Shown piece by piece: positions 1-64,000 of a stretch of DNA of 64,000 nt. This stretch comes from Alteromonadaceae bacterium Bs31 (GTDB taxonomy: Bacteria; Pseudomonadota; Gammaproteobacteria; Pseudomonadales; Cellvibrionaceae): NCBI GenBank assembly GCA_900177435.1, contig FXAI01000001.1:539663-603662 (forward strand), written 5' to 3'. Within the stretch, counting starts at the first letter, position 1. Each line of letters starts with the position of its first letter. The translations under genes and the position numbers were made by a program. The notes below the pieces were generated by a model. That model was not told the DNA's origin. It saw only the letters and a list, made by a program, of their open reading frames with translations, and searched no databases.

Positions 1-1
1 T

Positions 2-646
2 ATAAGCCTGCTGGCGCAGAGCCGTCACCCGCGTAAACTTCGGCGCGGCCAGCATCGCGGCAACCACTTCCACATCACCCTCAAAAACGTGCAGCAAAAA
101 GAAGAGCTGACAGCGCGCCTGACTGCCGTTGCTGAAACCGGTGTACCGAACTACTTTGGTGAGCAGCGCTTTGGCCGTGGGGGTTCTAACCTCTACTGGG
201 CCGGATTATGGTTCGAGGGAGGCGAGAATATTCGTAACAGAAGTAAACGTGTCATGGCACAGTCCGCCGCCCGGTCCTACCTGTTTAATAAAGTATTGGC
301 AGAGCGCGTGCGATTGGGCGACTGGAACGCGATAAAATTTGACGATGAAATAAGCGTGAGCGGACCTCTTTGGGGGCGAGGCAGACCCCTGGCAGGTGAG
401 AGCTTGAATGCTTTTGAAGCCGAACAGTTGGCGGGCTATGAAAGCTGGATGCTTGGCCTGGAGCATGTAGGTTCTCTGCAAGAGCGCCGGCCTTTGGTGC
501 TTAAACCGGAAAACTTTCAATGGACACAGGCTGGGGATGTTTTGGAACTGGACTTTCAATTACCGCCGGGCGCCTATGCGACATCAGTACTAAGGGAAAT
601 CGCGGAACTTCAGAACAAAAGCGGGCCGGGAGAAAATCCCGGGTGA
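2..646 (+). CDS. truD: tRNA pseudouridine(13) synthase TruD, C-terminal part
   Basis: This is the 3' part of a gene that enters from the left edge, open from base 2 to the TGA at 644-646 (214 codons visible). TruD makes pseudouridine at position 13 of tRNA-Glu in the cytoplasm. The visible part contains the family hallmark PNYFGEQRFG around bases 150-180, followed by the C-terminal half of the fold. The GTG at 89 is an internal valine and not the start, because the frame stays open and protein-like before it. In many gammaproteobacteria truD lies upstream of surE and pcm; here only 40 bases separate it from pcm, so surE is missing from its usual place. Family assignment is firm; only the start is unseen. 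Confidence 0.93.
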   Translation: MSLLAQSRHPRKLRRGQHRGNHFHITLKNVQQKEELTARLTAVAETGVPNYFGEQRFGRGGSNLYWAGLWFEGGENIRNRSKRVMAQSAARSYLFNKVLAERVRLGDWNAIKFDDEISVSGPLWGRGRPLAGESLNAFEAEQLAGYESWMLGLEHVGSLQERRPLVLKPENFQWTQAGDVLELDFQLPPGAYATSVLREIAELQNKSGPGENPG

Positions 647-686
647 CGTGGTATAGTGCGGCGCGCGCAATATTAGCAATAAGGGT

Positions 687-1367
687 GTGGCAGAGGTGAG
701 AGAGATCAATCTCAATGGCATAGGTATGACGTCCCAGCGTACACGAGACAGGCTCATTCAGCGTCTTGTTGATGAAGGCGTGAGTAATCAACAGGTGCTG
801 GATGTTTTATCCCAGACACCTCGGCATATCTTTCTGGACGAAGCTCTCGCTCACCGGGCTTATGAGGATACCGCACTTCCCATCGGGCACGGCCAAACCC
901 TTTCTCAGCCCTATATCGTTGCCCGCATGACAGAAGTTTTACTGGGGGCGGGAGGGAAGCTTTCCCGCGTGCTTGAGATCGGCACAGGCTCTGGGTATCA
1001 AACGGCTATTCTGGCCCAGCTTGTCGAGCAGGTGTGGAGTGTAGAGCGTATAAAGCCCTTGCAAGACAAAGCACGCGAGCGCTTGCGCTTACTGGGCTTG
1101 CGAAATGTTAATTTGCGATTAGCCGACGGCGGCTTTGGTTGGCCGGAAGACGAAAAATTTGACGGCATTATGACAACTGCGGCGCCAAGAGAGGTGCCTG
1201 AAAGCTTGCTAAAGCAGCTGGCGCCAGATGGCGTACTGGTGATTCCGGTGGGTACCGACACCCAGCACCTGACAATGGTGGTTCGGCTCGGTGATACCGA
1301 TGAGTTTAAAACTCAGCGTCTGGAGGCTGTGAAGTTCGTGCCTCTTCTCTCGGGAGTAGTGCGATAA
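687..1367 (+). CDS. pcm: protein-L-isoaspartate O-methyltransferase
   Basis: Pcm repairs age-damaged proteins by methylating L-isoaspartyl residues with S-adenosylmethionine. The 226-residue product has the family N-terminus with RTPRHIF-like and [13 protein letters not shown] segments, the SAM-binding motif [12 protein letters not shown] near residues 95-107, and the C-terminal strand LVIPVG. Length is normal for the family. The start is uncertain: GTG at 687 gives a 13-residue extension (reading [10 protein letters not shown]) that is plausible in this clade, while ATG at 726 begins [10 protein letters not shown], the start used in Pseudomonas-type Pcm. Neither has a strong ribosome binding site. 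It probably shares a transcript with truD, and pcm next to nlpD and rpoS is the classical stationary-phase block. Confidence 0.93.
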
Positions 1368-1446
1368 ATTGCGATACACGAAAGAGCGTGATCCATATAA
1401 AGAATGTCTCTCTCCCTTCTATTAAACTGTTAATTAATTATTCACT

Positions 1447-2400
1447 ATGACTTCAACTAACACCAAGCGAAGTATTCGCGACTATTTTTTTCTGCTGTTA
1501 AAAGGCATGGGCATGGGGGCCGCCGATGTGGTTCCCGGCGTTTCTGGGGGTACCATAGCGTTTATTACGGGTATCTACGATGAACTTCTGCATTCTCTAA
1601 AACAAATAGGGCCTCAAGCAGTGGTGATTCTTTTTAAGGAAGGTATCGCGAGCGCCTGGCGGCACATCAACGGCAATTTTTTGGTGGCGGTGTTTGGTGG
1701 TATTTTAGTGAGCTTAAAAACATTTGCTGCGTTAATTGGTTTTTGCCTTGATAACTACCCCTTACTTGTTTGGGCATTCTTTAGCGGGCTGATCGGCGCC
1801 TCTATTATTGTTTTGTTGAAGCAGCAGCAACGCTGGCAATGGTCGCAATACTTAGCGTGTTTATTTGGCGCGTTGTTCGTTTTTGCCATATCTATCTCGT
1901 CTTCAACTGAATTGCCAGGGTATTGGTGGATGTTGTTCCTGGGTGGCTTTGTCGCCATCTGCGCGATGATTTTGCCTGGAATCTCTGGCAGCTTTATATT
2001 GTTGCTGGTGGGGCTTTATCCTGTATTCCTTGATGCAATTACAGAGCTAAATTTAGTTGCTTTGCTAAGTTTTGGGGTGGGCTGTGTTGCGGGCTTATTG
2101 GTTTTTTCACGCTTTTTGTCGTGGCTGCTGGATAATTTTCATCAGGCAACCATGGCGACATTGGTTGGGTTCTTAATCGGTTCATTGAATGTAACCTGGC
2201 CCTGGAAGCAAACCATTGAAACAACACTGAATAGACATGGAGAGGTCATACCGCTTGTGCAAAAAAATGTTTTACCAGTGGTTTACCAGAGCACAACAGG
2301 AGAGGGTTCGCAACTTTTGTTAGCCATCTTGCTGGCAGTACTAGGGCTTGCACTGGTACTTTTAGTTGATTTTTTGTCGCATAAGTATTCGGTTAACTAG
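1447..2400 (+). CDS. DUF368 membrane protein (undecaprenyl-phosphate translocase family)
   Basis: This is a 317-residue multi-spanning inner-membrane protein of the DUF368 family. Members have been shown to act as polyprenyl (C55) phosphate translocases that return the lipid carrier across the membrane for cell-wall and O-antigen synthesis. Visible support: the N-terminal GMGMGAADVVPGVSGGT signature at residues 21-37, a second related ILPGISGSF element near residue 178 (the internal repeat of the family), and about eight hydrophobic segments. It sits between pcm and nlpD, about 80 bases after pcm, and is not part of the usual E. coli-type arrangement. The gene is T-rich, as expected for a membrane protein. 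The family call is confident; the exact substrate in this organism is inferred. Confidence 0.85.
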   Translation: MTSTNTKRSIRDYFFLLLKGMGMGAADVVPGVSGGTIAFITGIYDELLHSLKQIGPQAVVILFKEGIASAWRHINGNFLVAVFGGILVSLKTFAALIGFCLDNYPLLVWAFFSGLIGASIIVLLKQQQRWQWSQYLACLFGALFVFAISISSSTELPGYWWMLFLGGFVAICAMILPGISGSFILLLVGLYPVFLDAITELNLVALLSFGVGCVAGLLVFSRFLSWLLDNFHQATMATLVGFLIGSLNVTWPWKQTIETTLNRHGEVIPLVQKNVLPVVYQSTTGEGSQLLLAILLAVLGLALVLLVDFLSHKYSVN

Positions 2401-2590
2401 TTAAAAGCATTAACTTTTACGCTGCAAATACTGTCGTAAAGTCGGAATTTTGCAAGAAAACCTCAAATATCGATAATTTAGTTTAGATTGTTTTTTAATA
2501 AATTATTTATATTTATCGCAAATATTTATAACTTTGAGTGTTAAATAACCATCTATACTTAAGTCATTACTACGGGGCCAGCAGGGTCTG

Positions 2591-3418
2591 ATGCTAGAGC
2601 AGTTTCGATGTTTGTTCAAAATATTGATCACTGTGTGTGGGCTTGCTTGCATACTAGTGGGCTGTTCCAGTCACTCGGCCAGGGTGCCTGTGAGTGATAG
2701 AAATTCTCCCCCCGGAGAGCGGTTAAAGCTGCATACTGTCGCCAAGGGAGACACCCTGTATTCCATAGCCTGGCGCTACAATCTGGATTACAAACAGTTA
2801 GCTCGTGCCAACGGAATAGGGCGAGACTACTACATTTACCCGGGCCAGAAATTAAGGCTCGATTACACCCTCAGCGCTGTCGAGCCGCCCAAACATCAGC
2901 CGCCTGCTCGCAAAGCTCCAGACAAGGTAACGCCCGCCAAACCCAGTAAAAAGGCAGTGAAAACGGTTACCTCCCCGCCGAAGGCGCGTTCAATAAAAAC
3001 ATCATCAAAGGCGCCTCAAAAACCCCCTTCGCCCCCTTCAAACTCACCCAAAAGTTGGCTTTGGCCGGCAAAAGGAAAGTTAGTTGCTACTTTCAGCTCA
3101 AATGGAGGCCTAAACAAAGGTATTGATATTCGAGGCAATTTGGGAGAGCCTGTGTATGCCGCCGCTGCAGGAACAGTTGTTTATTCAGGCAGTGGCTTGC
3201 GGGGTTACGGCAAACTCTTGATTGTAAAGCACAGTGATAAGTATCTAAGCGCTTATGCTCACAATAGGAAATTGCTGGTGAAAGAAGGATCAAAGGTAAA
3301 AGCCGGAGACAAGATTGCAGAAATGGGCTCTTCGGGAACAGACACAGTGAAACTCCATTTTGAGATTCGCTATGACGGTAACCCAGTTGACCCTCTTCGT
3401 TTCCTCCCCCGCAGGTAG
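2591..3418 (+). CDS. nlpD: NlpD-type LysM/M23 lipoprotein, amidase activator
   Basis: This is a 275-residue envelope lipoprotein. A hydrophobic signal ends in the lipobox ILVGC with the lipidated Cys at residue 25. A LysM peptidoglycan-binding domain follows at about 46-90 (VAKGDTLYSIAW...GQKLRL), then a Pro/Lys/Ser-rich linker, then an M23/LytM domain at about 170-272. The LytM zinc site is degenerate: the first His of the HxxxD motif is replaced (NKGIDI), and KLHFEIR keeps only one of the paired histidines. This is the pattern of NlpD/EnvC, which activate amidases such as AmiC during cell division instead of cutting peptidoglycan. The gene precedes rpoS; in E. coli the main rpoS promoter lies inside nlpD. 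The upstream gap 2401-2590 is strongly AT-rich and probably holds its promoter. Confidence 0.92.
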   Translation: MLEQFRCLFKILITVCGLACILVGCSSHSARVPVSDRNSPPGERLKLHTVAKGDTLYSIAWRYNLDYKQLARANGIGRDYYIYPGQKLRLDYTLSAVEPPKHQPPARKAPDKVTPAKPSKKAVKTVTSPPKARSIKTSSKAPQKPPSPPSNSPKSWLWPAKGKLVATFSSNGGLNKGIDIRGNLGEPVYAAAAGTVVYSGSGLRGYGKLLIVKHSDKYLSAYAHNRKLLVKEGSKVKAGDKIAEMGSSGTDTVKLHFEIRYDGNPVDPLRFLPRR

Positions 3419-3683
3419 CCGCTCCAAGGAAGGCGTGCAAGCCGCAGATGTGTAAGGATCAAATGCAGCTAAGCAGTACTTGCTACGAAAGTCGTAGTTT
3501 TTGTTAGAAAAACTTAAAGCTTTGTGAATGTCGCCCGACAACAAGAAATACGGTCAGGCGTTAAGGCCAAGAGAATTTCAACCGAAAAGGGGGGCAGCAG
3601 TTATGCCCAACCTGAATAAAATGCGAGCCAATAACTCAATAACGGTTCGCCACTATATAAACCACGTTTACAGGGGTCAGGTC

Positions 3684-4700
3684 ATGGCGGTTCAAGAACT
3701 CGATACAGTATTGTCTTATGCATCATTGGAGCATGGGGCTCTTTCCCAACCCGGTGTTCCCTTCGGCCTTGAAGATGTCGTTAAGGACGATTCAAGCTAA
3801 AAAGCGTCCAAGCCCACCAAGGCTGCGCGCACAAGCACCGAAGTAGATGACACATACCAGCGCAATCTGGACGCAACTCAGCTTTATCTCAACGAAATTG
3901 GCTTCTCTCCGCTACTAAGCGCTGAAGAGGAAGTGTATTTCGCTCGTAAAGCTCTCAAGGGCGACGAGGCTTCTCGTAAGCGCATGATTGAGAGTAACTT
4001 ACGTTTGGTGGTGAAAATATCCCGCCGGTACGTTAATCGCGGCCTGGCACTGTTAGATTTGATTGAAGAAGGTAACCTTGGCCTGATTCGCGCGGTAGAG
4101 AAGTTTGACCCGGAGCGTGGTTTCCGTTTCTCCACTTATGCCACATGGTGGATACGTCAGACCATTGAGCGGGCCATCATGAATCAAACCCGCACCATTC
4201 GCTTGCCTATCCACGTTGTTAAAGAATTGAATGTTTACCTGCGCGCTGCGCGGGAACTCTCCCAGAAGCTTGATCACGAGCCTTCACCAGAAGAAATTGC
4301 CAACCTGTTGGACAAGCCCGTTGAAGATGTCGAAAGAATGCTGGCTCTCAACGAACGTGTAACCTCCATGGACGTGCCTATTGGTCCATCCTCCGAAAAA
4401 ACGGTTGTTGATACAGTTCCAGATCAGCAAGTGTCCGACCCGGTAGAGTTACTGCAAGACAGTGACCTGAGTACAAGCCTTAATGGCTGGCTGGATGAGC
4501 TCAGCGAGAAGCAGCGCGAAGTGGTTGCTCGTCGTTTTGGCTTACGCGGCCATGAAACCAGCACACTTGAAGAGGTGGGTCGAGAAATCGGCTTAACTCG
4601 CGAGCGCGTTCGCCAGATCCAGGTAGAAGCTCTGCGCCGTTTGCGTGATATCCTGGAAAAGCAGGGTTTGGATGCAACAGCCTTGTTTGGCGCAGTGTAA
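3684..4700 (+). pseudogene. rpoS: RNA polymerase sigma factor RpoS with in-frame UAA at codon 39
   Basis: RpoS is the sigma factor of stationary phase and general stress. The frame starting at ATG 3684 (AGGGGT 8-13 bases upstream) encodes an acidic N-terminus, MAVQELDTVLSYASLE onward, then meets TAA at 3798-3800. The same frame reopens at once and encodes all conserved regions to the stop at 4698-4700: region 1.2 ([19 protein letters not shown]), region 2 ([49 protein letters not shown] split across 2.1-2.4), region 3, and region 4 with the helix-turn-helix [16 protein letters not shown]. Without the stop the protein would be 338 residues, a normal length. No frameshift is involved. In-frame restart options after the stop are poor: CTG 3867, GTG 3933, ATG 3984; the last two would lose region 1.2. 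The stop lies in the poorly conserved segment before region 1.2, much like the codon-33 amber of E. coli K-12 lineages. It could be a real loss of function, a restart variant or a base-call error. Confidence 0.8.
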
Positions 4701-4714
4701 CCAGCGGAAGTAAA

Positions 4715-4752
4715 TCAAAAAAGGCCGCAATTTTTTGCGGCCTTTTTTTTGC
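4715..4752. terminator. Bidirectional intrinsic terminator between rpoS and xthA
   Basis: An A-rich stretch, the stem AAGGCCGCAA / TTGCGGCC with a short T loop, and a run of eight T follow the rpoS stop. The flanking A and T runs make it work on both strands, which fits the convergent genes rpoS (+) and xthA (-). Confidence 0.85.
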
Positions 4753-4767
4753 GAGCATTTATGTCGG

Positions 4768-5532
4768 TTAATTTTTAAGTGTGAGCCACACAGGGCAGTG
4801 GTCGGAACCGAAAACATCATTATGGATACCTGCGTCCTCCGCAAAGCTCAGTAGTGTTGGTGAGCAAAGAAAATAGTCTATCCTCCAGCCAACGTTCTTA
4901 GCTCGTGCCCCCGCTCTGTAGCTCCACCAGGAATATTTGATCTCTTCAGGGTAAAAATGGCGGAAAGTATCTACAAAGCCCGCATTAACGTAGTTGTCCA
5001 AGCCGTCTATTTCCTGCTGCATATAACCGGCGGACTTGTTGTAATTAGGCTTGGGGCGGGCCAGGTCGATATCTTTATGAGCCACGTTAAGATCACCGCA
5101 AACAATCACAGGCTTGGTTTTTTCCAGCGCTTTTAAGTAATTAAGAAAGTCTGCGTCCCAGCTTTGGCGGTAGTCCAGCCGTTTTAGTTCGCTGCCGCTA
5201 TTAGGCACATACACAGTTACCACGTAGCACTCTGCAAATTCTGCACAAAGCACTCGGCCTTCCCGGTCGTGATGTTCAATACCTATGTCACTGGTAACAG
5301 CTAAGGGCTCTGTTTTACTGAGAATGGCTGTGCCGGAGTAGCCTTTTTTTTCTGCGGAATTACTGTAAAGCTTGTACTCACTTAGCGACTCGAGGCATTC
5401 CGCGACCTGATCGTCCTGAGCTTTGGTTTCCTGCAAACAGATGATGTCCGCCTGCATGAGTTCCAGAGAGGCGGTAAAGTCTTTTTTCATCACGGCGCGA
5501 ATGCCGTTTACATTCCAGGATACGATTTTCAT
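4768..5532 (-). CDS. xthA: Exodeoxyribonuclease III / AP endonuclease
   Basis: This is a 254-residue member of the exonuclease-endonuclease-phosphatase superfamily. It cleaves DNA 5' of abasic sites and degrades duplex DNA 3' to 5' in base-excision repair. All metal and catalytic motifs are present in order: SWNVNGIRA at residues 5-13, LQETKAQ near 33-39, YVPNSG near 109, GDLNVAH near 147-153, the N-x-GWRIDY element near 214-219, and GSDHCPV near 242-248. Length is that of the ExoA/XthA branch. It faces rpoS across a shared terminator and lies head-to-tail with fdxA, separated by the fdxA terminator, so it must have its own promoter or read-through. Confidence 0.93.
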   Translation of the reverse strand: MKIVSWNVNGIRAVMKKDFTASLELMQADIICLQETKAQDDQVAECLESLSEYKLYSNSAEKKGYSGTAILSKTEPLAVTSDIGIEHHDREGRVLCAEFAECYVVTVYVPNSGSELKRLDYRQSWDADFLNYLKALEKTKPVIVCGDLNVAHKDIDLARPKPNYNKSAGYMQQEIDGLDNYVNAGFVDTFRHFYPEEIKYSWWSYRAGARAKNVGWRIDYFLCSPTLLSFAEDAGIHNDVFGSDHCPVWLTLKN

Positions 5533-5564
5533 GGTGTTGGCGACCCTTATTTATTTTTCCCAAT

Positions 5565-5590
5565 AAAAAACCGCCAAAGGGCGGTTTTTC
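5565..5590 (-). terminator. Intrinsic terminator after fdxA
   Basis: A 9-bp stem AAAACCGCC / GGCGGTTTT with a 4-base loop spans 5567-5588. It is located 25 bases after the fdxA stop on the minus strand and has a U-rich tail in that direction. Confidence 0.8.
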
Positions 5591-5614
5591 TATTCTGCCG
5601 GGCAGGTGATGATT

Positions 5615-5938
5615 CTAGCGCTCAAGGTGCTGCAATTTGCCCTCAACGCCATCCCACTCTTCGGCATCTGCGGGTGCATCCTTCTTCTCGGTAATGTTTG
5701 GCCACACTTCAGCAAGCTCAGCGTTAAGTTCCAAAAAGGCTTCCTGGTCGGCGGGCAGCTCATCTTCTGCGAAGATGGCATCTACCGGACATTCGGGCTC
5801 ACACAGGGCACAGTCAATACATTCATCCGGGTGAATCACGAGGAAGTTTGGCCCCTCGTAAAAACAGTCTACAGGGCAAACCTCCACACAATCTGTGTGT
5901 TTGCACTTGATACAGTTTTCACCGACTACGAATGTCAT
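5615..5938 (-). CDS. fdxA: Seven-iron ferredoxin (3Fe-4S/4Fe-4S)
   Basis: This is a 107-residue ferredoxin, a small cytoplasmic electron carrier. The N-terminal cluster motifs are clear: C-x-x-C-x-x-x-x-x-C in [16 protein letters not shown] and C-x-x-C-x-x-x-CP in [17 protein letters not shown], followed by the acidic C-terminal extension typical of the FdxA/AvFdI type. The start was placed at ATG 5938 (MTFVVGEN), preceded by AGGGGTTAAGAG; the longer frame upstream (to 5977) is not conserved-looking. An rpoS - fdxA - mutS neighbourhood is typical for Pseudomonas and Cellvibrionales relatives. Function is general redox support; the partner cannot be read from the sequence. Confidence 0.93.
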
Positions 5939-6037
5939 TCTCTTAACCCCTAAAGCCAAAAATTTGAAGCGCGGCATTTTAGCAGGAACATGTGGATGCG
6001 CCTAGGCCTGTATGTCCACGTATTGCGTGCTGTTTAC

Positions 6038-8614
6038 TTATAGCAGCTCTTTGAGTGAATAGAGTAATTCCAGTGCCTGTCGGGGGCTGAGGTCGTCCAC
6101 GCAGGCTTGCTTTAGCTTCTGCTCTACCTCGCTGGGCTCGGCGCTGGCGAATAAATCTGTCTGCAGGCTCACGCTGCGTGAGGCTGGCTCCGGGGCGGGG
6201 GTGCTTTGTTCCAACCTGGCCAATTGGTCTTTGGCGTTGCTCAGTACCGGCGCAGGTATGCCTGCCAGCTTGGCAACCTGCAGACCGTAGCTTTTGCTGG
6301 CTGGCCCGGTTTGGATGTTATGCAGGAATACAATGTTGTCATTATGCTCTGTTGCATCCAAGTGAACGTTGCGCACCGAGGGCAGCAGTTCGGGTAGCGC
6401 GGTGATCTCAAAATAGTGGGTAGCAAAAAGGGTGAAAGCCTTAAGCTGCTTGGCGAGGTGCTCAACACAGGCCCAAGCCAGAGACAGACCATCATAAGTA
6501 CTGGTGCCCCGGCCAATTTCGTCCATAAGCACCAGGCTGTTAGCTGTGGCGTTATTAAGGATATTGGCGGTCTCTGTCATTTCCACCATAAAGGTGGAGC
6601 GGCCACCAGCGAGGTCGTCGGAGGAGCCTATGCGGGTAAAGATACGGTCTACAAGCCCCAGTTTACAGCCGTGTGCCGGCACAAAGCAGCCAACCTGTGC
6701 CAAAAGTACAATCAGTGCGGTTTGCCGCATGTACGTGGATTTACCGCCCATATTCGGGCCGGTAATAATGAGCATGCGCTGTTTGTGGTCCAGTGTGAGG
6801 TCGTTGGGGATGAAGGGCGCATCGAGCACTTGCTCCACTACTGGGTGGCGGCCCTGCTCAATGTGAATACCCTGTTCCCCGGAGAACTCCGGGCACACAA
6901 AGTTCAATTGGTCGGCTCGCTCGGCGAAAGTGTTCAGCACATCCAGTTCGGAAATGGCCGCAGCGGATGCCTGCAGCGCCAGTAAATGTTCGTTAAGGGT
7001 GGATATTAATTCTTCGTACAAGGCTTTTTCACGGCTCAATGCCCGGCTTTTGGCCGACAGAGCCTTATCCTCGAACTCCTTCAGCTCGGGCGTAATGTAG
7101 CGTTCGGCATTTTTAAGCGTTTGCCGACGAATATATTCTGCGGGAGCTTTGTCGGACTGCAGCTTACTGATCTCGATAAAGTAGCCGTGAACACGGTTGT
7201 AGCCAACCTTTAACGTGCTCAAGCCGGTGCGTTCGCGCTCCTGGGTTTCCAGCTTTACCAAAAAATCGCCCGCATTAGTGCTAATGTTTCGCAGCTCGTC
7301 CAGCTCCTCATCGAAACCTTCGGCAATCACGCCGCCATCTCGCAGTACCACAGGTGGGTTTTCTACCAGGGCTTTCTCCAACAGTTCCACAAGCTGAGGA
7401 AACTGGCTAATGCGATCGCATAAATCTTGAATTTTTGCTGTACTCTCCTTGGCCAGCAGCGTTTGAATCTCTGGGTAGCGAGCAATAGAGCTCAGTAGCC
7501 GGGACAGATCGCGCGGCCTGGCAGAGCGCAGGGCAATACGCCCAAGAATGCGTTCGAGGTCGCCAATGTGTTTTAGAGATTGTCGAAGCGACTCGTACAA
7601 GTAATTGTTGAGCAAGCCTGTTATGGCAGACTGCCGTGCTTCCAGTACCTGTTGATCGCGTAAGGGGGAATTAAGCCAGCGACGCAAGAGGCGGCCGCCC
7701 ATGGCGGTGGAGCTGGTGTTAAGTACACTGAAAAGCGTGTTGTCTTCTCCGCCGGTAAGGTTAATATCAATTTCCAGGTTGCGGCGTGTAGCTGCATCCA
7801 GGGTTACGCTGTCTTCGGGGTTTTCAACGCTCAGGCTGGAGATATGGCTAAGTTCGGTACGCTGGGTTTCCTTGGCGTAGGCAAACAGGCAGCCGGCAGC
7901 ACCAATGGCCAAACTCAATTCTTCGCAGCCAAAACCCTGTAGATTTTTTGTTTCAAAATGCTGTGTAAGCAAACGTTCGCCGGATTCAAAATCAAACTCC
8001 CATTCGGCGCGGCCGCGAAAACCGGCTCGGCTATTTATAACTGCGGGCAGTAGCAGGCTTTCCTGGGCAAGTATCTCGGCGGGGCGCAAGCGCTCCACTT
8101 CGGCAATTAGTGCCTCTTCCCCGTTCACCTCACAGACAAAAAAACGGCCGCTTCCCATATCCAGGCAGGCGATGCCGTAGCGTTGCTCGTGCCCACATAT
8201 GGCCATTAACCAATTATCGCGATGCTCATCCAGCAAGGCTTCATCGCTCACCGTACCCGGTGTGACCACGCGCATCACTTTGCGCTCCACCGGCCCCTTA
8301 GAGGTAGCTGGGTCGCCCACCTGTTCACAAATAGCCACCGAGACACCAAGCCGAACCAGTTTAGCCAGATAGTTTTCCGCTGCGTGGTAGGGCACCCCAG
8401 CCATAGGAATAGGCTCGCCGTTACTCTTGCCGCGTGCGGTGAGCGTTACATCCAGCAACTTCGCGGCTTTTTTTGCATCGTCAAAAAACAGCTCATAAAA
8501 ATCACCCATGCGGTAAAACACCATCTCGTTGGGGTGCTCGGCCTTGATGCGGAAGTATTGCTGCATCATGGGGGTGTGTTGCGGGGCGCTGCTAGTACTG
8601 GCTTTACTTGTCAT
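6038..8614 (-). CDS. mutS: DNA mismatch repair protein MutS
   Basis: This is an 858-residue protein that recognises mismatches and small loops and starts methyl-directed repair with MutL. Domain I near the N-terminus carries the mismatch-reading [11 protein letters not shown] motif (Phe-x-Glu). Connector, lever and clamp domains follow. The ATPase domain has Walker [10 protein letters not shown], Walker [13 protein letters not shown] and the ATFATHYFE-like His segment, ending in the helix-turn-helix and short C-terminal tail. Length is normal. The first 18 codons, together with the upstream DNA, are duplicated at 16.2 kb, where the copy has a stop. In relatives cinA and recA often follow in this area; here the upstream side is variable DNA instead. 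Confidence 0.96.
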
Positions 8615-8927
8615 GTAAGTGTCTGGTTTTCAAGGGGTTTTCATGAGGTTTTTATGGGGGTGCAGACTCGATCGAGGGCAAAGTGTAATGAATTCTATGG
8701 AAATTGCACGGGGAATTTGTGGTGCGGTGTTGGGGGCTATTGGTTGCTCTTGGTATGGGGGGGAGTGGTGACGAGTTATTGCTGCTTGAAAACACACCAA
8801 TTCTTTGCTTTGGTGAATTGGGGGCGGCTTTGAGGGGGTGTGGCATAGTTGTTTGGGGTGTTGACTATGGGGTAATACAGCGGCGGGTTTTGTCTGTTTT
8901 CTGGGTTTTGAGTGGGTGTCCCATTTT
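8560..8927. repeat. Direct repeat, left copy (mutS 5' end plus upstream DNA)
   Basis: This segment covers the first 18 codons of mutS and about 310 bases upstream. It recurs in the same orientation at 16181-16525 with scattered mismatches and one gap of about 21 bases (roughly 8622-8642 here, absent from the other copy). The shared blocks include AATGAATTCT, TGTGGTGCGGTGTTGGGGGC and TAATACAGCGGCGGGTTTTG. The two copies bracket 7.3 kb. Confidence 0.88.
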
Positions 8928-8930
8928 TTT

Positions 8931-9071
8931 TTGATTCCAGCAAAAGAAAACCCCCAGGTTAACTGGGAGTCGGTGAATCGCATTGTTGAAGAAAACACCG
9001 ATTTCGAAAAATTTGTAGCTCAAGTGGGGATATGCCTTCAGACCGGCAAACTTATTCCTGAGGCTTGGTAG
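8931..9071 (+). pseudogene. Possible C-terminal gene remnant
   Basis: Directly after the left repeat copy, the + frame reads a protein-like tail of about 45 residues (IPAKENPQVNWESVNRI, then FEKFVAQVGICLQTGKLIPEAW in two parts) ending at TAG 9069-9071. There is no start of its own, and the frame upstream runs into repeat sequence. It looks like the end of a gene cut off where the repeat joins. I do not recognise the family. Confidence 0.3.
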
Positions 9072-9588
9072 TGAAAAGTTGGGGGTACTGAGCACATAAG
9101 TACTCAACAGAAAATTCATCCTTAAGTTGTTAAGTGTTTAGTGTCCCCAAAGTGTTCTGGGTTTGAGGGGCATTGGGTTTTATCTTCCGTTCAAGGGTAA
9201 ATTCGAGTGAGGTTTTAAACTGGTTTGGGACAGAAATGGAGGTGACGATAGGGTGGTCTGAATAATTGATAGTTCTTGTTTGCGCGGTGTTGAAACGGTA
9301 ATTCGGCCGTAAGTTACATGACAAGCTTTTTGATAGCTTCTAAGGAAGCAAACAAAGGAAGCAAACAAAGGTTGATTGTTAACCAGGAATCACATGGTGC
9401 ATTACATATCGGAACCTAAATATCTACGCATTTATGGGCTCTCTTTTGTTTATTGGGGATAGAGTAGCACAGCACTGTATGGTCTTGCTTAAGATAAAAC
9501 TCTTTCCAGAGAAAACAAGAAATCCATGGTATGTTCCAGGTATTCGTACAAAATTTACTATTTGGTCGACTTTGAGTGTGATAGATTT
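9072..9588. other. Non-coding stretch before the CadC-type regulator gene
   Basis: No convincing gene is seen. There is a small inverted repeat (GTACT / AGTAC) at about 9089-9110 and a tandem duplication of GGAAGCAAACAAA at about 9349-9371. A short minus-strand frame at 9130-9324 has a plausible but unrecognised composition. Confidence 0.5.
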
Positions 9589-11841
9589 ATGGATAGTGAC
9601 AGCTATATTATTGGGGAATGGACTGTTGAGCCCAAGCTAAACAGGCTTTCTAGAGAGGATGAGAACGGCGTAAAGCAAGAGCTTATTCTGGTTCCTAAAG
9701 TAATGACGCTTTTGCAATGCCTCAAAGAGCATGCTGGGCAACCAGTAGCCCAAGAAGCGCTAATGGAGGAAATCTGGCCTAACCGGGTCGTTAGTGATAG
9801 CTCTATATACCAAGCCGTTGCTCAGTTGCGTAAGGCCCTTGGGGATACAAAAACAAAAAAAGAATACGTCGATAGGGTTTCTGGTCAAGGTTATTGCCTT
9901 ATCGCAAAGTGTAATCCCGTCACAAGTGAAGCTAAACCAATTGTAAGTCCCCAAGAGACACAAGAAGCAGCCCCAACATTTGCTCGCCGCAATAACACCA
10001 CTTTCAAACTCGGCTTAGCCGGCATCGGTTTACTATCGCTAACCTTTTCTCTCGCGCTGTACTTTAATTCAGGCTCATCAGTGGGTGGAGCTTCTTCAGG
10101 CCTGACTTCAGTCGCCAAGCAATCCAATAATGGAGTGGATATCCACAAACTAAAATCCATTTCTCTTCTAACCCTCGATACTGAAGCAACCTCTGAAAAG
10201 CAACTTGTCGCGCTTAATGATGTCATTTTGAGCCAGCTCTCTCATATTGGTCATATGAAAATTGTAACGCTGCCATCTGCGCATGAAACGCCTTCGACTC
10301 AAGCTGTTCTAAAAGGCAGTATCCATCAACAGGGCAGTGACATTCGAGTCTTTCTACAACTTGAAGCAACCAAAAACGGGGAGGTGATTTGGGCAAAACT
10401 CTTTAAAGGTGATACTGCAGATTTGTTTTCACTCCAGGATCAAATTGTTAATAAACTGCTGTTGCTATTCAAACGCTCCCAGTCGAGTGCTCTTTCGGCT
10501 AAGGAAAGCATGGGTAAGCATAGTTTTGATCGATATCTACTTGCCCGCCATTTATGGGGGCAGCACACCCCTATCGCTCTAGAAAAAGCCAAAAACATAT
10601 ATGAAGATATGGAAAAAGGTGGCCAGCTCTTTCCTTTAGCAGCCGTAGGTTTGTGTGATACCTATCATTTTCTATACATCTATGCGGACTGGACTATCGA
10701 TAAAGCGTTGGCTAAATGCAGTCCGTTGCTGGATGCCGCTCTAATTGAACAGCCCAATCTAGGTCAAGCATTGGCATCTAAAGCGTTTCTCCTTAGCCGA
10801 TCATCACAACCGGAGCAAGCAGAAGAACTATTCAAGCGGGCGATCCGTTTAGCTCCTAATTATGCATTTGCTCATATGTGGTACGGTAATTTTATACGAG
10901 ACCAAGGGCGAATAAATGACGCTTTAAAACATACGGCCATGGCTTACGAACTAGCCCCAATGTCTGCCATAGTTAATCGTAGTTTGGCTTACTCATATTT
11001 AAATTTACACGATTTACCTGAGGCGGCTTTTTATTATCAGCGTTCGCTTAGCATAGAGCCCAATTATACAAATCGCGCAGCAGAAGAGTTGGAGTTTTTA
11101 CCCCTGACTTCTGAAAGAGTACAAGGCTTTAATAAATGGCTAATTACTCATCATAGTGCTCTAACAAAACAACCTAGTTTCCGACTAAAACAAGCACAAA
11201 TTGAACTGGCATTGGGCCATCATGAAGCGGCTGATGAGATAATAAAAACTATTAATTCGAACGAAGTTAGCAATGGCTATTTGTGGTACGTACAGGCGAG
11301 CTACCATGTATCGATAGGCGAGCTAACACACGCAAGTCAATTGTTTAATCGTCGCTCTAAGCTTAATCCCGATAGTCTCAAGCTTGCCTTACCCTATATT
11401 TTTTCACTTTATGAGTTACAAAATTACAAACAGGCCTACAAGGAACTTTTGGACGCCGTTCCAGAGCTCGCTTTTGAAGATACGCTTATTACTGAGCAAA
11501 ATCAGGACTTGTTGTTTTTCTATTTACTACTAAGTAAACATCTAGATCACCCCGTTGCTAAATTGTCTAAGCGACTTGAGCAATGGTTCGCTATCAATGC
11601 AGATAATTGGGAGCTCCGAGAAAGCATCCCCTCAGTGGAATGGTTGTTGTTTTCAAGTGAAAAACAACAAGCTCAAACGATGCTTCAGGGGATGATGGCT
11701 AAAGGCTGGCTTCCAGATACCAACGTAGACCCTTTTATAGAGCGTAAAATGAAACGACTATTTATCGAGTCAGGCCTTGGCGAAGAGCAATTCACAAAAA
11801 TACTCGCAGACAATCGTCAGCAGTCGCTGTCCAGCCTGTAG
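9589..11841 (+). CDS. CadC/ToxR-type membrane transcriptional regulator with periplasmic TPR domain
   Basis: This is a 750-residue protein. Residues 8-105 are an OmpR/CadC-type winged helix: the recognition part is YQAVAQLRKALGD and the wing ends RVSGQGYCL. A single membrane segment lies at about 140-159 (LGLAGIGLLSLTFSLALYF), and the long C-terminal part has tetratricopeptide-like helices (for example ALASKAFLLSR, AEELFKRAIRLAPNYAFAHMWYGNF, SLSIEPNY). Such proteins sense an envelope signal and bind DNA from the membrane. The start at ATG 9589 is chosen because the 21 residues upstream in the frame are not part of the domain; the ribosome binding site is weak. It is convergent with the amidohydrolase gene (28 bases between stops) and lies inside the direct-repeat-bracketed segment. 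Likely targets are the neighbouring hydrolase genes, which is inference. Confidence 0.85.
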   Translation: MDSDSYIIGEWTVEPKLNRLSREDENGVKQELILVPKVMTLLQCLKEHAGQPVAQEALMEEIWPNRVVSDSSIYQAVAQLRKALGDTKTKKEYVDRVSGQGYCLIAKCNPVTSEAKPIVSPQETQEAAPTFARRNNTTFKLGLAGIGLLSLTFSLALYFNSGSSVGGASSGLTSVAKQSNNGVDIHKLKSISLLTLDTEATSEKQLVALNDVILSQLSHIGHMKIVTLPSAHETPSTQAVLKGSIHQQGSDIRVFLQLEATKNGEVIWAKLFKGDTADLFSLQDQIVNKLLLLFKRSQSSALSAKESMGKHSFDRYLLARHLWGQHTPIALEKAKNIYEDMEKGGQLFPLAAVGLCDTYHFLYIYADWTIDKALAKCSPLLDAALIEQPNLGQALASKAFLLSRSSQPEQAEELFKRAIRLAPNYAFAHMWYGNFIRDQGRINDALKHTAMAYELAPMSAIVNRSLAYSYLNLHDLPEAAFYYQRSLSIEPNYTNRAAEELEFLPLTSERVQGFNKWLITHHSALTKQPSFRLKQAQIELALGHHEAADEIIKTINSNEVSNGYLWYVQASYHVSIGELTHASQLFNRRSKLNPDSLKLALPYIFSLYELQNYKQAYKELLDAVPELAFEDTLITEQNQDLLFFYLLLSKHLDHPVAKLSKRLEQWFAINADNWELRESIPSVEWLLFSSEKQQAQTMLQGMMAKGWLPDTNVDPFIERKMKRLFIESGLGEEQFTKILADNRQQSLSSL

Positions 11842-11869
11842 AATACCGGCTCGTGCTTTTGATTCAGAA

Positions 11870-13393
11870 TTAATCCGCTGCCAGTGTTTGTCGAGCTACA
11901 GCCTGACCATTAATGAATATCCACTCAATGCTGTTATATGCCTCGACGGTTTTGAGTGGATTCTTTGTCAGTAGCAGTAAATTTGCCTTTTTGCCGACCT
12001 CTATGCTTCCAATCGACGCTTCTAAGTTAAACGCCTTAGCATTGTTAATAGTGGCCGCCTGCAATATTTTTCTCAGAGAAACACCTGCGCTATTCCATGC
12101 TTGCATTTCAATATAACCGGACAAACCAGGTGCGTTCGCATAGGATTGGCCAATAATCGTATCAGTGGCAAACAGTAAATTAGCGTCGTACTCAGCCAGC
12201 ACTTCCAACACTTTGACGTTGTGTTGATAATACTTACTAAAATGCTCATGCATAGCCTCATCATCTAGCTCGTGCAAGTGCCGAGGGAGGTATTTACGAA
12301 TGCGCGATTTAAACCACTGTCCCTCATCTGAACGATACCAACCCAACAGTTTCTTGGGATATACTTTTTCTAATGATGAGTTGTTTAGGTAGTTAGCGTC
12401 AAACATGCTGCGCTGAGCATCGAGTACATGCAAGGTAGGCTGATAGCCCATACCTCGTGAAGCAATTTCCTTTAATGTGGCTCGAATGGGTGCTGGAACC
12501 TCAACCTCATGGCGGTACTCATCCCAATGAAACATACCATGAGCAATGATGTCCACATCAGCGAGTAATGCCACGCGCTGAGATGTCCATGAATTGGCAT
12601 GTAAAAGCGTAGGGATGCCTTGCTTTTTACCTTCAACGGCTACATCTTTAATGATCTGCGGCGAGGGTATATCAAAATCTACCATTTCACTGCCACCGTA
12701 CCCATTCTCGTAATAAGTTTTAATACACACGCCCCCGTCGTCCTTAATCCGCTTGACTGTAGCTTTAGCCGTATGCTGGCTTAGGTCATATTCACCATTC
12801 AGGTGCTGTTTTTGGTAATGATCGTACAGAAAGTTGGGGTTATTCAGTAATCGAGTCTTTACATCTTCCTCCATCATTCCATGACCATTGGCGATATCCA
12901 GATGTTTACTGCAGGTGAAGACCTCTGGGTGTAAAGTCTGAGCAGTAAACGTTTCGATGGCTTCTGGTGAAAATACATTAAGGTCAATCAAGCTGGTGTA
13001 GCCAAAATAGAGATAACTGCGAGGCTGCTGCTTAAGATAGGATCTTTCTAGGTCTGGGTGTTGTTGTTTGTGACGCCAAGTCATGCTCGGTACTTTTGCT
13101 AGGTGAACGTGAGAATCAATCAGCCCTGGTATAAGGTAGCGTCCACGACCGTCCACGCGCACGCTTGGCTGTTTCCCTTCTATGACTTCTGGTCGTAACT
13201 TAGACGTTGATACTTCGGTAATGATGCCGTCGTTTACACGTAGGTAAGCATGGTTTAAAGGGCTATTACGTTCTGGTGATATGAGTGTTACATCCTCTAT
13301 TAATAATTCGTTTGCGCCTGCTGGCTCAATGATGGACCAAAAAAGAAACAAAGAAAGAAAAAATGAAGGGGCAGTATTGTGTGTGCTGAGCAT
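11870..13393 (-). CDS. Secreted amidohydrolase-superfamily enzyme
   Basis: This 507-residue protein has an N-terminal signal peptide ending near PAGANE (residue 28). The amidohydrolase fold follows: the N-terminal beta-sandwich (NELLIEDVTLISPE), the metal motif HVHL in PGLIDSHVHLAK near residue 95, a likely bridging Lys in VCIKTYYENG near 224, further His ligands in LLHANSW and IAHGMFHW, and the catalytic Asp in LLFATDTII near 416. The C-terminal strands GSIEVGKKANLLLL close the sandwich. The arrangement resembles imidazolonepropionase-like or prolidase-like periplasmic amidohydrolases; substrate unknown, probably a cyclic amide or dipeptide. It converges with the CadC-type regulator gene. 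Confidence 0.85.
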   Translation of the reverse strand: MLSTHNTAPSFFLSLFLFWSIIEPAGANELLIEDVTLISPERNSPLNHAYLRVNDGIITEVSTSKLRPEVIEGKQPSVRVDGRGRYLIPGLIDSHVHLAKVPSMTWRHKQQHPDLERSYLKQQPRSYLYFGYTSLIDLNVFSPEAIETFTAQTLHPEVFTCSKHLDIANGHGMMEEDVKTRLLNNPNFLYDHYQKQHLNGEYDLSQHTAKATVKRIKDDGGVCIKTYYENGYGGSEMVDFDIPSPQIIKDVAVEGKKQGIPTLLHANSWTSQRVALLADVDIIAHGMFHWDEYRHEVEVPAPIRATLKEIASRGMGYQPTLHVLDAQRSMFDANYLNNSSLEKVYPKKLLGWYRSDEGQWFKSRIRKYLPRHLHELDDEAMHEHFSKYYQHNVKVLEVLAEYDANLLFATDTIIGQSYANAPGLSGYIEMQAWNSAGVSLRKILQAATINNAKAFNLEASIGSIEVGKKANLLLLTKNPLKTVEAYNSIEWIFINGQAVARQTLAAD

Positions 13394-13962
13394 ATGCGTC
13401 GCCTTAATTCGAGTTGGTCAAACAGTAAACTTATACTCCCACAGTGGGCTTTTCAGTACTTAAAATTTATCTGAATTGTTCCTGAAAACCACTCCAGGCC
13501 TGATTTCTCCACTTTTTCACCAGCTTCAAGTCCTTGTAATATATGGATATATTTTGCTTGTGTCAGTTTTCGGTCGTTAGGGTGTTTTCGTTGTTGGGAT
13601 TTGAGAAGCGGCTTAAAGCCAATATTTTTAGGCTAGAAAAATGAGCCTTCTAGATTTTGAGAAAAGCTTTAGAAACTCTTTAGTTACGTTTTAAGTATTT
13701 GTAATGCCCATATGGAATATTGACGAATAGCTTGAGTAGTTGAAATACGACAACCCTCTACAGAGCTAGGTTTTTGCCATTCCAGCTTGTTTGCAATCTT
13801 TTGTGGATAACGCCGGAACGACACAAATCAACTTAAACGGAATGACCCATGGTCTTGCGGAATACATACTTAATGCTAGCCGCAATAGGAACAGTGACTT
13901 TTACTATCGATATCACGTCAGAAGTAGAAGTGAAGTTGCGACTAAATATTTGGAGATGAATT
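13394..13962. other. Intergenic region between divergent amidohydrolase and S41 genes
   Basis: This stretch of 569 bases should hold promoters for both flanking genes. A 63-codon frame at 13791-13982 overlaps the start of the next gene and has no protein-like features. No clear operator was recognised. Confidence 0.5.
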
Positions 13963-15471
13963 ATGTACATTACAATGTTTAACTGCTTTAGGAAAATAGA
14001 AATATGGTTTTTGTTATCGTCGATTTTTGTATTAATTCTTTCAGGCTGTAGCTCAGATAGCAACAGTAATTCGTCTGGAATAGAGCCCTCAACACCCAAA
14101 CCTACAACCGGCATCTGGTCGGCGCCAGCTTACGGCGTTGTAGTTAATATTAGTGATACCGACTATACGTTCTACCAATTTACCAGCCAGTTTTGCCAAA
14201 CCTACCCTCTAGAGGACTATCTTGGCATGGACTTCGACAGTTTAATTGCAAGTACTGAAGTCAACACCGGTAACGGAGCTCTGATCACGACATTGGGAGG
14301 GGTTAAGAGTCCTGGAATAGCGATGCAAAAACAAACCGCATTACCACAGCAATGCATCGATAATTACGTGGCATCCATTGGCGAAGCGAATTATGAGTTT
14401 AACCCTCTGGTTGAATTCGAAATACTTTGGTCAAGCTTTAATGAACTTTATGCATTTTTTGATTTAGAAGAGGTTGATTGGGCTGAGGTTTATGAAGATG
14501 CGAATATTGCCATTACAAACGATACCAATAAAGAAGATCTGTTTAGTATTTTTGCGCAAATGATAACACCACTTAAAGATTTTCATGTTGACTTAGTGGA
14601 TCAGGGGCTGGGTTTTGAATACACCAGCCCCGCCAAAAAACCAAATTTAGCTATCATTGCGCTCACGGACTTTTTGGGGATTCATGGTCTACAGGCGCTT
14701 GCCAGTGAGGAACAATACCTTCAATATTTAGAATATCTAGAACTTCAAAAAGAAAGTGCACTAGCGGTTAACTTGAGTCACGTTGCGGAGGGGGAAAGCG
14801 TTCAGTTTAACGATACCCTAACTATATTTTGGGCCCGCCTAAACGACAATATGGGTTACCTGCTCTTAAATACAATGAGCGCGTCTGAAATTGGCGGCGG
14901 TAACAATATTGATGATAATTTGGCTTCACTGTCAGCAACACTTGATCAAGTACTCACAGATCTTGTTGACGTTGAAGGCCTTATTGTAGATGTTAGGTAC
15001 AATGAAGGTGGAGATGATTTTGTCAGTCAGTATATTGCTGGTCGACTTACAAATCAGTCATTTGATGCTTATAGTAAGCAGGCGCGATTTGGCGTTGTTC
15101 GCACTCCCTTGCAAAACATCGTAATTGAGCCCCAGGGTGATAACCAGTTTACTGGTCCTGTAGCTGTGCTGACCAGCCATACTACAGCTAGTGCAGCCGA
15201 AGTATTTTCCCTCTCAATGCGTGAGAGAACTAATACAATATTGGTTGGTGAAGATACTGCAGGCGGTTTCTCGGATCAGCTTATTAGAACATTGCCAAGT
15301 GGAACGGTATTTAGCTTGTCGAATGAATTTTATCTTAGCGTTACTGGTGAGGAATTTGAGGGTGTAGGGGTCCCTGCTGATATTACACATGCCTTTTTCA
15401 CTATGGCGCAAAGAGAAGCGGGGCAAGACCCTGGCTTCGATGAAGCACTTGAATGGCTACTCAACTTCTGA
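13963..15471 (+). CDS. S41-family (tail-specific) peptidase-like lipoprotein
   Basis: This is a 502-residue lipoprotein. The signal ends in LILSGC with the lipidated Cys at residue 29, followed by a Ser/Asn-rich tether. The C-terminal half has the S41/C-terminal-processing-peptidase core: GLIVDVRYNEGGDD near 343-356, VLTSHTTASAAEVFSLSMRE near 401-420 with the candidate nucleophile Ser in TASAAE, and VGEDTAGGFSD near 430. No separate PDZ domain is obvious. The start ATG 13963 has GGAGATGAATT just upstream. It is likely anchored in the envelope and degrades peptides; the substrate is not known. It is the last gene inside the repeat-bracketed segment. Confidence 0.85.
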   Translation: MYITMFNCFRKIEIWFLLSSIFVLILSGCSSDSNSNSSGIEPSTPKPTTGIWSAPAYGVVVNISDTDYTFYQFTSQFCQTYPLEDYLGMDFDSLIASTEVNTGNGALITTLGGVKSPGIAMQKQTALPQQCIDNYVASIGEANYEFNPLVEFEILWSSFNELYAFFDLEEVDWAEVYEDANIAITNDTNKEDLFSIFAQMITPLKDFHVDLVDQGLGFEYTSPAKKPNLAIIALTDFLGIHGLQALASEEQYLQYLEYLELQKESALAVNLSHVAEGESVQFNDTLTIFWARLNDNMGYLLLNTMSASEIGGGNNIDDNLASLSATLDQVLTDLVDVEGLIVDVRYNEGGDDFVSQYIAGRLTNQSFDAYSKQARFGVVRTPLQNIVIEPQGDNQFTGPVAVLTSHTTASAAEVFSLSMRERTNTILVGEDTAGGFSDQLIRTLPSGTVFSLSNEFYLSVTGEEFEGVGVPADITHAFFTMAQREAGQDPGFDEALEWLLNF

Positions 15472-16180
15472 TCTGAGTCTGTTATGCCAGCCTCATTCAT
15501 CAGCTATACCTTACAATAGGCTAAAGCGAATGATTGGGAATGTTTTTGATTTTTCCGGGGGTGATACCATCAGATTGAGGCCTTGGCCATATAAGGAATT
15601 ACTGAGGGCCTCATAATACAGGCCTGTTGCCGCTAATAGGAGGATGGCATGGCTAGGGTGCTGTGCCGTATGTCGTTTGATATCTATAGTGGTAAATTTG
15701 TGTTTTATCTTTATCGGGGCCTTTTCTATTAGGCGGTTTTCATTCGATGTGATTCCGTCTATTCGAGAGGGCTCATTTTAGTGCGTATTTTACTAAAAAT
15801 TGATTTTAGAGTTATTTCGAAGCTAATGTTTCACGCTAGGGCAATCGGAAGGGCGTTAATACCGCTCAAAGCATGAAGAAAAAGCAACCCTATATCGTAT
15901 ATCCCACTGTTCACCTATGCTCGTTGGTTTGAGCACTTTCGGGTGAGAGTAGTTGAGACACTTATTTTGCCCCCTAAATCACTCTAAATGACCCTGTTGC
16001 AGCTGTTTACACAACCAGTCACAGCATGTGCTCAGAGTGAGTGAGGGGCTTTTGAGCGCTTATGACGTAGCTTTATAAGAAGGGTTTGTTAGTTGAGCCA
16101 AAACGTATAAAACAGGCTTTTAGTGGTTTAGCTTCCAGATACTACGGATGTAGGAAGTCAGTAAAATCAGCGTCTACACT
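15472..16180. other. Non-coding stretch between S41 gene and right repeat copy
   Basis: No gene is supported. A consensus AGGAGG at 15638-15643 sits 5 bases before ATG 15649, but the frame has only 27 codons, so it may be chance or a very small peptide gene. No terminator hairpin was recognised directly after the S41 gene. Confidence 0.45.
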
Positions 16181-16525
16181 GCTGCATCATCGGTGTGTGT
16201 TATGGGGCGCTGCTAGTGCTGGCTTTACTTGTCATGTAAGTATCTGGTTTTTATGGGGGTGCAGAATCGATCGAGGGCAAAGTGTAATGAATTCTCGGGA
16301 AATTGCACGGGGAATTTGTGGTGCGGTGTTGGGGGCTATTGGATGCTCTTGGTATGGGAGGAGTGGTGGCTAGTTATTGCTGCTTGAAACAATACCAATT
16401 TTTTGCTGTGGTGAATTGGGGGTGGCTTTGTGGGGGTGTGGCATGGTTGTTTGGGGTGTTGGCTTCGGGGTAATACAGCGGCGGGTTTTGTCTGTTTTCT
16501 GGGTTTTTAGTGGGTGTCTCATTTT
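16181..16525. repeat. mutS: Direct repeat, right copy, with decayed mutS 5' end
   Basis: This is the second copy of 8560-8927. On the minus strand it reads [11 protein letters not shown] and then TAA where mutS has CAA, then HTPMM, and is lost after codon 18. It is a non-functional mutS start. Relative to the left copy it lacks about 21 bases just upstream of the start codon. Confidence 0.88.
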
Positions 16526-17155
16526 GCTACCTAGCCCTCGGAGAGGCTCCGGGGGTGCTGTCGCAAGTATTGGTGCTATTTATTAGTTGCTAGCCTCTGG
16601 TGCCATATTCCTTGGTTTATTGGATATGGGGCAATAGGTGGTATATGGTGATTTGTGATTATTATTGCCTATGGTATCGCATAAGGTTGGGTGTCGAGCC
16701 ATAGTGGACGTTTGCGGTGTGAGTGATACGCAAGTTTCACATGTAAGGTTTGGCGCTATTTACCACACAGGATGTGGCACTAACTTAGTGTGCTTGATCA
16801 AACAAATAAATATTGGTCTTTATGATGGCTATTTCGATACTGCATGTAAAGTTGCTGGCTACATTAGGTAATATCGCCGATAAACGCGTAACAGCCAAAG
16901 GCTTGAGAAATAGTCGGCTCGATGACGTACTATTTTGGAATATATATCATTCAGACGGTTATTTATCGCCCATCAGCAAGTAAAGCCCGGTTGGCGGGGG
17001 GTGTGGGGTGGCTTATTTTTTAAATTGGGAATAGGTGTCATTGCGACTGACTATTCCGGTATATGTGTCACCGCGGCGTAGTATACGGGTATATACGTCT
17101 TTTTGACCTAGATTCAATTGCTATACGTAAACCAATATTAACTCAGGATGTACCA
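16526..17155. other. Non-coding stretch after right repeat copy
   Basis: A 68-codon frame at 16665-16871 has no recognisable features. The sequence becomes AT-rich towards 17156. No attC-like site was found on this side of the next gene. Confidence 0.45.
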
Positions 17156-17713
17156 ATGACGATTTTTTCATTTTTAATGATTATACAATCAATCATTATA
17201 GGTATTGCTGTTACTGAATTATTAAATGGTGTAGCCAAATTATTACGTAATTATAAATTAGCCGAAATAGGTCTAATCACTCCCATACTGGGAATAATGG
17301 TATTGACTGGCCTATTACAAATATTCTGGGAAACATGGGGATTGCAACATTATGGCGAGTGGACATTTCCGGAAATGCTTCTAATGCTTTCTGGCCCAAT
17401 ATTTTTATATTTAATAGCTCACCTCATAGTTCCAGAAACGAAGACCGAACAACACTTAACCACACACTACTTTTTAAATAAAAATATAGTATGGACTCTT
17501 GCTCTACTAACCGTAGTAGTTGGTGTTCTTTTTCGACCAATTGCTTTTGGTGAGCCGTTGTTTGTTACCGACAACGTATCATCGCTTTTCTTAGTAATCT
17601 GTTGCATTCTTCTAATTGCATTAAAAAATATTTGGCTACACCGAATCTTACTATGCTTAGGCTTTATATCCGTGTTAGTCGATACACTAGCAATAAGCTA
17701 TGCAATACAATAA
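17156..17713 (+). CDS. Small multi-spanning membrane protein, probable integron gene cassette
   Basis: This 185-residue protein has about six hydrophobic segments (for example MIIQSIIIGIAVTELL, ILGIMVLTGLLQIFW, LLTVVVGVLFRPIAF, LFLVICCILLIALKNI). I do not recognise a named family. ATG 17156 was chosen because AGGA lies 9-12 bases upstream and the hydrophobic part starts directly; the frame is open further up but without protein character. Its base composition is clearly more AT-rich than the conserved block. The stop is followed within 10 bases by an attC-like site in the same orientation, the arrangement of an integron cassette. Function unknown. Confidence 0.65.
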   Translation: MTIFSFLMIIQSIIIGIAVTELLNGVAKLLRNYKLAEIGLITPILGIMVLTGLLQIFWETWGLQHYGEWTFPEMLLMLSGPIFLYLIAHLIVPETKTEQHLTTHYFLNKNIVWTLALLTVVVGVLFRPIAFGEPLFVTDNVSSLFLVICCILLIALKNIWLHRILLCLGFISVLVDTLAISYAIQ

Positions 17714-17720
17714 TATGTAT

Positions 17721-17828
17721 AGCAAACGGCTCAAGCCGACCTGCACTACGTCGCTTGTTTTTTACTTTTTCGCTACGCTCGCACAAAAAAACCTAACTCC
17801 GTTCCGGCGACTTAGGTGGGCGTTAGCA
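17721..17828 (+). mobile_element. attC-like integron recombination site (VCR-like)
   Basis: The site of about 108 bases begins AGCAAACGGCTCAAG and ends CTTAGGTGGGCGTTAGCA. The 3' part closely resembles the ends of Vibrio and marine attC sites (CTTAGGCGGGCGTTA), including the GTTA crossover. The two ends are imperfectly complementary, and the middle can fold (TCGCTTGTTTTTT against CAAAAAAAC, and TCGC against GCGA). No integrase gene is in the window, so this would be a stray cassette. Confidence 0.6.
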
Positions 17829-17845
17829 GTTTCGCGTGATAATTC

Positions 17846-18500
17846 ATGCTTTTACCCTATAAATTAGATCTTCCTGTAGAGCACTCTCCAGTCAGTGCCG
17901 AATATAGTACTCATACTAATTTGCTGTGTGATGTACTTTTTACCTGAGCGGGTATCCGGTTTTGAATTAGCCAAGGAAATTATGGTCTTAGATAGCTGGA
18001 ACCTGGTGGGTGTGTTTGGTTATATGTTTTTGCATGCTGATTTTGTACATCTCGCGGGCAATATGTACTTGCTATGGGTCTTTGGTAATGCAATGTGTTC
18101 AAAAATTACTGGGTATGCGTATATACCATTGTTTATTCTATTTGGCGTGGTTGCAGCAGGGTTCCATAATCTAATAGACGCTAGGCCAGCAGTGGGAGCG
18201 TCAGGAGCATTGTTCGGTGTAGTTGGTTTTTATTTTGCGCTGTATCCGACAAATAAGATATCGTGCTTATGGTTCATGTACTCGCGAGCAGGCACATTTG
18301 AAATATCTGCCCATCTGTTAGTTGGGTTCTGGGTGGTGCAAGATATTGCAGGTCTATTTGGTGCGCCAAGTCCAATAGCCCATATGGCACATATTTCAGG
18401 TTTTCTGGTCGGGTTGGTTGTGGGGTACTGGTTACTTATTACAGGTCGTATTGCGATGTATGACTATGACTTAAAAACATTGCCAGACTTAATACAGTAA
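17846..18500 (+). pseudogene. Rhomboid-family intramembrane serine protease, probable frameshift near the 5' end
   Basis: The frame open from GTG 17895 to 18500 encodes a rhomboid core: the HLAGNMYLLWVFG segment (the HxxxN-type oxyanion region), the nucleophile motif GASGALFG, and the later catalytic His in AHMAHISGF, with six or so membrane segments. The usual cytosolic N-terminus is not in this frame. A start at ATG 17846 in another frame reads MLLPYKLDLPVEHSPVS, which looks like a normal rhomboid N-terminus and would join if one base were added near 17893. So either a 1-base deletion disrupts the gene or translation starts at GTG 17895 or ATG 17931. It lies directly after the attC-like site. 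Confidence 0.65.
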
Positions 18501-18813
18501 AAACAAAATCAACTCAGTCAGCAGGAATTCCGTCCCAGGGCACGTTTTACGGTAAACGCTGCGCTACAGAAAAAACATGCTCCTGCACTCCAGGCGTTGC
18601 CGTGAGGCGCAAGGCATCAAGTAGACTTAATAGTATTTGTGAAAATGTTGAGACCGTTATTTCTTAGCAACACAAAATACGACGGAATTAAGCCAATAAA
18701 TAGTGAGGTGTCAAATCAACTACACCCTTCCATCATCGAATACGTCTGAAGCAGAGCCGTTTTCAATAGCCGCCTCAAAGCTAATCTAATGTAGAGTGCT
18801 CAGTCCTAATACT
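18501..18813. other. Non-coding stretch between rhomboid gene and MITE
   Basis: No gene, attC site or clear terminator is seen in these 313 bases. Confidence 0.5.
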
Positions 18814-19111
18814 TAGGGCCTGTTAACACTAATTTAATCTGCTCTGCTGGAGCCTGTATTTTTAGGCTGAACGCGGATCGCCGCCCGGACCTTTTGAGCG
18901 TTGTCTAGTGGTGCTAAACGAGCGAGAAATAACGCATCAGCATGGAAATACAGGCCCAGCCCTTCGGGTTGCAGTCAAAATCCCGCTCTCTGCGTTGTTT
19001 GTCGCTTATTTGGAACAACCAAACCACGCTTCGCACGTCGGGGTGCCGTATCACTTGATAGCGAAATTTTGACTGCAACAGAGTAGGTTAAATTAGTGTT
19101 AACAGGCCCTA
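18814..19111. mobile_element. MITE of about 294 bp with TA target duplication
   Basis: The ends are inverted copies of GGGCCTGTTAACACTAATTT, extended by AA and then imperfectly for about 15 more bases (CTGCTCTGCTGGAG against CTACTCTGTTGCAG). Both ends are flanked by TA, the duplication expected of Tc1/mariner or IS630-type transposases. The inside has no transposase frame, so it depends on one supplied elsewhere. Confidence 0.82.
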
Positions 19112-19585
19112 GGAAAAACCGGACAAATGATGTGATTGCATTACTTTACTCTCGGTTTTTGAGCCGCATGTCGCCAATACGTTCAATAAAAGTAGCAAAA
19201 ACATTTTTATAGTTAGAGTACCCTTGAGGCCGTTAGCTTTATGTACGCTTCGTAAATAACGTAACCCAGAGCTGTGGATACTCTGCCCCCTATGCTCAGG
19301 AAGTATACTCCGATGCAAGCGCCCTAATATTTTCGTCAGGCCATGTGCGTGAATGCCCGCCATAAGCAACTTGTAGCTCACAGCTTGGAATAACCCGTGG
19401 CTTAACGTGGCATACTGCAGTGGTGAAGGATGTGGGTTGTGGCGTGGTTTAATGAGGATTGGGTGGGGCATAGGCCTTAAGGCAAGCGTGCCTAGCGCAG
19501 CCCGGCCTCAATGTGCTCAACGCGCTAAACATTGGGGTGGAATGGTGTAACAATAGGGCAAAGGTTGATTTTTAAGGTAAGCAAT
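19112..19585. other. Non-coding stretch before mtfA
   Basis: A minus-strand frame of 120 codons (19109-19471) ends inside the MITE repeat and has no domain, so it is not called as a gene. AAGGT upstream of 19586 is the likely mtfA ribosome binding site. Confidence 0.5.
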
Positions 19586-20437
19586 ATGTTGAGATGGTTG
19601 AAGCGTGTGGTACGCGCTTTCTTTGGCTTAGAGCGGCAGCAGAGGCCTAGCGAGGCGTCTGCGGTTTGGTTGCCCGAATGGTCGGCTTTTTTGTTGGAGA
19701 AGGTGGCTTTCTATCGCGTGTTAGATGATGATGAAAAAAATCTGTTTCAACAGCGAATATTACTTTTTTTAAGTACAACCCGTGTCGAATCTGGTCAGTT
19801 CGAGGTCACCGATAATGACCGCTTACTGGTTGCCTCCAGTGCCATTATCCCAGTGTGGAGTTTTAAAAAATGGCACTATTTTAATCTCGAAGCGGTGTTT
19901 TTGCTACCAGCGGCATTTAATGAAAATATTGAGTTTGGTCAGCCTGATTCATGTATAACCGGGATGGTGGGTTCTGGTAAAATGGCCAATAAGCTCGTGC
20001 TTAGTCGGCCTGCCTTATATTTAGGTTTTGAGAATAGTAAAGATAAGCGCAATGTGGGTATTCATGAGTTTGTGCATCTTATCGATATGATGGATGGTGA
20101 ATGCGATGGGTACCCGGAGCGTTTGAAGGAGCATGCTTATTCAATACCCTGGTTTGAATTGGTGGGCTCCAAGATAGAGGCTATCCATGCCCGAAAAAGC
20201 AATATTCGTGATTACGGTGCCACCAATAGGGCGGAGTTTTTTGCAGTTGCCTCGGAATATTTTTTTGAGCGGCCTAAAATGCTTAAAAAAAAGCACCCAC
20301 GCTTATTCGATGGGCTAAGCCAGTTTTATCAACAGGATATTTTGCGTATTGAGCAAGACCTGCAGCTAAAACGAAATGCAGCGTGTGTATGTGGTAGTGG
20401 TAAAAAGTATAAACGCTGTTGTCTTCCTTCGAGTTAG
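19586..20437 (+). CDS. mtfA: MtfA-type M90 zinc metallopeptidase with C-terminal SEC-C motif
   Basis: This 283-residue protein belongs to the MtfA (M90) family, cytoplasmic zinc peptidases known in E. coli for binding the repressor Mlc and affecting glucose transport. The catalytic HEFVH motif is at residues 160-164, followed by the conserved DMMDGECDGYP and the third-ligand region NRAEFFAVASEYFFERP. The last 12 residues or so add an SEC-C zinc motif (CVCGSGKKYKRCC), absent from E. coli MtfA. ATG 19586 (MLRWLKR) is preferred over the upstream frame because it has AAGGT in place and matches the family N-terminus. Confidence 0.9.
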   Translation: MLRWLKRVVRAFFGLERQQRPSEASAVWLPEWSAFLLEKVAFYRVLDDDEKNLFQQRILLFLSTTRVESGQFEVTDNDRLLVASSAIIPVWSFKKWHYFNLEAVFLLPAAFNENIEFGQPDSCITGMVGSGKMANKLVLSRPALYLGFENSKDKRNVGIHEFVHLIDMMDGECDGYPERLKEHAYSIPWFELVGSKIEAIHARKSNIRDYGATNRAEFFAVASEYFFERPKMLKKKHPRLFDGLSQFYQQDILRIEQDLQLKRNAACVCGSGKKYKRCCLPSS

Positions 20438-20509
20438 TAATATTCTATACCCCGGTTGGCATTTATTTAGGCAAACGGATACGTGGTATCGTCCACAGGT
20501 AATCATTTT

Positions 20510-20941
20510 ATGAATGTCACCATTAGTGGATACGTCAGTTATGTCTGCTCTCACTGTAAAGCAAGCTATAACCTTGAGGCGGAGTCTTTGCAGTTTCAGG
20601 AAGATACTAGCCCAGAATCTGAAGAGAATGAGTTTATCCGCTATATTTCGCAGTCGGATACTCCCTGTGAGTCATGTGCTCAAGCCATGCTTATTAATTT
20701 GGCGGTTTGGGAGCACCCGGAATCTGTTGCTAACTATTCCTATTGCTCCAGTGGAAGTGTAAGTGCCATAGCGTGCGAGTTTTCAATTGAGCATTATTTT
20801 AACGACGAAATAGCAACACACGAAGGTGACCACGTAGAGCCTGAAGCAGATGTTTTGGATGAAGATGATTCTGAGGATAAGGTATTCAACGGAGTTTCTG
20901 TGCAGGGGGCTTATGCCGACCACTATGATCCTGAAGATTAA
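20510..20941 (+). CDS. Acidic protein with paired CxxC motifs, unknown function
   Basis: This 143-residue soluble protein has CSHC at residues 13-16 and CESC at about 54-57, which could bind one zinc ion. Its C-terminal third is very acidic (EPEADVLDEDDSEDK). The start ATG 20510 has CAGGT upstream at a suitable distance; the longer frame to 20483 is less likely. It lies between mtfA and the short rho gene on the same strand, and all three may be transcribed in series. No family was recognised. Confidence 0.65.
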   Translation: MNVTISGYVSYVCSHCKASYNLEAESLQFQEDTSPESEENEFIRYISQSDTPCESCAQAMLINLAVWEHPESVANYSYCSSGSVSAIACEFSIEHYFNDEIATHEGDHVEPEADVLDEDDSEDKVFNGVSVQGAYADHYDPED

Positions 20942-21028
20942 TGTTTCAGATAGTTACTGGCGGCTATTACAGTCGAGATGTACACCTATCTATAACTACT
21001 TATTTTGCTAGAGCAGTAAACCAATATC

Positions 21029-21979
21029 ATGACGAGAAAAAAATTAAGTTTGAACGTGAAGAGAAGCAAACCTGCCGATGAGCGGGCTAAAGGTGAGTTT
21101 GAAGCAGACCCACAAAAGCGTTTTTTGAATGGTGTAGCCATTCACCCTTCGCCCTGCATTCGTCTGGAATCCGGTTCTCAGCAACTTACTGTGAGAGCGA
21201 TAGATTTAATTGCGCCCATTGGAATGGGGCAACGAGGTTTAATTGTTGCTCCTCCAGGTTCTGGTAAATCGACAATTTTAAAACATGTTTGCCAGGCGGT
21301 TGGAGAAGCTTATCCCGAGATAAAGCTGTATGCCTTGCTTATTGATGAGCGACCGGAAGAGGTGACTGATTTTAAGCGCAGCGTGCCGGCGCAAGTCCAT
21401 GCCTCCTCCTCGGATGAAAGCTATGCTCAGCACGTTCGTGTAGCAGATGAGCTTCTAAATACTGCACGCCGGCAAGCCGGAGAAGGCCACAATGTGATGA
21501 TTGTGATCGATTCTCTTACCAGGCTATCGCGAGTTCATAATGCAGAACGAAGCAGTAGTGGTCGCACCATGTCGGGCGGGCTGGATGCCAGAGCCATGGA
21601 AATTCCACGGAAATTGTTCGGTGCAGCACGAAAAATTGAGAATGGAGGCTCGCTTACTATTTTGGCGACTATACTCGTCGATACCGGGAGTCAGATGGAC
21701 CAGGTAATATTCGAGGAGTTTAAAGGTACGGGTAATATGGAAATCGTTTTATCTCGGGATATTGCTAATCAGCGGGTTTTTCCTGCGCTGGATATTGCTA
21801 AAAGTAGCACGCGCCGTGAAGAGCTTCTGATCAACTCGAAAGATATCGAAAGTGTAAGGCTTGTAAGAAGGGCGCTGTCAAACCTTAAACCTCTAGAGGG
21901 CGCCAGCAAACTTGTTGAGCTACTTAAAAAGTACCCTAGCAATGCCGAGTTGTTGAGCCACTTTTTGCCAAAAATTTGA
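21029..21979 (+). CDS. Short Rho paralogue lacking the N-terminal RNA-binding domain
   Basis: This 316-residue protein aligns by eye with the ATPase half of transcription terminator Rho: DLIAPIGMGQRGLIVAPP at about 59-76, Walker A PPGSGKS (Rho usually PPKAGKT), LIDERPEEVTDFKRSV, Walker B VMIVIDSLTRLSRVHN, GGLDARAMEIPRKLFGAARKIENGGSLTI, and the arginine-finger/R-loop stretch EEFKGTGNMEIVLSR...STRREELL. E. coli Rho has 419 residues. The missing part corresponds to the N-terminal helix bundle and the cold-shock-like primary RNA-binding domain, replaced by about 40 basic residues. The secondary-site Q- and R-loops seem to be kept. A true rho gene must be elsewhere. The role is unknown: a specialised terminator, a helicase, or a Rho antagonist by mixed hexamers. 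Confidence 0.88.
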   Translation: MTRKKLSLNVKRSKPADERAKGEFEADPQKRFLNGVAIHPSPCIRLESGSQQLTVRAIDLIAPIGMGQRGLIVAPPGSGKSTILKHVCQAVGEAYPEIKLYALLIDERPEEVTDFKRSVPAQVHASSSDESYAQHVRVADELLNTARRQAGEGHNVMIVIDSLTRLSRVHNAERSSSGRTMSGGLDARAMEIPRKLFGAARKIENGGSLTILATILVDTGSQMDQVIFEEFKGTGNMEIVLSRDIANQRVFPALDIAKSSTRREELLINSKDIESVRLVRRALSNLKPLEGASKLVELLKKYPSNAELLSHFLPKI

Positions 21980-22060
21980 TTTTTGGGTTCATACTGTTCT
22001 TTTGTTTGCTGCGATTGCCGCAAGGAATTTGAGCGCTTAAACGTGGAAATATATACTCTG

Positions 22061-23715
22061 TTACCCTGTAGCGCTGGTTTTTTTTGAGGTACGTTTTGTT
22101 GGTTTGCTGGCTTTTCTCTTCTTAAACCTCTTGCCGCCAGGCCTTGTTTTTATGCCTTTTAGCGCTGTAGGCAAAACGCTTTGGCTTTGCTCGATAAGTT
22201 CCCGTAGGCTTTTTTCCAAGGGCTCCATAAATGTTGTGTAGTTGGCTTGTTTTTGGCTGATTGCATTTAGTGATGCCTCCCACTGTGCGGTCATGTCGGG
22301 TAATGTTGCACTGTGGGGCAGACTGGCGACCAGGCCTCGGGCTGCTTCGCTTGAGCGGATTTGCTTACCTTGGCGAACGAGAAAGCCGCGCTTAAACAAT
22401 AAGTCTAATATTCCCGCGCGTGTAGCCTCTGTACCCAAACCGTCGGTCTCTTTTAGAATTTTTCGAATGCTTTCATCATTTACATAGCTGGAGATGCCGG
22501 TCATCGCCGCTAGCAAGCTGGCATCGGTAAAATACTTCGGTGGCTGGGTATTTTTTTCCAGAAGTTCTCCTTTTAGGCAGTGCAGGGTATCGCCTTTTTG
22601 CAGTGCCGGTAGATCAACAGCGCTAAATTCATCGTCGCTGGTAGCGTTTGAATTACTGTCCGAATTTTGCTTTCGTTCAAACAGTATCTTCCAGCCCGCT
22701 TTAACCGTGACACGCGCCTTGGCAAGAAATAAACCGCCTGCAATAAGCACTTCAATGGTGGTATCCCTGTATTCCCACTTGGGGTAAAACTGTGCGAGGT
22801 ATTGGCGTGCTATCAGTTCGTAAATGTCAATTTCCTGCTTGCTCAGGCGGGAGAAGTCTGCTTTTTTTAGGGTGGGGATAATTGCGTGGTGCGCATCTAC
22901 TTTATTGTTATTCCAGGCTCTCGATTTAATGCTGGGCTGGGCCGCCCTGGCAGCGTCGGCTAAGGATGCGCTATTGGCGGAAATGGTAGCGAGTATTTGG
23001 CTTGCCTGTGTGTGATGCTCTACTGGTAAATACCGGCTATCGGAACGCGGATAAGTAATGAGCTGATGGCGTTCGTACAGCGCTTGGCAAATCTCTAGCG
23101 TTTGCTTAGGGCTGTAAGCGAAGCGTTTTGCCGCATCAATTTGTAGCGATGACAGGTTATAAGGCAGCCCCGCGGCGCTGCTCTTGTTCACCGCTGTAAT
23201 CGCCTTAACACATGCTGGTGCATCGGTTATACGGGTAATAACGTTATTGGCTAGGGCTTTGTTTAATACCCTGCCTTCGCTGTCCATATAGGCTTGGCAG
23301 GCCTCACTGGGTTGCCAGCGCGCACTAAACTGTTCTCCGGTATTGGTGCGCAAGTGCGCCAGCACTTGATAAAAAGGCTTGGATACAAAAGCCTCTATCT
23401 CTTGGTCGCGCCGTACTACCAAGCCTAAAATCGGCGTTTGCACTCGGCCTACTGAAAGCAAACCCTGGTAGCCCACCTTTTGCCCCTGCAGGGTGTAGGC
23501 ACGGGTCATATTAATACCGTATAGCCAGTCTGCTCGGGAGCGAGCTAAAGCGGATGTGGACAAGGCTGCGAATTCACTATTTGGGCGCAACTGGCTTAAT
23601 GCTCGGCGCACGGCGGCGGTGTTCATATCACTAATAAGGCAGCGTTGAATAGATGCACGTTTGGAGCGGCTTACGCCCAAAAAGTCGATAAGCTGATCAA
23701 CCAATAACTGGCCTT
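22061..23715 (-). pseudogene. topB: DNA topoisomerase III, host gene, 3' part (split by the island)
   Basis: This is the C-terminal 551 codons of the host topoisomerase III, from the Glu-Gly of DPDREG to the stop. It contains the toroid and active-site domains with the catalytic Tyr in LITYPRSDSRYLP, the ETDGLGTEATRAGI segment, and a Lys/Arg-rich tail. Codons up to DPDR lie 34 kb away at 57692-58010. Joining 57692 to 23715 gives one frame of 657 codons with no shift or stop. The frame stays open into the island up to ATG 23818, which has GAGAGAGAT upstream, so a chimeric protein of about 585 residues lacking the first half of the TOPRIM domain could be made. It would not be a normal topoisomerase. 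Confidence 0.93.
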
Positions 23716-23731
23716 CTCTATCACTGTTACA
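23716..23731. repeat. Left attachment site: spacer CTCTAT plus end repeat CACTGTTACA
   Basis: Read on the minus strand, this is TGTAACAGTG-ATAGAG followed by host AAGGCCAG. The spacer still codes for Asp-Arg (GAT AGA G) although it differs from the host spacer, as if copied from another topB. Confidence 0.75.
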
Positions 23732-23818
23732 AGTATTTTTTTGATAAAATATGTAAGCAATTGAAATATATGGATTAATTACCGTTTTCACACTTTTCAC
23801 TAATTCACAGTTTTTCAT

Positions 23819-24257
23819 GATCTCTCTCGATCTAAAATCGTTCAGAACGCTCCAGCAGGCTAAGTTTGCACAACTAGGCAAGAAGTGTTCAACCGAAAAG
23901 TTCCAAAAAGTGCAGATAGTTGATTGTCGGAACAAGGAGACTTACGTTAAGTGCTGATAAAAATATGAAAGGCGCAGGGAGCTTTGTCTTAGTAGGAGGT
24001 AATGAGGCTCGATCGAAATTTGACGCTTCATTTTTTCTACCGGCTATCAAGGGTGCGATGGCCAAAATTGGAGACTTCTTAAATTGCAGAACCCCAGTCT
24101 TCCTCAGTTAGCCTAGAACGGTTATCAGTTGAAATAATGCGATTTAAAGTGACAGACTCTTTTAAACGTTGGGTTTTAAAAAGATGGTCACGGCGATGAT
24201 GAAGCACCTACGCCATAATTTAATAGCCCCACAACAACGGCCTTCTAAACGGACGAC
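23819..24257. other. AT-rich left end of the island
   Basis: This is non-coding apart from a weak 63-codon frame at 23920-24111. The part next to the attachment site is AT-rich, matching the short AT-rich end described for GInts. The ATG at 23818 and its Shine-Dalgarno-like GAGAGAGAT point out of the island into topB. Confidence 0.5.
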
Positions 24258-24491
24258 TCATTTAGGTGTTGGATGTTCAACTGGCTTTTCGTGTAATTTC
24301 CAATTACATCCACCAGAATAAAATGGTTCCTTATAAGTGTTGGACATAGCAACTTGTCGATGCCAACTTGCGCTGCATTTACCATTACACTGTGGACATG
24401 ACCTAATTAACGCGAACCCACCGCATTCAAGACAGTTTTCGGTAAACTGCCCCTTTGACCAAAGGGCAGAACACGATGAGCAAACGTCCAT
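24258..24491 (-). CDS. Small zinc-ribbon-like cysteine-rich protein
   Basis: This 77-residue protein has four Cys pairs or knots: CSSC near the N-terminus, CLECGG, CPQCNGKC, and a final Cys in SGGC, with conserved-looking Trp residues (ALW, SWHR, NWK). It probably binds one or two zinc ions. The start ATG 24491 is preceded by GGAG 9 bases upstream; the frame is open up to 24527 but that part is not protein-like. It is the gene nearest the left end of the island. No function is known to me. Confidence 0.6.
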   Translation of the reverse strand: MDVCSSCSALWSKGQFTENCLECGGFALIRSCPQCNGKCSASWHRQVAMSNTYKEPFYSGGCNWKLHEKPVEHPTPK

Positions 24492-25069
24492 AATAATAAA
24501 CTCCAGTGTAAGGTCTAGCATTATCATTCAAGTGTACAAACTCGTGACCTAGCTGTCTCGTACATAACGGCTTATGTATGGCGATTAATCTACAACTAGG
24601 AAAGTTTAACCGCAGCTAACCAGTTCCATAAAGGGTGGCAGCTGCGAACGAATTCTTGCGTTAGGTATTGCAACATATACATGCATGGATGTTCAAATAG
24701 TATCACTTGACTCCACTAATTCACGACCTTGTTTTTTTTGGGGGGGGGCGCCATTTGTAATGTGATTTGACATACATTTTAGGTTTTCCCTCATTGCACA
24801 CATCTTGTTATAGGGGTTCTGGATAGAACTCCAAGTTGTTCTTTTTAGAAGCGTATTGTTCACTCCTCATTAAGTGCAACACCAAAGATGGTACGAAAAG
24901 TACGATACCTACCTACCGCATGTACCCTGGTGTCGTAGATATTTCGTCATTTGTAATGTAATTCTCAATGTTTCGACCTTATGCCCCGTAGTTCTGCAGC
25001 ACTTTTGATAGAAAATCGGCGATAATAAGCAACTTAGAGTACCAACTGAACTTACGAGAGGATGAATGG
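24492..25069. other. Non-coding stretch before the toxin-immunity pair
   Basis: It contains a run of nine G at about 24740 and small hairpins such as GTTCTGGATAGAAC near 24815. GAGAGGATGAATGG before 25070 is the likely ribosome binding region. No gene was recognised. Confidence 0.5.
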
Positions 25070-25651
25070 ATGTTTCCTGATATTAGACCGCCCCAAACAA
25101 AGGTTGACTGGCTAATTGCCGATTTCGCAAAGACAGAGAAGCCCAGTGTGGCTGATTTTGCGCGCCTTCGAGTTATCGGCGGCCTTTTTGATAGATTGGA
25201 TAAGTACCGTGTTGACGGCGAATGTATGACTCGTAGTCATCTATTAAGTGAATCTCACAAGTCGGATCGCCTAGGGCGATATTTGACTCGTGCGGGTGAT
25301 GCTCGCCCTTCGAACCGTTGTGATGCTCACGCGATTATTTCAGGGGGTCATCCTGAAGCGATAGTTTTGCGCGGTATTATGGCGTGGGTAAAAATGAGAA
25401 TTGACGACCCACATAATGGATGTTGGCTTCCTAGAGATTGGGACGATCGTGCATTTATGCCAAACCACCTGCGAAAAGCCGTGCCCCATCGACGCATTCA
25501 TACCAATGCATATTATGAGTGGTTAAGTTCACGTATCCGACCACAGCTTATCAGAACCCCAGAGCAACTCATTCATGCTTTGCGTTTTGCTCGTGTAATG
25601 TTGCAGTCGGGAAATGTACCGCCCAACGTAATGCCGAAGTCGGGACGATAA
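25070..25651 (+). CDS. AHH-type HNH/EndoVII-fold nuclease, probable solo toxin
   Basis: This 193-residue protein has a C-terminal half that follows the AHH nuclease pattern (a treble-clef HNH relative used as the toxic tip of polymorphic toxins): AHAIISGGHP at 86-95 with His 87 and His 94, DDPHNGCWLP at 112-121 with Asn 116, and PHRRIHTNAYYEWLSSRI from 139 with His 140 and His 144. The first motif reads AHA and not AHH, so it is a variant. The N-terminal 80 residues are not a secretion module, so it is a stand-alone or cytosolic form. The gene is followed after one base by a likely immunity gene. DNA or RNA as target is not decided. Confidence 0.65.
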   Translation: MFPDIRPPQTKVDWLIADFAKTEKPSVADFARLRVIGGLFDRLDKYRVDGECMTRSHLLSESHKSDRLGRYLTRAGDARPSNRCDAHAIISGGHPEAIVLRGIMAWVKMRIDDPHNGCWLPRDWDDRAFMPNHLRKAVPHRRIHTNAYYEWLSSRIRPQLIRTPEQLIHALRFARVMLQSGNVPPNVMPKSGR

Positions 25652-25652
25652 A

Positions 25653-26261
25653 ATGCTTTATACGATAGTACAAGATGCCAATCACTACAGATCTGTAATT
25701 TGGGATGATGCTCAAATTACCAAGCTTGTGGGCGAGTCAGACATGGAGTTACGCATTGACATGTGGAACTCACCGCGCACGTATAAAAATGTATTCAGCG
25801 AAACTTTACGTGTGAGTTTTCGAGCACTATCTAAGCAAGCTGAAAAGTTGACCATCCCCGATATTTGCGTATTTCAAGGGCGGTTATTTCTAAATAAAAA
25901 AGCCTATGCTGCATTAGAAGATATTATTAAGTCCGATGGAGAGTTTTTACCGATTAGCTTTGAAAGCGGTGATGCATATATTTTTACCCCTCTTCGTGTA
26001 GCGGAGACAGTCGGTGGGCTTGATGTTCAACTTAGCCGAAAAAATGAATGGGGCGACTTAGAAAATCTTGCATTTCATGAAGGTAAAGTTGAAGGCTGGT
26101 CTTTATTCCGTTGTGAATATGACATTTTCATGTCTCTGCATTGTCAACAGAAAGTAAAAAATGCCATTGAACAGGCTGGGCTCAAGGGCGTTTTCTTTAC
26201 AACTGAATTAGGCAACACCTTTTCTAACCAATTCGATGGCAACATACGAGATGCTAACTGA
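25653..26261 (+). CDS. Imm11-like immunity protein (DUF1629 family)
   Basis: This 202-residue soluble protein resembles the Imm11/DUF1629 pattern: the middle ALSKQAEKLTIPDICVFQGRLFLNKKAYAALEDI, then GEFLPISFESGDAYIFTPLRV, and the end VKNAIEQAGLKGVFFTTELG (each quoted in part). Imm11 proteins often stand next to AHH-type toxins. The ATG lies one base after the stop of the nuclease gene, so the pair is co-translated. It probably binds and blocks the upstream nuclease. The family call is from memory of the pattern and not from a profile search. Confidence 0.6.
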   Translation: MLYTIVQDANHYRSVIWDDAQITKLVGESDMELRIDMWNSPRTYKNVFSETLRVSFRALSKQAEKLTIPDICVFQGRLFLNKKAYAALEDIIKSDGEFLPISFESGDAYIFTPLRVAETVGGLDVQLSRKNEWGDLENLAFHEGKVEGWSLFRCEYDIFMSLHCQQKVKNAIEQAGLKGVFFTTELGNTFSNQFDGNIRDAN

Positions 26262-26341
26262 CGTTAATTGCCACAGAGATTAGTTCACGATATATAGTCG
26301 TTCGGCCCGTTTACGAATTGGTTGAAATCCGATGCTCTATT

Positions 26342-26695
26342 TTAGCTCTGCCGCCACCACTGAATTGAAAGATTTGTTTTGGCTTTTCGCATAGATAGAA
26401 GTCCTCCGATTATCCAGCCAACACAAATTGGGCCAGCTAAAAAACCTAGCGCCATCGATAAAAGCATCCATCCAGACTCGAAATAAATAGTTATCGCAAA
26501 AAAGACTGCGAAAAAAGCACCACCTATTAAGCCCATTTTTACTTTCACTTTTCCCATTTCATAAACTTGTTGTCGTGTTCGTCCTGTTGAACTACCCCAA
26601 CGAGCTCCGCAAGCAGCGCAAACGACAGCGTCTAGTGGGACTTCAGTTTTACAGTGGTCGCATTGACCGAGATGTTTATCTTCAGGTAATTTCAA
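26342..26695 (-). CDS. Zinc-ribbon protein with two membrane segments
   Basis: This 117-residue protein starts with a zinc ribbon (CDHC at 12-15, CAACG at 27-31) followed by two hydrophobic helices (GLIGGAFFAVFFAITIYF and LLSMALGFLAGPICVGWII). The start codon is TTG 26695 with GGAG about 10 bases upstream. It follows the helicase gene by 27 bases on the same strand and is likely its operon partner. A membrane-anchored accessory next to a helicase is common in defence gene pairs, but nothing shows its role directly. Confidence 0.65.
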   Translation of the reverse strand: MKLPEDKHLGQCDHCKTEVPLDAVVCAACGARWGSSTGRTRQQVYEMGKVKVKMGLIGGAFFAVFFAITIYFESGWMLLSMALGFLAGPICVGWIIGGLLSMRKAKTNLSIQWWRQS

Positions 26696-26722
26696 AGGTC
26701 TACTCCTATCTTTTTGAAATAG

Positions 26723-28153
26723 CTAAGTTGAAGTGTTAGCAAATGTCGGTTGGATTATTTTTTGTTTAAATCGGCCAAAGAAACCTATCGTCATATTGTA
26801 TGTGTCAGATAAACTCAAGTAAGTCCCGCTTGCTGTCGGTGTACTACCTGTCTGACTTGGAGAACCAAGCTGAAGTGATATTTCGTGGTCGTCTTCAGCC
26901 TTTGCATGAGAGGTATTGCTTGCCTCCTCAAAAGTCACGTCGTCGGAGTTTGTGATGAATGAGGTTTGCTCCTCCATTGGCTCGATCCTTACCGTATGCT
27001 CGTCCGGAACATCTTCGGCAACTCGCTTAGCGAATCTGATCAGGTTCGGTTCTGCAGGTATAAATAGATAGCCTTGAGAATCTCTTTTCCCTGTCGAACG
27101 GAGAATTCTGCCGAGTACTTGACGGAAAGCGAGTTCCGTCTTTACTCGACTTAAATGGCAGCAGACACGAAGCCGGGGGATATCTGTGCCCTCGCTAATC
27201 ATTCCAACAGCAATTATCCACTTGTCGGAGGAAGATCGAAAATCCTGAATTATTTTTTGAGCGTCTTCGTGCAAATGCGTTACAACAATGCTGTCGTCGC
27301 CAGTCAAGCTTTTCAATAACTCAGAAATTTTGACGGCATGACCAATGCTGGCTGCCACAATGAGTGCGCCAGTATCCGGCTGTATTTTTCTAAGACTTTC
27401 AAGCTGGGCCGCTGATTTTTTTATAAGCTGGTTAATGAGATCGGTATTGTTGAGCACTTGTTGATAGCTGCAAGTAGATTCGGTTAGCAGCGCTTCAAAT
27501 GATTTATAGCGAGATTCTTTTTCGTCTTCTCGCACACTAATATTCTCGTTGTCTATTGCAACGATCTTGGGTATTCGGCAAACACGATCTCGAATGGCTT
27601 GATCTAAGCCGTAGCTATAGTCGCAGATTACTTTCCCTTCTGTACAATAGCGAGAGAGTGCGATGGGAATTTTATCGGATCGCCAAGGCGTACCCGTTAA
27701 AGCTAGAGTGAAAGTTGCTCGGCCCTGAATGGAGTTAACAATTTTTTGCCCCCAACTGTTTCCATTACCGAATTGGTCTCCAGCGCAATGATGGATTTCA
27801 TCAAAAATTGCCAGTACACGATATTGGGACAAAATTTCCCAATAACTTTGGTCTAGGTTTAGCATTGATTGGTAGGTCATCACGTGACCCTTAGCGCCTA
27901 AGCGGCCATTGACGGAATGCCCTATATGCTTTTCAAGAGAAAACTGTAGTGCAGTTGCAATGTTTATCGACGGGGAGAAGCAAATAACCAAATCAATTTT
28001 ATTCGACGCTAAAAGCTCTTTCGCTAAAACGGATGCCATTAATGTTTTACCGGCGCCGGGGGTAGCGAGACATAAAAAATGCGAATTGCCCAATTCGTAT
28101 TTTTTATGGATAGCGGTTATAGCTTCTGCTTGCCATTGACGAAGCTTTAGCAC
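26723..28153 (-). CDS. Superfamily 2 DEAD/DEAH-type helicase
   Basis: This is a 476-residue ATP-dependent nucleic-acid helicase or translocase. Motifs: Q-like RQWQAEA at residue 5, Walker A ATPGAGKT near 30-37, GHVMTYQSML, DEIHHCAGD (a DEAH variant, DEIH) near 118, LTGTPWRSD near 153, SEGTDIP near 318 and the Arg finger region FRQVLGRILRS near 336. It has the layout of UvrB/type III restriction helicases, with a low-complexity C-terminus after residue 400. Start GTG 28153 overlaps the end of the upstream gene by 7 bases. With the winged-helix gene and divergent XRE regulator it forms a compact, regulated cluster that I cannot match to a named defence system. Confidence 0.85.
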   Translation of the reverse strand: MLKLRQWQAEAITAIHKKYELGNSHFLCLATPGAGKTLMASVLAKELLASNKIDLVICFSPSINIATALQFSLEKHIGHSVNGRLGAKGHVMTYQSMLNLDQSYWEILSQYRVLAIFDEIHHCAGDQFGNGNSWGQKIVNSIQGRATFTLALTGTPWRSDKIPIALSRYCTEGKVICDYSYGLDQAIRDRVCRIPKIVAIDNENISVREDEKESRYKSFEALLTESTCSYQQVLNNTDLINQLIKKSAAQLESLRKIQPDTGALIVAASIGHAVKISELLKSLTGDDSIVVTHLHEDAQKIIQDFRSSSDKWIIAVGMISEGTDIPRLRVCCHLSRVKTELAFRQVLGRILRSTGKRDSQGYLFIPAEPNLIRFAKRVAEDVPDEHTVRIEPMEEQTSFITNSDDVTFEEASNTSHAKAEDDHEISLQLGSPSQTGSTPTASGTYLSLSDTYNMTIGFFGRFKQKIIQPTFANTST

Positions 28154-28713
28154 CGTTCAGGCGCCTCTAAAGACATTAGTGTTTCTAACGCCTTGATTTT
28201 ACCAAGAAGAATTGCACTGCGTTCCCGAGCATGATTGTAAAGATCTTGGATTTGACTTTTAAGGCTAGGGTGCGCTGCACATAGAGCGTCATATTCTTCT
28301 GCCTCGCCGACTGCACAGAGCATGTCAGATTTATGCTGACTCAACCTATTCGATAGATCTTTTATTGCCTCGGAGGTAGACGATTTTTGATGGGCAGTTG
28401 GCGCAATACTTGGGGCGTCAACAGTGACGAGTTCTTTCTTTTCAGTAATGTCTTTGGAGTCTGTAATCTTTTTAAATTTCTCACTGAGCGTGTAAGTTGG
28501 CCAGCCACCCTTATTGATCTCTCTTAACATAAGATCGGCTTTCATCATTCTTACCATATTCCTATAGACGAATTGACGCGCTGGCTTTTTATTCGAATGC
28601 TTGCACGTGGCGCTCTCTAAATAAGCGGTTGTTAGTTGATCTACGGTAAACGGCTTTGCAATAAAAGGCCTAAGAACAACTAATAGTTCCGGTTTAATAG
28701 CAATTGTTTTCAT
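28147..28713 (-). CDS. Winged-helix/coiled-coil protein of the helicase cluster
   Basis: This 188-residue protein has an N-terminal part (residues 1-75) that looks like a small winged-helix domain: FTVDQLTTAYLES, then RQFVYRNMVRMMKADLMLRE and the wing GGWPTYTLSE. Residues 105-185 are predicted long helices (coiled coil). I do not recognise the family. It is translationally coupled to the helicase (7-base overlap). Its start lies 12 bases from the first of three TGTC/GACA inverted repeats, so it should be under the same control as the divergent XRE gene. It may recognise DNA or another partner for the helicase. Confidence 0.6.
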   Translation of the reverse strand: MKTIAIKPELLVVLRPFIAKPFTVDQLTTAYLESATCKHSNKKPARQFVYRNMVRMMKADLMLREINKGGWPTYTLSEKFKKITDSKDITEKKELVTVDAPSIAPTAHQKSSTSEAIKDLSNRLSQHKSDMLCAVGEAEEYDALCAAHPSLKSQIQDLYNHARERSAILLGKIKALETLMSLEAPERC

Positions 28714-28724
28714 CTACTTCTTAG

Positions 28725-28787
28725 TGTCTATGACATGAGTGTCTCGAATTTCGCGACATTCTATATTGTCTCTATCATCGAGACAAT
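28725..28787. promoter_or_regulatory. Three operator-like inverted repeats between divergent genes
   Basis: The repeats are TGTCTATGACA (28725-28735), TGTCTCGAATTTCGCGACA (28740-28758, 8 of 9 pairs) and ATTGTCTC-7-GAGACAAT (28765-28787, perfect). All share TGTC/GACA half sites. They fill the 72 bases between the start codons 28713 (-) and 28786 (+), and the last overlaps the XRE start codon. They are probable binding sites of the XRE protein controlling both directions. Confidence 0.7.
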
Positions 28788-29034
28788 GAAAACATCTCCT
28801 TACTCTCCTCAATACGATAGATTACGCGCTTGGATGAAGCAGAAGCGTGAAGATAGTGGTCTATCCCTTCGGGCTGCATCTGCAAAGATGGGGAGGCATC
28901 ATTCTGTACTGGGAAAGATTGAGCAAGAGAGACGAAAAGTAGAGATAATGGAGTTTATCCAATACTGCCATGTAGTCGGTGCTGATCCGCACGAAGGACT
29001 TGAAGTGATGATCCAATCTATCCGCGACAAATAA
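28786..29034 (+). CDS. XRE-family helix-turn-helix regulator
   Basis: This 82-residue Cro/C1-type repressor has the helix-turn-helix at about 16-42: LRAWMKQKREDSGLSLRAAS (first helices), AKMGRHHSVLGKIEQERRKV (recognition region). ATG 28786 is chosen because the domain starts there and the inverted repeat 28765-28787 overlaps it; the upstream 17 residues in the frame would be coded by operator sequence. It is divergent from the winged-helix/helicase operon and probably represses it and itself. Confidence 0.8.
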   Translation: MKTSPYSPQYDRLRAWMKQKREDSGLSLRAASAKMGRHHSVLGKIEQERRKVEIMEFIQYCHVVGADPHEGLEVMIQSIRDK

Positions 29035-29133
29035 CTGCTTAGCTGCATTACATTAATTCAAAATGAACGTTCAGCGTCACATTGGATTAGACGAATGAGG
29101 CCATAGGAGACGGACATGTTTAAGGGTAGTTTC

Positions 29134-30189
29134 TCACTCACGAAAAGCGCTTCTCAATAACGACTCGCATGCAATATCGATACGTTCATCCTTGCTTTTA
29201 TCAAGACTCAACCACAGTGATAGAGGGTCAACGCACGAATCATCTATAGCTATAACTTCCGGGTCATAGACCCATACCTCCAGCACCACTTCGTCTCGAT
29301 CCCTCCCATGCCCGATCAACTCACTGGCGCTTTTTCTTTCTAACACACGTATCTCGTTATTCTTTGAGATCGAAGACCATTTTGCTGCGGTAATGGCCCA
29401 ATGGCTGATACTGGTGTCGGCAAGCTCAGTGTGATTCGATAACGCCGATTCGCCCGCCAAGCGCTCACCAAATTGCGCTTTATATTGGTTATAGTCTCGC
29501 AAAGAAATCAATATCCGTTTTGTTACAGGGCTTTGAAGTAGAGGCTGCGCAGCTTCCCATAGTGCTCGTTTTGATAATGGGAAGCTTAAGTGTTTCTCGC
29601 GGCCCACTTTATTGGCGACAGCCAATTTCCCGCTAGTCAGTTCATTTATTGCGCGCGAGATGGTCATCGGGCTATATCCCAGTACCTGGGCTAGCTCTTT
29701 GGCCGGCAGTCCAGAGCAATCGCGATGTAGAATCTCCCTTAATATTACAGCCTGAGCTGCGCCGTTTAACACTACCATTTCAGTTTGTATCGAGCGCCGA
29801 AAATATTCACGTAGATCTATGCCTAACATGGGTAGATAAAGCTGATTACCAGGTACAAGAAATGGCACCCGCTGCTCAATCAACCTCTTTCGATTATAAG
29901 AACTTACAGCCTCAATTATGTAGATCACGTCACCCTTGAAGTGCCCACAAATGGTTTGCCAGTGTTTGCGCGCTACTGCGGGTGTCTCACCTTCTTGGGT
30001 GCGGCTCAGCATGAGTAAGCAAGGGCGGCCGAATAAATCTACTTCATAGAAAAGGTACAGATTTTGTAAATAATATGGCAGCTGATCGGCTTCCGACCAA
30101 GCCTTGGGCTGGGCATTGCTGACGGAATCTGCGCCCATTACATTTAGCAAATATTGTTGGGCCCTAATGAGCAAAATTTCCGGAACCAT
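29134..30189 (-). CDS. Winged-helix (MarR-like) DNA-binding protein of the island
   Basis: This 351-residue protein has a predicted helix-turn-helix at about 160-185 (GLPAKELAQVLGYSPMTISRA) followed by a wing (KVGREKHLSFPLSKRALWE). The N-terminal half contains VPFLVPGNQLYLPMLGIDLREYF, a motif I associate with large MarR-like regulators of unknown ligand. The gene lies downstream of drmC, 261 bases away on the same strand, so it may be read as the tail of the DISARM operon or from its own promoter. No partner toxin gene is adjacent. Function in control of the island is inferred. Confidence 0.6.
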   Translation of the reverse strand: MVPEILLIRAQQYLLNVMGADSVSNAQPKAWSEADQLPYYLQNLYLFYEVDLFGRPCLLMLSRTQEGETPAVARKHWQTICGHFKGDVIYIIEAVSSYNRKRLIEQRVPFLVPGNQLYLPMLGIDLREYFRRSIQTEMVVLNGAAQAVILREILHRDCSGLPAKELAQVLGYSPMTISRAINELTSGKLAVANKVGREKHLSFPLSKRALWEAAQPLLQSPVTKRILISLRDYNQYKAQFGERLAGESALSNHTELADTSISHWAITAAKWSSISKNNEIRVLERKSASELIGHGRDRDEVVLEVWVYDPEVIAIDDSCVDPLSLWLSLDKSKDERIDIACESLLRSAFRE

Positions 30190-30450
30190 TGGAGTGCAAC
30201 CTAATAATAACTTGATTTTCGCACACTACCATCCCGCGTGATAGTGTGCAATTTTAGGGTTATCGAAAGTGGCAAGATCCATTACAACTGTAGCAACTAA
30301 TATCTACCTCTAGGACTCGGGTAGGACCTACAGGGCGTACCCCGATATACTAGGTACGAGCTGTGGTTGATCTGCAGTCGTCCTCCAGTAAAATTAATAT
30401 GCCTCCTGTAGAGGACGCAGAACCATGTGCCAAAGAAAATAGCTAGAACA

Positions 30451-31212
30451 CTATACTAGTTTAACTACACCGGTCGTTATCAGTGCTTCCAGTTGATCCT
30501 GTAGGGTTGCTGGCACCATACCGCCAGTAATCAGCACGCCAGCTTCCATATTTTTGTTCATCGCGTGCCCGGTTAGATTTGCGCTTGAAATAAAGGACTT
30601 ACTGCGATCTGCAACAACGACCTTTGCATGCACTCTTGCATCAATCAGATCATCCATTTTTTCGTTCCACCAATACAGTGAAACGCCCGGTAGATCTACT
30701 TTTATTTTGCCAATTACGTCAACTGATATCGATCCACCATGTTGATTAGACGACTCTAGTAGCATGGAGACCGAGACCTTTCTTCGTAATGCGGCCTCAA
30801 TTGCATTAAAGATCAAGGGAACTTTGTAGATTACGAAGCTAACAATAAAAAGCTGGGATTCAGCAGAATCTATAACTTCAAGTAAGGCCTGTTCCGTCCG
30901 CCGGGTAGAAACGATAGGCGTTCTGGGGCCAGACCAAATCAACTCAGCCGCAACTTCATCTCTAGCCTTAATATAGGCGTAACTTGCGCCACGAAGCATT
31001 CCTGCTAACTCAGGCGCCGATACTTTCGAGCACTCTAACGCATCGCAAAGCTTCTGGATTAACTGCCGTACAGCAGGGGTATTCATATTGCGGGACGATA
31101 GGGCACTGAAATCATTTAAAGCAATAGAGGACACATCTTCAGCGATAACCTCTAGCCTCTCAGGGGAAACATTGGAAGCAAGCTCAACAACAACGTCCAT
31201 CAATTGATTCAT
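30451..31212 (-). CDS. drmC: DISARM protein DrmC (phospholipase D-like)
   Basis: This 253-residue protein has a single phospholipase D-type HKD motif, VHAKVVVADRSKSFISSANLT at about residues 205-225 (quoted in part), with His, Lys and Asp in place and the following SSAN strand. The N-terminal 100 residues are helical. DrmC is a core DISARM gene with a nuclease-like fold. Start ATG 31212 is preferred (GGTGA upstream, 1 base after the drmB stop); the frame extends to 31239 inside drmB. It is the last gene of the overlapping defence operon. Confidence 0.85.
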   Translation of the reverse strand: MNQLMDVVVELASNVSPERLEVIAEDVSSIALNDFSALSSRNMNTPAVRQLIQKLCDALECSKVSAPELAGMLRGASYAYIKARDEVAAELIWSGPRTPIVSTRRTEQALLEVIDSAESQLFIVSFVIYKVPLIFNAIEAALRRKVSVSMLLESSNQHGGSISVDVIGKIKVDLPGVSLYWWNEKMDDLIDARVHAKVVVADRSKSFISSANLTGHAMNKNMEAGVLITGGMVPATLQDQLEALITTGVVKLV

Positions 31213-31213
31213 T

Positions 31214-33067
31214 TTATTTATCACCAAAGAAAGCCGCATCAGAGTTTTCTAATGTTGGAATAAGAAGAGTTCTATCAAGATACCGGTTGCCGCGTTCACA
31301 TGATGTTTCTGCAACAAACGAACAGGCGTGGCACGCTGCTGCATGTAACGATTGATCTTTACCTGGATGATGCTCGGAGCATAGTGGATCGGAAGAGCAT
31401 ATCTTTGCTCGACTTAGAGCCTGTAACATTAAACGACCGAGATTTTCAGGTTTACCCAAATCGACCAAACCTCCGAGCGTACCATCGGAGTCAGCAGCAG
31501 CTGTGTATATAAGAATACCCGCTTGAGGGTCACCGTTTTCAGTATCGGCATAAATACGTTCACGAATACTTGCAGCGTTATAACCACATTCCAACGCTAA
31601 CTCTCTAATGAGTAGGTGAGCCAAGGTATGAAGTAGCACATAGCGTATTCCTGGGAAGTCTTCATCTGGATCAAGCTTTCTTGCATTTCTCCAGCCTTGA
31701 TGCCCTTCAAATAATTTTGTCCTTATGTTTTGAACTGATTTTAGAGTCTCCCATTTCGCCAACTCGTCTTCATTAAATTGAATAAAGATACCTTCCCCGT
31801 GAACTTGATTCGCTGGAATCCAAGTAGGAGGAGAAAGGCTCAACTTTGCCATCTCAAGTTCATTCGTAGTACTAGCACTTTTTTCTTGTACTTCTACTCG
31901 TGTGAATCCAATTAGTGCATTCACCTCGCGAAGTCTTTCGAGTAAAAGTACATTGGCAATTTTTGCCTCAAATCCAGCGGGAGGTGTGACACTTCTACTC
32001 AAAAAGTGCGGCCAGTCTGAAGGAGGATTAGGGTTAGTCAAAACCTCCCATTCTGGGCCCTTAATATCAGCGACAGATACCGACCCATTATGTTTGCCGG
32101 ACTTTATCGCCTCTATCGCAGACCAAATATCCTTAGGCTCGTGCTTATCTATTCCTGGCAATGCACCGGTCTTTTTTAAAATTTTTACGGTAATGGACAC
32201 TTCTAAAGGAGAATCCAAATCTTGAAAGTAGTCCCAACCATCCTGAACCAATTGAGAAATAGGATCAGCTGACAATGGAATTGCTAAAGCAGATAAAGTG
32301 ACAGGGAACCATGCGTTGGTTGCACCAAGCAAAACAGCACGAGCGTCTTCCGTACAAACATTGTCGAAAACGTCTAAATGTGGGTGGCGGCCTCTACAGC
32401 CAGGCAAATTCTCTTTGCCAATACGACCAAAGGCGTGAGCCATGTTGCGTGACGCACCACACTCATCACATTTAACCCAAAGATTTTCGGTCTGTAACGA
32501 TGCTCCGCTTTCAAAGAAACGCAGCGTTCCTTTGCAGGTCGATGTTCCGGTATGAACAAAATAATGCCATGGAAAATCATCAAGATGCCCATTTTTACAT
32601 GCAAGAAGAAAACGCGCTGGTACAGCGTCCGCGTCCTTTGCTGGCTGATCACCTCTCGAGCCCTTGCAACCTTTGTGGACGAACCTTGTTTGCTCTGGGC
32701 GGTATCGATTTTCTTTAATTTCAAATAAACCAATATCATATTCCGAAAGCAAGCCACACTTCACACACCGCAACCACCTAGGGAACGGGCGTACTGGTAC
32801 ACCAATATTTGCTTCAGCAGACCATAAATCGACTTGTTCGCTTTTATGGAATGGAGGCATGCGCAAAGTTTCTACCTGTGCCCCAACTTCCTTTCTAACA
32901 GCTGCCAAAAGTCTAGCCTCTTCAATAGGAGGGCATCTATCTTTTTCCCAGTGATTAATTCCCATCGTAACCACTGAAAGGCTTGGAAGGTCAATCAGTG
33001 CACCTGGGCCGTAGGTCCAAAGTAATTGGCTTGGGCGAACTTCGCCGACGGGGGATTTATCATTCAT
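31214..33067 (-). CDS. drmB: DISARM protein DrmB (DUF1998)
   Basis: This 617-residue protein contains the DrmB/DUF1998 N-terminus VRPSQLLWTYGPGALIDLP, several Cys pairs (CVKCG, CKNGH, CDECGA) likely binding zinc, the YVLLHTLAHLLIRELALECGY helix, and a final Cys cluster (CSSDPLCSEHH, CHACSFVAETSCERGN). DrmB works with the helicase DrmA; the DrmAB complex recognises and blocks incoming DNA. The ATG at 33067 overlaps the stop of the preceding gene (ATGA), so it is translationally coupled. Confidence 0.9.
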   Translation of the reverse strand: MNDKSPVGEVRPSQLLWTYGPGALIDLPSLSVVTMGINHWEKDRCPPIEEARLLAAVRKEVGAQVETLRMPPFHKSEQVDLWSAEANIGVPVRPFPRWLRCVKCGLLSEYDIGLFEIKENRYRPEQTRFVHKGCKGSRGDQPAKDADAVPARFLLACKNGHLDDFPWHYFVHTGTSTCKGTLRFFESGASLQTENLWVKCDECGASRNMAHAFGRIGKENLPGCRGRHPHLDVFDNVCTEDARAVLLGATNAWFPVTLSALAIPLSADPISQLVQDGWDYFQDLDSPLEVSITVKILKKTGALPGIDKHEPKDIWSAIEAIKSGKHNGSVSVADIKGPEWEVLTNPNPPSDWPHFLSRSVTPPAGFEAKIANVLLLERLREVNALIGFTRVEVQEKSASTTNELEMAKLSLSPPTWIPANQVHGEGIFIQFNEDELAKWETLKSVQNIRTKLFEGHQGWRNARKLDPDEDFPGIRYVLLHTLAHLLIRELALECGYNAASIRERIYADTENGDPQAGILIYTAAADSDGTLGGLVDLGKPENLGRLMLQALSRAKICSSDPLCSEHHPGKDQSLHAAACHACSFVAETSCERGNRYLDRTLLIPTLENSDAAFFGDK

Positions 33068-34761
33068 ATATTTGTCTCGACCAAGCATGTACTAATTTCT
33101 TTTTCAGAAACGATTTTTAATAGATGTTTAGCTCTTGAGCAAGCAACATAAAAATCTGCAGTACTAAAGTTATCAATTGTTCCAGGTTCAACCACATCAA
33201 TTACGATCACTATGTCCGCTTCCAATCCCTTGAATGAACGTATGGTCGAAAATAATATACCATCCCCCTTTCTCCACTCGGCAGTGTCGAGCGTTAGTTG
33301 ACACCCTCCTACTTTATTACCGTTAATGCAGGATCTATTTAATTTAGAGGGAGACAATATAACGATTTGACTGCAGGAAAGTTTATCGATTGAAATCCAT
33401 TTTTTGACCCAGGAATCAAGTAGCGCGGGCGTTTTATATTTCTTTTCTAAAATCACCTCGGTGATAGCGCCCAAAGGAGCCTGCGGGTGAGTTGCGATTT
33501 CTGTAGCCAATATTTTTGAACAGGTACCTGAAATTGACTTTGTGTTTCTACAGTTAGTGGGCAAATGAAATGGTTCACCTAGCGCTGGGATCGTAATATT
33601 TCCCTTGTTGTAAAGATTCTGCGCAGGATCATAGAATACGTAAAGATAGCCATTCTCTTGCTCTGTATTAAGTAATTCTAAAGGTTGCCACCAATCTGGG
33701 CAGAAGTCTTGCGCCTCGTCAATAACAATACTGTCGAACCTGTCTGGTAATAGTTCAACAGCCTCCCACAGTAAATTTGCAGCATCTTCTCTCCAAAACA
33801 TATCCTCGTTGTGATTCGGCGGGGAAAACCTTATGCCCGCGCTTCTACAAAGGTGGCTACATAGTCCGTGAAAATGAAAAACTGTGATTAAATTTTCGAT
33901 ATCTTTAGGAATTGAATCTTTTAACCAAATGGCTAGTTCTTTGTTATAGCAAACAAGGAGCGTTTTCTTTCCAGATAGTGCAAAACGTTCGGCTTGAGCC
34001 TTAGCTAACATTGTTTTGCCGGACCCCGCAACGCCTTCGACTGCAACTCTTTTGTTCGTTCCTAGAAAGGTTAATAACCGTATCTGCTCATCTGTTAATC
34101 GCACCAATTTTTCTTCTTGCTCTTCGATTGTCCGAAAAAGAGATGGCAGAATGTTAAATGCTGGCAGTATTGCTCGTTGCACCTTACTGAGTTCATCTTT
34201 ACTTAAGGCATATGGGCTCTGCGTACGGGACCAATACCTTAATGCTTTTGCTATCTTTTCTGAAGCAGATGTTAAATCAAGAGATGAAAGGGTAATTGCG
34301 GCGTCAGCGCCTGGAGGTAAAGATCCTGTATAGTTACAGTCGGGGAAAAACACAGCATACCCATAAGGAAATGGTGGTTGGCTACCCCCATAAACTTTAT
34401 CACCTACCATGTCTATGATTCGATGTGAGTTTTTTCTAGCTTGCTCAAACGGATCTTTTATTTCTTTTTTGTATTTATTTAAAACGCGATTCCATATTCG
34501 AGTATCAGCGTCGTATTCTATCGGCCCACCTTTAACTTCTACGACCAACACACCCATTTCAGGCCAAATAATTAGGAAGTCGGCTTCTCCTTCGTTTAAT
34601 GTCACTTTTCCTGTTTTGTCATTTCTATCGGCACGCAACCATGGATAGCTGTGCAGAACAGTCACATTATTGGGGAGCTGATTGATTAACTCTCGCGCAA
34701 CATCTCGTTCCGGTTTTAGATCAATTTCGTTGACATCAATGACTGGAATCAATTTGGCCAT
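33064..34761 (-). CDS. NERD nuclease-domain SF1 helicase embedded in DISARM operon
   Basis: This is a 565-residue protein. Residues 15-120 form a NERD (nuclease-related) domain, with EADFLIIWPEMGVLVVEVKGG containing the Asp...Glu-x-Lys core. A UvrD/Rep-type SF1 helicase follows: Walker A VEGVAGSGKT near 247, VCYNKELA, FHFHGLC, Walker B DEAQDF near 352, Gln/Arg motif LPTNCRNT, and motif V/VI ILFSTIRSFKGLEAD...FYVACSRAK. ATG 34761 with GGGGGGAATGAT upstream is the better start. It sits between drmA and drmB with overlapping ends, so it is part of the operon, yet it is not one of the DISARM genes I know. It probably adds a nuclease or helicase step. Confidence 0.85.
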   Translation of the reverse strand: MAKLIPVIDVNEIDLKPERDVARELINQLPNNVTVLHSYPWLRADRNDKTGKVTLNEGEADFLIIWPEMGVLVVEVKGGPIEYDADTRIWNRVLNKYKKEIKDPFEQARKNSHRIIDMVGDKVYGGSQPPFPYGYAVFFPDCNYTGSLPPGADAAITLSSLDLTSASEKIAKALRYWSRTQSPYALSKDELSKVQRAILPAFNILPSLFRTIEEQEEKLVRLTDEQIRLLTFLGTNKRVAVEGVAGSGKTMLAKAQAERFALSGKKTLLVCYNKELAIWLKDSIPKDIENLITVFHFHGLCSHLCRSAGIRFSPPNHNEDMFWREDAANLLWEAVELLPDRFDSIVIDEAQDFCPDWWQPLELLNTEQENGYLYVFYDPAQNLYNKGNITIPALGEPFHLPTNCRNTKSISGTCSKILATEIATHPQAPLGAITEVILEKKYKTPALLDSWVKKWISIDKLSCSQIVILSPSKLNRSCINGNKVGGCQLTLDTAEWRKGDGILFSTIRSFKGLEADIVIVIDVVEPGTIDNFSTADFYVACSRAKHLLKIVSEKEISTCLVETNI

Positions 34762-34762
34762 A

Positions 34763-37700
34763 TCATTCCCCCCCGCTCTGAACTTCGACTGCACAAGGCT
34801 TTATTGAACGCCATTCATCAAGAGAAAAATCTACAGAAGTATTTAGGTTTGGGTAGCGAAATTTCACGTGAACCGTTGGGTTTCCGGTTTCATCCTGAAG
34901 TTCTGTCCAGCTGCACTTCCCCGCAAATACAGCTTTAGAATAATTCCCTTGCTGGTCGCCTTTTGCAAATAGAATAACAAATACGTTTTTCTGCAATAGC
35001 TGCTCATCTTTATTCCATATTCGCAAGCGTATTTCTTTGCCACCAACCTCAATATTTACCAACTCCCCCGCAGCGAAATTACCTTTGACTATTTCATCAA
35101 GAGTGATGGCCTTACTTTGCGTTGGCGAATAGCGCTTGCTGCTAGATGAGTTTTTGTTTGAGAAAGAACCATCAGAGTCATCGGGCTCAATAGGTTTTGA
35201 TTTCCATTCCGGATTATCAGCTAACTTCCTTGTGTTCATTACTAGCCTTACACCCGGCTCCACTTCACGCATCGACATAGGTACAGTAAAATCATCCCAC
35301 GCCTGTACGCCTGGCGATTTAATTAAGGCCACCATGGTGTCTTTATTTGGCCCTCTCTTTTCATAACCTAAAATACGACCGCCTTTACTTGCTTCCTTTG
35401 CCCATTCATCCATGCGCGACTTCATTTCGGCACGAGATAGCGACTCGATATCAGCGCGGTCGGTAACATTCCATGCTCTTTTGGCAACAACATCCATCGC
35501 CGCTTTTGCTTCAGGTGTATTAGATCTATCCATTGTCATGGCGCCGCGATTAGGATTTAAACCTTCGTTGCTAAGCCTCATCAAACTCAACACCGTGCCG
35601 GTTAAACCACGGTCCATTGCTCTATGGGAAAAAGGCGTAACAGATTGCGCTTCCACGTGTTTGTAAAAAGTTGCATGGTAGTGCTCAAACGTTTCGTAGT
35701 GAGATAAGTCCCTCGGGCGAGCCCAAGTTAGGACTGTGCAAACCAAGCCGGGAAACTGACGGCCGACACGACTTGTGGCTTGGATATATTCGGCGGTTCC
35801 TTTCGGCTGCCCATTTACTGCCATCAAACCTAGCCTATTTACATCTACACCCACCGAAAGCATGTTGGTTGCTAATACCACATCAATTGCTCTGGTATCG
35901 CCTTCCTGCCAATCCGTGACGAATTTATTTTGAATCGGATCAAACCTGCTTTTAAACGGCACCTCTAACTGATCCAGATTTTTGGGAATGTCTCGGCTTG
36001 AAATACGCGAAGTAAGCTCCTTAATATTTTGCACGCTGCGCTGCGCCAATCCAGGCCGATCAACCAAGCTCATCTGCACACGATACGAACGCGTCTGCAC
36101 ATCATCTTCTGCTAGCCGCTTCATGCCGCCTAGCTCTCGTAGAGAGTTAAAGTAGCCTACCGTTGTTAAATAAGGGTCGGCAGCTGCTCCAAAACGCTCA
36201 AATAAGCCCTGAGATGCCGTTAAGAACGCAGTGTAAACACGAATTAGCATCGCTGGACGTGAGCTACCTGGAGAGCAAACACCTAAGTAGCGGCGTCCCG
36301 GCTTTTCATCTATTGGCCGCTGAACGGAGAAAAAATTATCTTCTATATCTAATCCATGGGGTGGAAATACGGAAACGTTGCGCATGAATACGCCGTTAAC
36401 CTGTTCCTTAGCCTTTCGCACTGTTGCAGTCGAAGCAACAACTTTAGGTCTAACGCTTTTTCCGTCTAGCTGCCACGAGCTAAGCTCATCAACGGCGGTT
36501 TCGTATAATCCAACCATGGTGCCAAGTGGCCCACTAATTAAGTGAAATTCGTCTTGAATAATTAAATCAGGCGGACGAATAGGTAAAATGTCCTTAACTT
36601 TGGTTGCCGCAAAGCCTTTTGCTGCACGATGGTTCCCCTCACACTCCGATTCAGGCCAAAGCAAACCATGACGAGCACATTCTTTATTCGCTCGACCGAA
36701 CAAGGTGCGTACCTGTCCGCGCCAGGCCATCATGGCGAACTTATCAACAGTTGCGATCATCATCGTAGGTGGCCGATGGTAAATTTCTTCATCTACCACT
36801 AATACAGGAATACCCGGTTGCGGCAGCATTGATGATTTCCCACGTGAAAAATCACAATGGCTTTTTTTATCACCACAATAAATAATCGTTTGGCCTGCGA
36901 CCTTATTGACCTCTATATCCCGACCTGGAGCAATTTCGCCTCCACACCAAGGGCAACTTGTCAGCTGCGCTGGTGAGGACGATCCTGCATCCCATTTATC
37001 AGGGTTGCGAATGTCTTGTATCGCCCGATGGCTATCTTCTGTTTTGCCTGGTGTAACTTTGTTACCAACCCAAAGCCCAATGGTATAAGGTTCCTCTCCT
37101 AACGAATTATCTCCTCTCGCCAAGGCATCTCTGCGCAGAACCTCCATCGCGCAAATAAGCGCTGTCGCTCTTTGAAATTGTTGAAGTGTTAACAAACGTA
37201 GGGTGTACCGCATTATCACGGCCAAACCACGACTGCTGTCGTACCCTCCTAAATTGCCCTGAAGCCTACGAATAAACATGGTGAATGCAGCCACACCCAA
37301 ATACGCTTCGGTCTTACCACCACCAGTTGGGAACCACAGTAGATCCGCGTAAGCTTCTATTGGCTGAGTACGATCTTTGTGTGTTGGATCGGCGATAGAC
37401 GGAATTGACAGCAACATGAAAGCTAGCTGAAACGGGCGCCATGACCGGTTCTTTCTAATATTAAAATCTACGAATGATTTTGATTCATTTCGCCGTTGTG
37501 AAAGGGCGAACAAACTATGAATACGCTGACTCGCCATAGCGAGGTTAGCATTGCGAAATGCGGCGAGTGCATCATCATTTTTTGCAATCGTATTCACGCC
37601 TTGAGCCAAACGATCGTGAATAGCATTGCATCGATCAATCACTTCAGACGCTTCATCATCATACCCTGTTACATCTGCGCCAATTCTTTCACGCTGCTCG

Positions 37701-39235
37701 TTTATCCATGCGCGATAATCGTTAGTTAGCACATAGAGTGCCTCTACCAATTCTGCTCGCTCCATAGTTGCAAGCATTTCCATATCCAAAAAACCTTTGT
37801 CCAGCATTTCACGCATTGCTGGCCTGTCTTTGTCATTTAGTCCCGGTGTCTCTGTAACCGGAACCTCATGTTGAGGCATGATTGTGGTTCGTACTTCAGT
37901 AGCAAACTCAAGAGTTTTTGGGTCCGGAACTGCATGTATAGCTACGCCATGCCCCACCGCAAATTCAACCTTTTTACGATAAATCATTTCCAGTGCTTTT
38001 CGCTCTTCATCATCAGAATCATTAAGTGCAAGCGGTCTGCGTCTAAAAATGGCTCTATCTGAAGAGTGCGCATGGGCACGAATCTTTATTTCTGGCTGAA
38101 AAAGCCAAGCGGTATCTTTATTGTCCTCTGGCTCTTCTTGGGCATTCACTAAAAATAGGGTGATCAGTCGATCGCCATTGGCATTTTTACTACGCACAGT
38201 CCCCTGAATTCTAACTTCTGGGTGCTCATTGTCGGGAGCTTGGTGCGGTATAAAACCTTCGTTCATTGATAGCGTAATACGACCACCACACGGAATACGC
38301 TTCCATACTTTTGGCTTGAGCTCTTGTTGCTCAACGCCAGTTACATTCCCTTCAGCATCCTTAATTTTCTTATTTATAATTTTGCGATGTTCGTGGTCTT
38401 TAAAGCGTTCATAGCGTCCCCACAACGCCTCCACTTCAATAACATCAACATCACCCGTCACACAGAAAGTAATGCCAACGCTAGAGGGAATTAACGATTG
38501 ATTACTTGCCGCATCAATCTCATCGCCACTGTCTGCATCCGCCTCCACCTTACCTGTGGTTGAGTTAAACTCTGCGCCAGGCTCGTGACTTAATCGGCTG
38601 GGTGCCTTTTTATCAATTACTTCGGTAGTTTCTTCAGGCTCATCTCCAGCTTCGCTTGCCAGAGGCCCATCCAGCCCCTCAATACCGCCGTCTTTTTTAC
38701 TATCTCGAGGCGCGAGCTTTCCGACTAAATATCGGTCACGAACACTCATATCGACAATTTCTTCACGAGGACCATTGGCAGGACCTAGCAAGTCATCCAT
38801 TACCGCCAACTGAAGAAGCTCACGGATGTAAGCTACTTCGTGAGTATCGTTGTTTGCCCCTATGCGTGGTACGTCCGCAATAGTGTTTCCTGAAACTTTA
38901 GGTAAACCTTCAATAAAATCTGACCAAGGCAAGCGAGCTACCCGTGTTGAACCTGGCGAGATAGTCGAACCAAACAATGAACAAGGCGTATCAAAAGTTA
39001 GATGTTTATCGAAGTAAAATACGGTGTTTTCAAGTGACGAACGAATTCGATATACACGTCCCACAGCAATAGCATCTGTGTCGTTATTGAGGATGAGGAT
39101 CCAATCATCTTTGCGAATAGCTTGATATTTTGTTATCTCACCCGGCAACGCTATACAGTATTTTGGGTACGGAAAATCAATGGTGACTTCCGGTTTGACG
39201 ACCAACCAAGCGTTGGGTTGTTTATTAGTATTCAT
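34763..39235 (-). CDS. drmA: DISARM helicase DrmA
   Basis: This 1490-residue protein is the size and type of DrmA, a large SF2 helicase-like core DISARM protein. Visible: an N-terminal domain of about 250 residues, the middle [18 protein letters not shown] (Walker A), a zinc knot in [12 protein letters not shown] and CGDKKSHC, the Walker B-like [30 protein letters not shown], and the C-terminal helicase part [20 protein letters not shown] and [17 protein letters not shown] with the Arg finger. ATG overlaps the stop of the DUF4209 gene (ATGA). DrmA binds DNA with DrmB and is required for phage restriction. Confidence 0.92.
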   Translation of the reverse strand: [1490 protein letters not shown]

Positions 39236-41088
39236 TCGCTTTCCTGTTGGTTGGTAACAATTGGCTCTTCAGTCTGAATAGGAAGGGATCGAACGATTAA
39301 TCGTAATATCATCCACCACGCATAAATACTGGCGACAGATGCTGAGGCGTTATCATCAAGTAAACCATGAGCGACTTCGTTCCTGAGGTTGGGACCTATA
39401 GCATCCGTAAAAATAGCTTTAATTTCAAAAACAAAATCTTTCCCAAATACGGTTAATGCTTCAGGTAAATCCATCAATGTACTTAAGCCATTTTCATTCT
39501 CTATCCCATCCCTATCCACATTGCTGGTGTGGGCCCCAGCGTCTTTTAGTTTACATCTAATACAATGCTCAAATTGCGGGGATAACAAATGAATGGCGTT
39601 TGCGAAATCACGTTCAAAGCCCAACCATAAGGCATAAGCTACAAGTTTTTCCCGATTAACAGGAACGAATAGAGAGTGGTAACAAAGTGCCTCTAGAATA
39701 GGAAGCGTAAACCGATACTCCATTAACATTTGGTGTAATGCAGGTAAAATCTGACCTTCAACAATCAATTGAGTCTCAATAGAAAATTGCTGTTGAATTT
39801 GGCGGTTCAATACTGCTTTATTATCAGGGTCATCATCACCGGCATTAAAATTAATGCACGGTGTCTTTGCAACTACTCGTCCATCAGCAGCTCGGTGAAC
39901 TGCGCCAGCAATACTACCAATTATGCTTTCTTGCATTGATGCTTTGGCATGTCCTGTGAGTGATTCAATATTTGGCCCTGAATCTAAACCAGTGAAATAC
40001 AGCAAAGCGATTTCTATACCGCCTTTGCTCGAAACATGTTCTATTGACGCTTTAACCGTATCGGATATGTCAACACCGGGGGTTTTAACCAATCCCATTT
40101 CGCCCAATGCCGCCTGGCCTGATTCAGATATTTTGGCTCTCACTTCTTGTATTTTAGTTTCAATATCTCGACCGGCGCGATGTTTAACGGGTACTCGTCG
40201 ATATGCTTGAATAGCATTTTCGTAAAATGAATTAGCCACCATTTGGCTTCCAGAGGAACGAGTAGCAGCCTCTTTTTCATGAAGCTCAGCGCTTAAGATT
40301 AGGCAGTCTAGCCAATCCTGCTGACCACCAATCTGGTTACATTTTTTTGCCGCCAACTCTAAATACGAGCGTGAGCTACTATATTCACCTTGCTTTGCAA
40401 GATCATCTCCTACAGTGAACAACTTAAGAGCAATATCTTCACGATAGTCTTTGTCTAGATTGATTTCATCAAGAAATTCAGCCAGCCACAAACTCATGAA
40501 AACACAGTCGGGGTAGTTTTTATCAAAAGCTAAAAATATATTCTTCTTTATTTCGTCAAGTTTCTCAGTATCTCGTATTTGCAGACACAAGCGAGCAGCT
40601 CGATGCCAGCAATTATCTACATCCCTTCGCCACGTATCGGAACCAATCTCGTGGACAATGTAAGCATCTATCGCAATTCTTGCGTGTTCGGGGTTCTTAG
40701 GCTGATTGCAAAGCCAAAGCACATCAGCTAGCCGGGCTTTTAACCACGGCTCGTTGATATCCCCGATAATTTCCGCAAAGAAGTTTAGTTCTTCTTGAGT
40801 GAAATCATCGGGGATAGCTGATCTCCGACCAGCTTGGAAATCGCGAAAAGAAGGCTTGAACGGTTCATTGATACTAGCAGGCGTCATCATCATTGATGCC
40901 GCTCGGGATAATAAGTTCAGAATGTCAGCCTGTTCAGTTTCTCCTGAATCTTCTTTCTCCTTGGCTACACTTTGTAGACTTTGCATTACTGAAGAGTAAC
41001 CGTAGTGGCTCTTTGGGTTGGACTGATATGTCCAGTTGCATTCAATATAGGTACTTTTAGAAAGTGTTGATATATTTGGACTGTTCAT
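39232..41088 (-). CDS. DUF4209/HEPN-like protein in the DISARM operon
   Basis: This 618-residue protein is mostly helical. The last 60 residues contain LRNEVAHGLLDDN, with Arg 569 and His 574 of the R-N-x-x-x-H motif typical of HEPN ribonucleases, in the setting of the DUF4209 family (long helical N-part, RNEVAHG near the end). HEPN domains in defence systems usually cut RNA when triggered. ATG 41088 is preferred: GGGGGTTGAT precedes it and it follows the drmMI stop at once. It overlaps drmA by 4 bases. It is not among the standard DISARM genes I know. RNase activity is inferred from one motif. Confidence 0.75.
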   Translation of the reverse strand: MNSPNISTLSKSTYIECNWTYQSNPKSHYGYSSVMQSLQSVAKEKEDSGETEQADILNLLSRAASMMMTPASINEPFKPSFRDFQAGRRSAIPDDFTQEELNFFAEIIGDINEPWLKARLADVLWLCNQPKNPEHARIAIDAYIVHEIGSDTWRRDVDNCWHRAARLCLQIRDTEKLDEIKKNIFLAFDKNYPDCVFMSLWLAEFLDEINLDKDYREDIALKLFTVGDDLAKQGEYSSSRSYLELAAKKCNQIGGQQDWLDCLILSAELHEKEAATRSSGSQMVANSFYENAIQAYRRVPVKHRAGRDIETKIQEVRAKISESGQAALGEMGLVKTPGVDISDTVKASIEHVSSKGGIEIALLYFTGLDSGPNIESLTGHAKASMQESIIGSIAGAVHRAADGRVVAKTPCINFNAGDDDPDNKAVLNRQIQQQFSIETQLIVEGQILPALHQMLMEYRFTLPILEALCYHSLFVPVNREKLVAYALWLGFERDFANAIHLLSPQFEHCIRCKLKDAGAHTSNVDRDGIENENGLSTLMDLPEALTVFGKDFVFEIKAIFTDAIGPNLRNEVAHGLLDDNASASVASIYAWWMILRLIVRSLPIQTEEPIVTNQQESE

Positions 41089-41089
41089 A

Positions 41090-44000
41090 TCAACCCCCAA
41101 ACATATCAGGTTGAGACACATTAATATCTGTTTTTACTCTTTCTTTCTTGGAGTTCTTTTTTTTACTGGAGTTTGCCCCAGCTATAGATTGTTCTTTATT
41201 TAACAATGCTAAACGACGAAGGAGTTCTTCCCTGGCATTCTCACTAATACCAAATCGGGTGTTTTTCCCTTCAGGTAGATACGATACCTTATGAAACCCG
41301 TGATCCAGTTTAATATCACTGAACCCATATGACTTAGATACTTCAGCATTCAATTGTATTTGAATTTCGCGAATACTTTCTATTTCTTGATTCTGAATAT
41401 CTTCGTTGTGGTAGTCGTTGTAAAACTTTGTAAGGCCACATCTTGTCTTTTGCATAACATCTGTTCTGGCCTCGTAGAGTTGTCTGCCCAGCGTCTCTAG
41501 CTCCTCATTCCGATAATCCGAGAAAAAACCTTTTGGGAATGGAAATGTTTCAAATATATTTCCATGTGCATAGACCATGCTTGAGAGGTCCCCGCCCATT
41601 GAAGTTTTATTCTGCCATGCCCAAATAGAGTGAACATCAGAAGAAACAACTCCAAACATTGAATATCTATCATCAGCCAATACACAAACTTTGTGAGAGC
41701 AAATCATTCCGATGGGGAGAAAGGTAAAGGATGGAAATTTCGTAACCCCTGTTGCTATGACTAAAAACCTAGACAGTTTTTGTGTGTTTTTGAAATTGCT
41801 AAAGTGCTCATTGAAGCCGAGGGCCTCAAATAATGCAGGCCGTTTCTCCCCATAAATCCACCACTTTTGTGGTAAGGGTTTCCTTAAAACGTACTCACCC
41901 TTTGGATTTAAACGCTGCCTCATCGGCTTTACGCGTTTTTCGACCATAGAAAAGGCTTGCTCATATGATTTAGCTTTTTCTTCACTCCAGTCCCAAAAAT
42001 TTATTACCCAACTCTTTGGGCTACAGTAGGGGTCGGAATTTATTTCTTTCCCTCCGATGAAAGGGTGAACAATCGAACTGTTTTTTCTGTCCTCAATAAG
42101 AATTTCTTTTTCCTTGTCCGACAAATGAAAACCTTCTCCTTGCAGTATTACACCCTGGAATATTCGGCCTTTATTTATAGCAATTTTATCGGGGGTACCT
42201 GCAGATAGCTGACTAAGGTCGGATGATATGCATTTCACAGTTTTTCCGTTTAGAATGGCAGGAGATAGCCATGCACCTCGTTTGAAGTGTAAAAAGTGAA
42301 CCACAACTGAGGCCTCTCCTGGCCAAGATATATCAGTTTTAGCCGAATAGATTACACATCCATTACTGATAAGTTGGTCTAGCCCTGCTTCTTTGTTTTT
42401 GCCTTCAGAAATTGATCTGCGTACTACAAGGCCAACACTCCCAGTCTTATGGACTATTTCTGCTGCATGCAATGCAAAGTAAACAACAAGATCCACAGAT
42501 GATTTTACCTTCCATGTTTTAATATGCTTCAGATAATTACTAACTGATTTCCCAAGGGCTCCCGAAATTTTTTGCCCGCCGACATAGGGCGGATTGCCCA
42601 CAACTGCATCAAAACCAGCATCTTTGGAGTGAAATACCTCAGGGAATTCTAGACACCAATGAAACGCCTTCCGGTCTTGCTTTTCGTCTGAAAGGTCAGT
42701 ATTTAATTTAATCTTCGCCTTACGTGAAAAAAAGTCAATTCCACTTAAGGTTCCTTCAAAAAGCTCCCCTGCTTCAATGGATATCTGTGATACATCAGCC
42801 TTTTTCCCCCCAGAAATCAATACTTGTGCAACGAATGCATCGGCTACTAGCTCTGGTAACCTAAGCTTCTCCCGTGATTGCTTATCTAAATGATCCATGA
42901 CTTCCACATCATGAATATCTAATATTGGCATTTGCCTTAGCTCTATGCGCAGCTTTATCGCATCATTAACAGCATCTTCAATTTTTTGTGCAAACAGTTG
43001 CTTATTTACGCCCCCCCCTTCACTTATTTTTGTGGGGTTCATATCGAGGTAGTACAACTGCTCTACGTTGGTAATACCCAACAAGCTATCGCCGTGTTTT
43101 AGATTGTGATCTAAAAAACCAAAGGGGCGACCTTTTGCTAGGGTGATCAACCAGATTGAAAGCTTGGCCAATTCAACCGCCAGTGGATTGATGTCTACTC
43201 CGTATAGACAACGCTCACTGATCAGACGTCGAGCTGATACTGATCGTTCGTCGACGTCAGTTGTTAGGGGTTCTTGGTCAATTAAGCTATCGACAACGAC
43301 ACCATTCGCGGTAATTGCTTTACCTTCGGTTTCTGCCTTAGCCCAAGCCTCTAATAACCGCTCTGATAGATAACGGCACACCTGCACCAAAAATGCACCG
43401 GAGCCCATTGCCAAATCACATATTTTTAAATCGAGTAATTCGGCTGATGTTTTGAGTAGCCAATCTTGTTTTTCTTTGCCTTCAGCGGGGCCAATATACA
43501 CAACTGGCTCCAAGGTATCTCTAACAATGGATTCAGTTAAGGATTTTGGCGTGTAGTGGGTGCCGGTTTCTCGTCTGTCCGACCCCGTCGCCACCATAAA
43601 CGCATCTTTCGGATAGATGAGCGGATAACCCCAGGAGTCTATTTTTAGGAAATGATAGTAAGGCGCCAAACGATCGCGAAGGTTTTGATCGCCCTGACAA
43701 GCGGTTAGCAATTTTTCTTTTTCTGTATCGCTAACTGCTTTTTCTAGACGAGATTTAACGGCTTTACTGCCTGTCCGCTCTTCCAGTAGAGTTTTTATTT
43801 TTTGCTCGCCACTTAATCGCGCATCTTCTAACTCACCCCAAGTCATCCAAGGCTTCTTAACTGACTTACCGGCCTTAAGCTCCAGAGTGATATCTTTGGC
43901 ACGAACAACTGTGCGCTCTAGTAAACCTTCATAAACATAACCGATTTGTTCAACGTCTAGTGCGCGGTAGGATAAAGTACGGCCTTTGAATAGCTGAATT

Positions 44001-45214
44001 GCATCAAGCAGTAGAAGAACGGTTCGGTTATCAATAGGAAGTGGTTGCGCGGCATCGTAGCGCCAGCTTGAACCCTTCTTACGCCCTTCTAAAAAAGGAA
44101 AACGATCAGGGTCAAACAACGAGCCTCCCAATGCTGGCATACGTAAGGTTTCATGCTCTATGCCGCCATACACTGCTCTAAAAATTGCGAGTAAGCGTGA
44201 CCAGGCATCACGACGATGAGAAAGAATTTCTTCCGAGTGCAATCCAGCTTGCTCTCTTAGTTGCATACGAAGGGTTGATACTGCGTAAAAAGCTTCGTAG
44301 CGCTCTTCTCCTAACAATAATAAACCACGCTCTTCAGCACTTAATAAGAAAACCAAACGCATCATTACGGTTAGGCCAGCTTCATAGAGTTCTGTTGGCT
44401 CTACCTCTTTTAATAGTTCGCGGTCTCGATCTAAGTCTGCTTTATCCAACGCTTGAACCAGCACTTCCACAGCCCGGCGAACCTGGTCACCCAGAGCGTC
44501 GGTGACTTCGTCTTGGTGTTTTAGTGACTCATCGAAAAGTGCAGGGAGTTGTTGGCTTGCATCTAAAAAGAAACGGCGAATGCCCAGCAGGTTTATAAAT
44601 GCTTGAAGGGTGGTAGGCTCTTGCCCCCACAGTCGAGCATACCAGCTGGCAAATGTGGTCACGCCGCCCTCAGGGGCATCAATAAGCATCCAGCGTTCAC
44701 CGTTGGTGAGCAAGCCCATACGTGATTTACTTGCACGGCATAATTGCACCATACGCTCTACGGGGCTGGCCGACCAACCGTCACCTTTAGTGACGGCTTC
44801 TAAGTCAGAGCCCGTAGGAAATATTTGAATCAGCAAACTTGGACTTGCGCCTTCTGAAGTAATCACTGCAAAGTCAGGTTTAATCGTTAAGCCATGCTCA
44901 GGTAACTCGAGCGTAATTGACTCTGGCAGCAGTGACGCTGGCTTTAATATATCAGCATCATCGTCTTCATCTAACTCCAAGCCTTGCTTCAAGACCAGCT
45001 GAATCCAAGCCGTATGCAGCTCTGGAAATTGCGGGTCGGAAAAGTCTTGCGCTTCTCGCCATTCATCATAGGCTTGACGAAGCATTTTCTGTTTGCTTGG
45101 CTCTAACTCATCAAGTCTTTGAGGGAAGTGTGCATCCAAAACAGTTTCGGCCAAAAATGGGCCAGATACCTCAATTAAACTCAACCACTCACTGTGAGAT
45201 TTCTTGTCGTACAT
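41090..45214 (-). CDS. drmMI: DISARM adenine-specific DNA methyltransferase DrmMI
   Basis: This 1374-residue protein is an N6-adenine methyltransferase of the Eco57I/type IIG-like size class. Motif I DLAMGSGAFLVQVCRYLSERL is near residue 605 and motif IV NPPYVGGQ near 872. A long N-terminal domain precedes it and a target-recognition-like part with FETFPFPKGF follows. DrmMI marks host DNA in class 1 DISARM. The start ATG 45214 has AGGAGT 6 bases upstream and follows the drmD stop by one base; the longer frame to 45244 lies inside drmD. It is coupled to the next gene, whose start follows the drmMI stop by one base. Confidence 0.88.
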   Translation of the reverse strand: MYDKKSHSEWLSLIEVSGPFLAETVLDAHFPQRLDELEPSKQKMLRQAYDEWREAQDFSDPQFPELHTAWIQLVLKQGLELDEDDDADILKPASLLPESITLELPEHGLTIKPDFAVITSEGASPSLLIQIFPTGSDLEAVTKGDGWSASPVERMVQLCRASKSRMGLLTNGERWMLIDAPEGGVTTFASWYARLWGQEPTTLQAFINLLGIRRFFLDASQQLPALFDESLKHQDEVTDALGDQVRRAVEVLVQALDKADLDRDRELLKEVEPTELYEAGLTVMMRLVFLLSAEERGLLLLGEERYEAFYAVSTLRMQLREQAGLHSEEILSHRRDAWSRLLAIFRAVYGGIEHETLRMPALGGSLFDPDRFPFLEGRKKGSSWRYDAAQPLPIDNRTVLLLLDAIQLFKGRTLSYRALDVEQIGYVYEGLLERTVVRAKDITLELKAGKSVKKPWMTWGELEDARLSGEQKIKTLLEERTGSKAVKSRLEKAVSDTEKEKLLTACQGDQNLRDRLAPYYHFLKIDSWGYPLIYPKDAFMVATGSDRRETGTHYTPKSLTESIVRDTLEPVVYIGPAEGKEKQDWLLKTSAELLDLKICDLAMGSGAFLVQVCRYLSERLLEAWAKAETEGKAITANGVVVDSLIDQEPLTTDVDERSVSARRLISERCLYGVDINPLAVELAKLSIWLITLAKGRPFGFLDHNLKHGDSLLGITNVEQLYYLDMNPTKISEGGGVNKQLFAQKIEDAVNDAIKLRIELRQMPILDIHDVEVMDHLDKQSREKLRLPELVADAFVAQVLISGGKKADVSQISIEAGELFEGTLSGIDFFSRKAKIKLNTDLSDEKQDRKAFHWCLEFPEVFHSKDAGFDAVVGNPPYVGGQKISGALGKSVSNYLKHIKTWKVKSSVDLVVYFALHAAEIVHKTGSVGLVVRRSISEGKNKEAGLDQLISNGCVIYSAKTDISWPGEASVVVHFLHFKRGAWLSPAILNGKTVKCISSDLSQLSAGTPDKIAINKGRIFQGVILQGEGFHLSDKEKEILIEDRKNSSIVHPFIGGKEINSDPYCSPKSWVINFWDWSEEKAKSYEQAFSMVEKRVKPMRQRLNPKGEYVLRKPLPQKWWIYGEKRPALFEALGFNEHFSNFKNTQKLSRFLVIATGVTKFPSFTFLPIGMICSHKVCVLADDRYSMFGVVSSDVHSIWAWQNKTSMGGDLSSMVYAHGNIFETFPFPKGFFSDYRNEELETLGRQLYEARTDVMQKTRCGLTKFYNDYHNEDIQNQEIESIREIQIQLNAEVSKSYGFSDIKLDHGFHKVSYLPEGKNTRFGISENAREELLRRLALLNKEQSIAGANSSKKKNSKKERVKTDINVSQPDMFGG

Positions 45215-45215
45215 A

Positions 45216-48200
45216 TTAAGACTCCTGCTGCATGTTGCTAACAAGTGATTGCGGCACGAATAAAACTACGGCGACGGGAAATGTGTGTTGGGCAGGTTCC
45301 GCAAAACGGAGCTTAATGGCTCGAGTTTCGTTATTACGTTCTTCTGGAATTCGCGCCAATCTAGCTTCTAGCGCTTGGGTGTCACGCTTAAGCTGAGTCC
45401 GTTCAGTTTCAGATAGATCTTCAAAAACAAATCCCAGTTGTTCTGGCTGTTTTTCGGTAGACAATTCGTTGTGAATAGTTCTTTCGAGTTCAGAGAGAAC
45501 GTCGGTGATGTCTTTAATTTCTTTTTCTTGCTGGAGCTGTAAGCTTTTTTCTAAAGCGGTCAATCGATCAGTCGCACGAGCAGAAATAGAGGATTCAATA
45601 GAGCCTACAAATCGCTCAAAACGTGTTTTTAAAGCTGTAAGCGTGGAGTCTTCAATAACGCAGGCTTTAGAATCTTCCATCCATCGACGAACCTCTGTTA
45701 CACGTGCTTCTCGTTTAAAGTTATCTGCTAGATAACCGCCAGATTCAATAAGCTCTTCGTGTAAGCGGTGATGCTTTCCACCAGTGATGACTAGCCGAGA
45801 TAAAACGGCAATAGCAGGGCTGGATAGCTGATCATCAGGCAAGGATTTAACTGTCACTCGATGAAGCTTTTTAACATCGTCCTGCGCCCACACCTCGGCA
45901 CGCAGTAAACGCAAAGCCATCTGTACCAGGCGATGATTCATATGCACTAAGACTATATCGTCCCGACCCTTTGCTATGGCATGATCGAAAGTGATCGGTC
46001 TAATTTTTCGCGTATGCGGATGCTCCAAGCCCTCCATGCAGCGAGCCCAGTTCCCGGCCAAAGCGGGCATATCAAACACCGTACCGTTAGGCACGTTCGC
46101 CAATTCCCGTACTTTTAATTTGGGCTTATCGGCAATAGATAGAGCAGTTTCGACAGCTGCTTGAATGTGAGATGGCGTCAAATGATATTCTTCTTGAGTT
46201 TCGACCAAGCGCTCATGCAGTTTTGTAATACGCTCTTTTAAACGGGAGTCTGCTCGCATGTATCTTTTCGCGGAAGCCATTTTCTTTTCGGCTACGGCGG
46301 TTTCAAGCTCTTTTTTAACCCCCTCTAAAACTTGGGAAATTTGCGGCTCGATTAGAGCATTAACACTCCCTAAATCCTGCCGCATCGAATCAATTTTTCG
46401 CAGCGCCCTTAATATATCGTCCGCATGACCGCCGATCGCGCCTTTTGATGTATCGGCATCCACTGGGTGCCAAATAAAAACTTCACCTGCTTTTTGGCCA
46501 TGCCGATCAATACGACCATTGCGTTGCTCCATTACATTTGGGTTGTAGGGGATTTCCAGATGAATAAGGTAATTACAATAATTCTGTAAATCGATACCTT
46601 CAGATGCTGCATCGGTTGCTAACAAAATTCGAACCGGCGATTCATCTGGATGAGTTTGAAAGGCTGCTTTTATTGCCTCTCGGTCTTGGTGATCTACTCC
46701 ACCATGTAAAATGGATAAGCGTTCGCCAGCATAATCGTGACTTGCCAAAATTTTATGAAGCCAGTCAAGGGTTGTTCTGTATTCAGTAAAAAAGATGACG
46801 CGTTTATTATTCCACGCTCCGTTGTCCCTTAGGTTATTATCAATCCACGATAATAGCGCTTCAGCTTTGCTATCAACCTGATTCATAGCACTTTGCGCCC
46901 AATTGCGAATTGGAACAATGAGATCGCGCTGCTCATCTGTTAATGGCGCTATAAATTTCCCAGCTTCCTCAACGGCTTCGCTTTGTGCTGCTTCATAACT
47001 CAAGTCGTCAGCATAATCCTCTTGTGATTTAGAAATAGCTTTATGCAATATCCTCTCTGAAATCGGACTTTTTGTGCTAGAAGCTTTTCCGTTATGGATA
47101 GTTGTAATGTGCTTTTCTAAGGTTGAAGCGAAAGCAGCGGGCGATGAAAAGAGTCGTTTCTTTAATAAGTTATTTATAAACTTAGTGCCAAATCTATGTT
47201 GACCCGCTGTAGAAGTCAGAATGCGACTTTCGCTATACTCTTTCAGTAATTGATGTGCCTTTCGTTCTTGTTCTGTGTAGTCGATTTCAAGCGCATGTAA
47301 AGATCGCTTGGGATAGAGAGGATTTCCGTCTTTATCGACCAAATCTGTTTTAAGTCGTCGGATCATAACTTGCGATAACTGAGCTTCATCGGGTAAGACG
47401 TTACGTGCGAAACGCTGATCGTCTAATAGCTCAAGTAGTGAAGTGAAAGATTCTGTGTAACCGTTGTGCGGCGTGGCTGTAAGGAATAATCGGTGTTGGA
47501 AGTGCGGTGATAGAGTGCGAACAAGTTGTGTTCTTTGGCTTTCAATTGCGTATTTCCCTGAGCCAGATGGCGCAATATTATGTGCTTCATCAACAACAAG
47601 AATATCAAATTTGCGAGGAAATGATGTATAGACAGGCAATACGTCTCTTAATAAGCGCATAGCCTCACCTGATTTCATCCAATCCATAGAGCTGATTAAG
47701 CGCGGAAAAGACGTCCAAGGGTTCGCATGAATCCCTCTGTCGCGACGTAGCGTTTTTACATATTCGGTATCGACGACTTTAAATTCGAGGCCGAATTTTT
47801 CAAGCATTTCTACTCGCCACTTTTCCTGTAAAGAGGCGGGGCAAACAATATGAACCGTTCGCGCTCGATGGCGAAGCAGTAGCTCTTGAATCACCAATCC
47901 TGCTTCAATGGTTTTACCCAAACCTACATCATCAGCTATTAGCAAATTGGCGCGCGCAAGATCGATAGCACGAACGAGAGGATCTAATTGGAAGTCCTCA
48001 ATACTAACACCGCTTCGAAATGGCGCTTGCAGAAACCCGCGATCTACATTTGTTGCAGCCCCCCAGCGAACCGCGTCTAAAAATGCATCTAATCGATTGG
48101 CATCGTCTAAGCCTGTAATTGATGGTAGACCTGCACGCTCAATAACGTGGGCACCAGGCTCTATTTCCCAAACGACCTCTAGCTCTTCACCCAAGCCATC

Positions 48201-48365
48201 TTCATCAATTGACGACAGCTTTACATAATGCTGAATTGGTTTACCGAAAGACTCTGACTTTTGAGTGTCTGCTACCATCCATTGGCGTCGGCGTACTTCG
48301 ACTAGTTGCCCAGGCTCTGGAGGTGCTGAGTGCATAGTAATATGGGCAGTTACGCTTTCTGACAC
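45216..48365 (-). CDS. drmD: DISARM SNF2-type helicase DrmD
   Basis: This SWI2/SNF2 ATPase of about 1049 residues has Walker A DDVGLGKTIEAG near 145, Walker B VVDEAHNIAP near 255, FLTATPHNGY, and the C-terminal helicase half FFTEYRTTLDWL, DAASEGIDLQ and EQRNGRIDRHGQ (motif VI). A long coiled-coil-rich C-terminus follows. DrmD is the marker of class 1 DISARM. The start is ambiguous: the longest frame begins with TTG 48401, but GTG 48365 has AGAGGA 7 bases upstream and is preferred. It lies 36 bases after the C5 methylase gene. Confidence 0.9.
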   Translation of the reverse strand: MSESVTAHITMHSAPPEPGQLVEVRRRQWMVADTQKSESFGKPIQHYVKLSSIDEDGLGEELEVVWEIEPGAHVIERAGLPSITGLDDANRLDAFLDAVRWGAATNVDRGFLQAPFRSGVSIEDFQLDPLVRAIDLARANLLIADDVGLGKTIEAGLVIQELLLRHRARTVHIVCPASLQEKWRVEMLEKFGLEFKVVDTEYVKTLRRDRGIHANPWTSFPRLISSMDWMKSGEAMRLLRDVLPVYTSFPRKFDILVVDEAHNIAPSGSGKYAIESQRTQLVRTLSPHFQHRLFLTATPHNGYTESFTSLLELLDDQRFARNVLPDEAQLSQVMIRRLKTDLVDKDGNPLYPKRSLHALEIDYTEQERKAHQLLKEYSESRILTSTAGQHRFGTKFINNLLKKRLFSSPAAFASTLEKHITTIHNGKASSTKSPISERILHKAISKSQEDYADDLSYEAAQSEAVEEAGKFIAPLTDEQRDLIVPIRNWAQSAMNQVDSKAEALLSWIDNNLRDNGAWNNKRVIFFTEYRTTLDWLHKILASHDYAGERLSILHGGVDHQDREAIKAAFQTHPDESPVRILLATDAASEGIDLQNYCNYLIHLEIPYNPNVMEQRNGRIDRHGQKAGEVFIWHPVDADTSKGAIGGHADDILRALRKIDSMRQDLGSVNALIEPQISQVLEGVKKELETAVAEKKMASAKRYMRADSRLKERITKLHERLVETQEEYHLTPSHIQAAVETALSIADKPKLKVRELANVPNGTVFDMPALAGNWARCMEGLEHPHTRKIRPITFDHAIAKGRDDIVLVHMNHRLVQMALRLLRAEVWAQDDVKKLHRVTVKSLPDDQLSSPAIAVLSRLVITGGKHHRLHEELIESGGYLADNFKREARVTEVRRWMEDSKACVIEDSTLTALKTRFERFVGSIESSISARATDRLTALEKSLQLQQEKEIKDITDVLSELERTIHNELSTEKQPEQLGFVFEDLSETERTQLKRDTQALEARLARIPEERNNETRAIKLRFAEPAQHTFPVAVVLFVPQSLVSNMQQES

Positions 48366-48401
48366 AGTAAATCCTCTTCTTATTTTATCCCACAGATACA
48401 A

Positions 48402-49442
48402 TCAGTTGAGTAAACCTAAATCATCAAGGTGAGCTTTAATACTCTTTGCTATCGCTTGGCCGAGCCCTACTGGCACAGCGTTACCAATCATTCGGCCTAG
48501 CGTACGAAACTCTGGCTTCTGACCTTTTTCCAAAAACTTGTAATTTCGCGGAAAACCTTGAATTATTGCGGCTTCACGCAATGAAATTGCTCGATCTTGT
48601 TCTGGGTGGCCAAAACGTCCGTTGCCATAGCCATAACACTGAGTAGTCATCGTTGGTGCCGGCTTTTCCCATTCCATACGCCCATAAACACTTGGATAGG
48701 TACTTCCTGAGCTCTCTTTGTGGCACTCCGCAACTAAGTTCTTGGGCCAATCTCGCCATGAACCGCCAGGTTTGGATACTCTAATTCTTTTTAAATTGAT
48801 GTCTGACAACGACGCTGATACATGTAGCCTATCACGCGTGCAACACTCACCCGCACCAAGAGGTTTTAAACGTCCTATGACTTGCTTTAGCGTTTTAGCT
48901 TTTACGTGTGTTTTTTTAATTATTTTTATTGGACCCAGAAGAGAGGCCAATAAAACCATTCTTTTTCTAGTTTGTGGAACCCCGTAATGTGTACTATCAA
49001 CAATCTGATACCAAACGTGATAACCGAATTTTTCTAATTTTTTTACGAACTCATGAAATATTTCATGCCGTTGAACCGTGGGAACATTTTCCATTGTAAT
49101 AATTTCAGGACGCGAGCCTTTTGCTAAGCGTGCAAATTCGTCCAGCAAGCTCCAACGCTCATTCCGCTTAATATCATATCGTTGCGCATAAGTTGAGAAT
49201 GGTTGGCACGGGGCACAACCAGCTAATATCCGAATATCAGCGCCACCAAATAGATGATTTAGTTCATTCGTTTTCATAGAGCTAACATCTTTCTCAATAA
49301 ATTGAGAATTATTATTTTCCTCATATGGAAATCTACATGCAGCGTCCAAATCTATTCCAGCAGATACAGGTAAGCCTTCTTTTACAAAGCCGTGCGTTAA
49401 ACCTCCAGCACCACAAAATAAATCGACACATGAAATTGCCAC
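48402..49442 (-). CDS. drmMII: DNA cytosine-5 methyltransferase (DrmMII type)
   Basis: This 346-residue C5-cytosine methylase has motif I DLFCGAGGLTHG at 7-18, motif IV GCAPCQPFS with the catalytic Cys near 80, motif VI ENVP near 118, motif VIII QTRKRMVLLAS, and motifs IX-X RTLGRMIGNAVP near 315. The GTG start has GAGGTG upstream. It is the first gene of the defence operon and should protect host DNA. In the DISARM types known to me a C5 methylase is typical of class 2 (DrmMII), while the rest of this locus is class 1, so the locus is mixed. Target sequence not readable. Confidence 0.88.
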   Translation of the reverse strand: MAISCVDLFCGAGGLTHGFVKEGLPVSAGIDLDAACRFPYEENNNSQFIEKDVSSMKTNELNHLFGGADIRILAGCAPCQPFSTYAQRYDIKRNERWSLLDEFARLAKGSRPEIITMENVPTVQRHEIFHEFVKKLEKFGYHVWYQIVDSTHYGVPQTRKRMVLLASLLGPIKIIKKTHVKAKTLKQVIGRLKPLGAGECCTRDRLHVSASLSDINLKRIRVSKPGGSWRDWPKNLVAECHKESSGSTYPSVYGRMEWEKPAPTMTTQCYGYGNGRFGHPEQDRAISLREAAIIQGFPRNYKFLEKGQKPEFRTLGRMIGNAVPVGLGQAIAKSIKAHLDDLGLLN

Positions 49443-49508
49443 TTTTAAACACCTCTACAGTTAATTATTTACTTTATTTTCGCTGTCTCTGAGCGCCGCA
49501 AGTCGCCA

Positions 49509-49724
49509 CTAGGTAGAAGATGGGGCAGAACCTTCTTCATTTTCTTCAGGTTCTGCCGCTTCCCCTGACAAGACCCACGCATCAACTTCTTCGGTTTTGA
49601 ACTTCCAAAACCTACCCATTCTATGAGCAGGCATACCTTTCTTACTACGCCATGCATAGATAGTGTCCCTGCTGACACCAAGGTAAGTACTTATCTCTTC
49701 CACGGAAAGCCATCTATCAGTCAT
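49509..49724 (-). CDS. AlpA/excisionase-like helix-turn-helix protein
   Basis: This 71-residue MerR/AlpA-type small DNA-binding protein reads WLSVEEISTYLGVSRDTIYAWRSKKGMPAHRMGRFWKFK (domain quoted only in pieces: SVEEISTYLGVSRDTIYAW is the helix-turn-helix and HRMGRFWKFK the wing). The C-terminal 18 residues are acidic. Such genes often precede DISARM and BREX operons and may regulate them, or act as recombination directionality factors. It lies 66 bases before drmMII on the same strand. Confidence 0.8.
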   Translation of the reverse strand: MTDRWLSVEEISTYLGVSRDTIYAWRSKKGMPAHRMGRFWKFKTEEVDAWVLSGEAAEPEENEEGSAPSST

Positions 49725-50116
49725 TTAGAGCATCTCGATCTTTTCATAGCCTATTTTTATCAGCAAATTTTGACACAGAATGTGATATATATAAAGCAGA
49801 CTTGGTTTGGTTTGGTATGAGTAGACGGGATTTAGCGGGATTATGGTTCATTACTAAGCGTAATCATGATTTTAGTCGTGGACTCTGCTGGCCTGTATTT
49901 CCCGAGCGCAAAAATTAGCTTGTAGTAAACTACAGCCATCGCGGGCTCGCGAACTGACTACAATTCATACAGCATGTATTCCGAGGGAGCACAGCCGAGA
50001 AACAAAGCTATCTGGTATTCGCTTGTCTAATGGTTGCTGCTGAATTTAGTGCGGCAGATATCACCAAGGAATTGCTACAACTATCGCCCTTATTACTTTC
50101 AATTAGTCCTAACTCT
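49725..50116. other. Non-coding stretch between island topB and the defence operon
   Basis: It must hold the promoter of the DISARM operon (minus strand). A small palindrome TGTAGTAAACTACA is present near 49920 and a GC-rich one, CGCGGGCTCGCG, just after. A TTGACA at 49770 points to the + strand, where no gene follows. No terminator was recognised behind topB. Confidence 0.5.
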
Positions 50117-52063
50117 TCAGTTTTCCTTCACTTTGTTTCTCCGCCTCTTCCCTTGAGCCAACTTCCGCTTTACTTGGCCTTGAGCACCTTTACCAGCTAA
50201 ACCATCAAAACGAACTTGGCTGACCTCCTCAATGAGACAGCTCAACGTACTTACCATTGGCATCATAAAGTGATCGTAGCGAAGCTCACGCTGGCTTATC
50301 GCTTCCAGCTGAGATTCCCATTGCGCAGTCATATCCGGCGTTGCAACACACATAGGGAGCCCTTGAATCAGCTCTCTACCTATATCTGTTGATCGAATCT
50401 CTTTGCCTTGACGTGTTAGAAAGCTACGCTTGAACAAAAGCTCAATGATTCCAGCTCTAGTGGCCTCTGTACCTATACCGTCAGTTTCCCGAAGAACCTT
50501 TCGGATTTCTGGGTCTGTCACGTAGCGGGATATACCGGTCATTGCGGATAATAATGATGCGTCATTGAATCGTTTTGGCGGCGAAGTATTCTTGTCAAGA
50601 ACTGAAGCTTCAATGCACATTACTGGATCACCTGTTTTTAAGTCAGGCATTCTATCTTGGCAATAGTCGTCCTCCTCTTTTTCATTGCTTTTGGCATTAG
50701 CATTTTTAAATAAGGCGCTTTTCCATCCTTCTGCGCTAACCTCTTTTCGCTTTGTGATAAATAGGCCTCCTTCGATAACCGAGTCAACCTGTACCTGCCG
50801 GAAATCGAAGCTTGGTAAAAACTGCATGAGATATTGCCTAGCAACGAGGTTATAGACCTTCGACTCAGTTGCGGTCAATGCTGCTCCTATTTTTTTATGG
50901 GTTGGGATAATCGCATGGTGTGCGTTTACTTTTTTATCATTCCATGCCTTCGACTTTCTCTGAGTGTCGGTAGCATTGGCGATAGACACTAGACTTTCAT
51001 CTACCGAGGATATTGCAGTGATAATTTGATTAGCTTCATTAAAATGCTCTGCAGGAAGATACCGATTATCCGACCGAGGATATGTAATTAATTTATGTTT
51101 TTCGTAAAGGCTTTGACAGGTATCCAATACCTGTTTAGCACTAAGGCCAAATATCTTGGCTGCATCTATTTGTAATGATGAAAGATTGTAAGGTAAAGGT
51201 GGGGCTTGTTTTTTCACTGTATCGGAAAAATTTTTAATCTTACCCGTTTTATTGTTCACCCGTAATAAAACGTTTTCAATGAGCTTGCGAGATAACACTC
51301 GATTCTCTTCATCCATATAAGGCTGACATGCTTCGCTAGGTTTCCATTTTGCTTTAAAGCTAAACCCTTGCTCCGTAGTTAAGCGTACCTCTAGCTCATA
51401 AAAGGGCTTGGAAATAAAGCTTTCAATTTCTAAATCACGCCTAACGACCAAACCCAAAAGCGGTGTTTGCACTCGCCCGATAGATAACACACCGCTAAAC
51501 CCAGACTGCTGGCCTCGCAAGGTGCAAAGGCGGGTCATATTCATCCCATAAAGCCAATCCGCTCTTGCACGTGCCAGTGCGGAAGTCGCCAAAGGGATGA
51601 AATCTGTATTGTTACGGAGATTAGCCAAAGATTTTTTAACTGAAGCGGGATTCAAATCACTAATTAAGCAGCGCTTGGCAGCTGCAATTTTTGATTTTGA
51701 TACACCACAAAAACTAATCACCTCATCAATTAAAAGTTGGCCCTCTCGATCTGGATCACCTATATTTACCAATAAGCTCGCACTTTTTATAAGCTTCTTC
51801 AAAACATTAAACTGCTTTCGGGTTTGTGGTTTAACATCCAACTTCCACAACTCTGGCACAATGGGTAGATGATCAGAATTCCACTTTTTGTAGTCTGGAT
51901 TGTATGCATCTGGTTCCGCTTGCTCCAACAAATGACCAATGCACCAACTGACAACATCACCATTTCCCACCTCGATAAATCCATCACCATTCCGGTGAGG
52001 TTTTGGAAGTACTTGAGCAACAGCGCGCCCTAGGCTAGGTTTTTCAGCGATATACAGAATCAT
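50117..52063 (-). CDS. topB: DNA topoisomerase III carried by the island
   Basis: This is a complete 648-residue type IA topoisomerase. The TOPRIM domain has [12 protein letters not shown] at the start and NIGDPDREGQLLIDE near 100-114; the active-site Tyr is in LITYPRSDNRYLP near 325; DGIGTEATRAGIIELLFKR follows; and the tail is Lys/Arg-rich. It is clearly a homologue of the disrupted host gene but not its copy: many residues differ. Its ATG overlaps the ginD stop (ATGA) and GAGAGG lies 5-10 bases upstream, so it is made as the fifth product of the recombinase operon. It would replace the host enzyme lost by insertion, or serve the recombination reaction itself. Confidence 0.94.
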   Translation of the reverse strand: MILYIAEKPSLGRAVAQVLPKPHRNGDGFIEVGNGDVVSWCIGHLLEQAEPDAYNPDYKKWNSDHLPIVPELWKLDVKPQTRKQFNVLKKLIKSASLLVNIGDPDREGQLLIDEVISFCGVSKSKIAAAKRCLISDLNPASVKKSLANLRNNTDFIPLATSALARARADWLYGMNMTRLCTLRGQQSGFSGVLSIGRVQTPLLGLVVRRDLEIESFISKPFYELEVRLTTEQGFSFKAKWKPSEACQPYMDEENRVLSRKLIENVLLRVNNKTGKIKNFSDTVKKQAPPLPYNLSSLQIDAAKIFGLSAKQVLDTCQSLYEKHKLITYPRSDNRYLPAEHFNEANQIITAISSVDESLVSIANATDTQRKSKAWNDKKVNAHHAIIPTHKKIGAALTATESKVYNLVARQYLMQFLPSFDFRQVQVDSVIEGGLFITKRKEVSAEGWKSALFKNANAKSNEKEEDDYCQDRMPDLKTGDPVMCIEASVLDKNTSPPKRFNDASLLSAMTGISRYVTDPEIRKVLRETDGIGTEATRAGIIELLFKRSFLTRQGKEIRSTDIGRELIQGLPMCVATPDMTAQWESQLEAISQRELRYDHFMMPMVSTLSCLIEEVSQVRFDGLAGKGAQGQVKRKLAQGKRRRNKVKEN

Positions 52064-52521
52064 TTCTGCCTCTCAGAGATTTTTGTTATTTTGGTTGCAG
52101 ACAACTCTTTTTCCAATTGCTCAATTGCAATCAAGGCTTCATGCAACGAAAAATGTAATTTTGCATTTTCTTGTATAACACCATCCGCAAATCGCTTTAT
52201 GTTATCGCGCTGCTCTCTATAGCGTTCTTTTAGCTGTTTTTGTTTGTCACGCTCAGCCCTAAGCTTTGCGATATCGCTTTTGCTAACTGAATAATTATTC
52301 GTGTTCGTTTTCGACTTTATTTCCGAAATGACAGCCCTTGCTCTAACCACAAAGTCCTTATAGTAGTAAATACTGCCAGAACTCAAACCAGCTTCATCAT
52401 TTATTCTTTTTAAACTAATCTTTCCATCCGGCTTAGTTCTTTCGGGCTTTCCTTCAACCAGCCTTTCTATGGCATGCTCTAATCTTGCCTCTGTGACCAG
52501 CCTTTTGTTATTTTCTTTCAT
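52060..52521 (-). CDS. ginD: GinD/TnpC-type small coiled-coil protein (DUF6262-like)
   Basis: This 153-residue basic protein has a helix-turn-helix-like N-terminal part (LKRINDEAGLSSGSIYYYK at 37-55) and a long coiled coil from about 80 to 145 (AKLRAERDKQKQLKERYREQ and onward). It matches the small fourth gene of GInt islands and TnpC of Tn554, which is needed for efficient or directional recombination. It starts 2 bases after the ginC stop and overlaps topB by 4 bases. Confidence 0.75.
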   Translation of the reverse strand: MKENNKRLVTEARLEHAIERLVEGKPERTKPDGKISLKRINDEAGLSSGSIYYYKDFVVRARAVISEIKSKTNTNNYSVSKSDIAKLRAERDKQKQLKERYREQRDNIKRFADGVIQENAKLHFSLHEALIAIEQLEKELSATKITKISERQK

Positions 52522-52523
52522 GA

Positions 52524-54440
52524 TTATTTGCTCTGCAACATTGAAGCCGTTAGGTTTTCGCTGAAGGGAGAGTAATCGATATTATGGTCATCCAAAGATT
52601 GATCAATAGATTTAATATCGAAATATATTTTGGACATTATATTAGGTTGATTAACATTCCAGTCTCTTAATGCGTTGAACTTGGCAACCAACTGCTCTCT
52701 AACAGGCAATAAAGAAAGCGCTTTCTCTTTAGTGACAATTTTGTACCTACAGGTTTGCATATCACAAATGCGGCTACATGTAGGATTAGTGCAATGTCCA
52801 AATGGATTTTCAGTAATAGACATTTGCCCATTTTTCACTTGCGTTGATATTTCTTCTCTACTCAAATAGATGCTCGCGTCAACACCTCTACGAGCCGACA
52901 TAATTCGGTCTCCTTCCTTACCAGAAAGAGAGGAGGCTTCGTTGTATATATAGTAGAGCGTATCTGTCATGAAACTGTGATTTTCTTCAGCTATCAAATC
53001 CATTAACTCCGCATCCATAGTCATATCAAGATGGGCGGCAATATTTGCTTGATTTGAATACCAAGCCGTCATCGCTATATTTATATGCTTAAATTGATAT
53101 TTGAGGTCTAACAGAGAACCGAGTTTGTTTCTCACAAGAAACACTGCAAAGGTTCTTCTAAATCCGTGTGGATGAGGGATAAGCACCTGGCCTTGAGCTA
53201 GCTCACCTTTCCTTGTTGGATTGAGCACATTGAATTCTTCAACATCGGAAAATGTGGCCACACAACCAACGGATTTGGCAAATGAAGCTAATGATTTACT
53301 TATTGTTTGACGCCCTGCAAAAGGCCTTACTGAAGTTGTGTAAGGAAGTAAAATAAACAATGAATTTATATCTTCCAAGAACTTTTTACGTAAGTCCATA
53401 TGAATAATGCTTTCGGCATCTTCTTTCCATATTTCTCTTGCAAACTCAAATGAACACCAAAGAAGCTCTATTGCCTTTTTGGTTTTTTGATTTGTCACCC
53501 AAGAAGTTTCTCGCTTTACACCACCAACATTTGGTTTGGTATGACCACCGCTTACAATAGAAATCACTACATCCCCATACTTTTCTTCCATATATGAATC
53601 TAAGTTGAAAGATTTTATTTCGCTGTCTCTACTTCCAGTAAAGCTTGCTATCAGTGTATAGCAGGCACCTCTGAGCCAGCTAAGCCATACCCCGGACAAG
53701 TCCAGAGAAAAATCTTCATGAGGTATGTCGTGAAATGTCATTTTCCTTGCCTTTTTAAGAGGCATGGTCCTATCTCGATAATGCTTTTGTAATTCTTGAA
53801 AATTTTTAACAAATTCGCCATAAGCTTTACTAATATCAAATCGATACGGGTAAAACCGATCAACAATGTCCATGCTTGACTTTATGTATTCAGCAGCAAT
53901 TTTTTCGGGTATAGCCATTGATTGCTTGGTTACCGCGCTCAAGCTAGACAACTCCCTTGCTAATATATCTGAATTTTCAATCCTTCGTTCAACCAGCCCA
54001 TTTTCGTATAGTTTGGATAGTAATATAAGGTTATTTTTCCATGTTTTGTATTTGATTTTTAGCGTCTTACCGTAACTTATAATTTGACGAAGCCCAGAGT
54101 CAGAATCTATAAATCGAAAACTTTCTCCGCCGAGATGCTGAATCATTTTCTGAAAAAATATCGCCGCTTCGATCCAGTTGTGAGAATAAGTATACTTACT
54201 AAGTATTAATTTTTTATCAATTACCACTTTATAAATAATCTGTTTAATCGCATCCTTAAAACCACCATGCAATCTATGGAATTTTACTTGTGAGTCTCGA
54301 TCAACAAATACCCATAGGTCGTCCTGATAGTAGCTGTATGGGGTACCTTGGGAGCAAAATGATACAATCGGATTTTCGTCGGGAATGAAAGTGTTCGTGC
54401 TCTCTTTTAACGGAAACTGTTTACCTGACCGAAGACGCAT
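52524..54440 (-). CDS. ginC: Tyrosine recombinase GinC (third of three)
   Basis: This 638-residue phage-integrase-type recombinase has its catalytic signature in the last third: Arg in SFTGSRDSEIKSF, His-x-x-Arg in PHPHGFRRTFAVF, and His...Tyr in QFKHINIAMTAWYSN. It also has a C-terminal Cys knot (CTNPTCSRICDMQTCRYK). ATG 54440 is chosen over GTG 54446 because it forms TGATG with the ginB stop and has GGGAGG 7 bases upstream. It is one of a trio needed together for GInt integration and excision. Confidence 0.82.
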   Translation of the reverse strand: MRLRSGKQFPLKESTNTFIPDENPIVSFCSQGTPYSYYQDDLWVFVDRDSQVKFHRLHGGFKDAIKQIIYKVVIDKKLILSKYTYSHNWIEAAIFFQKMIQHLGGESFRFIDSDSGLRQIISYGKTLKIKYKTWKNNLILLSKLYENGLVERRIENSDILARELSSLSAVTKQSMAIPEKIAAEYIKSSMDIVDRFYPYRFDISKAYGEFVKNFQELQKHYRDRTMPLKKARKMTFHDIPHEDFSLDLSGVWLSWLRGACYTLIASFTGSRDSEIKSFNLDSYMEEKYGDVVISIVSGGHTKPNVGGVKRETSWVTNQKTKKAIELLWCSFEFAREIWKEDAESIIHMDLRKKFLEDINSLFILLPYTTSVRPFAGRQTISKSLASFAKSVGCVATFSDVEEFNVLNPTRKGELAQGQVLIPHPHGFRRTFAVFLVRNKLGSLLDLKYQFKHINIAMTAWYSNQANIAAHLDMTMDAELMDLIAEENHSFMTDTLYYIYNEASSLSGKEGDRIMSARRGVDASIYLSREEISTQVKNGQMSITENPFGHCTNPTCSRICDMQTCRYKIVTKEKALSLLPVREQLVAKFNALRDWNVNQPNIMSKIYFDIKSIDQSLDDHNIDYSPFSENLTASMLQSK

Positions 54441-56254
54441 CACCACACCTCCCTTAACAAATCAAAGTCATCTTCACTAGACCACAGCGGGTGAGGTGCA
54501 TCCATGTAGCGTTTCATCGCTGAACTGTACACATCTATAAACTCGTCTTGAAGCCGAGATAAAATTGATTCAACAGTGGCTGCAACCTTTATTAAAATGT
54601 CTCCTGGCATGCTATTTATAGATGGGCGACTCATCACGCCCAATAAAACATCTCTAAACGATAACATTAGCCAAACATCTTCTATCTCAGCGATGATTGC
54701 GTGATTATCACAGCCAAAACACTCAAGGAATTTGTGACAAGCAACACTTTCATGATCACTTGCTAGCTTTGCATCAATTAATGAGTTTTTTAAAGCCTTC
54801 GCTTTTTCGCCAAAAGGGGCTGTGCATCTAATTCCGCTAGGTGACAAAGTAGGAATATTGGCAGTCGTCTTTGGGTAGGCGCTTTTCCGGATGGGATCTC
54901 TATAACTAAATACAGAATTCTCCTTAGCATCAGAAACTGACTCTCCTTGAGCAGTTCGCTCCCTAATATCGAGAACTGCAGCTAAAGCCATTTTAGACTG
55001 TACTGGATTTCCATCGGAGTAATGCCGAGCCACTGTTTCTGGGTTATTATTTAGACCTTCTGCGGTTGAGAAAATACTATCAGTAGCTCGAAAAATTATG
55101 GATGCTTTAGTTTTTCTAAATTTTTGGTTACTAAGCCTTGGCAACCCTAGAGCCTGAAAACTGTGATTTAGACCACCATAAATGGACACTCCATCTTGTC
55201 GGTAACACTTCCCATTAACAACTCTAGGAAAAAGAATCGCAGTTTCAGAGGAATCAAGTATTCTTGCCATGTAAACCCATGATTCAACAAAATCTTTCGC
55301 CCTTTTTGTAAACCCTATTTCGTCTAGGTTTTGACGACCCTTTTGCCGATTCTTGGTCGTAATAAGAATATACTTCCCTCTAGACGATTCAATGAAATCC
55401 CCACCGGTAATGTCGAGGACTTTTAATTCGGACAATTGCCCGTGATTAATTCCGGTGAAAAAGCACATTAAGTAATAAGCTGAACGCACCAAATCCATCT
55501 TCCATGTATCTATATTATTTTTTGTCGATATTTTTTTTCTCCATCTACTTCGAAGAAAACCAATTGATGGTGCGGACTTTAAAAGCTTATCTTCGTCATA
55601 TAGTGGAAAGTTTTCGGGTGTACTACCTTCTAATAAATGTTTCCCGTAAGCAGAATAAATCTTATAGAGATTTTTAACGATCTGCTTAACTTCTAGATCT
55701 GTATAAGGGGTAACGGGAGTAGTGTCATTTGGGAATTGAAAAAATACATTTTTTGCCTCCAAATCATTAAACAAATTAATTTCTTTGGTGATAACCTTTA
55801 CGGCGTTCTGTATTCCTTGTAAAGACTTCCCTTTGCCTCCTTTCATATATCGATTTTTAAGCTCGTCCACAAATAGCTCAACTGCATTTTTAGACAGTAT
55901 ATCCTCGACTGAATTTTGGTCACATACTTGTATTAACACAACCAACCCGTTAAATATATTTAATTTTGTCCGAGGAGTTCTATCCAAATTCACTATTGTT
56001 TGATACATCTCAATAACGAACGGCCATCTCCCCATATCAACGAGAACTTCATTCCCCCTGAATTCTGCACTATTCGTACCATTCCCAGCTTTAAGATTTG
56101 GACAGTTATGGTAACCGAGTCGCTTGAAATGTACGGTGCTATTACCATTGGTTAAAGTCAGATTTTTTACTGAAATGGGCGTTACTATCGCAATATTTTC
56201 AGATGTGGGATCCGATATTTTTCTCGTCTTTTTTCCCTTAAAGGCCACTATCAA
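54440..56254 (-). CDS. ginB: Tyrosine recombinase GinB, catalytically degenerate (second of three)
   Basis: This is a 604-residue phage-integrase-type protein. The canonical TG-x-R is FTGINHGQLSEL (Arg replaced by Asn), and the His-x-x-Arg box reads QKFRKTKAS (His replaced by Gln), while a Tyr is kept in ETVARHYSDG. It may therefore act as a structural partner and not as a strand-cleaving subunit. The start is TTG 56254 overlapping the ginA TGA, or GTG 56248. A C-terminal Cys/His cluster (ACHKFLECFGCDNH) could bind zinc. Position and overlaps put it firmly in the gin operon. Confidence 0.8.
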   Translation of the reverse strand: MIVAFKGKKTRKISDPTSENIAIVTPISVKNLTLTNGNSTVHFKRLGYHNCPNLKAGNGTNSAEFRGNEVLVDMGRWPFVIEMYQTIVNLDRTPRTKLNIFNGLVVLIQVCDQNSVEDILSKNAVELFVDELKNRYMKGGKGKSLQGIQNAVKVITKEINLFNDLEAKNVFFQFPNDTTPVTPYTDLEVKQIVKNLYKIYSAYGKHLLEGSTPENFPLYDEDKLLKSAPSIGFLRSRWRKKISTKNNIDTWKMDLVRSAYYLMCFFTGINHGQLSELKVLDITGGDFIESSRGKYILITTKNRQKGRQNLDEIGFTKRAKDFVESWVYMARILDSSETAILFPRVVNGKCYRQDGVSIYGGLNHSFQALGLPRLSNQKFRKTKASIIFRATDSIFSTAEGLNNNPETVARHYSDGNPVQSKMALAAVLDIRERTAQGESVSDAKENSVFSYRDPIRKSAYPKTTANIPTLSPSGIRCTAPFGEKAKALKNSLIDAKLASDHESVACHKFLECFGCDNHAIIAEIEDVWLMLSFRDVLLGVMSRPSINSMPGDILIKVAATVESILSRLQDEFIDVYSSAMKRYMDAPHPLWSSEDDFDLLREVW

Positions 56255-57627
56255 TCACTCCCTATCAACGAGGAAAAATCGTCTCCAATTAACTGCTCAA
56301 TGGCATTCTCGTAGATTTCGTTTGCAACAGGACTAACTGTACAAAACTTCAAATATGCCAACAGTGTCGCACGGTGCTTATGACCCATAGTCGCCTGAAG
56401 ATAATCAAGGGCATCACCTTCTTTTAAACTATTATTTAATAGTATCTTGAGCCTTGAAACTGCGTATGTTGCTCTAAGATTGTGAAATTTATGATCAAAT
56501 TGTTGGCTTGTTTTACGAGCGGAGTTTCTAATTTCTCCCCAGCGGGCATCCAACGTTTTACCCGTATAAAAAGTGCCTCTTTGCGCTATAAATAGCGGTG
56601 GATTAGCAGCTTCATTTGGGTTGTTTTTTTCAAACTTCTCTCGCCTTTTTATATACCGATTTGAATTAGTATATCTGTGAAGAGCAAGCATTAATGCGCT
56701 GGGGAGCTCGATTGTCCGTCCCCCGGAACCTTTAGTATCGACCCCTAATTCAGGAGCAATATAAACCCCCTCAGTGTCGACGAGATATTTTTTAGTAAGC
56801 TGAGCTTCTGATGGCTTGAATACAAGTCGAGCACGGAAGGTTACAAGCTCTTGTCTCCTCATCCCTGTATACCTAGCTAAGGCAACAATCAATTTGAATT
56901 CTATAGATATAGGCACCTGAAGCTCGAAACCAGAACTTTTTTGAATGGCTGTCCCATCGACCCGATAAATTCTGTCGACTAAATTCCACTCCTCTTCACT
57001 CAAAGGGATTAAACGGCGAGACACATTTCCGAAGGTTGTACTTTTTGGAAGATCAAGCCTCAAGTCTGAAGTATCTACATAGATATGGCTGTTGCGCATA
57101 CTTTCGTGACCGCCTTCCCGCTTTACCTTAACCACTTCGTATTTGAAAGGGGCATTTTCAAACTTGTATCCTTTAGCCAAATAAAACTTATAGAAATTGA
57201 CTACAACACCAATGTAGTTTTTCGCTGTGGACCTTGCGATTTTTCCTGACAGACATGCATCTTTAAGGTGTTTTCTAAATTGATAAGTCGGGCGGTTTCT
57301 CAGAGCAATAGGCATTACGTCCCAGCTCATTCCTTTGCCACGTAAAAAGCTGTAATAGTGTAATAGGGCTTGGGCTTGAGTGTTGACTTGTTTACGTTGC
57401 CGGTTAGCTTTTAAATGAATCAACCAGTTGTTAACTTCCCAAACAGGGATTCCACTCTCACAGTATAAAAGTGGGATATTTTGATATACGTTTCCCGTTC
57501 CAGACCAATTTAGATTGACCTCTCCCGTATCGTTATCAATATCAAACCGTGGTGATTGATCAATTTTTAAGCTTGGCAAATCCCAAAGAATGTAATCCAC
57601 TGTCAGCCTCGTCAACTTTTTACACAT
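56251..57627 (-). CDS. ginA: Tyrosine recombinase GinA (first of three)
   Basis: This 458-residue integrase has the complete catalytic set: Arg 257 in YTGMRRQEL, His 382 and Arg 385 in FHNLRATYA, His 416 in MGHKHRAT and Tyr 425 in TLLAYLKF. The N-terminal 170 residues form the core-binding SAM-like domain. The ATG lies 20 bases after the stop of the truncated host TopB frame, so the gin operon sits directly behind the host topB promoter. Together with GinB, GinC and GinD it should catalyse integration at topB. Confidence 0.85.
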   Translation of the reverse strand: MCKKLTRLTVDYILWDLPSLKIDQSPRFDIDNDTGEVNLNWSGTGNVYQNIPLLYCESGIPVWEVNNWLIHLKANRQRKQVNTQAQALLHYYSFLRGKGMSWDVMPIALRNRPTYQFRKHLKDACLSGKIARSTAKNYIGVVVNFYKFYLAKGYKFENAPFKYEVVKVKREGGHESMRNSHIYVDTSDLRLDLPKSTTFGNVSRRLIPLSEEEWNLVDRIYRVDGTAIQKSSGFELQVPISIEFKLIVALARYTGMRRQELVTFRARLVFKPSEAQLTKKYLVDTEGVYIAPELGVDTKGSGGRTIELPSALMLALHRYTNSNRYIKRREKFEKNNPNEAANPPLFIAQRGTFYTGKTLDARWGEIRNSARKTSQQFDHKFHNLRATYAVSRLKILLNNSLKEGDALDYLQATMGHKHRATLLAYLKFCTVSPVANEIYENAIEQLIGDDFSSLIGSD

Positions 57628-57681
57628 ATTTTCACATTTTCATGCTTTTATACATGTAATATGTGCGTTTCATGGAAAAAG

Positions 57682-57697
57682 TGTAACAGTGCGCGAT
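57682..57697. repeat. Right attachment site: end repeat TGTAACAGTG plus spacer CGCGAT
   Basis: Read on the minus strand, this is host ACCCCG-ATCGCG-CACTGTTACA. The spacer ATCGCG is the original host sequence, since it restores GAT CGC GAA when joined to 23715. Confidence 0.75.
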
Positions 57698-58010
57698 CGG
57701 GGTCGCCTGCATGTATGAGGGTATCGGCCGCCTTTACCCACTTACGCAGTACACCCAGCTGTTTTTGGGTGCTGGCTTTCGGCTGTAATTGCCATTGCCG
57801 GGGGATAATTGGCAAGTGCTCCATACGCCAAGGCTTAAAAGCACTGTCGTAGGTCTCTGGCTCGGCCTGCTCCAGTAAATGACCGATGCACCAGCTCACC
57901 ACATCCCCATTGCCTGCCCGGATAAAGCCTTCCCCCCGCTGGTGGGGTTTAGGTAGCGCCTCGGCAATAGCGCGACCAAGGCTGGGTTTTTCGGCGATAT
58001 AAAGTTTCAT
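57692..58010 (-). pseudogene. topB: DNA topoisomerase III, host gene, 5' part
   Basis: This is the first 106 codons of the host top[21 protein letters not shown] at the start (TOPRIM Glu), [15 protein letters not shown], and LIHAGDPDR at the break. Past the junction the frame runs 14 codons into the island ([14 protein letters not shown]) and stops at 57648. The 120-residue product lacks the catalytic Tyr and cannot act. Its promoter now drives the island operon. The rest of the gene is at 22061-23715. Confidence 0.93.
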
Positions 58011-58423
58011 AGCGGAAGCTTACTAGTTGTCGGTGATTATGCTGATGCCAACCCGTGTACTGTTTCTATATACAGTATAGCGCTAAGCTGCAGGCCTGCC
58101 AAGCAGCCCGGTAAACGCTTCGATGGGCCATTTCCCAAGGGGTTTGACTGGTTTAAGCGGAGTGAACGTGAGTAGAGCGGCCAAAGCGCGTGGCTCCGAG
58201 CTCACATATGCGATCACTGTGTAGTGAACTGGAGGCAGGGCTTGAGGGCTCCAGAGATTTGGGGGGCCTATTCCACATTTTTTACCTCGTAAAAAAATGC
58301 TGCATACTGCTATAGTCTAGCGCTTGCAACATGCGCTAAAAAATGGGCAGTGCCCTTAATGTTAGCGAGAGTATCTTTAGCTAATCGCTACCACGCTACA
58401 TACCCTTCAGTGAGTACTACAGT
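58011..58423. other. Intergenic region between divergent topB and amidotransferase genes
   Basis: It should hold the topB promoter (minus) and that of the next gene (plus). A near-perfect AT-rich inverted repeat, ATTTTTTAC-CTC-GTAAAAAAAT, lies at about 58277-58298, and GGGCAGTGCCC near 58345. Neither has a clear T-run for a terminator. Confidence 0.5.
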
Positions 58424-59248
58424 ATGTGTGAATTACTTGGAATGAGCGCCAACGTTCCTACAGATATTTGCTTTAGTTTCGCTGGCCTTAGCAGCAGAGG
58501 CGGTGAGACAGGCCCGCATGTGGATGGTTGGGGCATCGTATTTTATGAGCAAAGTGGTGTTAGAGAGTTTAAAGATTATATGCCCAGCTGCCGCTCGGCG
58601 CTTTCAAAGTTTTTAAGCGAGTACCCAATCAAAAGCCACATCGTGATAAGCCATATTCGGCAAGCGAATGTGGGCGCGGTAGGGCTTGAAAATACCCATC
58701 CTTTTCAGCGTGAGTTGTGGGGGCAAGCTTGGGTATACGCGCACAATGGCCAAGTGCCCAGTGCCACAGAATTGGAGAGTACGCGATTTTTACCCATTGG
58801 CAGTACAGATAGCGAACGCATATTCTGTTGGCTGATGGATTCCCTGGCTGCTCGTTTTGACGCGCCGCCTGAACCGCAGGTGTGGGCGGAGTATTTGAGT
58901 ACTTTATGTGAGTCCATAAATACCCAGGGCGTTTTTAATCTATTGATCTCTAACGGTAAGGCACTTTTTTGTTTTTGCTCCACCAAGCTTTGTTGGGTCA
59001 CCCGACGCGCGCCCTTTGGGCTTGCACATTTGTCAGATAAAGACCTCAGTATTGATTTCGCGAAAGTGACAACAGATCACGATGTAGTAACGATGATCGC
59101 TACGCAGCCCCTCACCGATAATGAAACCTGGAACAGCTTGGCGCCCGGTGAGTGTCGTCTATTTGTCGAGGGCGAGAGTGTATGGGGGAAATGCACAAAA
59201 GCGGTTTTACACGCAAGTACAGGCTCGCAGTATGCTGAGAAGAGCTAG
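58424..59248 (+). CDS. Class II glutamine amidotransferase (YafJ-like)
   Basis: This 274-residue protein belongs to the class II (Ntn) glutamine amidotransferases. After removal of Met, Cys 2 in MCELLGMSAN is the nucleophile. Further markers: DGWGIVFYE near 34-42, SHIRQANVG near 75-83, ENTHPF near 88, and the glutamine-site AHNGQV near 105. It has no synthase domain, so it resembles E. coli YafJ and relatives, whose acceptor is not established. It is transcribed away from topB. Length is normal for the family. Confidence 0.88.
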   Translation: MCELLGMSANVPTDICFSFAGLSSRGGETGPHVDGWGIVFYEQSGVREFKDYMPSCRSALSKFLSEYPIKSHIVISHIRQANVGAVGLENTHPFQRELWGQAWVYAHNGQVPSATELESTRFLPIGSTDSERIFCWLMDSLAARFDAPPEPQVWAEYLSTLCESINTQGVFNLLISNGKALFCFCSTKLCWVTRRAPFGLAHLSDKDLSIDFAKVTTDHDVVTMIATQPLTDNETWNSLAPGECRLFVEGESVWGKCTKAVLHASTGSQYAEKS

Positions 59249-59310
59249 ATTTCAGGCGGTAGACGGATAAAATACCCTCGCCTTACTATTTCGCTTAATG
59301 GAGAAGCCCT

Positions 59311-60117
59311 TTGCACCAAAAATTACAATTACTCATCGAAAATTCTGTAACGCAAAACTTCATAGTGGCTTTGATTGTTATAAACGCTGTGCTCTTAGGT
59401 ATGGAGACCTCCAGCGCGATTATGTCGGTGGCTGGCACCTATATTTTATTGCTTGATAAAGCAATATTGGCCGTGTTTGTTGTGGAGATAGTGTGCCGTA
59501 TGACTATCTACCGGGCAGGCTTCTGGAAGGACCCGTGGAGCTTATTTGACTTTGCGGTTGTATCCATTGCTCTTATTCCCGCCAGCGGTCCATTTTCTGT
59601 GTTGCGTGCCTTGCGCGTACTGCGCGTGTTGCGTCTGCTGACTATTGTGCCGTCTATGCGCCGTGTAGTGGGTGCACTGCTTAATGCTGTGCCGGGCTTA
59701 CTTTCAATCGCTGTTGTGCTACTGATTATTTACTATGTCTTTGCTGTTATCGCGACCAATTTGTTCGCTGAGCAATACCCGCAATGGTTTGGTGACCTTG
59801 GGCTCTCCTTGTATACCCTGTTTCAAATTATGACGCTAGAAAGCTGGTCGATGGGAATAGCCCGGCCGGTTATGGAAACCTTTCCCTACGCCTGGGCCTT
59901 TTTTATACCGTTTATCCTGGTCGCCACCTTTACCATGCTAAATTTATTTATTGCGATTATCGTGAATGCCATGCAAACCTTTAGTGAGCAAGAGCACAAA
60001 GAGACTATGGAGGTGGTAAGCGAGGCGGTGCACGAAGTGGACCATAGCCTGCATGATGAACTGAAACTGCTGCGGCAAGAGATGCGTGAATTAAGGCAGT
60101 CTCTTACACAGAAATAA
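59311..60117 (+). CDS. NaChBac-type voltage-gated sodium channel
   Basis: This 268-residue protein has six membrane segments. S4 carries Arg at every third position (SVLRALRVLRVLRLL, Arg 99, 102, 105, 108). The pore loop has TLESWSM at 175-181, the sodium-selective filter of the bacterial channels that assemble as tetramers. S6 (LNLFIAIIVNAMQTF) is followed by a helical coiled-coil tail from 225 to the end. The start is TTG 59311 with GGAGA 8 bases upstream; an ATG at 59298 is out of frame. Such channels are common in marine and alkaliphilic bacteria and serve motility or pH balance. Confidence 0.92.
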   Translation: MHQKLQLLIENSVTQNFIVALIVINAVLLGMETSSAIMSVAGTYILLLDKAILAVFVVEIVCRMTIYRAGFWKDPWSLFDFAVVSIALIPASGPFSVLRALRVLRVLRLLTIVPSMRRVVGALLNAVPGLLSIAVVLLIIYYVFAVIATNLFAEQYPQWFGDLGLSLYTLFQIMTLESWSMGIARPVMETFPYAWAFFIPFILVATFTMLNLFIAIIVNAMQTFSEQEHKETMEVVSEAVHEVDHSLHDELKLLRQEMRELRQSLTQK

Positions 60118-60654
60118 CAGCCCCTCAGCTTTACTTTAAACATGAAATTAGGGGTTTATTCTCGCTGCCAGTGGGCTTGTTATTATTCTTGCACGCAAGG
60201 TATGGCATCAGAGGCACAGTGTTAAACCTGGCTGGGCCTCTATGAGCTGAGAGTGAAGGGCAGGTTCGAATGGGAAAACTGCTCTCATCGAGTAGTTCGT
60301 ATCCAGGAGGGCTCTTAGAAAGGCAATGAACGCTCAGTTATAGTCTGCACCACTGTTGCCATTGCTTTTCAAATTTCCCTCGTTACGTGTACTGGCTGCC
60401 TATCTGCCAACCTGGCGCGGCTGTAGGCCGAACGTTGCCTTTCTATTAGCCGAATGGATTGCTGCTTTTCCATCTGGCCAGTATCCCAAGCCTCTAATAT
60501 ATGCACAGTTTGCTACTGAAATTCGGCATATATCAATCAAAACCAGTCATATTAGCTCATAATGTGTTATATTGAGTCCTTCCTGAGCTTATCGCCTGGC
60601 GGATTGAGGGAGTCGAACGCGATAGGCCGAAGAGCAGAGTGAGAAAAAACATAA
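60118..60654. other. Intergenic region before the sugar-use cluster
   Basis: These 537 bases have no supported gene; a 68-codon frame at 60356-60562 lacks features. The end (60480-60650) is AT-rich and probably carries the promoter of the kinase gene. No regulator gene is adjacent. Confidence 0.5.
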
Positions 60655-62082
60655 ATGTTGAGTTCAGTACAAAAAACCGCTTGTTGCGCTGTTTTTGATA
60701 TTGGTAAAACCAATATCAAGCTCAGTTTAATCTCGCGCGCTTCCGGTGATCTGCTTACAAGTATCAATGCGGAGAACCGCATTAAAGGCGGGGGTGAATA
60801 CCCCTGTGTAGATACTGAGTATATTTGGCAGTGGCTGAAAAGCCGGTTAATGCATTGGTCGAAAGAGTATGAGATCGATGGTATTGGCATAACCACCCAT
60901 GGCGCAACACTGGCATGTGTTAAGGCTGATGAGCTGGTTTTACCTATCGTTGACTATGAGTTCAAAGGCATTGATTCGCTTGGTTATGCCTACAAGATTC
61001 TTCGCCCCAAGTATGAAGAAACACTGAGCCCAGAGCTCCCACTGGGGCTAAATCTAGGCGCTCAGCTCTATTGGCTGCAGAGTAAGTATCCCGCGCAGAT
61101 AGCCCGAACGCAATATTTTCTCCTATACCCTCAATATTGGGCTTACAGGTTAAGCGGGCGCGCGGTGACAGAGGTGACGTCTCTGGGTTGTCATACGGAT
61201 CTTTGGAACCCGAACAAAAGTGAATATTCCTCTCTGGTGCTGTCTCAGGGGTGGAAGACAAAATTTCCTGCCCTACATAAGACCGGCGCCAGTCTTGGTT
61301 CAATTCGCCCGCAACTGGCTAAAGAGTTGGGTCTACCCAGTCATTGCAAAATCTATAACGGTATTCATGATAGCAACGCTTCGCTAGCACCTCATTTACT
61401 ACAGCAACGCTCACCCTTTGCTGTTGTGTCTTCTGGTACCTGGACCATTATCGCTGGTATTGGCAGTCCAACGGGTTGTTTGATCGAAGCGCAAGATATG
61501 TTGGCAAATGTGAATGCCTTTGGTGAGCCTGTGCCCAGCATTCGCTTCATGGGTGGACGTGAATGGCAATGCCTGGCAGGAGCGCAGGATGCTCAAGAAA
61601 GCGATTTTCAGCAGATCCTCCAGAAAAATATATTTGCATTGCCTGCTTTTTCTGAACAGGGCGGCCCCTATCGGCAGCACAAAGGGGAAATTGTTGGCGC
61701 CGAATTTGACGCGCTTGGTGAGGGAGAAAAGACAGCCCTGGCTACCTTGTATCTGGCTTTAATGACAGACCATTGTCTGGGTTTATTGCAACAACAATCT
61801 ACCGTTATTGTTGAAGGCGCATTTGCTGGCAACCATTATTTATTAAAGTTATTGGCGCAATTAAGGCCCAATCAGCAAATTTTATTCTCCAAAGATGCCA
61901 CGGGAACAAGCGATGGCACTGCGCGCTTGTGCAATCAGGACAGTGCAACTAACTGGCCCTATGAGCTTCATCATGTGAACGCATCCCAGGCTCTGAATAG
62001 TCTAATTCAGTCATACAAGCAAAAATGGCATTCGCTGCTTTTAAGGAAGCTGTTAAATGAAAGAAATAAAACCAGAATCTAG
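60655..62082 (+). CDS. FGGY-family carbohydrate kinase
   Basis: This 475-residue sugar kinase has phosphate-1 loop AVFDIGKTNIKLSLI at about 13-27, GIGITTHGATLA near 76, the conserved GIHDSNASLAPH near 240 (catalytic Asp), SSGTWTIIAG near 260 and the late Gly-rich segment. The FGGY signature itself is weak, as in L-fuculokinase/L-rhamnulokinase-like members. It overlaps the aldolase gene by 26 bases, so kinase product and aldolase substrate should match: a ketose 1-phosphate such as fuculose, rhamnulose or a pentulose phosphate. Which sugar cannot be decided here. Confidence 0.85.
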   Translation: MLSSVQKTACCAVFDIGKTNIKLSLISRASGDLLTSINAENRIKGGGEYPCVDTEYIWQWLKSRLMHWSKEYEIDGIGITTHGATLACVKADELVLPIVDYEFKGIDSLGYAYKILRPKYEETLSPELPLGLNLGAQLYWLQSKYPAQIARTQYFLLYPQYWAYRLSGRAVTEVTSLGCHTDLWNPNKSEYSSLVLSQGWKTKFPALHKTGASLGSIRPQLAKELGLPSHCKIYNGIHDSNASLAPHLLQQRSPFAVVSSGTWTIIAGIGSPTGCLIEAQDMLANVNAFGEPVPSIRFMGGREWQCLAGAQDAQESDFQQILQKNIFALPAFSEQGGPYRQHKGEIVGAEFDALGEGEKTALATLYLALMTDHCLGLLQQQSTVIVEGAFAGNHYLLKLLAQLRPNQQILFSKDATGTSDGTARLCNQDSATNWPYELHHVNASQALNSLIQSYKQKWHSLLLRKLLNERNKTRI

Positions 62083-63373
62083 AGATCAGAAATTTAAATA
62101 CCTCCACCCCGCAGATCAGATTGTGATGATTATGGAGCGTATTTATCGCTATGAAATGACCACCACTTCTGGTGGAAATCTTTCCGTGCGCGATGAAGAC
62201 GGGGGTATATGGATTACTCCTGCAGGCGTCGACAAGGGGAGCCTCACTCGAAAGGATATCGTCTATATTCGCAAAGATGGTGAGCACGAAGGTGAACATA
62301 GGCCCTCTTCGGAATACCCTTTTCATCTGGCGATTTACGAAGCTCGGCCGGATATCGATGCAGTCTTGCATGCACATCCGCCGGCGCTAGTATCATTTTC
62401 CGCTGCTGGAAAAACACCGGATTTGCACATGTTGCCCAACACAAGGCACATTTGTGAGGCGGTGGATTTTGTTCCTTACGGTCTTCCGGGCAGCACTGAT
62501 CTCGGGAGTAAAATCGCCTCGTCTTTCGGCGCTGGGTTTAATACAGTTTTGCTGGAGAATCACGGAGTTGTAACGGCTTCCCAAAATTTATTTGAGGCTT
62601 TTAAACAGTTTGAGACTTTGGATTATTCCGCTCGTATTCAAGTAAAGGCACAAGTACTGGGTGGTTACAAGTGTATCAGCGCAGAACAAATGACTATTTA
62701 CGATCAGAAATGTAACGACCTCCCAGAGTTTATTTCAGAAGCGCCAGTCAGCAAAGAGAAAGCCATTCGTCGCGAAATGGTGCATATGATGAGGCGTAGT
62801 TACGACCAAGGCCTAATTACCAGCACCGACGGTACCTTTGCTGTTCGTTTAGATAAAGATTCTTTTTTAATATCCCCCTACGGCTATGACAGAAAATATC
62901 TTTGTGAAGCGGATATCGTATTAGTAAAAAATGGCCATCGTCAGGCGGGAAAATATCCCAGCCGTTCCAGTCGCCTGGTGCTTGAATTGTTTCAGGCCCA
63001 TGACGAAGTAAATGCTTTTATTCTTGCCCACGCGCCAAATGTGATGGCCTTTAACGTATCGGGTAAAGAATTGAATTCACGCATTATACCTGAAGCGTAT
63101 ATATTGCTTCGCGACATTACTATTTTACCCATCGAAAGCCTAACCCAGGATCATCTACGCATTGTTAATCAGCTCTCCGCGAGCCAGCCGCTGGCAATGA
63201 TTCAGAATAACGGCATTTTGGTAACTGGCGAGAACTTGTTGCAGGCCTTCGACCGACTTGAGGTGGCTGAGTTTACCGCAAAAGCCATTCTTGGTGCTCA
63301 CCAGTTAGGGTGCGTGAAAGTTATGAACGATGAGGTGATCGAGGAGCTGGTTACAGCGTTTAAATTACCATAG
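62057..63373 (+). CDS. Tandem class II aldolase/adducin-domain protein
   Basis: This 438-residue protein is made of two class II aldolase domains. The first (about 10-215) is complete: Glu 86 in PSSEYPFH, zinc ligands His 105 and His 107 in LHAHPPAL, and His 169 in ENHGVV. The second (about 225-438) is a decayed copy: SRSSRLVLELF in place of the Glu motif, ILAHAPNV with only one His, and IQNNGIL instead of ENHG. Usual single-domain aldolases have about 210-230 residues. The first half should cleave the sugar phosphate made by the kinase; the second may stabilise an oligomer. It overlaps the kinase gene and precedes GH42 by 78 bases. Confidence 0.85.
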   Translation: MKEIKPESRDQKFKYLHPADQIVMIMERIYRYEMTTTSGGNLSVRDEDGGIWITPAGVDKGSLTRKDIVYIRKDGEHEGEHRPSSEYPFHLAIYEARPDIDAVLHAHPPALVSFSAAGKTPDLHMLPNTRHICEAVDFVPYGLPGSTDLGSKIASSFGAGFNTVLLENHGVVTASQNLFEAFKQFETLDYSARIQVKAQVLGGYKCISAEQMTIYDQKCNDLPEFISEAPVSKEKAIRREMVHMMRRSYDQGLITSTDGTFAVRLDKDSFLISPYGYDRKYLCEADIVLVKNGHRQAGKYPSRSSRLVLELFQAHDEVNAFILAHAPNVMAFNVSGKELNSRIIPEAYILLRDITILPIESLTQDHLRIVNQLSASQPLAMIQNNGILVTGENLLQAFDRLEVAEFTAKAILGAHQLGCVKVMNDEVIEELVTAFKLP

Positions 63374-63451
63374 TTGTTAATATATTTTATTTTGTAACCC
63401 ATCTGTTCCGTAAAAAATAAATAGTTAGATATAATTAGGAAGGACTGTGAT

Positions 63452-64000
63452 ATGAGCTTAGATCGACGTCAACTTTTAAAACTGGGCGTAGCGGCAGGTA
63501 CACTTCCCCTGCCGGGGCTCTACGCTCAAGCATCTACTACGTTACCCTACCAATCAAAAAAGCTTTATCACGGGGTGTGTCTTTACCCGGAGTTGTGGCC
63601 GGAGGAGGATATAGATCGCGATATTGTTGAAATGAAGAAGCTGGGCATCAATGTTGTGCGCATGGGAGAGTTTATCTGGTCGACGGTAGAGCCAAAAGAG
63701 GGAAAAATTTCCTATGCCCTACTGGAACGGGTTATGGATAAATTGTATGCCGCCGGTATAGATGTGGTGCTATGCACCCCAACAGCAACCCCTCCCGTTT
63801 GGTTGACTCATAATCACCCGGAGCGACTTCATAAAAACGCAGAAGGTGAAATACTCATACACGGTGCACGCCAACATGCCAGTTATGAGCATCCGGCGGT
63901 TAGAAAGGCCTGTTTTCGTGTCATCAAGGTTTTGGCAAAAACCTTGGGTAAACACCCTTCGTTGATTGGCTGGCAGATTGATAATGAGATGAAGGCTCAT
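63452..64000 (+). CDS. GH42 beta-galactosidase-like enzyme, 5' part, with twin-arginine signal
   Basis: The gene begins at ATG 63452 (TTAGGAAGGACTG upstream) and runs off the right edge; 183 codons are seen. The N-terminus SLDRRQLLKLGVAAG is a twin-arginine export signal. The mature part follows glycoside hydrolase family 42: HGVCLYPELWPEEDI, GINVVRMGEFIWSTVEP, CTPTATPPVWLTHNHPE, and GWQIDNEM with the acid/base Glu 179. Most GH42 enzymes act on beta-galactosides (some on alpha-L-arabinosides). Export suggests action on oligosaccharides in the periplasm, feeding the kinase-aldolase pair. The C-terminal nucleophile Glu is outside the window. Confidence 0.9.
   Translation, partial: MSLDRRQLLKLGVAAGTLPLPGLYAQASTTLPYQSKKLYHGVCLYPELWPEEDIDRDIVEMKKLGINVVRMGEFIWSTVEPKEGKISYALLERVMDKLYAAGIDVVLCTPTATPPVWLTHNHPERLHKNAEGEILIHGARQHASYEHPAVRKACFRVIKVLAKTLGKHPSLIGWQIDNEMKAH

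Follow-up and report, generated by a model that had tools for sequence, protein, structure and literature searches.

A ginABCD island within topB of a Cellvibrionaceae bacterium carries a complete, recoded topB directly behind its recombination genes

An island interrupts topB and carries a complete copy

The window, that is the whole stretch of 64,000 nucleotides analysed here (Alteromonadaceae bacterium Bs31), contains an island inserted within the host topB gene, and a complete topB lies in this island as the fifth gene, behind the four genes ginABCD. An earlier note on this DNA had proposed that the element destroys the host gene and supplies a replacement; this reading is well supported. 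A split host topB is found beside a full island topB. The same note had correctly placed the island in host topB, although its real extent is wider than was given there (33,970 bp, 23722–57691). We consider it probable that a site-specific ginABCD (GInt-type) island breaks topB and supplies a recoded substitute. Recombination by ginABCD would enter topB at the site coding for DPDR|EG, and the insertion would break the host topoisomerase III. The full divergent topB, which overlaps ginD and has the host topB promoter upstream of it in matching orientation, would then replace the broken enzyme. Finally, the recoding of the carried copy at codon 107 would most simply be explained by the self-insertion that an unaltered target within the island would invite. 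The features concerned are the following:

57693..58010, minus strand: host topB 5′ fragment, codons 1–106, ending in GDPDR; 92% identity to TopB of the congener G402
57692..57697, minus strand: attL 6-bp spacer, ATCGCG
57683..57691, minus strand: left terminal inverted repeat, 9 bp, CACTGTTAC; 57691 is the island end
56251..57627, minus strand: ginA, tyrosine recombinase, 458 aa (PF00589, E 6.5e-07; synteny with related modules)
54440..56254, minus strand: ginB, 604 aa (without Pfam match; collinear homologues)
52524..54446, minus strand: ginC, 640 aa (PF00589 under its cut-off; collinear homologues)
52060..52521, minus strand: ginD, small protein, 153 aa (without Pfam match)
50117..52063, minus strand: island topB, complete topoisomerase III, 648 aa, overlapping ginD by ATGA
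51737..51757, minus strand: island topB codons 103–109 (DPDREGQ), counterpart of the target; codon 107 is GAG, not GAA
26723..49442, minus strand: cargo, a DISARM-like set, a ResIII-type helicase, together with unassigned genes (profile matches)
23722..23730, minus strand: right terminal inverted repeat, 9 bp, GTAACAGTG; 23722 is the island end
23716..23721, minus strand: attR 6-bp spacer, ATAGAG
22061..23715, minus strand: host topB 3′ fragment, codon 107 onward, about 550 aa (22061–23721 with the attR spacer counted in)

Host topB is interrupted between codons 106 and 107 (GDPDR|EG), next to the catalytic DxD motif. Inspection by eye reveals an AT-rich stretch just before the right island end. 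The open frame of the 5′ fragment continues into the island up to 57648. In the ORF layout the four gin genes are consecutive, with neighbours overlapping or 2 nt apart. PF00589 is above its cut-off for ginA alone, below it in ginC and absent from ginB and ginD, while homologues collinear with the window's gin genes are present in other modules. The DISARM-like part of the cargo comprises DrmMII/MTase_II, a DrmD/DrmA-type helicase, DrmMI, PDC-S39, DrmA, a NERD-helicase, DrmB and DrmC.

The island topB is complete, overlaps ginD by 4 nt and has its own Shine-Dalgarno sequence (GAGAGG, ending 5 nt upstream of the ATG), all as first described. Its product contains the Toprim and Topoisom_bac domains and scores 839.6 bits on NF005829 (cut-off 597). 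It also keeps E7, DPD103–105 and the tyrosine of YPRSD, the functional residues of the enzyme (described in part in PMC10969213). Judging from the gene layout, ginABCD-topB would form one transcript, with co-expression and probably translational coupling of topB to ginD. The two TopBs of the window are diverged, as had been claimed, with 63% identity over 106 aa and 53% over 553 aa. Besides the island gene and the two host fragments, the topB profile matches one below-cut-off place in the same genome, presumably topA.

The arrangement recurs in distant hosts

The search for ginABCD-topB operons that the earlier note had suggested yielded, as close relatives, 13 genomes with 11 distinct elements, and the arrangement is without exception: topB follows ginD directly in all 11, and in all of them the junctions lie in host topB at the same codon, 106/107. 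Among 390 genomes of the order, GinB had matches in six (the window, G128 and G332 clear, three weak), and G128 has the same ginABCD-topB-in-topB arrangement as the window. Scanning genome_contigs with a three-row GinC alignment gave 10 loci, eight of which (Photobacterium, two; Pantoea, three; Tatumella; Pseudoalteromonas; Halomonas) have a GinC 49–56% identical to that of the window. In all eight, topB is immediately behind ginD and the host topB is cut into a 5′ piece (profile 1–108) and a 3′ piece (from about 104), in addition to the full copy. Two of these eight genomes hold a further, unlike full TopB (L115, L116). In E. coli, the ginC-ginD DNA of Pantoea has matches in 3 of 5426 genomes; the three islands, near identical except for an IS, lie inside topB between selD and ynjI, each with its own topB. 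With Photobacterium, Pantoea, Tatumella and Halomonas among them, the hosts presumably span several orders, including that of E. coli.

The host 5′ piece, ginA to ginD and topB are on a single contig in 10 of the 13 genomes, the three others being drafts broken over contigs. For Halomonas and P. anthophila, one contig carries the left junction and ginA, and another the ginC-ginD-topB part; in Pseudoalteromonas the left junction was joined to the module through two contig ends that overlap with identical sequence. A right junction in topB is present in 13/13 genomes, on a contig other than that of the island topB in Pseudoalteromonas and P. anthophila. The spacing of ginD and topB is a 4-nt overlap in 8/11 elements, a 1-nt overlap in 2/11 and an 8-nt gap in 1/11.

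Since the position of topB and the target are both constant in 11/11 elements, random cargo is rejected; ginABCD-topB elements inserted elsewhere than in topB, which the earlier note had named as the contrary case, were looked for and account for 0/11.

In wider sampling, the Pantoea GinC matched five of 369 genomes from the class (the window strongly, four weakly), and a GinC profile of seven rows matched 11 of 398 genomes from the phylum (the window and 10 distant); these draws and that of the order may overlap. Of 23 loci at which GinC or GinB matched more distantly, some of them coinciding, 0 had a topB match. The ninth and tenth genome_contigs loci, in an Oleispira MAG (GinC 32%) and a Rhodocyclaceae MAG (23%), are likewise without a topB match. 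Homology of the window's gin genes to the modules on two plasmids and in the Oleispira MAG amounts to 27–40%. In five distinct distant modules ginD is recognisable and none has topB (L022, L125, L126, L148, L149), with L148 and L149 reaching only about 1.1 kb past ginD. Phage and plasmid carriage of the lineage were also considered and rejected: the window GinC had no match in the phage collection, viral_contigs yielded no relative, and the 197 matching plasmid records were all below 60% identity (20 listed at 25.7–29.0%).

These modules bear on another role for the carried enzyme, namely that island TopB serves the element's own recombination by resolving or decatenating a circular or replicative intermediate. 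Integration destroys the host enzyme, so the element would have to bring its own TopB to leave again; moreover, topB overlaps the last recombination gene in 10/11 elements, and for the related SEs strand-biased copy-out has been proposed as the mode of movement (PMC10214605). Nevertheless, the five ginD modules lacking topB weaken the idea. All four gin genes are reported essential for GInt recombination (PMC5385486), though host topB is presumably intact there. The fifth gene of SE-6283, furthermore, is the peroxiredoxin gene bcp, which has no obvious role in recombination, and substitution is favoured on this ground. We regard a recombination role as improbable.

Target site and attachment sequences

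The empty sites are GACCCGGATCGTGAAGGGCAA in E. coli K-12 and GACCCCGATAGAGAAGGCCAA in the congener G402. Comparison of inverted repeats, 6-bp spacers and att sequences over the 11 elements indicates site-specific insertion with short imperfect repeats. The attachment site is the highly conserved DPDR|EG sequence, which would explain entry into topB of many hosts. Five of the 11 elements have identical spacers at attL and attR, and in six the two differ. The E. coli islands keep the K-12 spacer (ATCGTG) at attL and have another (ATGATG) at attR; in the window it is the attR spacer, and not attL, that matches the empty site of G402. For SEs, a 6-bp footprint is placed in attR (PMC10214605). The E. 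coli copies fit this pattern; in five elements the two spacers are equal, and in the window attR equals the congener empty site. As a 6-bp exchange preserves the reading frame, excision would leave host topB in frame.

The carried copies have lost half of the target

Codon 107 is GAA in 15/15 DPDR-type topBs outside ginABCD islands and in 0/11 island copies, where it reads GAG (1, the window), AAT (1), GTT (4) or GTC (5). The 15 genes include one on a second topB-splitting element (G100, described below) and one G100 host fragment; the count covers DPDR-type TopBs only, with host 3′ fragments left out and L117, which is without the motif, not counted. Consequently, the target half GAAGG is missing from 11/11 island copies. 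The host flank at attR reads AAGG in 10/11 elements and AGGG (codon 107 GAG) in Halomonas. At the protein level, position 107 is E in 17/17 TopBs outside ginABCD islands (three of them DADR-type), as compared to nine V, one N and one E in the island copies, the change in the window (GAA to GAG) being silent. The TopB tree indicates that these changes represent at least three separate events (the window, G128 and the V clade) and not 11.

The loss of the half-site in the carried copies suggests protection from self-insertion, which would amount to a form of immunity. Alternatively, the changes could be an adaptation of the enzyme. The residue two after the DxD motif is V or N in 10/11 island proteins, and the Halomonas host, with GAG, was entered nonetheless; hence, the GAA to GAG change of the window may not by itself block insertion. 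On the other hand, the window alters the codon alone and keeps the residue, and the altered place coincides exactly with the attachment site, which makes adaptation rather unlikely as the explanation. In G128 the altered target codon was retained although host recombination replaced the island topB from about residue 150. A review counts both Asp of the DxD motif and a single Glu as the conserved acidic residues (PMC10969213), so that a residue change at codon 107 need not abolish catalysis.

Phylogeny, exchange and selection

The phylogeny of island and host TopBs (38 rows, the TopB part after the target) lacks the E. coli island copy, includes the Pseudoalteromonas 3′ fragment from after its in-frame stop, and is unsure for the long branches of G400, L117 and the Halomonas and Pseudoalteromonas fragments. 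Island copies do not form one clade (3 changes of label). Congener G402 is the partner of the window host fragment (100/97), and the G128 and G100 fragments group with their family; the tree holds no intact relatives of the Pantoea, Tatumella and Photobacterium host fragments. One clade (100/97) comprises eight of the island TopBs, those of Photobacterium, Pseudoalteromonas, Halomonas, Pantoea and Tatumella; it is joined (100/99) by the pair of the window island TopB and the chromosomal topB of G405 (100/100). Because the host fragment is sister to the congener gene and the island copy is not, an origin of the window island topB as a copy of its own host's gene is rejected, as the earlier note had concluded from divergence.

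That argument stands for the window but does not carry over to all members, as the G128 island TopB is a mosaic, host-derived by recombination from about residue 150. Residues 151–450 match the host 3′ fragment at 46–50 of 50 positions per window of comparison (90.6% over the whole fragment), as compared to 26 of 48 for residues 101–150, which contain the altered codon; residues 1–106 match the host 5′ piece at 81 of 106. The gin genes are not matched in the 40 kb of G405 that were read, and the closeness of the window island TopB to this chromosomal gene suggests that the topB slot may be refilled from chromosomes, or chromosomes from the slot. In the gin tree (13 rows, no P. anthophila row, a Halomonas row assembled from two contigs, any stops within matched stretches written as X), the 10 rows with topB come together (100/100), and the seven elements shared with the clade of eight are grouped as they are there, except for Tatumella, which is set apart. 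The Tatumella and Pantoea topBs are closer than their gin genes, from which we infer that topB alleles move between elements.

Such exchangeability would be expected if topB had been captured once as ordinary cargo and retained by hitch-hiking: the G128 mosaic, the G405-like allele in the window and the near-identical Tatumella and Pantoea topBs with less similar gin genes are all in its favour. However, the position of topB is fixed in 11/11 elements while the cargo differs, that of the window island being unlike that of the E. coli copies. The gene carried is also the gene broken, and likewise in the unlike G100 element. Finally, dN/dS of island topB is 0.036–0.054 (dS 0.13–0.49) in 8 of 12 pairs, the other four being saturated and giving no dN/dS. 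By this measure island topB is under purifying selection, and hitch-hiking becomes hardly credible.

Relation to known systems and the need for a substitute

The principle of carrying a replacement for the interrupted gene is already known, and ginABCD-topB is a further variant of it. The RME of Vibrio cholerae inserts into recA and carries recA (PMC4405046), and SE-6283 has bcp as its target and brings a homologue of this gene along, for which its authors consider possible compensation and draw the likeness to RME (PMC5991714, PMC9345347). Insertion within a gene together with a divergent complete copy, as in RME, is what we find here. RME resembles the island in its site-specific entry inside a DNA-metabolism gene and in its divergent intact copy, and the same rationale is proposed by its authors; it differs in its integrase genes, in its target and in the position of recA at the end opposite the integrase (PMC4405046).

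SE-6283 (Tn6283) is like the island in having a four-gene module followed by a same-strand, diverged copy of the target gene, as well as entry into E. coli and, probably, a 6-bp spacer exchange (PMC5991714, PMC9345347). It differs in that bcp is target and replacement, and that the genes do not overlap: the pSEA1 record has bcp in fifth place, on the same strand, 114 nt behind the four-gene module (gene names from the order in the papers). Between the two sets of proteins there are no more than weak, partial matches (ginA-IntA 22.6%, ginC-IntB 21%, ginD-Srap 25.7% and ginB-Tfp 29% over 103 aa; E-values are for a 5-protein set).

Like the GInts (Bardaji 2017, PMC5385486), the island has cargo, an AT-rich 3′ end, short imperfect att repeats and site specificity, and it resembles them in a putative 5′ operon of three recombinase-type genes and a small one; the likeness to the studied Pseudomonas GInts is one of described features. 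The GInts of that paper occupy places between genes or the ends of genes (ssb, ABC transporter), whereas the island targets the catalytic codons of topB and, unlike described GInts, has a fifth gene which would replace the target. Neither 'topB' nor 'topoisomerase' occurs in the main text of PMC5385486. In a literature search with subscription papers mostly outside its scope, we found nothing on GInt and topB together and recognised no report of an island in topB.

Is a substitute needed? E. coli topB mutants grow normally and the gene is non-essential (PMC6160223), 4/7 congeners have no TopB above the cut-off, and in one E. coli genome phage genes adjoin a cut topB with no second topB in the 17.5 kb covered. 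Loss of topB thus appears survivable, which sets a limit to the cost-neutral integration strategy that the earlier note had proposed, and a substitute would probably be favoured for fitness and genome stability rather than for survival. K-12 topB is matched in 5375 of 5426 E. coli genomes (five more places than records are listed; the three E. coli islands and H88 were inspected).

A second element that splits topB

G100 is related to G128, and its host topB is interrupted at GRVQ|TP, near codon 199. The element behind this cut encodes a protein of 778 aa (no Pfam match), three pieces that seem to derive from one broken gene, a protein of 173 aa, an integrase of 460 aa with PF00589, and a complete topB; this topB groups with Photobacterium host topB (100/100). 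An 11-bp repeat, TTGACACAAAA, is inverted at both junctions, and the two would thus belong to one insertion, the right one being on another contig. Comparison of these proteins with ginABCD (best E 0.01) and with SE-6283 gave no significant match. On these sequence features, G100 apparently contains a second, different element which splits topB elsewhere while carrying topB.

What we regard as newest is that every carried copy read has lost the half-site and that the fifth-gene layout is met again in other classes of element. More tentatively, a recoded, insertion-proof substitute of the target in a fixed fifth slot could be a general design of multi-recombinase islands (ginABCD-topB, SE-6283-bcp, the G100 topB element), freeing conserved catalytic housekeeping codons to serve as broad-host-range attachment sites. 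If so, an island can land in the most conserved part of a housekeeping gene with function kept, here in several orders including that of E. coli. One layout would then link element classes, the fifth gene would predict an island's target, and the codon change would provide a direct genetic handle on self-immunity. Anti-phage cargo, DISARM-like here, would sit behind a topoisomerase swap, and this swap would make topB a poor marker gene in affected lineages.

The 778-aa protein of G100 matched 0/369 class genomes in a draw without positive control. Its 460-aa integrase matched in 9/381 genomes, among them G100 itself and, as the next best, G274 (37%); the 20 kb of G274 examined contain parts of a G100-type module and no topB match.

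Target genes carried by integrative elements

In the pSEA1 record (locus L161, 93-7112), the strand-biased integrative element SE-6283 has a four-gene module followed by bcp as the fifth gene, bcp being the known target of this element. The Bcp encoded on SE-6283 has a Gln in place of the Cys of K-12 Bcp (QAQGLRD vs QACGLRD).

Besides the ginABCD-topB island, a multi-recombinase element of an unlike type was found in topB of another genome, G100:

L100 6406-15828 and L101 about 1250-2700: unlike multi-recombinase element in topB

The insertion point of this element lies between GRVQ and TP of topB. It has its own topB on board, and one of its genes is apparently broken.

In Photobacterium iliopiscarium (L107, 2030-7130), a C-terminal piece of topB (residues 396-626) is flanked by two island right ends; this arrangement is probably the relic of a previous insertion at the same site.

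Distribution and state of topB

The topB of genome G405 (C1:5381456-5383297, read as L119 and L120) is chromosomal, without gin genes nearby. Its product shares 80% identity with the TopB of the window island, and in the tree this topB is separate from those of the other family members. It could possibly be the leftover of an island or, alternatively, the origin of the island allele present in the window. As to the genus of the window host, the distribution of topB is patchy, since a TopB above the family cut-off is absent from four of the seven congeners.

In E. coli CFIAFB20180511 (L146), the cut topB adjoins phage tail genes, and a second topB was not found in the stretch read. Insertion sequences were also observed in this species. 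Of the three island copies, two (L123 19884-21052, and L124) have ISEc52 (IS3 family) between ginC and the gene annotated as ginD. Among the E. coli records matching the 3′ part of topB, the best five (H24-H28) have an IS1 element within the matched stretch.

Cargo of the window island

The cargo is a DISARM-like anti-phage set:

window 26723-49442: DISARM-like anti-phage set

This set comprises a DrmMII-type methylase, a DrmD/DrmA-type helicase, DrmMI, DrmA, DrmB and DrmC, with PDC-S39 and NERD-helicase genes interspersed among the DISARM-like genes.
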